Virus record (IMG/VR): IMGVR_UViG_3300025000_000378
Location: 1 to 26,582 of that record
Length of the DNA: 26,582 nucleotides
Direction: 5' to 3' (one strand)
Source of the DNA: a virus
Below the pieces are notes generated by a model. That model did no database searches and had not been told where the DNA came from. It saw only the letters and a list, made by a program, of their open reading frames with translations. Below are positions 1 through 26,582 of the stretch, in pieces. Positions within the stretch are counted from its first letter, which is position 1. Each line of letters opens with the position of its first letter. Both the position numbers and the translations under genes were made by a program.

Positions 1-145
1 ATATAAAAATATTTAAATTTATTAAATATTTTTCATATCCAATTTCAACAATTTCACCAATTGTAAAAGGTTTAATTTCAATTTCATCAACAAAAAAAGA
101 ACTACCTTTCAGTAGTCTTAATTCATCATCTATTTTAATATCCAT
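1..145 (-). CDS. partial phage conserved protein, N-terminal 48 residues
   Basis: An ATG at 143-145 opens a frame that stays open to the left window edge, so only the first 48 residues are visible (start MDIKIDDELRLLKGSSFF). A GAGGT ribosome site lies just upstream, overlapping the end of the preceding gene, whose TGA is at 156-158. This tight spacing fits a continuous late operon. The visible part is acidic, with a segment reading KPFTIGEIVEIGYEKY. That resembles the start of small conserved proteins found after the neck genes of clostridial phages, but I cannot assign a role. The rest of the gene lies outside the window. Confidence 0.6.
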   Translation of the reverse strand, partial: MDIKIDDELRLLKGSSFFVDEIEIKPFTIGEIVEIGYEKYLINLNIFI

Positions 146-155
146 AAAAATTACC

Positions 156-632
156 TCACTGAAAATCAATAAATTTATAACTAATCACACAACCAAAATA
201 ATCATCGTTTACCTTAAAATCACCCCCTGAATAAAGTTCTAAACTGAAATCACCAATATTTTTTTTTTTATTGTACATAGTATCGACTTGATCAAGTATG
301 TAATCGTAACGAAGACCATAATCTGTTTTAATTAATGAAGTATGAGAAAAAATATAAATATTTAATAAACCAGATTTAAATGAATTATTAATATACTTAT
401 AATTACCAAATGACATTGTTATATAACTTAATGGTGTATCTTGAATATCTATAGAATATTGATAGGGAAATATTTGCGAATGTATTAAACTAGCAGGATT
501 AAAATCATTTGGTAAATTATGATTTAAGAAATCTTTAGGATTAATTACTAATGCTTTAAGTAAATTTTCATTCGTAATTAATTTATAAATAATATTATTT
601 TTATATTCTGTTAACTTTTCAAATTGTCCAAT
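156..632 (-). CDS. probable neck / tail-completion protein, apparent ATT start
   Basis: The frame stays open upstream of the first ATG (414-416), back to a TGA at 639-641, and the upstream part reads as normal protein (GQFEKLTEY, NIIYKLITNENLLKALV, SLIHSQIFPYQYS). The internal ATG would remove about 72 residues of what looks like the conserved part of the protein. A GAGGTGA ribosome site at 639-645 is ideally placed for an ATT codon at 630-632, giving 158 residues. The only nearby conventional start, TTG, is out of frame and stops after a few codons. The C-terminal half (SLIKTDYGLRYDYILDQV, then GCVISYKFIDF) resembles tail-completion or neck proteins as I know them. The position after the Ig-domain neck gene agrees. 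The start codon is inferred; a sequencing slip is the alternative. Confidence 0.65.
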   Translation of the reverse strand: MGQFEKLTEYKNNIIYKLITNENLLKALVINPKDFLNHNLPNDFNPASLIHSQIFPYQYSIDIQDTPLSYITMSFGNYKYINNSFKSGLLNIYIFSHTSLIKTDYGLRYDYILDQVDTMYNKKKNIGDFSLELYSGGDFKVNDDYFGCVISYKFIDFQ

Positions 633-650
633 AAAATATCACCTCAACGA

Positions 651-1826
651 TTAAAACAAATTTTTCAATTTAATATCCTTCAAAACAATCTCACTTTCAT
701 CACTATTATCTACTGCATTTAATGTTATCATATATCCACTCTTCAATGCTTTCACACTACAATGATTTCCATCAATAACTGACAATTGATAACTTGAACT
801 ATCACCTACAACATTAAAAGTAAAATTCTGTTCCATTAAAATACCATTATTATATTTTTTAACAGTATATTGTTTTGTTTGTGTTACAATAATCTCAGTA
901 TCAGGCAAACTTGTGGATATAAGAGTATAAGTAAAGTTATTAACTACATCTTCAATAATCTCTACATTAATACTATCACTCACATTTATATCATCTGATT
1001 TTTGAACAGTAATTGTAACAGTACCTATTGTTAAAATACTCACAACACCATCTTCATCAATAGTGGCAATACTTTCATTACTTGAAGAATAAATTAAATT
1101 AGGTGAATCTACAATCTCTCCATTATCAGTTAATTGAGCATTAATTGTAAGTGATTGAGATTGTGCAATTTGTAGATTATCATTATTAAGGATGGTAAGT
1201 ACATATGTATGTTCTTCCTGTGCCTCTTGACTATACATAATCTCTAATCTAAGAATTCCAGGTTCAACTATATCATTGATATCTTTTACCTCATAATTCT
1301 GCAATCCTAGTTTATAAATCTCTCCACGTTTAATTTGCCTTGTGATTTCTGTGTTAGGTATTCTTAATACAATAGTAGTTGATGGAGTCTCTATATAAAC
1401 AGTTTTATCCGTATCAAGATTCGCAGTTGAATTTACAATACAAGGAATTTGATATGAAGTGTTGTTTTTGTATAGATTGATTATATTGTTACATTTCACC
1501 ATACCAGCAGTTTTATATGCTTGTATATCATCAATACTTCCTGTTACTAACCATTTATAATCATCATAATCAACAATAGAACCAGTATTAATATTAATAT
1601 CCATTGTAACATGTAATTTTCTATCATATTTAGCTTGATTTAATGGATTGGTAAAATATTGAACTAATGCTCTACAAGTTACTCCATCTACAATAACATC
1701 TGCTCCTTCAGCACTATAATATCTTCTTATATCAAAATTATCTTTTACTTCATTTATTGTTTCTTCTGCTGAATAGAATTGAGTAATTGGATCTGTATTA
1801 TTTAACCATTCTTGTCTTGTGTTCAT
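651..1826 (-). CDS. head-closure/connector protein with Ig-like (BIG2) domain
   Basis: This is a 391-residue protein with an AGAGG ribosome site before its ATG. Residues 1 to about 200 form a globular part (ADVIVDGVTCRALVQYF, YDDYKWLVTGSIDDIQAYK) like the small head-closure proteins encoded between capsid and tail genes. Residues about 205-290 form a bacterial Ig-like domain of BIG2 type: SLTINAQLTDNGEIV, the typical YSSSNESIATIDEDGVVS and then GTVTITVQ. A third beta-rich part follows. Ig-like domains on phage structural proteins commonly decorate the virion and bind surface glycans weakly; that role is inferred here. The gene lies in the connector segment downstream of a fibre-like gene and upstream of the probable neck protein. 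Confidence 0.6.
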   Translation of the reverse strand: MNTRQEWLNNTDPITQFYSAEETINEVKDNFDIRRYYSAEGADVIVDGVTCRALVQYFTNPLNQAKYDRKLHVTMDININTGSIVDYDDYKWLVTGSIDDIQAYKTAGMVKCNNIINLYKNNTSYQIPCIVNSTANLDTDKTVYIETPSTTIVLRIPNTEITRQIKRGEIYKLGLQNYEVKDINDIVEPGILRLEIMYSQEAQEEHTYVLTILNNDNLQIAQSQSLTINAQLTDNGEIVDSPNLIYSSSNESIATIDEDGVVSILTIGTVTITVQKSDDINVSDSINVEIIEDVVNNFTYTLISTSLPDTEIIVTQTKQYTVKKYNNGILMEQNFTFNVVGDSSSYQLSVIDGNHCSVKALKSGYMITLNAVDNSDESEIVLKDIKLKNLF

Positions 1827-1914
1827 AAATCACAACCTCTTATAATAAATTATATTATTAAAGAGTAGATTATAATAAGTATATCTACTCTTTAATAACT
1901 ATTATTATTAATAA

Positions 1915-2190
1915 TTAAAATGGTGCTTTTGCTAATCCTTCAATTCTCATTGCAGAAGCATCTGCTGCTGCTTTATAATATAATTTTTTAAAAGGTACAG
2001 CAATATTTGTTCTTGATTCTCCTGCTTTTAAAACCATTAAATTGTTAGCTGCGCTTGCACTGGCAATGTCAAAACTTAGCGTTACAATATTTGCACTATC
2101 GTTTACAATAAGATTAATAAATTCTATATTTAATTCTACATTTTGTTCTAATTCGTTAACTACTAAACTCCTACCAATGAAATTCGTCAT
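1915..2190 (-). CDS. small virion-associated protein of unknown function
   Basis: This 91-residue protein has a strong AAGGAGG ribosome site 7-8 nt before its ATG. The middle is rich in alanine and serine (SFDIASASAANNLMVLKAG) and the C-terminus reads KKLYYKAAADASAMRIEG. There is no signal peptide or membrane segment. It lies between the fibre-like protein and the Ig-domain neck protein in a closely packed set of structural genes, so a small head or head-tail decoration role is plausible. I do not recognise the family with certainty. Confidence 0.55.
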   Translation of the reverse strand: MTNFIGRSLVVNELEQNVELNIEFINLIVNDSANIVTLSFDIASASAANNLMVLKAGESRTNIAVPFKKLYYKAAADASAMRIEGLAKAPF

Positions 2191-2228
2191 AATAAATTCC
2201 TCCTTATAATATTTATTTTATTATTTTA

Positions 2229-3134
2229 TTAAACAGTAGCAATATAATACAAATATACATTCATTGCTCCATTACCTTCGGTTACAATACTTGTAAAATC
2301 AGCATTACCAGTCACGGTAATTCTAGGAGTAGAAGCGACAGCATTAAAACATGTATCCATTGGAGCACCAGAACCAACAGTTCCAGCAGCAAAAACAGAC
2401 TGTGCTACACTTGCAGAGAATTTACCTAATGTACCAGCAACACCAATTTGTATTACGGCAGATGTATCACCAGCAAATCCAGCAGAAACAATAGCTTTCC
2501 ATCCAACAACAATAGCACCTGCTGGTAATTGTGAAGTAAAATCAATATAACCAGTAGTGTCAAGATTATCGGTAAAATTAGCTATAAGACATGTTTTATT
2601 AATATATGATAATTTGGGAACTGCTAATGCTAAAGTTCCATCTGCCCCTAAACTAGCATCTCCACCAACAGCAACAGATACCAAATCAGTACCATCACCA
2701 ACAAGAATTTGACCAGAAGTTTTTGCATTTAATACAGTTGTACCAGCAACTCCACCTACAACAAGGGAACCCCTTGCAATTGCATCTAGTACATTTAATT
2801 CTGTTGCAGTGGAAGTTAATGCTACATCTTCATTTATTTTAGGACTAGTTAATGTTTTATTAGTCAAAGTTTGTGCAGTATCAAGCACCACAAATGTATC
2901 AGCAGCATCTACAATATTAGGTATAGTTACTATAGGGTTAGCATGAGTTTGATTAGCAGATGTTATAATTACCCCTGCATCAGTATCGTCTATTTTTGCA
3001 TCTGTTAATACTATTCCATCTATCTTTTTATTTGCGTCAAGAACTACTGCTTTACTGGCTTCTGCTGTCCCAAGGGTAACTTCTTCGTATGCAGATGCTA
3101 ATGGTGTTTTGAATTGAAAATCACTATATCCCAA
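2229..3134 (-). CDS. head/tail fibre-like structural protein
   Basis: A 301-residue Ala/Thr/Val-rich protein starts with TTG behind an AGGAGG site about 8 nt away; no closer ATG exists. Residues about 85-105 carry the segment TAQTLTNKTLTSPKIN, which is typical of phage fibre proteins at the junction between an N-terminal attachment part and a beta-structured shaft. It is followed by ATELNVLDAI and GQILVGDGT, also common in fibre shafts. The C-terminal 110 residues form a separate beta-rich head (PAGAIVVGWKAIVSAGF to YLYYIATV). Its place among the connector genes, far from the tail fibre cluster at 17-21 kb, suggests a head fibre or neck appendage rather than a distal tail fibre. That assignment is inferred. 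Confidence 0.6.
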   Translation of the reverse strand: MGYSDFQFKTPLASAYEEVTLGTAEASKAVVLDANKKIDGIVLTDAKIDDTDAGVIITSANQTHANPIVTIPNIVDAADTFVVLDTAQTLTNKTLTSPKINEDVALTSTATELNVLDAIARGSLVVGGVAGTTVLNAKTSGQILVGDGTDLVSVAVGGDASLGADGTLALAVPKLSYINKTCLIANFTDNLDTTGYIDFTSQLPAGAIVVGWKAIVSAGFAGDTSAVIQIGVAGTLGKFSASVAQSVFAAGTVGSGAPMDTCFNAVASTPRITVTGNADFTSIVTEGNGAMNVYLYYIATV

Positions 3135-3181
3135 TTTACTTTCCTCCTTTTATCTTAATTTTATTTAAAATTATATTACAT

Positions 3182-3421
3182 TTACATGATTTCTTTTTCC
3201 ATATAAGGTATCCTACGAATAAAATTACTTATATCAAGAATTTCACTCCTTAATTCTGGATAATCATGTAAAGATATATTAAATTCTTTTTCAATCATGT
3301 GCATTATGTGATTAATTTTTAAGTATTCTTTATTACATAAATCATTTAAACTCATTTCACAACTTGGTGTTTTAATAAGAATTTGTTTATTGTGATTATA
3401 TTTATTTTTATTATTTATCAT
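3182..3421 (-). CDS. small conserved phage protein
   Basis: A 79-residue protein. The N-terminus is basic and Asn/Lys-rich (NNKNKYNHNKQ), followed by a helical C-terminal half (MIEKEFNISLHDYPELRSEI, then FIRRIP). A weak GGTGATAG site precedes the ATG. It sits 12 nt after the stop of the 135-residue neck-like gene and before the fibre-like gene, so it belongs to the same transcript. I know of no function; the HDYPELR-type segment looks conserved rather than random. Confidence 0.5.
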   Translation of the reverse strand: MINNKNKYNHNKQILIKTPSCEMSLNDLCNKEYLKINHIMHMIEKEFNISLHDYPELRSEILDISNFIRRIPYMEKEIM

Positions 3422-3433
3422 ACTATCACCAAC

Positions 3434-3841
3434 TTAATTAGAATAAGAATAAAATTCTTGTCTGAATGCATCAATTTCTTCTTGAAGATTTTTAATAGAT
3501 TCATTTAAAACTTTATATTCTGCAACTTTATCAACAAGTTTATTAAAATCTTTTGTTCCTAAATAGGTTTTAGTATAATCTAATTCTGATTTTCTTTGTC
3601 TTTTTTCTTCTAACAACATATTTAATGCAATTAATTCAATTTCATCTTGACCTAATATTTCAATAAATTCACCATCATAATTTTCATCAACAATATAAAT
3701 TAAACTATGTGATATTGTTTTATGACATTTACTTACACCTGTTTTAAAAAATTGAAATACTTGATCTTCTTTATATGAATAATCTTTACCTGATTTAATA
3801 AAGAATGCATCATAAATTTCTGAGAGGGGAGTACCAGCCAT
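3434..3841 (-). CDS. head-tail connector / neck protein candidate
   Basis: A 135-residue helical protein with an AAAGGGAG ribosome site. The start MAGTPLSEIYDAFFIK followed by a central segment of the form ELIALNMLLEEKRQRKSEL is a pattern I associate with small head-completion or connector proteins encoded just downstream of the capsid gene in phages of Firmicutes. The C-terminus is a likely coiled coil (VAEYKVLNESIKNLQEEI). The gene follows the 157-residue gene by 15 nt. The role (adaptor ring on the portal) is inferred from position and length rather than from catalytic or binding residues. Confidence 0.6.
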   Translation of the reverse strand: MAGTPLSEIYDAFFIKSGKDYSYKEDQVFQFFKTGVSKCHKTISHSLIYIVDENYDGEFIEILGQDEIELIALNMLLEEKRQRKSELDYTKTYLGTKDFNKLVDKVAEYKVLNESIKNLQEEIDAFRQEFYSYSN

Positions 3842-3856
3842 ATTTATTCACTCCCT

Positions 3857-4330
3857 TTAATCATCATTTTTGAATGGTAAATTTGTATATTCGGTTAAAA
3901 ACTGAATTTTATCATAATCATTTATCTTATTTTTTTTAGCATAATTAACTATTTTTGATTTTTCTTGATTAGTAATGATATTTTCAGTTACGTGTTTTTT
4001 GAATGTACTAAATGTTTTGTAATCAAAAATTTCTTTACATTTTTCATCAGTTAGGATTAATTGAGTACGTTTTTCTTCTTTATTGTCAAAACCAAGATGT
4101 TCTCTCATCTCTGGATTCTCAATATAGCAACGAGCGTGTGAGCCTATCCCATCATTTCCAGAGAGAAATAGATTTTTATTTTGCACTTGTGTTTCAATTT
4201 CCATATTAGGAATATATACTGTTTGGTTAGCTTTGATGAATTCATCACCTTCCATAGAATATCGTTCCCATGATACATTCCAATCACATAAGTTTCTAAC
4301 CCTTGAACGACTGTTCATATCTATTGCCAT
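3857..4330 (-). CDS. phage structural protein of unknown function
   Basis: A 157-residue protein with a GGAGGG ribosome site 9-10 nt before its ATG. It starts MAIDMNSRSRVRNLCDWNVS, continues with a beta-rich middle (TVYIPNMEIETQVQNKNLFL, GNDGIGSHARCYIEN) and ends with a charged helical tail. It is the first structural gene after the endonuclease-terminator block at 4413-6050 and heads the neck-gene run. In many phages this slot, next after the major capsid gene, holds a small head protein. I cannot name the family. Confidence 0.55.
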   Translation of the reverse strand: MAIDMNSRSRVRNLCDWNVSWERYSMEGDEFIKANQTVYIPNMEIETQVQNKNLFLSGNDGIGSHARCYIENPEMREHLGFDNKEEKRTQLILTDEKCKEIFDYKTFSTFKKHVTENIITNQEKSKIVNYAKKNKINDYDKIQFLTEYTNLPFKNDD

Positions 4331-4412
4331 AATTTATTTTTCCCTCCATATAACCTTTATTATTTTGTTGTTTTTGATTTGTTTTGCTGTTTAATTTATA
4401 ATACATAAACGC

Positions 4413-4446
4413 AAATAAAAAAGAAGCATATTAGATTGCTTCTTTT
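4413..4446 (-). terminator. intrinsic terminator overlapping the endonuclease stop codon
   Basis: On the minus strand the arms AAGAAGC and GCTTCTT (4421-4427 and 4438-4444 in plus coordinates) form a 7-bp stem with a 10-nt loop, followed by a TTTTTTATTT run. The TAA of the 539-residue endonuclease gene (4431-4433) lies inside the loop, so the terminator is part of that gene's 3' end. It would separate the endonuclease from the neck genes downstream. Confidence 0.8.
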
Positions 4447-6050
4447 AAGTCTGTTAATTTAATTTTTCTTAATTCTCCATAATCAAAATCAAATTCTCCC
4501 TGTGAATTAATTATTTTATTATTGTCAATGTCAAATTTTATGTAGTGGTGATTTTGATTTAAATATGTACGTGCGTAAGATATCATTTCTATTAGTTTTG
4601 TGTCTGATGGGAGATTGTCATTACGTGAAATAATATTTATACTCTTCCAGTTAGAACGATACAATGAATACCATCTATTTCTTTGTTTTTTATCAAATGC
4701 ATCTTGTGTTAAACCACCTAATTTAATTGATAACCAATGTCCTCCAAAATCACATTCAATATATAATTTTTCTTCTGGAAAAGCAATATCTAAAGAAGCA
4801 TTATAATATGGGTAATTTATTTCTCCACCAATTAACTGATGAACATAAATTTGCTGTTTAGAACGTGGTGCAGTACCATTTTTAAATAAAGTTTCTCTTA
4901 CTTTAGCAGAAATTTCCTTATTTTTCATGGGATTATCTACTCCATATATTGCTAAACACATTAATTTTGTATATATTTTCGTACAATCATCACATTGTTT
5001 TTTATTACTATATATGAAAGTATTATATGTCGTAGTAAATTTGTTTCCACATCTACATTCAATAAGAATATTTTCATTTGTTCTAATATAATCAATTTCA
5101 CTAGTTAATAATTTACAACCATTACCATTATCACCTTCGATAATTGCTTTTATATCACAATATGGTGTTTTAAGTTTTTCTGAAAGTAATTTCATAGCAC
5201 ATACTTCACATTGCCTTTTGCCACTTGAAAAATTATCATATGTTGTAGTAAATACATTACCACATTTACATTCGATGTCTAAGTTGCTTTTTGCGTCTAT
5301 ATATTTTTTACTTATTAACTTACAATTACTTTCACTTTCAACTTCTATAAAATATTTTACTATTTCATATGGTTTTCTTAACTTATCACCTGTATTTTTA
5401 TACCCACATTCTTTACATTGTCTTTGATTATCTGATTTAAAGCTATTAAAGCAAACATAAAAATCATTTCCACATTTACATTTTAATTTTAAATTTTCGT
5501 GTGCATTTAAATACTCTTTGCTTAATAATTCACATCCACTTTCTGATTCAATTTCAATAAAATATTTAACTTCTTCATAAGATAGTGTTTTAATTTCTCT
5601 CATTGATTTTTTATAGCATTCAGAACATCTTCTTACATTTCTTTTATTGAAATTGTCAAAACTAACATTAAAATGATTTCCACACTTACATTTTACTTCA
5701 AGTTTATCAAATATTCCAGTATATTCATTACTAATTAATTCACAACCAGAATTACTTTCAACTTCAATATAGTTTTTAACATATTCATATGATAATAATC
5801 TTTTATTTCTTGTAATTAATTTACCGCAAGTATTACATTGTTTTTTATTCCTACTTTTAAATTTATCAAAGTCTGTTTCAAATATATTTCCATTTGTACA
5901 TCCACATTGAATTTTTATTTTTACTTTTACATTGCTTTTATTTTGTTTAAATTTCTCAATTTCAAATTCTTCTTGTGTAGTAATTAATTTGCAACCATTA
6001 CCAGTATTTTCGTTATTTATATACTCTTTAATTGTGCTATATGTAGTCAT
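4431..6050 (-). CDS. putative homing endonuclease: five zinc-ribbon repeats plus PD-(D/E)XK-like nuclease
   Basis: A 539-residue protein starting with ATG behind AGGAGG. Residues 4-365 are five tandem units of about 70 residues. Each runs from a Y..VK.YIE-like helix through SGCEL(I/L)S.EY to a CKCGN...F...QC.EC zinc ribbon (units near 4, 87, 156, 227 and 296). A YGVDNPMKNKEI segment follows (367-380). The C-terminal domain (about 395-510) has LDIAFPEEKLYIECDFGGHW, with D421, E432 and D434 as likely PD-(D/E)XK metal ligands of a VSR-like nuclease. The inferred role is a free-standing selfish endonuclease whose zinc-ribbon array reads a long DNA site. It sits between the major capsid gene and the neck genes, with its own promoter, leader and terminator. 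It looks intact. An alternative is a phage nuclease with another role. Confidence 0.75.
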   Translation of the reverse strand: MTTYSTIKEYINNENTGNGCKLITTQEEFEIEKFKQNKSNVKVKIKIQCGCTNGNIFETDFDKFKSRNKKQCNTCGKLITRNKRLLSYEYVKNYIEVESNSGCELISNEYTGIFDKLEVKCKCGNHFNVSFDNFNKRNVRRCSECYKKSMREIKTLSYEEVKYFIEIESESGCELLSKEYLNAHENLKLKCKCGNDFYVCFNSFKSDNQRQCKECGYKNTGDKLRKPYEIVKYFIEVESESNCKLISKKYIDAKSNLDIECKCGNVFTTTYDNFSSGKRQCEVCAMKLLSEKLKTPYCDIKAIIEGDNGNGCKLLTSEIDYIRTNENILIECRCGNKFTTTYNTFIYSNKKQCDDCTKIYTKLMCLAIYGVDNPMKNKEISAKVRETLFKNGTAPRSKQQIYVHQLIGGEINYPYYNASLDIAFPEEKLYIECDFGGHWLSIKLGGLTQDAFDKKQRNRWYSLYRSNWKSINIISRNDNLPSDTKLIEMISYARTYLNQNHHYIKFDIDNNKIINSQGEFDFDYGELRKIKLTDLKEAI

Positions 6051-6056
6051 ATAATT

Positions 6057-6157
6057 CCTCCTATAGAATTTAGTATTCCTAAAATTATTAATATAAGAAG
6101 GAGGTCTAGGAAAACCTCCTTATCAATATTAATCAAGCATCGATTCAAGATTAATAT
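6057..6157 (-). promoter_or_regulatory. two-hairpin leader with SD/anti-SD stem before the 539-residue endonuclease
   Basis: Hairpin 1 has arms ATATTAATC and GATTAATAT (6126-6134 and 6149-6157). Hairpin 2 has arms AAGGAGGT and ACCTCCTT (6098-6105 and 6114-6121). These arms are exactly a consensus Shine-Dalgarno sequence and its complement. The real ribosome site AGGAGG lies at 6057-6062, 6 nt before the ATG. CCTCCT in hairpin 2 could pair with it. The tract after hairpin 2 is only moderately U-rich, so it may be a weak terminator or purely a translational control element. Confidence 0.6.
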
Positions 6158-6171
6158 CTATCTTAATATGT

Positions 6172-6200
6172 ATTATACAATTATATTAACAATCTGTCAA
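6172..6200 (-). promoter_or_regulatory. perfect consensus sigma-A type promoter
   Basis: TTGACA (plus 6195-6200) and TATAAT (plus 6172-6177) are separated by exactly 17 nt on the minus strand. The site is in the intergenic gap directly after the major capsid gene stop. The expected start point is near 6165, about 8 nt before hairpin 1 of the leader. It would drive the 539-residue endonuclease and, if the terminator at 4413-4446 is read through, the neck genes. It is the only perfect match I found in the window. Confidence 0.85.
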
Positions 6201-6215
6201 GAATTATTTTATAAT

Positions 6216-7343
6216 TTATTCTGCTAAGGCATCATCATATATATATCCCATTGCAGGAATCATTTCAATTAATACCTTATTTCCGTAACTAATGTCGAAT
6301 CTTGTCACTTCTGCACGTAAATTAATATCTGTTGCGGTCATAGTCTGCAATGTCCCTTGTATACCGATCTGAAGGGGGGAAACAAAACCTTGTGGTAAAA
6401 ACCACAAATCAGTTGTAGGCAATTGAGGGGCATAGAAATCACCAGCGGTATTAAGATCGATCATATTATAACTATTAGGCATTTCTACAACAACACTACC
6501 TTTATAATTTTTAATAAGACCAGTTTTCATTACTTCTTCCATTACATACTCAGGGAATCTAAATTCTGTACCTGCTGACACTACGTTGAAAGTAGTTAAT
6601 TCACCAAGTTTACTAACAGCACTATAATCACCCATAATAGTAACAGAAGTACCAAAACGCCTAGCTTTTTTTCTTACATTTTCAACATTCGTCTTAGTAA
6701 TTCCCTCAGCATAATTCTTTAAAGTAGTAGCAGCAGTAATAGCACTTCTTAAAGCATTAATATGAGATAGTACCATTTGATTAATAATATCTGTCATTAC
6801 TTGTTCATTGGCGTAGGCCATCGTATTAGTATCCCCAGACAATAATTCTCTAGGATCAATAATCAAACCACCAGTAGCATTTTGAACTGTCATAGTACCA
6901 GTTCTTTTCTTAACGGTAGGGAATACAAACGAACCAGAATTTGCCTGAATTCTTGACTTATCTCCTTGTAACTGGACTACGGAGAACCTCAATTCCTCAT
7001 TTTCTTTTACGCGTGTTACTTGGCCCATAGCATTATTAATAGATAATCTCTTCTCTAAAGGTTGTTGAATAGTAATAGTGCGAATAGCATTTAATTCAGC
7101 TTTAGCCTTAGTATTACCATCTTCAGCCATTCCTGCTAAAGTTTTAATCTTGTCCATCACTGTATCAACTTTTTTACCATATTTACTAGTATCCTTACCA
7201 TAAAGTACATTAGTAAAAATTTCAATATCTTCACTAGGACGATTATTTGTCATTGCATTTGACAACTTATTTTTTACAATTTTATTAATTTCAATTTGTT
7301 CTGCATTCTCACTTAAATTCTTAAAATCAATTCCTGAATTCAT
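6216..7343 (-). CDS. major capsid protein (HK97-like fold)
   Basis: A 375-residue protein with an AGGAGG ribosome site 7 nt before its ATG. It is encoded directly after the protease-scaffold fusion and the probable decoration protein, the classical position of the major head protein. The first roughly 100 residues are helical and charged (a likely N-terminal arm or delta-like region, with EEDGN and KAELNAIRTITIQQP stretches). A body follows (RTGTMTVQNATGGLIIDPRE, a long helix with MTDIINQMVLSHINALRSAI, then SVTIMGDYSAVSKLGEL). The C-terminal part is beta-rich (GSVVVEMPNSYNMIDL, GNKVLIEMIPAMGYIYDD). The size matches HK97-like capsid proteins. The assignment rests on context plus overall pattern; no catalytic motif is expected. 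Confidence 0.85.
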   Translation of the reverse strand: MNSGIDFKNLSENAEQIEINKIVKNKLSNAMTNNRPSEDIEIFTNVLYGKDTSKYGKKVDTVMDKIKTLAGMAEDGNTKAKAELNAIRTITIQQPLEKRLSINNAMGQVTRVKENEELRFSVVQLQGDKSRIQANSGSFVFPTVKKRTGTMTVQNATGGLIIDPRELLSGDTNTMAYANEQVMTDIINQMVLSHINALRSAITAATTLKNYAEGITKTNVENVRKKARRFGTSVTIMGDYSAVSKLGELTTFNVVSAGTEFRFPEYVMEEVMKTGLIKNYKGSVVVEMPNSYNMIDLNTAGDFYAPQLPTTDLWFLPQGFVSPLQIGIQGTLQTMTATDINLRAEVTRFDISYGNKVLIEMIPAMGYIYDDALAE

Positions 7344-7397
7344 ATTTAATACCTCCTATTTTATTTTAATTATTTTAATACTCTAATAAAACCAATC

Positions 7398-7916
7398 TTA
7401 CAAATCGTTTGCCATAACTTCCACAACATAACCACCAGGAACAACTCCACCACCTGCATCAATAGTAAATGAACCAAAAGTAGTTTTCTTAATCACTTTA
7501 AGATAAATTGCATATGTAGAAGGATCAGCAGTTTTAGTCCATTTTTGAGTATTAGTAGTATCAGCTACAGACCTACCAATAATAAAATCACCTACAGCAA
7601 CATTAGCAAATGTATCAGTAACTAAATCAGCAGACATATCTAATTGTTGACCTACTAAATCTTTAAGTCTAAATGCACGAATATACTCACCTGCAACTAC
7701 CTTATATTCATCAGTATTGATAATTTCAGGTTTATCAATGATATTAAACATTACATAAATATCACCAAGTTTTGCTGTTGCTAAATCTGGAACAATTACC
7801 TGAGTGTCAGAAACTACATTAAACTGATAACCGTTATATGTATCTGCAATTGCTAATACATTAGGTTTATTAGGAACCTTTAGAAAATTAGAATCATGAA
7901 ACTTGAATAAACTCAT
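7398..7916 (-). CDS. probable capsid decoration protein
   Basis: A 172-residue beta-rich protein with a strong AGGAGGT ribosome site. It lies between the protease-scaffold gene and the major capsid gene, the usual slot for a head decoration or stabilisation protein. Segments such as YQFNVVSDTQVIVPDL, GDIYVMFNIIDKPEI and a Gly/Val C-terminus (GGGVVPGGYVVEVMANDL) suggest a compact beta barrel. There are no cysteines or membrane segments. The function is inferred from position only. Confidence 0.6.
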   Translation of the reverse strand: MSLFKFHDSNFLKVPNKPNVLAIADTYNGYQFNVVSDTQVIVPDLATAKLGDIYVMFNIIDKPEIINTDEYKVVAGEYIRAFRLKDLVGQQLDMSADLVTDTFANVAVGDFIIGRSVADTTNTQKWTKTADPSTYAIYLKVIKKTTFGSFTIDAGGGVVPGGYVVEVMANDL

Positions 7917-7972
7917 ATTTATTACCTCCTATTATTTTTATATTTTAAATTATATATTTACTTTCTTCAAAC

Positions 7973-8554
7973 TTAGTTAAAGAAAGAAGGGATGCTTCCT
8001 GGAATTCTTTTAATATCTTTTTCTTTAATTGAAATAAACATATCATTCTTAGTATTAACTTCTACAGATGCATCTTTAGCAATCATTTCTTTAAATTTCT
8101 TTGCACATAATTCTGCTTCTGCTTTCTTTAATCCATCTAAATCAACAGATTCTACAAAAGATTTGAGTGAATTAATTTCTGCTTCTTCAAAACCATTTTT
8201 AGTAATTTCAGTTTCAAAATAAGCATTAACTTCTGCAATTTTTGCTTCTGATTCCAATTTTGTTTTCTCTTCTCTAAAAGAATTAACTTCTACAATAAGA
8301 GATTCTTTTTCAGTTTTCTCAGATTCAAGTAGTTTATTAACCTCTACAATAGTAGTATTTAATTCAATTATTTTACTATCTAATTCTTGAGATTTTTCTG
8401 ATAGAGTGTTAATTTCTACTGCTTTTTCTTCCAAAGATTTAGTTAAAGTGTTAATTTCTAAATCTTTCACCTCTAAAGATTTGGTTAATGAATTAATCTC
8501 ATTAATTTTATCTTCGATTTTTTGGTTAAGTTCTAATACAATTTTTTCATCCAT
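7973..8554 (-). CDS. nested scaffold protein from an internal start (predicted)
   Basis: Inside the protease-scaffold gene an in-frame ATG (plus 8552-8554) is preceded by AAAGGAGG (plus 8566-8573) with about 11 nt spacing. In this AT-rich genome that is as good a ribosome site as those of the free-standing genes. Initiation here would give a 193-residue protein starting MDEKIVLELNQKIEDKI that contains the whole coiled coil and shares the C-terminus of the long form. The arrangement mirrors lambda, where the scaffold Nu3 is made from an internal start in protease gene C. The start is predicted from sequence only. Confidence 0.65.
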   Translation of the reverse strand: MDEKIVLELNQKIEDKINEINSLTKSLEVKDLEINTLTKSLEEKAVEINTLSEKSQELDSKIIELNTTIVEVNKLLESEKTEKESLIVEVNSFREEKTKLESEAKIAEVNAYFETEITKNGFEEAEINSLKSFVESVDLDGLKKAEAELCAKKFKEMIAKDASVEVNTKNDMFISIKEKDIKRIPGSIPSFFN

Positions 8555-9607
8555 TTTGTTTTTGTCCTCCTTTGTTTTATTATTTAATAGATTAATTAAT
8601 GAATTGTTAACTTCAACAGATTCACTGCCATCTATTGGCATCCATGATTCTTCTACTTGCATAATTTCACCAATTAAAACCTTTGAATTTTCTACGGTAT
8701 ATGTACTTTTGTAGTATTCTCCTACTGAGTACCAACTTTTTACCACAAATGTAGAATTAGTTGGATAAAATTTATGAATATAAAAATATCTATAATCATT
8801 TTTATTTTCATTAAATTTTCTATTAAACGCATTCTCAACTAAAGTAGCAATATCATCAATATTCAATTCATTAATTTCAATTATGTTTTTGTTTTTATTA
8901 TTTTCTTCACCCAAATTATCATCCTCCTTTACTATAATATTATTTATATTTATATTTGTATTTATATCAAGGTTATCTTGTTTAGAGTTAACCTCAAAAA
9001 CCTGACTATTTTTATCTGCTGGTGGGTCTATATAGAGTATGCTTAATCCACTATATCCATAGGATATCGGAACTCTATCCATTTTTAAACTTCCGTCAAG
9101 ATTCTTGTTTCCATCTAAATATTCTATAATTTTACTTCCATTTTTACCATTAATCTCAATAGAACCATATATTTTATTACCTTCTTCTTTTTGTGTTTTT
9201 AAAAAGTCTACAAGAGGTTTATTACGTTGTTCATAAATGTATCCTTCTGTCATTAAAACTTTTTTTATTTCTCCATCAATTTCAATATCTTCAATAAAGG
9301 CGTTTTGAACAGATCCTACTGATTCTCCTTCAAAAATTACTTCACCGTCATCTGTGTATTTCATATTGCCATGTCCAGATGGAATACCATCTTCTTTAGA
9401 ATACATCCAGTCAACAACATATGGCATACCTATACAAGTATCTATATTTTTTTGAACATATTCTTCTAACCAGCAAATTCCATTTTCATTAGCTGTTTCT
9501 AAACTTTGTTTATCAACTATTTTATGGGCAGACATACGTATTTTAACACGACCTGCCATTTTATCTTCAGGTAATTCACATATTTCAAACATGGATTTAA
9601 TTTCCAA
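7973..9607 (-). CDS. prohead protease-scaffold fusion
   Basis: A 544-residue protein with a TTG start behind AAAGGTGG. Residues 1 to about 220 are a maturation-protease-like domain: GIPSGHGNMKY with likely catalytic His79, VGSVQNAFIEDIEI and MTEGYIY, then IYGSIEING with likely catalytic Ser149, as in XkdF-like or herpesvirus-assemblin-type phage proteases. A low-complexity Asn/Ile/Glu linker (about 205-250) leads to a small domain at about 255-330 (DYRYFYIHKFYPTNSTFVVK). From about 350 to 480 comes a long coiled coil with repeated EINSLTKSLE-like units, the scaffold part. It sits between portal and capsid genes, as expected. The protease should clear the scaffold and mature the capsid. An in-frame internal start (see the nested CDS) would make scaffold alone. 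Confidence 0.8.
   Translation of the reverse strand: MEIKSMFEICELPEDKMAGRVKIRMSAHKIVDKQSLETANENGICWLEEYVQKNIDTCIGMPYVVDWMYSKEDGIPSGHGNMKYTDDGEVIFEGESVGSVQNAFIEDIEIDGEIKKVLMTEGYIYEQRNKPLVDFLKTQKEEGNKIYGSIEINGKNGSKIIEYLDGNKNLDGSLKMDRVPISYGYSGLSILYIDPPADKNSQVFEVNSKQDNLDINTNININNIIVKEDDNLGEENNKNKNIIEINELNIDDIATLVENAFNRKFNENKNDYRYFYIHKFYPTNSTFVVKSWYSVGEYYKSTYTVENSKVLIGEIMQVEESWMPIDGSESVEVNNSLINLLNNKTKEDKNKMDEKIVLELNQKIEDKINEINSLTKSLEVKDLEINTLTKSLEEKAVEINTLSEKSQELDSKIIELNTTIVEVNKLLESEKTEKESLIVEVNSFREEKTKLESEAKIAEVNAYFETEITKNGFEEAEINSLKSFVESVDLDGLKKAEAELCAKKFKEMIAKDASVEVNTKNDMFISIKEKDIKRIPGSIPSFFN
8912..8930 (-). promoter_or_regulatory. second internal ribosome site with TTG in frame
   Basis: AAAGGAGG (plus 8923-8930) is followed after 8 nt by an in-frame TTG (plus 8912-8914) at the end of the low-complexity linker of the protease-scaffold protein. 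Initiation here would give a 313-residue product carrying the small middle domain plus scaffold but no protease. The evidence is weaker than for the site at 8554 because TTG is an inefficient start and an out-of-frame ATG overlaps the site. Confidence 0.35.
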
Positions 9608-9620
9608 ATTATCACCACCT

Positions 9621-10010
9621 TTATAAGTAAATTATATATTGCCAATGTAATTTAGTCCCATCTTTTAATTTACCACAAGATTTCCTTTTTCCATTACAAC
9701 ATTATGAAATATGACTATCTCCACAACCCATTTGCCTAGATGCTTCCATTATAGATTTAAAAATTTGATTAGTTTCTATACATTTAACTTTTTTAGATGT
9801 AGTTTCAATAGATTTTAATGTCATATTTCTTAAATTATCTAATATTTCTTTTTTAGAATTATAATTGCACCATTTTATTTTAGTTCCTTGTTTTAAATAC
9901 CTTATAATAGTAGAAGAACTAACTTTTATAATTGTTGCTATTTCTTTAACACTATATTTATTACTATTCCATAAGTCACATGCAATTTTTACAAAATATT
10001 CATACAGAAT
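9621..10010 (-). pseudogene. decayed C-terminus of a homing endonuclease (HTH plus NUMOD/IENR-like repeat)
   Basis: After the stop of the 263-residue nuclease, the next frame reads on as clear protein: LYEYFVKIACDLWNSNKY, then a helix-turn-helix (SVKEIATIIKVSSSTIIRYL), then a NUMOD/IENR-like DNA-binding repeat (VKCIETNQIFKSIMEASRQM to GTKLHWQYI). This frame has no start of its own; a TGA lies at 10011-10013. It is offset by one base from the nuclease frame, and contains a TAA at 9702-9704 in the middle of SHIS-CCNGKRKSCGK. One frameshift near 10005-10010 and one nonsense change therefore separate it from a functional gene of about 385 codons. It fills the 380-base gap between the nuclease stop and the protease gene. 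Confidence 0.75.
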
Positions 10011-10780
10011 TCATGACATTTCAACCAATCTATATTATTTAAATCAAATATATTATTTAATTTACTATGTAAAATATTATTTTTTATATATTCTAAATCT
10101 GATATTAAACAATCTATTCTTATAACTTCAATTCCATATTCTTTTGCTTTCAAATCTTTATAATTATCTATATTTTTTGTTTCTTCTGCTGTTTTACCAT
10201 TTAAATTATTTTTATTTCCATGACCTAACCCACCATCCATTTCAAGAATATATTCTTTCCCATTTACTTTAAAATAAAAATCATATCTCTTTGGTTTAAT
10301 CCAATCTGGTGAAAATTCATATTCAAAATTTAATTTTAATTGTTCTAATAAATTAAATGCAAATTTATTAGGGTATGATATTCCATCACTACATTTATTA
10401 CAAGATAATCCATGTGTTCTAACATTAGTTATACTTTTATTTTTTAATATAGTTCCACAATTAGGGCATTTAAAATTTACTTTTTTATTACTACCATGAA
10501 AATATTTATATCCATCTTCAGGATTAGCTAAATTATTAGCTAATTCAGGATTAGTTGTCCACATATCATTAAATCCAATCAGTATTTTTTGATTAGCACA
10601 ATAAGGGCAACCATAATTTCTTAATAAATTTTGAGCCATTGGTTCCCATTCACCAGTGCAATTTATACATCTCACTTTTATATTATCTTTATATTTAACA
10701 TACTTACCAATAACTTCGATATTAGGATTTATATTTTTTAATTCTTTAACAAATTCTTCATGCGTTTTCTTTTTACTCAT
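9989..10780 (-). CDS. truncated zinc-ribbon PD-(D/E)XK homing endonuclease
   Basis: A 263-residue protein with ATG behind GAAAGGAA at 10 nt spacing. Residues 1-80 hold a zinc ribbon (VRCINCTGEW and GCPYCANQK). Residues 95-130 hold a second one (FKCPNCGTILK, LSCNKCSDG). The nuclease domain follows (FEYEFSPDWIKPKRYDFYFK, then KEYILEMDGGLGHG), with D and E-x-D as the likely PD-(D/E)XK metal ligands, and ends with GIEVIRIDCL. The frame stops early (WLKCHEFCMNIL), while the normal continuation with the HTH lies one base out of frame downstream (9621-10010). The nuclease core is present but the DNA-binding tail is lost, so activity or specificity is doubtful. It sits between the mini-portal and protease genes. 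Confidence 0.7.
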   Translation of the reverse strand: MSKKKTHEEFVKELKNINPNIEVIGKYVKYKDNIKVRCINCTGEWEPMAQNLLRNYGCPYCANQKILIGFNDMWTTNPELANNLANPEDGYKYFHGSNKKVNFKCPNCGTILKNKSITNVRTHGLSCNKCSDGISYPNKFAFNLLEQLKLNFEYEFSPDWIKPKRYDFYFKVNGKEYILEMDGGLGHGNKNNLNGKTAEETKNIDNYKDLKAKEYGIEVIRIDCLISDLEYIKNNILHSKLNNIFDLNNIDWLKCHEFCMNIL

Positions 10781-10790
10781 TATTTTATCA

Positions 10791-10798
10791 TTCCTTTC
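10791..10798 (-). promoter_or_regulatory. ribosome site complementary to the upstream terminator loop
   Basis: GAAAGGAA lies 10 nt before the ATG of the truncated nuclease. Its exact 8-nt complement, TTCCTTTC, forms most of the 9-nt loop of the terminator hairpin at 10849-10873. A loop-to-RBS interaction could block translation. Confidence 0.5.
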
Positions 10799-10839
10799 AA
10801 ATGAATATCTTTCTGTTCCTTCCTTTACTTAAAATTAAA

Positions 10840-10898
10840 CAATAAAAGAAGACGAGCGAAAGGAACTCGTCTTATCATTAAGGTTAATTACTCCTTAA
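10840..10898 (-). terminator. hairpin plus intrinsic terminator in the leader of the truncated nuclease
   Basis: Hairpin 1 has arms TTAAGG and CCTTAA (plus 10878-10898). Hairpin 2 has perfect 8-bp arms AAGACGAG and CTCGTCTT (plus 10849-10856 and 10866-10873) with loop TTCCTTTCG, followed on the minus strand by CTTTTATTGTTT. This is a good intrinsic terminator after the portal and mini-portal genes, and it forms the leader of the next unit. A TATAAA lies at 10905-10910, about 7 nt before hairpin 1, but no -35 match was seen. Confidence 0.75.
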
Positions 10899-10931
10899 CT
10901 ATCTTTTATAAAATAATAAATTTTATAATAA

Positions 10932-11159
10932 TTATTCATTAGTCTTATCTTTTAACTCTATAAGAGAAAACTTTGTCTTTGGAGGTAATATTAAAACACC
11001 ACCGTTTTCCTCATTTATTTTTGCAAATTGATTTTCTATATATGTCTTTAAATTATCTTGTTGTTCTTTATTTAATGAACAAGATCCACTTCTTTCACCT
11101 TCAGGTAAATTAAAAATTATTAAATTTCCCTTATAATTATATTTAAAAACTTCTTCCAT
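10932..11159 (-). CDS. mini-portal: free-standing partial copy of the portal protein
   Basis: A 75-residue protein with its own GGAGG site and ATG, 36 nt after the portal gene. Its LPEGERSGSCSLNKEQQDN matches LPEGEKAGSCSLNKTQQDN in the portal (from about portal residue 315) at 16 of 19 positions. The similarity fades after that (GGVLILPPKTKFSLIEL against ISTLSLAPGTKIDRLSK). It corresponds to portal residues of roughly 311-375 with a new N-terminus. The DNA has diverged at third positions, so the duplication is not recent. The open frame and good ribosome site suggest it is expressed. The function is unknown; it might modulate portal oligomerisation or be a relic of recombination near the nuclease insertion. 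Confidence 0.65.
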   Translation of the reverse strand: MEEVFKYNYKGNLIIFNLPEGERSGSCSLNKEQQDNLKTYIENQFAKINEENGGVLILPPKTKFSLIELKDKTNE

Positions 11160-11195
11160 ATTAAAATACCTCCATTACCTATTATTATAATAATA

Positions 11196-12869
11196 TTAAT
11201 CTGTACTTTGCTTTTTCTGTTTATTACTCCCTAAATTACGCTGAATTTGACCTCCTGGTTTTAAATCTTTAGTTTTTTTTAATGGTGCTCCACCTTTATC
11301 ATTTATATCTCCACCATTTGAATTGAATGATGTAGCATGTACAGGATATTTATTCTCAAAATCTTCATCTAATTCTTCATCCATTAAACTTAAATAATCA
11401 TCAACATCAACACCCAAAGTAGATATCCAAAATTTTAAACTACCCCTTCCTTGAGTATATAATTTTTCTGCCTTTTCAAACATATCATCCTTATTTAACC
11501 AAGAAATAGGCAAATACTTAATATCTATGTAATCTTTAGGTCTTATATTTAATAACTCATTAATAACTCTTGTATATTCTCTAGCTATTTCATTTACTGA
11601 TTGAAATACTTGAGAAGATACTAAATCTAAATTTACTGCTAAATTTGCATATGAACTTCCTCCACTTGATTCCGCATTTAATGCACTACTAGCAAAACCT
11701 AAACTTGTACTTATCTTCTTCATATTTTCATCACTTAAAGTATCGACAATTAAAGAAGAGTCTTTACTTAATCTATCAATTTTTGTACCTGGAGCAAGAG
11801 ACAAAGTTGAAATTTTAGCAGTATTACCGTTTGTATTAACTTTAACAGCATTTTTAAATGCTTCTATTATATTATCTTGTTGTGTTTTATTTAAACTGCA
11901 AGAACCTGCTTTTTCTCCTTCTGGGAGAATAAGGAAATATATACTACTAGCTAATTCACTAATTAGTTGATATTGACTATCATCATAATCTCCACTTAAT
12001 TTCATATCTTTAAAAGCTGATAATCCTAGAGGTCTACCATATGGTTCATCCTCTTTTGCTTTAGATTTTAATGCAATTGTTTTTCTATAATCAAGAATAA
12101 ACCATCTTTTACTAACATCTTTTTTATAATCCATATATGCTTTTATAAAATCTTTAGGATAGTTCTTAATTTCATTTATTAGTCCACCATATTTAAATTG
12201 ATCAAAATACATCATATCAAATGTTGCAATAGATATATTATTTTGAAATCCAATTATTTTACAATAATCTAAATCTAAAGGTTGTATCATAAAATTATCA
12301 TCTAATGATAATCCTTCAATTCTATCAATTGAATCTAATATTACTGCTCCGGTATCAATTTTTTTATTACTTGCTGTTGTATCTCTCAATATACCAATAT
12401 ATGTTCCAAAAATATATAAATTTCTCAATATATCTCTTGTTGATCTATCATGATTTAAAAGTTTTAATAATAAGTTAAATTTTTTCTTTTTTTCTTTAAA
12501 TTTGTCTGTTTTATTTCTCATAGTTGTTATATGAGATAATGTTGGTATAGCAATCATATAATCCACTATATTACTATAAATTCCTTGTTCATTATATGCT
12601 TGTTCTGATATAGTCCTTAAAATTTCATTATATATCATAGGATATTTTACATACTGTTTTAAATCGCTCATAGATATATTGTCAGTATCTAATCTTCCTA
12701 ATGAAAAAGAACTATAAGAAAGTGAATTTAATTCTATTTCATTAGAATTAGAGAGTGGGGGAGATGTATCAGTAAATTGAGTGTTTTGATTATTTGTTTC
12801 TATTTGTTGTTGCTGTTGAATTTGTTGCTGAATTTGTGATTGAGGATCTTCTTTTTGTTTTTTTGGCAA
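11196..12869 (-). CDS. portal protein
   Basis: A 557-residue protein starting with TTG behind AAAGGAGG; no ATG lies nearby. It follows the large terminase by a 127-base gap and precedes the protease-scaffold, as portals do. A Gln-rich N-terminus (about 9-30) leads to a helical, basic body (YVKYPMIYNEILRTISEQAY, DYMIAIPTLSHITT). A middle with LPEGEKAGSCSLNKTQQDN (from about 315) lies in a region that may be the wing or clip. A segment SSGGSSYANLAVNLDLVSSQ follows, then a helix INEIAREYTRVINELLNI-like. The low-complexity C-terminus contains KKTKDLKPGGQIQRN. The dodecameric portal is the DNA entry vertex and docks the terminase. The size and order fit well; the assignment is by context and pattern. 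Confidence 0.85.
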   Translation of the reverse strand: MPKKQKEDPQSQIQQQIQQQQQIETNNQNTQFTDTSPPLSNSNEIELNSLSYSSFSLGRLDTDNISMSDLKQYVKYPMIYNEILRTISEQAYNEQGIYSNIVDYMIAIPTLSHITTMRNKTDKFKEKKKKFNLLLKLLNHDRSTRDILRNLYIFGTYIGILRDTTASNKKIDTGAVILDSIDRIEGLSLDDNFMIQPLDLDYCKIIGFQNNISIATFDMMYFDQFKYGGLINEIKNYPKDFIKAYMDYKKDVSKRWFILDYRKTIALKSKAKEDEPYGRPLGLSAFKDMKLSGDYDDSQYQLISELASSIYFLILPEGEKAGSCSLNKTQQDNIIEAFKNAVKVNTNGNTAKISTLSLAPGTKIDRLSKDSSLIVDTLSDENMKKISTSLGFASSALNAESSGGSSYANLAVNLDLVSSQVFQSVNEIAREYTRVINELLNIRPKDYIDIKYLPISWLNKDDMFEKAEKLYTQGRGSLKFWISTLGVDVDDYLSLMDEELDEDFENKYPVHATSFNSNGGDINDKGGAPLKKTKDLKPGGQIQRNLGSNKQKKQSTD

Positions 12870-12996
12870 TTAAATAAAATCCTCCTTTCTGTGTTTAATT
12901 TTTATTTATGATTTAAATTTAAGATTTAATTTATTTATTGTTTTAAATAAATATTGATTGACATTTATTCTTGACATTTATATTAATAATGTGTTA

Positions 12997-14799
12997 TTAT
13001 GAAAATGAAAATACGAAATCATAATCTGAATCTTGATTTTGTTTCAATAATTCAATTTCTAATAACGAAGCAAAAAAATTTCCGTATGAACACGATGTGT
13101 ACCTGTCTTTCCTTGCAGTACCTACAGTCTCTAATTTTATATTACCATTCAAAATATGATATTCTAAATTAATAGTTTCATTTATAAGTAATTCCATTTC
13201 TAAATAAGGAGCAATAAACCAATTACTTAATTCTACATCATTACTACCTATATATTCTTTATTATTTTTTGTTAAATAAATTTCTGCTTCACTTTCATCA
13301 ACAAGAAAACTACACATACTTCTTTGTAATTTATCTCTAAAATCTACTGCAACATCACTATTAAATTTAGCATCTGCCAAAACAGGATATATTACAGGTT
13401 TTGCATTTAATGATAATGTTTTTTCTTTTAATTCTTCAATTAATTTATTGCTTAATGATTTATGTTCATAAACTGTAAATGCATCATATTCAATACCTCT
13501 TTCTTCATCTTTAGTTACTTCTGCCAATCTTTCAAAAATTGTTATTCCTACATTATGTAAGTCAAGTACAATATAGTCACCTTCAAAATCATAATATATT
13601 TGCTTAATTCTAATTGATTGTAAAGCAGTATGTTCACCTTGATGAGATTCCATATAAACAAATTCTCTCTTATAACCTTTTGCAGTAGGAAGTAACCTAA
13701 TGCATGTTATAATAGTATTATCATTTTTTTCGCCCTTTCGAGTTGCTACGTCAATAGATACTAATCTAATTTCACCATCTGATTTTTTAATATTATACGG
13801 ATTTTTCTTTTTATCTAATAAATCATTTCTTAATGGATAAAATGATTTTTTTATAATTCTATTTTTATTAAACATCTGCAATTTAAAATATGAGTTACTA
13901 TTTTCACCAAATGGAATATTTTCATACTCTTCCATAAAAGTAACTTTATCCATTGTAGACTTTTCTCTTAATATTTGTTTTCTTGTTTTAATACCATGTT
14001 TAATAGCAATAGGATAATCAAAAGCAATAAAACCTACATTATCACCACTTAACATCATTTTAATCATTGTTTTTGTTTCTTCATACCACCACATTGCTTT
14101 GTGATAAGCAGAAGAAATTAATACTTCTCTAGGTTCTTCAATTAAATGTTGATACTCAGGATTTTTTAAATAAGGAGTTTGTCTGGCATAAGCAAAAGGT
14201 TTTACAATACTGTCGTATTTATTTTTATCCATTATCCTAAATTCTTCTGCAATTGTAAATGTTGAGCGTTCGCCTCGCCCACCTTCGTTACAAGCAACTA
14301 CTTTTATTGTACTACCGTTGTGGAGAGTACAAACACGATTATTATTAGTATTTGCAAAATCAGCTATTTCTCTTGCAATATTAGGATGATCAAGTCTAAA
14401 TCTTGCAACTTTCCCTAATATAATTCCTGCTTGTTTTTGTGTAGACGCAACCACTACGATCTCCGAATTTGGCCAAAGTGTAGCCCTTGCTAATGCAAAT
14501 AAAGCAATTAACCAAGATTTTGCTGCTGCTCTACTTGCAATACTTACAAAAGCTTCAGAAATACTCATAAAATATATCCATATTATTTGATACCAGTGGA
14601 GATCTACTTGAAAATAAAACTGGATGAACCTGTGGATATTTCTTCTAAAATATGTATTCCAGTCAATTATATTATCTCTCCATTGTTCTGTTACATCTTT
14701 TTCTTTAATCATAGACTTAGGAGCTTTAAATTGATTACTATGACCTGCATATTTACTAAAATTATTCTCATATTTTGCATATGACCTACCCACTGGCAT
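12997..14799 (-). CDS. terL: terminase large subunit
   Basis: A 600-residue packaging ATPase-nuclease. I chose the ATG at 14797-14799, 5 nt after GAGGT; the preceding TTG is too close to the ribosome site. It overlaps the small-subunit gene by 14 nt. The N-terminal ATPase has a Walker-A-like SRAAAKSW near residues 90-97, IVVVASTQKQAGIILGK, and a Walker-B-like FTIAEEF. The C-terminal RNase-H-like nuclease has LVSIDVATRKGEKNDNT with the first Asp, DYIVLDLHNVGITIFERL with the second, and GTARKDRYTSCSYG with the third. It cuts concatemers and drives DNA through the portal. All key residues appear present. Confidence 0.9.
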   Translation of the reverse strand: MPVGRSYAKYENNFSKYAGHSNQFKAPKSMIKEKDVTEQWRDNIIDWNTYFRRNIHRFIQFYFQVDLHWYQIIWIYFMSISEAFVSIASRAAAKSWLIALFALARATLWPNSEIVVVASTQKQAGIILGKVARFRLDHPNIAREIADFANTNNNRVCTLHNGSTIKVVACNEGGRGERSTFTIAEEFRIMDKNKYDSIVKPFAYARQTPYLKNPEYQHLIEEPREVLISSAYHKAMWWYEETKTMIKMMLSGDNVGFIAFDYPIAIKHGIKTRKQILREKSTMDKVTFMEEYENIPFGENSNSYFKLQMFNKNRIIKKSFYPLRNDLLDKKKNPYNIKKSDGEIRLVSIDVATRKGEKNDNTIITCIRLLPTAKGYKREFVYMESHQGEHTALQSIRIKQIYYDFEGDYIVLDLHNVGITIFERLAEVTKDEERGIEYDAFTVYEHKSLSNKLIEELKEKTLSLNAKPVIYPVLADAKFNSDVAVDFRDKLQRSMCSFLVDESEAEIYLTKNNKEYIGSNDVELSNWFIAPYLEMELLINETINLEYHILNGNIKLETVGTARKDRYTSCSYGNFFASLLEIELLKQNQDSDYDFVFSFS

Positions 14800-15727
14800 C
14801 AACTACCTCTTCATCTTCTAAATTAACATTAATATTATCATTAATTTGAAAATCTCTATTCCCAGTAACAAAATTCTTAATAGGACGTAATATATAATTT
14901 TTAATATATGGAATAAAACCATCCATATCTTTATATTTTTCTTGTTTGTCATGCCATTCAGCAGGTCTAAATTGTTCTATATCTTTTACAAATAATCCCC
15001 ATGCATCATGTGATTTTCCCGCACTTGCAACATTAGCTTTTGCAGGATCTACGCTTGCAGTTTTAAAAAGTTCTTGTAATTCTTTTACATCTTGTGATAC
15101 AGTTTCTCCTTCTGCACGTTTATTTCTTATTGTTAATATTTTTATACAAATTTCTTTTAATAATGTTACTTCTGCTTGATTATCACATTTATGTGTTTTT
15201 TTCCAGTTTGATAATTCTGTTTCTAAAAATATATAATCATCAATAGAATCAAAACCTCTTCCCCAAAATAAAACTAACTCATCATCAATATCTTCTTCTA
15301 CTTGATCATTAATAATATTTTCAAATTCACTATCCTTAAATCTAAATGATTCTAACTTTTCATTATTTTTACCAGTAGAACCAAGTTTACTTTTATAATA
15401 TCCAAATAATTTATCTGCTTTTTTACCTTTAGACATTAAACTTTCAACATGTGATTGTGCTTGTTTTAATGCTTCTTCACTATATCTTACATCTAAATCT
15501 CTGCAAGTTAATTTTAAAGCAATATCTATGTTATTATGTATTGAATTATATGTATCAAAAATCTGGTTACAATGATCACGGCACACAGACATTAAACCAT
15601 TTTTATCAATCATTGGATTAGTTGCCTCATAAAAACTAGAAGCAGGTAATGTTTTTTGACATATGCGACAATAACCTTCTCCAGATACCACTTTTTTTAT
15701 TTCTTTAATTGTTTTTGCCCTTGGCAT
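14786..15727 (-). CDS. putative terminase small subunit, zinc-binding N-terminus
   Basis: A 313-residue protein encoded immediately before and overlapping the large terminase, hence probably the DNA-recognition subunit. Residues about 19-55 carry Cys/His pairs (YCRICQKTLPASSFYE, SVCRDHCNQIFDTY) that could bind zinc. The middle is helical and charged. The segment SHDAWGLFVKDIEQFRPAEW and the basic helix KNYILRPIKNFVTGNR near the C-terminus look like a part that contacts the large subunit. The ribosome site AAAAGGAG is about 10 nt before the ATG. Small terminases vary widely, so the call relies mostly on gene order. Confidence 0.6.
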   Translation of the reverse strand: MPRAKTIKEIKKVVSGEGYCRICQKTLPASSFYEATNPMIDKNGLMSVCRDHCNQIFDTYNSIHNNIDIALKLTCRDLDVRYSEEALKQAQSHVESLMSKGKKADKLFGYYKSKLGSTGKNNEKLESFRFKDSEFENIINDQVEEDIDDELVLFWGRGFDSIDDYIFLETELSNWKKTHKCDNQAEVTLLKEICIKILTIRNKRAEGETVSQDVKELQELFKTASVDPAKANVASAGKSHDAWGLFVKDIEQFRPAEWHDKQEKYKDMDGFIPYIKNYILRPIKNFVTGNRDFQINDNINVNLEDEEVVDASG

Positions 15728-15772
15728 CTGGCATCAACTCCTTTTAAATAAAATAAACAATTAAACATTTAA

Positions 15773-16990
15773 CTAACTGTTTTCCAACACATTGAAATAT
15801 TTATAATTATCATCTAATAAATTATCATATTCAAAATTCTTATATTTTTTCTCAAACTCTTTAAACTGTTCTGGTGTATTCTTTCCAAATCCGTATTCTT
15901 TGTGAAAAATTGCATGTAAACTATTAATAATGCAAATTCCAGGATATTTCTTATGTTTTTCAATACATTGCGTCTTCAATATTTCTAATTCATCTTCACT
16001 ATATTCAGATATTGATTGTTTTAAATTTAAATTATTCTCATTTAAAATTTCTTCTAATATTAAATCAAATCCAAATAAATGATGTATTATATCAAATCGT
16101 TGATTAGTTAAAACACATTTATAGTTACAATTCTTCATAGATTCTTTTTTCCAATCAACAATACAATTTCTTAAATATTCATATAAAGATGATCTTCCAC
16201 CTTTCCAATTATGATTATTTTCTCCTGAATTATTCTCAATAGCACATATAGAACATCCACTACCACTTACTAAATTATTATATGAAATTTCTTGAATAAT
16301 ATTTTTATGTAATGGACATATATATTTCAATTTAGAATTATTATTTATATAATCTTCTTTAGTAGATATAAGAATATACTTTCTTTTCTTAAATGCTTCT
16401 TGGACAATACTAAAATCTAATCTTTTTTGTTGACTTAATTTATCATAAGAACAATATTTACATCCTTGATTTTTATATTTAAAATTTCCATATCTAATAG
16501 ACTGAATACCTTTATCTTTATGACTTGGACAAATAAATTCCATATAATCATCTGGACTATAATATTCTTTTGTTAATAAAATTAAATTTCTTTCTTCAAA
16601 TTCTTTTTTAACTAAATCAATATTATTTTTACGAATACTATTTACAATTTTTTTATAAATATCTGGAAGTTTTACAGAAGATTTTACACCTTTCTTTAAT
16701 AAACATAATTCAACTTGTTTATCATGTTTATGCTTTTCACAAGCATCTTTAATTATTGGTTGATTTTTATGACTATTGATGTATTTATAATATGATTTTG
16801 GTATTATTGTTTCTATTCCTTCTTCTAAACAATAATCACACAAACATTCAATTCCTATATTGCTACCTTCTAATAATTTATGAACATCTATTGTATAAAC
16901 TTTTTTATATTCCCATGTTAATCCTAAACTTTCTATATATGGTTTATTATTAGACAAGCATGTTACCTCTACTTCTTTTGTTATTAACAT
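15773..16990 (-). CDS. zinc-ribbon HNH endonuclease
   Basis: A 405-residue protein. The first 260 residues hold several zinc-ribbon-like units: IECLCDYCLEEG; YMEFICPSHKDKG with GCKYCSYDK; LKYICPLHKN with GSGCSICAIENN. They alternate with SIVQEAFKKRKYILISTKEDY-type helices. NNHNWKGGRSSLYEYLR then leads to an HNH core: CNYKCVLTNQRFDIIHHLFG, then ICIINSLHAIFHKEYGFGKN with the H-N-H ligands, and TPEQFKEFEKKY. This is typical of free-standing homing HNH enzymes. It lies directly upstream of the terminase genes, where some phages encode an HNH needed for packaging, so a packaging role cannot be excluded. It appears intact and has an elaborate leader upstream. Confidence 0.8.
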   Translation of the reverse strand: MLITKEVEVTCLSNNKPYIESLGLTWEYKKVYTIDVHKLLEGSNIGIECLCDYCLEEGIETIIPKSYYKYINSHKNQPIIKDACEKHKHDKQVELCLLKKGVKSSVKLPDIYKKIVNSIRKNNIDLVKKEFEERNLILLTKEYYSPDDYMEFICPSHKDKGIQSIRYGNFKYKNQGCKYCSYDKLSQQKRLDFSIVQEAFKKRKYILISTKEDYINNNSKLKYICPLHKNIIQEISYNNLVSGSGCSICAIENNSGENNHNWKGGRSSLYEYLRNCIVDWKKESMKNCNYKCVLTNQRFDIIHHLFGFDLILEEILNENNLNLKQSISEYSEDELEILKTQCIEKHKKYPGICIINSLHAIFHKEYGFGKNTPEQFKEFEKKYKNFEYDNLLDDNYKYFNVLENS

Positions 16991-17000
16991 TCCTAATCAA

Positions 17001-17041
17001 CCTCCACGCAATTTATTTTTACTTTCAAATTTTTCTACGCA
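17001..17041 (-). promoter_or_regulatory. HNH-gene ribosome site with two sequences complementary to the terminator
   Basis: The ribosome site in TTGCGTGGAGG (17001-17011) can pair with CTACGCAA inside the terminator hairpin (plus 17077-17084): 8 bp with one G-U. A second copy of the complement, TGCGTAG (17035-17041), matches the same element over 7 bp without mismatch. The two sites would compete for it. This is a candidate switch; it is not tested. Confidence 0.4.
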
Positions 17042-17045
17042 TTAT

Positions 17046-17121
17046 CCTTAAAATAAAAAATAAAAAAGAAGTTAGGTTGCGTAGAGAGGGGATCATGACT
17101 CCCCTAAAATACCTAACTTCT
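17046..17121 (-). terminator. strong composite intrinsic terminator in the HNH leader
   Basis: Perfect 10-bp arms AGAAGTTAGG and CCTAACTTCT (17067-17076 and 17112-17121) enclose an inner GGGG/CCCC stem (17088-17091 and 17101-17104). On the minus strand they are followed by a long TTTTTTATTTTTTATTTT run. It is the strongest terminator in the window. It stands between the tail-gene unit and the HNH-terminase unit, so all packaging genes downstream need read-through or an internal promoter. TATAAT matches at 17144-17149 and 17155-17160 lie just upstream, without good -35 boxes. Confidence 0.85.
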
Positions 17122-17383
17122 CTAAAATAAACATATAAAATTTATTATAATAAAATTATAATCTAATACTAAACTACCAACCTAAAAAATATCACAACCA
17201 AATCTCACATTTATACTAAATAATAAAGCACAAGAAAACTATGCTAACCAATCAAAACAAATTAGCATAGTTCAATCTACCTTATTATTAAATTTGTCCT
17301 TTCGACTACTATATAACTTCTTTGTTGGGATTCTACACCCATAAAATTCTTAATCATCATACATCAAATTCCACTACTCAACA
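17122..17383 (-). other. intergenic region between tail unit and HNH leader
   Basis: No coding frame of note. It contains the hairpin at 17237-17272 and two TATAAT-like boxes near 17144-17160. I see no tRNA and no second gene. The sequence is AT-rich and otherwise unstructured to the eye. Confidence 0.5.
17237..17272 (-). terminator. hairpin terminating the tail-gene unit
   Basis: Perfect 11-bp arms AACTATGCTAA and TTAGCATAGTT (17237-17247 and 17262-17272) with a 14-nt loop. On the minus strand it is followed by TTCTTGTGC, so the U-run is weak. It lies about 110 nt after the stop of the BppU-N-like gene. It is likely a terminator or a 3'-end stabilising hairpin. Confidence 0.6.
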
Positions 17384-17704
17384 CTACCCAATAACTCCAT
17401 CCACAACAATACTAAATTTATCAGTATAAAACACATCTCCATCAATAAATGTTAATTTAATCTGTGCATTATAAATATATTCTCTAGGAAAATCACCACT
17501 TTCAACTATATATTTAACCTTACCACTTGTCTTAGGTTCTAAAATATCACATTCTTTTATATATGTAACTTTATATCCTCTATATATTAATTCTGCTTTT
17601 AATACATTTGTTAAATTCATTATACTTATTTCTATTTTACCATTTATTGTTTTCTTTTCTTTAACAATAAATATTAATTCTTCTCCAACATCACCTGTTT
17701 TCAT
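17384..17704 (-). CDS. BppU-N-like baseplate/tail protein
   Basis: A 106-residue beta-rich protein. It opens with KTGDVGEELIFIVKEKK, continues ...LIYRGYKVTYIKECDI, then SGKVKYIVESGDF and IYNAQIKLTFIDGDVFYTDKF. The succession of a polarity statement, then GKV.Y....GD, then the QIKLTF.DG strand resembles the N-terminal domain of baseplate upper proteins (BppU_N), which attaches receptor-binding proteins to the baseplate. It follows the repeat protein by only 4 nt, and a GAGGTG site lies about 13 nt before the ATG. It is the last gene of the tail unit. The call rests on pattern only. Confidence 0.5.
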   Translation of the reverse strand: MKTGDVGEELIFIVKEKKTINGKIEISIMNLTNVLKAELIYRGYKVTYIKECDILEPKTSGKVKYIVESGDFPREYIYNAQIKLTFIDGDVFYTDKFSIVVDGVIG

Positions 17705-17708
17705 TTGC

Positions 17709-18896
17709 CTATATTATCACCTCAAATTCCTTATAACTCTCAATTGATACTTCAATTTCTTTAAGTAATTCAATATAAACTATAAATTCTAATTGTTTGA
17801 CAGATATATCATCAGAAGAAATAATAATCCTCTTTAAATCTTCTAATACACTAATATATAATTGTATATTCCTTCTTAAATCACTACTAATACTAACTGA
17901 CCTATTAACATGTCTCAACACATCAGCAAATATAATTTTACTATTTAATATACTTCTAATTGTATCTATTGATAAAATATCATTAACAATTAATTTCCTA
18001 TTCAAATCACCATTAAATTGTACACTATTTAACAATATTCTCAATAAATCTACATTAACAATAGTTATATCTTGATTAGTTAATATTCTTAACAAATCTA
18101 CATTTACATTATCACTAACTAATATATTTCTTAATGTATCACTATTTAGAGATATATTATTTAATACAATTCTATTTGTATCATTATTAATTATATTACT
18201 ATTCAATAATATCCTAAACAAATCACTATTAATCACATCAGTATTAACTATTAATCTTTTACTATCACTATTAATAATATCATCAATAATTAATTTTCTA
18301 AGTAAATCAACATTTACAATAGTAATATCTGTTGAAGTAATAACTCTTAAAGTATCAATTAATACATTTACATTGTTATTAATATTTCTTGATAAATCAC
18401 TATTAGTATTTTCTGTTATATGTATAATTCTCAATAAATCATTATTAATAGAAATAGTATTGATTATATTCCTTGATGTATCTGTGTTCAATATGTCACT
18501 ATTTAATATAATCCTTAAACTATCATTGTTGATATTAATACTATTTTCTATATGTCTAATTGAATCACTATTTACTAATTCATCATTCAATACAATACGC
18601 AAAATATCATTATCAATAGAAACACTATTATTAATAATTCTAATATTATCACTATTTAAAGATATATTATTTACAATATTTCTCAAAGTATCAATATTTG
18701 TAGATATTGTATTATATAATATCCTGATATTGTCAGTGTTAATTGTATCAATTATATTTACATATCTCATAGTATCATTATTAACTATATCAGATAATAC
18801 TAATTGACGATTTGTATCTACTGATATAGTTACATTAAATGTAATTTCTAATGTTCTATTAAATGGTTGTCTGTTAAATTTACTTCTATTAAACAT
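17709..18896 (-). CDS. 14-residue DxxR repeat protein, tail-associated
   Basis: A 395-residue protein that begins MFNRSKFNRQPFNR, an N-terminus I associate with phage tail or capsid-surface proteins. Then come 24 tandem units of the form D-x-x-R followed by ten mostly Ile/Val/Leu/Asn/Ser residues, running from D27 to about residue 365. All are 14 residues long except units 12 and 18, which are 16 and both contain DITIVNVDLLR. A solenoid-like or fibrous beta structure with an Asp and Arg ladder is likely. The last 30 residues are different (VKQLEFIVYIELLKEIEVSI). It lies between the esterase fibre and the BppU-N-like gene, so a surface or host-contact role is inferred. The function is unknown. 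Confidence 0.6.
   Translation of the reverse strand: MFNRSKFNRQPFNRTLEITFNVTISVDTNRQLVLSDIVNNDTMRYVNIIDTINTDNIRILYNTISTNIDTLRNIVNNISLNSDNIRIINNSVSIDNDILRIVLNDELVNSDSIRHIENSININNDSLRIILNSDILNTDTSRNIINTISINNDLLRIIHITENTNSDLSRNINNNVNVLIDTLRVITSTDITIVNVDLLRKLIIDDIINSDSKRLIVNTDVINSDLFRILLNSNIINNDTNRIVLNNISLNSDTLRNILVSDNVNVDLLRILTNQDITIVNVDLLRILLNSVQFNGDLNRKLIVNDILSIDTIRSILNSKIIFADVLRHVNRSVSISSDLRRNIQLYISVLEDLKRIIISSDDISVKQLEFIVYIELLKEIEVSIESYKEFEVII
17795..18818 (-). repeat. 24 tandem 42-bp coding repeats
   Basis: The repeat array of the DxxR protein. The unit is 42 nt, and two units are 48 nt. Copies are diverged but keep GA(T/C)-N6-(AGA/CGT) and the Asn/Ser-rich junction. Copy number could change by recombination. 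It is not a CRISPR array, since there are no constant repeats with unique spacers and the frame is protein-coding throughout. Confidence 0.7.
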
Positions 18897-18925
18897 TTAT
18901 CAACTAATCCACTCCTTTCAAGGAG

Positions 18926-21085
18926 TTATAAAATTTTATCTAATACTATAGATGCAATATCTCTATGTCCATACACATTAGGATGAACACTATCATAATA
19001 ATATCCTAATGATGTTGCGATAGCAGAACTACCATATAAACTATAAATATCTAAATATGAACAACTTTTTGCAGTTGCTACTTCTTGACAAGCCGTTACA
19101 TATTCACTTTGTAGATATGTTCCTGATTGAGTTGATATACCTATAGTTGTTATTAATACATCACCTATTGTTAATGCTTTATCAACTAATGTTTCAAGAT
19201 TTGTTTTATATGTTGCTGGATCTATATTTTGAGAATAGTCATTTGCAATTAAACTAATAATAGTTAGAGTTGGTGGTAAAATATTAAATACAGCAACATC
19301 TGCTAATGCACTTCCAACATAATTACCTATTATTGCAGCAACTTTACCCATCATATTAACTCTTATGCCTTTATTCCCTTTTATTGGGTATGCACCAATA
19401 AGTCTTACTTTATGTGCTGTATTAGAATCTGTATTTTTAATAACTACTGTATGATCCCCATCAGATAGTCCATCTATTGCAAATTCAGCACAACCTACAG
19501 TTGTTGCATTGTATGAATTGAAATCTACAGGAGTTCCACCATCTACAGTGGCACTAAATGTAGAACCAGCCGCACCAGTTACAGCAAGTATTCTTAATCC
19601 TGTACCATTAAATGAAAAAGTTGCAGTATCATTTTGTGTAAAGGTGTATTTATGAGTTTTTGCTATTCCAAGATTAGCAGTATCAGTAGTCCAATCTCCA
19701 GTAAATGACCATGCTGGATATAAGGAATCTAATTGATAAACTGGTGAAATTCCTATTCCAACATCACCATATCTATTTTTTAATACATTTCTTATTATTC
19801 CAATAAAACTATTTGCAATTATAGTATTTAAAGAATTTCCTGCAACCTTACCTTCCGTAATAGAATCCCCTATAAAATTTAGATTGTATATTGCTTCTTC
19901 TCCTGCTAATAATCTTGCTAATGCAAATCTCCATTTTCTTAATGTTATATCAGTATTTATATTTTTTGAAAAATAAACATCTGTCTGTAATTCTGTTAGA
20001 TCATTAATTTTAGATGTTAAAACAGAATAATCTTGATTTAAATTTAATTCTTCATTATAGCTTCTTGGCATAAATAATAAATCTACATCTCCTGCACATA
20101 CTTGTACTTGAGATATATCAATATAACCTGCACCTACAAAATCTTCTGAAGTTGTTGAATTACATCTTGTTTGTATTGATGAACCCCATTGATACATAAA
20201 ACCTATAATTAAATTATCATCATTGTTTGTTCCAAATGTTTTTCCACTTAAAGTATTTGTTGTGAATGTAAATGTATATTTAGTCAAAGTAGATGTTAAA
20301 GTAAAATTAGTCCCATTTAATGTCTCAATTGCCGATGGACTACCTAAAGTGCCATATAATTGTTGTAAATATATCCCTATTCTTTTATTTGCAATATTTG
20401 ATTTTGCCCAAAAAGATACTGTAACCTTTTTATCTAACCCGCACAAACATCTAACACCATTAATTATTTTTTGACGAACATAATAATAAGAATTAGATCC
20501 AAAAGAAGTTCCAGATCCATCAACATCTACTCTATAACTATAAACAGATCCTGGTAAGCTTCCTGAAGACAAAATAGATTGACTATGTTCTATTGTAGGG
20601 AGAAGACCTCCGTCTGCATTAATAGATAATTCCCATTTTTCTGCCAATATAGAACTTGATAAAGGATTAATAAAAACAATTCCATTTAACCATAATTCAA
20701 AATTTCCATTAATTACTGCTTGACGAGACATTGAAATGCTATGATATTCTGAATTTATATGATTTATATAATTATCATTATTCTCATCTATATTGCTAAC
20801 TAAACTACTATAATCATAATTTGTAAAATTTCTACCAATACTAGTTCCACTACTCCATCCTTTTGCAATACCTTCAAATCCTCTTACACAACCTGTTAAA
20901 TCATTACCAGAAATATCTGTATATGTAATTGTTTCTGTATCTTCACCTGTACCAATAGTTGCTTCATTAGGTGCAGATGGTAATTTAGAGGGATCTGTTA
21001 TGGATATTGTTGTTTGTGAATTAGTTATATCGTTTGATAATTGTGTTACTGGAGAATTGACAATTCCAGGAAACATAGTTTGCAT
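18926..21085 (-). CDS. tail fibre with SGNH esterase domain
   Basis: A 719-residue protein. Residues 1-125 are an N-terminal attachment part (ITDPSKLPSAPNEATIG, ITYTDISGNDLTGCVRGFEG). Residues 125-340 resemble a carbohydrate-binding beta sandwich (INGNFELWLNG, VTVSFWAKSNI, IDISQVQVCAGD). Residues 398-719 form an SGNH hydrolase with the nucleophile in FIGDSITEG (G406-D407-S408), a possible block with LIANDYSQN, and the dyad DSVHPNVYGH (D698, H701). A second jelly-roll-like domain (about 450-580, GLRILAVTGAAGSTFSATV) is inserted in the hydrolase. It probably deacetylates cell-surface polysaccharide during adsorption. All catalytic residues are present. The ATG is preceded by AAGGAG at a rather long spacing, and a second ATG at residue 4 is possible. 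Confidence 0.8.
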   Translation of the reverse strand: MQTMFPGIVNSPVTQLSNDITNSQTTISITDPSKLPSAPNEATIGTGEDTETITYTDISGNDLTGCVRGFEGIAKGWSSGTSIGRNFTNYDYSSLVSNIDENNDNYINHINSEYHSISMSRQAVINGNFELWLNGIVFINPLSSSILAEKWELSINADGGLLPTIEHSQSILSSGSLPGSVYSYRVDVDGSGTSFGSNSYYYVRQKIINGVRCLCGLDKKVTVSFWAKSNIANKRIGIYLQQLYGTLGSPSAIETLNGTNFTLTSTLTKYTFTFTTNTLSGKTFGTNNDDNLIIGFMYQWGSSIQTRCNSTTSEDFVGAGYIDISQVQVCAGDVDLLFMPRSYNEELNLNQDYSVLTSKINDLTELQTDVYFSKNINTDITLRKWRFALARLLAGEEAIYNLNFIGDSITEGKVAGNSLNTIIANSFIGIIRNVLKNRYGDVGIGISPVYQLDSLYPAWSFTGDWTTDTANLGIAKTHKYTFTQNDTATFSFNGTGLRILAVTGAAGSTFSATVDGGTPVDFNSYNATTVGCAEFAIDGLSDGDHTVVIKNTDSNTAHKVRLIGAYPIKGNKGIRVNMMGKVAAIIGNYVGSALADVAVFNILPPTLTIISLIANDYSQNIDPATYKTNLETLVDKALTIGDVLITTIGISTQSGTYLQSEYVTACQEVATAKSCSYLDIYSLYGSSAIATSLGYYYDSVHPNVYGHRDIASIVLDKIL

Positions 21086-21102
21086 ATTATGTTATCAACT
21101 CC

Positions 21103-21501
21103 TTACACAGCACCTATTGTACAACTAACAACTAAATCTGTCCCCTGATCATTTTGTGGAGTTTCATCACTAGTTGATTTTGCTTTGGCATAAAATATAG
21201 TATTTGTTGCATCAATAACACTAGTAATAGTTAATGGATCACCATATGCTTCAAATGTTATTCCATCTAAACTTAATGCCCATTTTGATGCAGAATCACC
21301 TGTTGGTGTAATTATTAAATCTCCTACAGTCAAATATCCAGTTTCACAACGTAATGCTAATTTTATATTGCTTGAAATCTCATTATTACTTGCATTTAAA
21401 ACACAGCTTATTGGCGAAGTAGAATCTCCTTCCGACACTTGAGTTCCGTCTGTACCGCCAGATGTAATAGAAGCACCTTGATATACATGAATATATGCCA
21501 T
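21103..21501 (-). CDS. small Ig-like tail/virion protein
   Basis: A 132-residue beta-rich protein with a strong AAAGGAGG site that overlaps the stop codon of the preceding endonuclease, so the two are tightly coupled. It starts MAYIHVYQGASITSGGTDG and contains DSTSPISCVLNASNNEISSN, YLTVGDLIITPTG, KWALSLDG and FYAKAKSTSDETPQNDQGTD, which read as successive strands of an Ig-like fold. It lies directly before the esterase fibre and is probably a virion decoration or fibre accessory protein. No named family is recognised. Confidence 0.55.
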   Translation of the reverse strand: MAYIHVYQGASITSGGTDGTQVSEGDSTSPISCVLNASNNEISSNIKLALRCETGYLTVGDLIITPTGDSASKWALSLDGITFEAYGDPLTITSVIDATNTIFYAKAKSTSDETPQNDQGTDLVVSCTIGAV

Positions 21502-21505
21502 TTAT

Positions 21506-22567
21506 TTATACCTCCTTTAATATATCAATTAAAATATCATCAATATTGTCAAAATCATAATACCAAATCTCAAGTAATTTTATATTATTATTTTTAGCAT
21601 ATTCTCTTTTTCGTTTATCATGTTCTAACTGTTTTAAAAAATCATCATAAGATTCATGAAATCCTTTAATGTATCTTTCATGTTGCTCACCTTGATATTC
21701 AATTAATAGGTTATATTTTGGTATAAAATAATCATATGATAATAGTCCATTGCCTAAACCTACTAAACCATCATATTTCATTTGATATATAAAATACATT
21801 TTTTGAAATTTATATTTATCTTCTAATTGATCAAATTCTTTTTGAGATATTTTAATCCAATTATTATTTATTAATACTTCATCTATTTTCTTTTCACCTT
21901 TAGATTTACAACATTCTGAACAACCATTACCACTATTTCTACTTCTAATTTGAGCATACCAACTATAATTACATTCTTTACATTTCCACCAAGCATATCT
22001 TGCACTACCGCAAGTCACATCCCAAGGTGTTAAATCACCATTTAATGTTGGATGCCATTCAGATACAAGTTTAGGATTTTTATTTGCTAGGCAATTAGAT
22101 AATCCTACTTGCTTACCTGCACAATAAGGACAACAATTACCATTTAAAATATCTTTCCACGGTGCTTCAAATTCTTCTTCACAACCATCTTTTAAACATT
22201 TCCATTTAAGATTTTTATTATTACCATTATATGTATCACTTAATAATTCAAATGATTTATTATTTAATTTGCACCAATTAATTATATTTTTTACTGTAAA
22301 AATATTATGCTTGTCATATATTCTAGGCATAAATCCTCTTTTTATAGTAGACTGTAATTGAGAAATAGTTATTGAATAATAATAATTATTACTATCTTTA
22401 AAAATTAATTTTTCATCACTGTCTTTATAATTTTCATTTAATAATTCTAAATCAATATTATTAATTTTTAAATATAGTTTGATATTTTGTATAGTGTATG
22501 GATTTGATTTATAAAATTTTGATTTCGTACAAAATTTATCTAAAGATAAAAAAGAATCATAAGTCAT
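21506..22567 (-). CDS. zinc-ribbon PD-(D/E)XK homing endonuclease, N-terminus probably longer
   Basis: From the first ATG it has 353 residues. It holds a row of about 65-residue units like those of the 539-residue nuclease, but the first ones have lost their cysteines (IQNIKLYLKINNIDLELLNE). A real zinc unit follows (LKWKCLKDGCEEEF, NCCPYCAGKQ), then a ribbon of the WWKCKECNYSWYAQI...GCSECC type. The nuclease domain has LLSYDYFIPKYNLLIEYQGE and QHERY, with the D and E-x-x-E/H ligands of the EDxHD/PD-(D/E)XK kind, and ends with NIKLLEIWYYDF. The frame stays open 43 codons upstream with repeat-like sequence, so the ATG is internal (see the 5' extension). It heads the tail-gene unit. Confidence 0.75.
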   Translation of the reverse strand: MTYDSFLSLDKFCTKSKFYKSNPYTIQNIKLYLKINNIDLELLNENYKDSDEKLIFKDSNNYYYSITISQLQSTIKRGFMPRIYDKHNIFTVKNIINWCKLNNKSFELLSDTYNGNNKNLKWKCLKDGCEEEFEAPWKDILNGNCCPYCAGKQVGLSNCLANKNPKLVSEWHPTLNGDLTPWDVTCGSARYAWWKCKECNYSWYAQIRSRNSGNGCSECCKSKGEKKIDEVLINNNWIKISQKEFDQLEDKYKFQKMYFIYQMKYDGLVGLGNGLLSYDYFIPKYNLLIEYQGEQHERYIKGFHESYDDFLKQLEHDKRKREYAKNNNIKLLEIWYYDFDNIDDILIDILKEV

Positions 22568-22696
22568 GTAATATAGAAAACCTTCTATATCTTCTAATAT
22601 TAATTTTTCTTTGCAATTAATATATTTTTTACTAACTAATTTAATATTAAGTTTACTAAGATTGTATTTGACTTCATCATATTTATATATATTTAA
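22568..22696 (-). other. 5' extension of the endonuclease frame without a normal start codon
   Basis: The frame is open from the ATG at 22567 back to a TGA at 22697-22699 and encodes a convincing repeat unit (IYKYDEVKYNLSKLNIKLV, SKKYINCKEKLI). A CTGGAG ribosome site lies at plus 22702-22707, but the only start-like in-frame codon is ATA at 22688-22690. The tandem ATGs at 22675-22680 are out of frame. Either translation starts at ATA, or an ATG was lost by mutation and the protein is now made from the internal ATG, or a one-base change has occurred. Confidence 0.6.
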
Positions 22697-22740
22697 TCAC
22701 ACTCCAGTTCTAAATTTTCAAAACACCACAATACAAACAT
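22693..22740 (-). CDS. possible 15-codon leader peptide
   Basis: An ATG 3 nt after GGAG opens a short frame encoding MFVLWCFENLELECD and ending in TAA at 22693-22695. Its stop overlaps the start of the endonuclease open frame, and the endonuclease ribosome site CTGGAG lies inside it. Translation of the leader could therefore open or occlude that site. The spacing of its own ribosome site is short. Speculative. Confidence 0.25.
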   Translation of the reverse strand: MFVLWCFENLELECD

Positions 22741-22756
22741 AAACTCCAGTATTTAT

Positions 22757-22805
22757 TAAAATAAAATAAAAAAAGGATGTATCCTGGAGTAAAATACATC
22801 CTTTT
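22757..22805 (-). terminator. intrinsic terminator whose loop matches the downstream ribosome sites
   Basis: The arms GGATGTAT and ATACATCC (extended by AAAA/TTTT) enclose the loop TTTACTCCAGG, followed by TTTTTTTATTTTATTTT on the minus strand. ACTCCAG in the loop (plus 22784-22790) is the exact complement of CTGGAGT, which occurs twice downstream (plus 22743-22749 and 22701-22707) as the two ribosome sites. It is the last hairpin of the leader. Confidence 0.85.
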
Positions 22806-22807
22806 AA

Positions 22808-22890
22808 TTAGGAGTAGCTAATTCCTAATAATTTTAATTTTTTATTTCATTAATTTACAAAATAATTATTAGTTAATTAATTTTGTAAAT
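22808..22890 (-). promoter_or_regulatory. two further leader hairpins
   Basis: Arms TTAGGA and TCCTAA (22808-22828) form a short hairpin. Arms ATTTACAAAAT and ATTTTGTAAAT (22853-22863 and 22880-22890) form a perfect 11-bp AT-rich one. They lie in series between the terminator of the Cys-rich gene unit and the leader terminator at 22757-22805. No coding frame is present in this gap. Confidence 0.6.
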
Positions 22891-22920
22891 ATAAAAAGAC
22901 ACTAATTTTTAGTTAATGTC
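22891..22920 (-). terminator. terminator after the Cys-rich gene
   Basis: On the minus strand the arms GACATTAA and TTAGTGTC pair with one G-U, followed by TTTTTATATTT. It lies about 60 nt after the stop of the Cys-rich protein gene and ends that unit, unless it is the first hairpin of the next leader. Confidence 0.7.
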
Positions 22921-22935
22921 CTTATAACTTACAAA

Positions 22936-22944
22936 ATTATATCA
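22936..22944 (-). promoter_or_regulatory. extended -10 promoter candidate
   Basis: TGATATAAT on the minus strand is a perfect extended -10 (TGN-TATAAT). The -35 region at 17 nt (TATATT) is poor, which extended -10 promoters tolerate. It would start transcription near 22929, just before the hairpin series that leads to the zinc-ribbon endonuclease and tail genes. Confidence 0.45.
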
Positions 22945-22981
22945 TTATTCTAATATTAAATATACATTAAAATTTATTATA

Positions 22982-23716
22982 TTATTCTTTTAATACTTCA
23001 TCCATCAATTCTCTCATAAAGCAACAATGGTCATTCCATCCAATACTTTTCCCAATAGAATATAACCAAAAAAGTGCATCTCTCAATTCATAACCACAAG
23101 TACATTGAATATTTTCAATTTTATTAGCAACCATTTCAATAAGTTTAATTTCTTCAATTTTTTCGTCAGTTAATTCACAACATCCACATGTACCATCACA
23201 ATTACAATCTTCAATCATACAATCCTCATTCTCACATTCAAATTTATCTTCATCATAATCTGGAATGAAAATATCCGCAAATTCATCTAAAATTTCCTTG
23301 ATGCATTCAGGGCATCCTCCAGTATCTTGAATTCTTTTTGTAAAAATTCCTAACAACTCACCATAATCAAATTCTTCTACTTTACATCCTTCACATTCTT
23401 CACAATCTTCATTTTCACAATCATTATTGCAACTTTCATATTTCTTTTTATCTTTGTATTTACATTCATCACATTCACAAACTTCATCTTCATCATCGTA
23501 TTCATAAGGATTATCTTCTACTTTTTCTTTTACTAATTCTTTCTCTTTATATTCTAATTTATCCTTATATTTTAATTTCTTATCCTCAATATCCTTTTCT
23601 CTTTCTAAATAAAAATAATATTCATCACAATCTACTGAATTTCCATTGATATAGAATTCTTCTAAAAATTTACCAGACTTAGAATCATAGATTGCTTTTG
23701 CTTCAAATAAATTCAT
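22982..23716 (-). CDS. Cys-rich acidic protein of unknown function
   Basis: A 244-residue protein with AAAGGAG before its ATG. After a short N-terminal part (NLFEAKAIYDSKSGKFLEEF) comes a Lys/Glu coiled segment (about 40-70). Then 21 further cysteines fall in clusters such as VCECDEC, CENEDCEECEGC, GGCPEC, CENEDCMIEDCNCDGTCGCC and IQCTCG, separated by many Asp and Glu; the total is 22. The C-terminus reads LRDALFWLYSIGKSIGWNDH and CCFMRELMDEV. Metal binding through the cysteine clusters is likely, but no known zinc-finger spacing dominates. It is the last gene of the unit with ClpP. I do not recognise the family. Confidence 0.55.
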   Translation of the reverse strand: MNLFEAKAIYDSKSGKFLEEFYINGNSVDCDEYYFYLEREKDIEDKKLKYKDKLEYKEKELVKEKVEDNPYEYDDEDEVCECDECKYKDKKKYESCNNDCENEDCEECEGCKVEEFDYGELLGIFTKRIQDTGGCPECIKEILDEFADIFIPDYDEDKFECENEDCMIEDCNCDGTCGCCELTDEKIEEIKLIEMVANKIENIQCTCGYELRDALFWLYSIGKSIGWNDHCCFMRELMDEVLKE

Positions 23717-23785
23717 GGTTAAATTTCTCCTTTAAATTTAAAATTTATTATATTGATAATTTAAATTATATTATTAATCTAATAA

Positions 23786-24157
23786 TTACAACATTTCCTT
23801 TTTCTTTAATATTGTTGCATTTTTAGAACTCTCAATACTAGCATTAGCATTTATATTAGTTATTTTTACACTATGATCAACATTCATTTTATTTAAAATT
23901 AACGTAATTGAATCATCCATTGAAATACCTGAATTAATCAATCCTGTATACATTCCAGAATAATATGAAGAATCTTTTAACCCTCTTTTAAATTCATCTG
24001 AATCTAATTGAATGTTAGTATCTTCTACTAAATTATCTGTAGAGATCTCTAATGGTTCAAAGAATAAAATTACTTCTGATGTTGAAGATAGTAGGGGAGT
24101 GGCTAATTCAGATTCTTGTTCTTGTGTTTGAGATATTGTTTTTGTTTTATCGTTCAT
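23786..24157 (-). CDS. small conserved phage protein
   Basis: A 123-residue protein with an AAGGAG site. A Ser/Thr/Gln/Glu-rich N-terminus (1-50) is followed by a helical C-terminal part: SDEFKRGLKDSSYYSGMYTG, LINSGISMDDSITLIL, then INANASIESSKNATI. The second part, ending in an N..IE.SKN pattern, looks like a conserved module that I associate with small phage proteins of Firmicutes. It has no signal peptide. It lies 14 nt after the ClpP-like gene. Function unknown. Confidence 0.5.
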   Translation of the reverse strand: MNDKTKTISQTQEQESELATPLLSSTSEVILFFEPLEISTDNLVEDTNIQLDSDEFKRGLKDSSYYSGMYTGLINSGISMDDSITLILNKMNVDHSVKITNINANASIESSKNATILKKKEML

Positions 24158-24171
24158 GTTTTAAATTCTCC

Positions 24172-24759
24172 TTAAATTAAATAATCAACTACTTTTAAGT
24201 TGTCTTGACATGCTTCACTTCCCCAAAAGTACCAATCATATTTTAATTTCTTAATATCTTCTAATCTTTCTTCAGTTATATTTGTATTATATGTTACTAT
24301 TTCTTTTAACTTTTTCCACATTGTATTAGTTTCTTCTATATCATCAATCATTTCTTGATGTTTACCAAATGTACCTGATATAATGCTATGAACCATAATT
24401 CTAGAATCAGATAATGCTCTACGTTCAGAACCACTTATGAGAATCCAAAATCCTCCAGAAAATGCTGTAGTATGTACAGTTGTGATAATATTATAACCAT
24501 CATTTTCAATCATACTTCTTATTTTAGAGCATAACGCAATTGTTGAATACGCATCTCCACCATAACTGTCTATAACTATTTCTATTGGTTCTTTAATATT
24601 ATTCTTTTTATCTAATAATCTAAGTCTATCTAACCAATACATTACTTTGAAGATGGAATCACGTTCTATCTCTTCTGAAATAAATATGCGTCTGTCTCTC
24701 ATAGCAGAGTTAATACGCATTTCATCCATTATTCTATCATTTGGCATTAAAAATTCCAT
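24172..24759 (-). CDS. ClpP-like serine protease (peptidase family S14)
   Basis: A 195-residue protein. I chose the ATG at 24757-24759, placed well behind AAAGGT; the TTG six codons earlier overlaps that site. Features of ClpP are in order: EIVIDSYGGDAYSTIALCSK (the oxyanion-side GG loop), TTAFSGGFWILISGSERRA with the nucleophile Ser at about residue 101, RIMVHSIISGTFGKH with His at about 124, and a C-terminal YFWGSEA...VVDYLI block like the end of ClpP. The third catalytic residue is not obvious in the helix before that block. Phage ClpP homologues sit near head or tail genes and may process virion proteins. Here the separate protease-scaffold protein makes a second, different role likely. 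Confidence 0.8.
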   Translation of the reverse strand: MEFLMPNDRIMDEMRINSAMRDRRIFISEEIERDSIFKVMYWLDRLRLLDKKNNIKEPIEIVIDSYGGDAYSTIALCSKIRSMIENDGYNIITTVHTTAFSGGFWILISGSERRALSDSRIMVHSIISGTFGKHQEMIDDIEETNTMWKKLKEIVTYNTNITEERLEDIKKLKYDWYFWGSEACQDNLKVVDYLI

Positions 24760-24787
24760 ATTTATATTACCTTTCAATATAATATCA

Positions 24788-25480
24788 TTAACTAATTAAT
24801 TTATCATAATCTTCTTTATACATCCATTTAAAACCAAAAGCACTTTTATTTGAATAATTATTACTTAAAACTCTAAATATATTACCAGTAGTTTTACCAT
24901 TTATATTTATTTCTGCTTCTCTTATACTTCCATAAATTTTTATTAATTCATTTGTATATTTATTAATTTGTACAATACTTTTACTATTTGGATGGTTAAA
25001 ACCACTTGGCATTATTTGATTTTTTCTTGCATCAACCATTTTTCTTATTGTTTCTTCAGATATTATTTTACCTTTATTTCCTTTTGATATTTTATCTTTT
25101 TCTTCTTGAGTATGTTTTCTTCCTAACCAATTAGTATTACCTTTTACTCCTTCACTTACTTTTTTACGATTTTCTTCATAGTTCATTGGATTATCTTCTC
25201 CGCCTTTTGTAGAGTTATATCCATTTTTAAAAGAATCATATTTTTCAATCCAATATTTTTCTTTTTCATTTAATTCGTTAGTTGTATAAGCGTAATCTAT
25301 AACTTCAATCTTAAATTTATCTTCTCCATATTTTCTAATTGCTTTGCTAATTTTAAAATTTTTATATTTACTTGTCTCAATATGTTTTAACCATCTTTTT
25401 ACTATTCCAATTTGTGTCTGTCCTATATAAATTTTACCATTAATTATATTGGTAATTTTATAAATTTCTCCAATATACAC
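24788..25480 (-). CDS. GIY-YIG homing endonuclease with NUMOD repeats
   Basis: About 230 residues from the GTG at 25478-25480, which is 9 nt after AAAGGAG; the ATG at 25487-25489 abuts the ribosome site and is less likely. The N-terminal GIY-YIG nuclease reads GEIYKITNIINGKIYIGQT, then RWLKHIETSKY, FKIEVIDYA, LNEKEKYWIEKYDSFKNGYN and TKGGEDN, with the Arg, Glu and Asn of the active site. NUMOD3-like repeats follow (NWLGRKHTQEEKDKISKGNK and GKIISEETIRKM). The C-terminus has a NUMOD1/IENR unit (KSIVQINKYTNELIKIYGSI, SAFGFKWMYKEDY). It is a free-standing selfish endonuclease between the metallophosphoesterase and ClpP genes, and is intact. Confidence 0.85.
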   Translation of the reverse strand: MYIGEIYKITNIINGKIYIGQTQIGIVKRWLKHIETSKYKNFKISKAIRKYGEDKFKIEVIDYAYTTNELNEKEKYWIEKYDSFKNGYNSTKGGEDNPMNYEENRKKVSEGVKGNTNWLGRKHTQEEKDKISKGNKGKIISEETIRKMVDARKNQIMPSGFNHPNSKSIVQINKYTNELIKIYGSIREAEININGKTTGNIFRVLSNNYSNKSAFGFKWMYKEDYDKLIS

Positions 25481-25489
25481 TGTTACCAT

Positions 25490-25497
25490 CTCCTTTA
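25490..25497 (-). promoter_or_regulatory. ribosome site complementary to leader hairpin 1
   Basis: TAAAGGAG is the ribosome site of the GIY-YIG gene. Its exact 8-nt complement, CTCCTTTA, is the 5' arm of hairpin 1 (plus 25567-25574). The spacing shows that GTG, not the abutting ATG, is the probable start. Confidence 0.5.
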
Positions 25498-25507
25498 TCT
25501 TATTTAT

Positions 25508-25542
25508 AAATAAAAAAGATGATAGAGATACAGTCTACCATC
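25508..25542 (-). terminator. intrinsic terminator in the GIY-YIG leader
   Basis: On the minus strand the arms GATGGTAGA and TCTATCATC pair over 9 bp with one G-U, with loop CTGTATC, followed by TTTTTTATTT. It ends the metallophosphoesterase transcript and precedes the GIY-YIG gene. Confidence 0.85.
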
Positions 25543-25568
25543 AAAACTCCAAATAGAGATACAGTCTA
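25522..25568 (-). repeat. 16-bp direct repeat forming two hairpin cores
   Basis: TAGACTGTATCTCTAT occurs at plus 25522-25537 and 25553-25568 with a 31-bp period. Each copy is the loop and inner stem (TAGA/TCTA around CTGTATC) of one of the two leader hairpins. The outer stems differ, so the core looks conserved. Confidence 0.8.
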
Positions 25569-25575
25569 AAGGAGT
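25546..25575 (-). promoter_or_regulatory. leader hairpin 1 of the GIY-YIG gene
   Basis: The outer arms ACTCC and GGAGT and inner arms TAGA and TCTA, with a small internal bulge, enclose the loop CTGTATC. The stem includes CTCCTTTA, which is complementary to the downstream ribosome site. It begins about where a transcript from the -10 at 25579-25584 would start. Confidence 0.55.
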
Positions 25576-25578
25576 AAA

Positions 25579-25584
25579 ATTATA
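25579..25584 (-). promoter_or_regulatory. TATAAT box before the GIY-YIG leader
   Basis: A perfect TATAAT on the minus strand lies 8-9 nt after the metallophosphoesterase stop codon and directly before hairpin 1. The -35 region does not match the consensus (TCAGTA at 17 nt). It is a candidate only. Confidence 0.3.
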
Positions 25585-25592
25585 TTTAATAA

Positions 25593-26582
25593 TTATTTTA
25601 TTACTGAATGTAAAATATCAGTCAATCCTAAATCTTTATCCCAAATAAAACTTTGTGCTTTCTTTACTGCTCCAACATACCCATTCTCATAATGCCAATT
25701 ATCAGTAGAAGTAGGGGAACTAATATATCTAATTATAATTCCATTTTCTTCTTTTACTACTTGTTCAGAATGAAAATGTGCGGCATGTACTTCATGATAT
25801 TCTGTTCTGCCCCAAGATTCTTTTGCTTCAATAGGCATTAATTTACCGATTCTATTCTTTTTTTCTGAATCCCCATGAGTGAAACCAATGAGACATTTTC
25901 CAAATTCAATATATTTTCTTGATTGCGGTTTAATGTTAATAATTATATTATCGTTGTGTCTATACCAAGCATAAAGTTCATTAATAGCATAAAAACTTGT
26001 CATTTTATCATGGTTTGAGCCAATATAAAATGTTTCAATTGGAGCATATTGAGATAATAAATCAATACCTTCAATTAATATTTCTATTCCAACCTTATAT
26101 AATTTTTGCCAACGAATATCACTATCTTGTCTCGTCCCAGCAGTTGTAGTAATATTAGTAGTATCATAGTGAAAGAAATCGTTGCTCCATACAAATAATA
26201 TTTTACTAAAATTATAGTGTTTTGTACGTGTTATAATATCATTCAATATGTAAAAGAATCTTTCTTTTGCTATTTTATAATCATAGTTTTCACCTGAATC
26301 ACCAATCCATGCTAATTTACCTACATGTAAATCTGCAATATTAATTTCTAACATTTTTCCATTAATATCATATTTAGTAGGAATATGAACAGGACTTTTA
26401 TAATTATCACTAAAATTATTAAAATGATCTTTAATATCTTCTAAAGATATTTCATTTCTAGGTTTAACCACAATCTTACTAGAATAAAGTGTTAATATTC
26501 CATCTTGTTTATTTGCAACATTCCATATATTATTTCTACAAGATACTAACTCCCATACTAAATTAGAAAACCCATGTTTTTC
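25593..26582 (-). CDS. metallophosphoesterase, 5' end outside the window
   Basis: The frame is open to the right window edge (330 codons visible). A GTG at 26469-26471 would give 292 residues but is internal: the 37 codons before it read as conserved protein (HGFSNLVWELVSCRNNIWNV, then QDGILTLYSSKI). The calcineurin-like motifs are ADLHVGK (D-x-H), WSNDFFHYD (in place of GD..D), IGSNHDK (GNHD block), GFTHGDSE and the metal-binding H-x-H in AAHFHSE. All metal ligands appear present. Substrates could be nucleic-acid ends or nucleotides. Similar genes occur near the structural cluster in large clostridial phages, sometimes with an N-terminal helix-turn-helix, which would lie outside this window. 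Confidence 0.8.
   Translation of the reverse strand, partial: EKHGFSNLVWELVSCRNNIWNVANKQDGILTLYSSKIVVKPRNEISLEDIKDHFNNFSDNYKSPVHIPTKYDINGKMLEINIADLHVGKLAWIGDSGENYDYKIAKERFFYILNDIITRTKHYNFSKILFVWSNDFFHYDTTNITTTAGTRQDSDIRWQKLYKVGIEILIEGIDLLSQYAPIETFYIGSNHDKMTSFYAINELYAWYRHNDNIIINIKPQSRKYIEFGKCLIGFTHGDSEKKNRIGKLMPIEAKESWGRTEYHEVHAAHFHSEQVVKEENGIIIRYISSPTSTDNWHYENGYVGAVKKAQSFIWDKDLGLTDILHSVIK

Follow-up and report, generated by a model that had tools for sequence, protein, structure and literature searches.

A free-standing clip-domain gene behind the YonE-type portal gene of SPbeta-type phages as a possible decoy for portal-sensing defence

Why should a phage keep, directly behind an intact portal gene, a second and much smaller gene that repeats one internal segment of the portal protein? 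The question is raised by a piece of viral DNA in IMG/VR that is 26,582 bases long (the window; Table 1). A preliminary description of this DNA had noticed a 75-residue gene right after the portal, here called mini, with a good ribosome-binding site (RBS), a quoted identity of 16 in 19 residues to an internal portal segment and a diverged DNA sequence. All of these observations were confirmed: the open reading frame starts with an ATG about 37 nt past the portal stop codon and 9 nt from its GGAGG, the identity between the mini and portal motifs (LPEGERSGSCSLNKEQQDN and LPEGEKAGSCSLNKTQQDN, respectively) is exactly 16/19 amino acids, and the coding DNA of the motif has indeed diverged, since only 42 of its 57 positions are identical. 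The similarity also extends well beyond the motif, as BLASTP aligned mini residues 18-64 to portal residues 315-364 (E 2e-10) and profile-profile comparison with hhalign aligned mini residues 12-67 to portal residues 309-367 (97.6% probability, E 3.8e-12). The N-terminus, which had been considered new, turned out to be so only in part, because KGNLIIFNL in mini aligns with SSIYFLIL, the first strand of the portal clip. Searched against the portal families, mini gave sub-threshold matches to PF04860 (E 0.0042, under the Pfam gathering score) and phrog_12 (E 5.7e-4); in these families, as in phrog_2739, it corresponds to the clip part only. Judged by the alignments, a likeness by chance is excluded, and mini is almost certainly a homologue of the portal clip. 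No terminator-like site was found between portal and mini, and the only such site from the portal start to the nuclease gene is the P2 stem of the nuclease leader (10849-10873), which lies past mini; mini and portal are probably read together as part of the late head operon.

Table 1. Features of the window in the region of mini (all on the minus strand).
Feature	Position	Strand	Basis
Mini (free-standing clip-domain gene, 75 aa)	10932..11159	-	ORF; homology to portal clip; five intact alleles; omega 0.25
Shine-Dalgarno GGAGG of mini	11169..11173	-	sequence; SD-like stretch upstream of all alleles
Portal gene, YonE-like, phrog_2739, 557 aa, intact and with a clip of its own	11196..12869	-	ORF and family match
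Portal clip segment (residues 309-368), paralogue of mini	11766..11945	-	sequence alignment
Structured leader RNA of the homing endonuclease, junction P0/P1/P2 with loop-RBS pairing; neighbour, not part of mini	10784..10922	-	folding/covariation
N-terminal part of the homing endonuclease (phrog_4538/559), with a frameshift near 9990; neighbour	9989..10780	-	family match; frame comparison
Same endonuclease, out-of-frame C-terminal remainder	9633..9995	-	tblastn of L012 homologue, residues 268-385, other frame
Next head gene, YonD position, bounding the variable interval	7973..9607	-	gene order across loci

The domain that was copied can be named by comparison with phage SPbeta. A search with the window portal profile found one portal of known structure, YonE of SPbeta (9PHA), and the gene order of terminase, portal and next head gene is that of yonF-yonE-yonD in SPbeta, where no gene lies between yonE and yonD. 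Residues 270-325 of YonE have been treated as the clip, consisting of three strands and one helix, which was modelled and is unresolved in the cryo-EM map (PMC12847820), and residue A291 has been located in this clip (PMC11984713); the translated yonE carries an Ala at residue 291. When window-type portals, the SPR portal and YonE were aligned, mini spanned about residues 262-325 of YonE and A291 fell in the clip helix, in a part of the YonE alignment that is weak, with a 3-residue gap beside A291. The clip was placed by sequence alone, because our own model of the portal was of low confidence (AF2, 38 sequences, pLDDT 42). For mini, AF2 predicted a strand-helix-strand order, likewise with low confidence (pLDDT 59), and a Foldseek search with this low-confidence model gave no significant match, several weak viral matches being portals. 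Taken together, the alignment and the published modelling indicate that the copied segment is one complete domain, the whole clip. Mini and the YonE clip are thus homologous by alignment and share the same predicted order of strands and helix, but in YonE the clip lies within a portal of 506 aa, while mini exists as a gene of its own, 75 aa long, next to a portal that is intact. Nor is mini itself a portal, in which wing, stem, clip and crown form one ring-forming chain, as its 75 residues cover portal residues 309-367 only; by hhalign and the YonE alignment it is a clip domain of the YonE type. The earlier remark that a small copy of a single portal domain is unusual therefore holds, with the domain now identified as the clip. 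A second match to the YonE clip, in Bacillus phage phi3Ts, was ruled out as another free clip. It is a 71-bp copy of yonE (L102, 37388-37458; MT366945.1, 86887-86957), 98.6% identical and covering the start of the clip region, which lies outside any annotated gene and also occurs in the SPbeta hybrids of phi3Ts.

Scans of IMG/VR detected mini in seven contigs besides the window, with five distinct alleles, namely those of the window (DNA-identical in L001 and L008), L003, L033, L035 (same protein in L062) and L007. The other alleles are 58-83% identical to the window mini, and each lies downstream of a portal with its frame intact and an SD-like sequence present, the core motif PEGE..GSCSLNK.QQ being kept in all. 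The family is small and its members come from related samples. Mini had no match at E 1 among 50,697 phage records, where the L007 allele at E 10 matched places in portal regions only; in PHROGs and Pfam, too, no second gene for a clip alone was found. Scans of GTDB genomes, run with the portal as well as the mini profile, gave no relative, and the literature searched for decoy or fragment portal genes described no such gene. In a tree of minis and portal clips, the minis formed one group with 100% bootstrap support on a long branch. Mini is therefore an old paralogue and did not arise by repeated recent copying, and a recent duplication of each phage's own portal is ruled out.

The dN/dS analysis that had been suggested as a check, together with the presence of the gene in relatives and the state of its frame, speaks against a meaningless duplication. 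A codon model of the five alleles gave an omega of 0.25 and rejected neutrality (2dlnL 24.6 against omega 1), and for the four close alleles alone omega was 0.485, a marginally significant result (2dlnL 3.98). These values were taken from a codon model with base-frequency correction and not from naive counting, which in pairwise comparisons among the four close alleles gave dN/dS of 0.5-1 and would suggest near-neutrality. For the same phages omega was 0.026 in the portal and 0.005 in the portal clip. Mini is under purifying selection, yet it evolves far faster than the portal clip. With intact frames, RBSs and selective constraint across its alleles, it behaves as a gene family and not as a pseudogene or relic, and it is very probably a functional gene. 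We infer that mini is translated and that its product would fold as a free domain.

Among 65 portal loci that were fetched, 38 non-redundant intervals between portal and next gene were counted. The same adjacent gene does recur in relatives, as mini is present in 5 of the 38 intervals and absent from the remaining 33. The interval (for example L048 7545-8787 and L013 7572-9352) is hypervariable across these loci, being empty in some (L023, L028, L032, L038 and L045) and holding homing endonucleases of several families, an acetyltransferase or two further gene families without assignment in others. One of these two comprises proteins of 237-240 aa (MPNT...) and the second proteins of 117-122 aa that contain WMKSTKVMNVHGGC, with a 3' remnant of the second found downstream of the L007 mini. 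Mini lies between portal and nuclease in the window, L008 and L035, between portal and next head gene in L033, where there is no nuclease, between portal and acetyltransferase in L003, and behind the nuclease (portal-nuclease-mini) in L007. Moreover, the mini of L008 is DNA-identical to that of the window, while the adjoining nucleases are only 61% identical. The proposal that mini is a relic tied to the adjacent nuclease insertion is not borne out by these four arrangements, in which the nuclease is absent (L033), replaced (L003), on the other side (L007) or of a divergent kind (L008), and for the same reasons mini is not part of a homing-endonuclease cassette, which would travel with its nuclease. 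Mini occurs with two types of large terminase that are about 24% identical, and for most of the phage pairs compared its dS (0.13-0.23) is far below that of the portal in the same pairs (0.6-0.86), so that mini has been exchanged between phages. It is an accessory cargo gene of the portal-yonD interval. Within the packaging module, the window terminase (12997-14802, minus strand) is 98% identical to those of L033 and L035, where the portals are only 71% identical, while L001 and L008 share their portal with the window (98%) and have a terminase about 24% identical. Sequence comparison thus reveals strong mosaicism inside this module.

The endonuclease gene beside mini is split in the window (9633-10780, minus strand), while each of its homologues is encoded by one ORF of about 390 aa; mini is intact. 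The leader RNA in front of this nuclease has, in 22 loci, an outer stem, inside it two hairpins that covary, and downstream a further hairpin with the Shine-Dalgarno sequence GAAAGG as its loop, to which the invariant P2 loop CCUUUC is complementary. Standard pairs fill 99.1% of the pair cells in these loci; the covariation score is 0.329, compared with 0.135 for shuffled alignments, and was reached by 0 of 500 shuffles. The leader, which has no match in Rfam, was also found in L009, L011, L012, L017, L025, L042, L086 and others, and it precedes unrelated nuclease families (DUF4379/EDxHD-like and GIY-YIG). Some 3-5 kb further on, weaker relatives with other P2 loops lie in front of nuclease genes. 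Weaker copies lie in the window at 6069-6181 (minus strand, before ORF 4431-6050) and at about 17012-17136 (minus strand, before ORF 15773-16990), both under significance by the model alone, and elsewhere in L024 (12265-12396), L015 (5718-5851), L032 (8673-8796) and L065 (2299-2436). The loop UCUACGCA of the copy at 17.0 kb is complementary to UGCGUAGA in the downstream leader, as is the loop UUCCCUUUC of the L065 copy to GAAAGGGAA, and the summed loop complementarity of the weaker relatives exceeds that of 200/200 shuffles. Sequestration of the RBS is known for I-TevI of T4 and mobE of Aeh1 (PMC3014915); a leader architecture common to several nuclease families is, as far as checked, undescribed.

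A role for mini may be sought in what is known of the clip. Terminase and tail machinery dock on it, and clip domains touch one another within the portal ring (PMC12847820). Portal rings are now also known to trigger several bacterial defences, among them SpbK, Avs4 and Swarozyc. The TIR-NADase defence SpbK docks on the YonE clip with its N-terminal domain, an interaction that is weakened by A291P, which partly escapes defence, and clustering on the 12-fold portal ring activates its NADase (PMC12847820, PMC11984713). Likewise, Avs4 and Swarozyc (DUF4062) touch the portal stem and clip (PMC12847820, PMC13174449), and since the portal is essential, escape mutants are rare and costly (PMC11984713). 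The part that these systems recognise, clip and/or stem and in the case of SpbK the clip, is the part copied by mini; however, they are host sensors, whereas mini would be a phage mimic of their ligand. As wing, stem and crown are missing, mini cannot build a portal ring and most likely works by mimicry of the clip, a mode of action that we regard as fairly probable. A soluble clip, being a docking surface only, would occupy partners that recognise the portal clip, which may be terminase and neck proteins or host sensors. The likeliest partner would be a portal sensor of the host, akin to SpbK, Swarozyc or Avs, and a monomeric clip made alongside the portal may bind such a sensor without clustering its NADase domains, by which abortive infection would be blunted. 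That the target of mini is a defence sensor, with mini as a decoy, is a tentative reading, and the fuller scenario, in which an exchangeable portal-side cargo gene derived from the sensed domain saturates a sensor like SpbK and so halts the abortive infection set off by the portal, is rather doubtful as it stands. Since an AF3 prediction with SpbK used a clip-only YonE 12-mer (PMC12847820), free clips might also cluster and thereby activate the sensor.

Other roles have to be weighed against a decoy. A free clip could bind the terminase or a head-completion protein of its own phage and tune docking to the portal, for instance by delaying packaging until heads are ready, and both the docking function of the clip (PMC12847820) and the place of mini, next after the portal in the head operon, are in line with this. 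Its absence from most of the relatives' intervals, however, indicates that mini is not needed for packaging, its co-occurrence with two dissimilar large terminases that it is not matched to one of them, and its evolution is much faster than that of the portal clip; such a modulator is somewhat unlikely. The preliminary description had considered an effect on ring assembly or a plug or adaptor, so that mini would insert into or cap the portal ring and become part of the virion. Contact between clip domains within the ring (PMC12847820) and the operon common to both genes would favour this, but a ring component that has none of the other portal domains, is accessory among relatives and differs strongly from the portal in rate, without a common history, is improbable.

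Inter-phage conflict offers a further role, since the interval is dominated by homing endonucleases, themselves inter-phage weapons, and mini has been exchanged between phages: as a dominant-negative clip it might poison the packaging of a co-infecting competitor. The portal clips of relatives are nearly identical to the phage's own, however, and the poison would hit its carrier; as mini is also unlinked to the nuclease, this is quite improbable. Least of all do we expect mini to be a neutral relic, left by duplication of part of the portal and drifting with no function. The pairwise dN/dS of the four close alleles and the small size of the family could be read in this way, but the five frames are intact and have RBSs, neutral drift is rejected on the codon model, the copy ends at domain borders, and the minis form one old branch instead of repeated recent copies. 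A decoy is preferred over a part of the packaging machinery because an accessory distribution, exchange between phages and fast yet constrained evolution fit a conflict gene better. A decoy for portal-sensing defence, which the preliminary description had not raised, would fit at least as well as the ring-assembly and adaptor roles.

A comparable function is known from phage phi3T, whose anti-SpbK protein Nip stops a portal-sensing NADase (PMC11984713), the same role as proposed here for mini. The two differ in that Nip, a protein with SH3-like and HU-like domains, binds the TIR domain, while mini copies the sensed domain of the trigger and would bind the N-terminal sensor domain. The decoy idea is directly testable in the SPbeta/SpbK system, and even if the target were terminase or a neck protein, a free clip would be a small genetic tool to dissect portal docking. 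Small accessory genes that stem from a structural gene are known in general, and one that consists exactly of the domain by which a defence senses its trigger would be novel among them. If the decoy reading is true, a phage that encodes the sensed domain a second time could evade sensing cheaply, with its portal unchanged.
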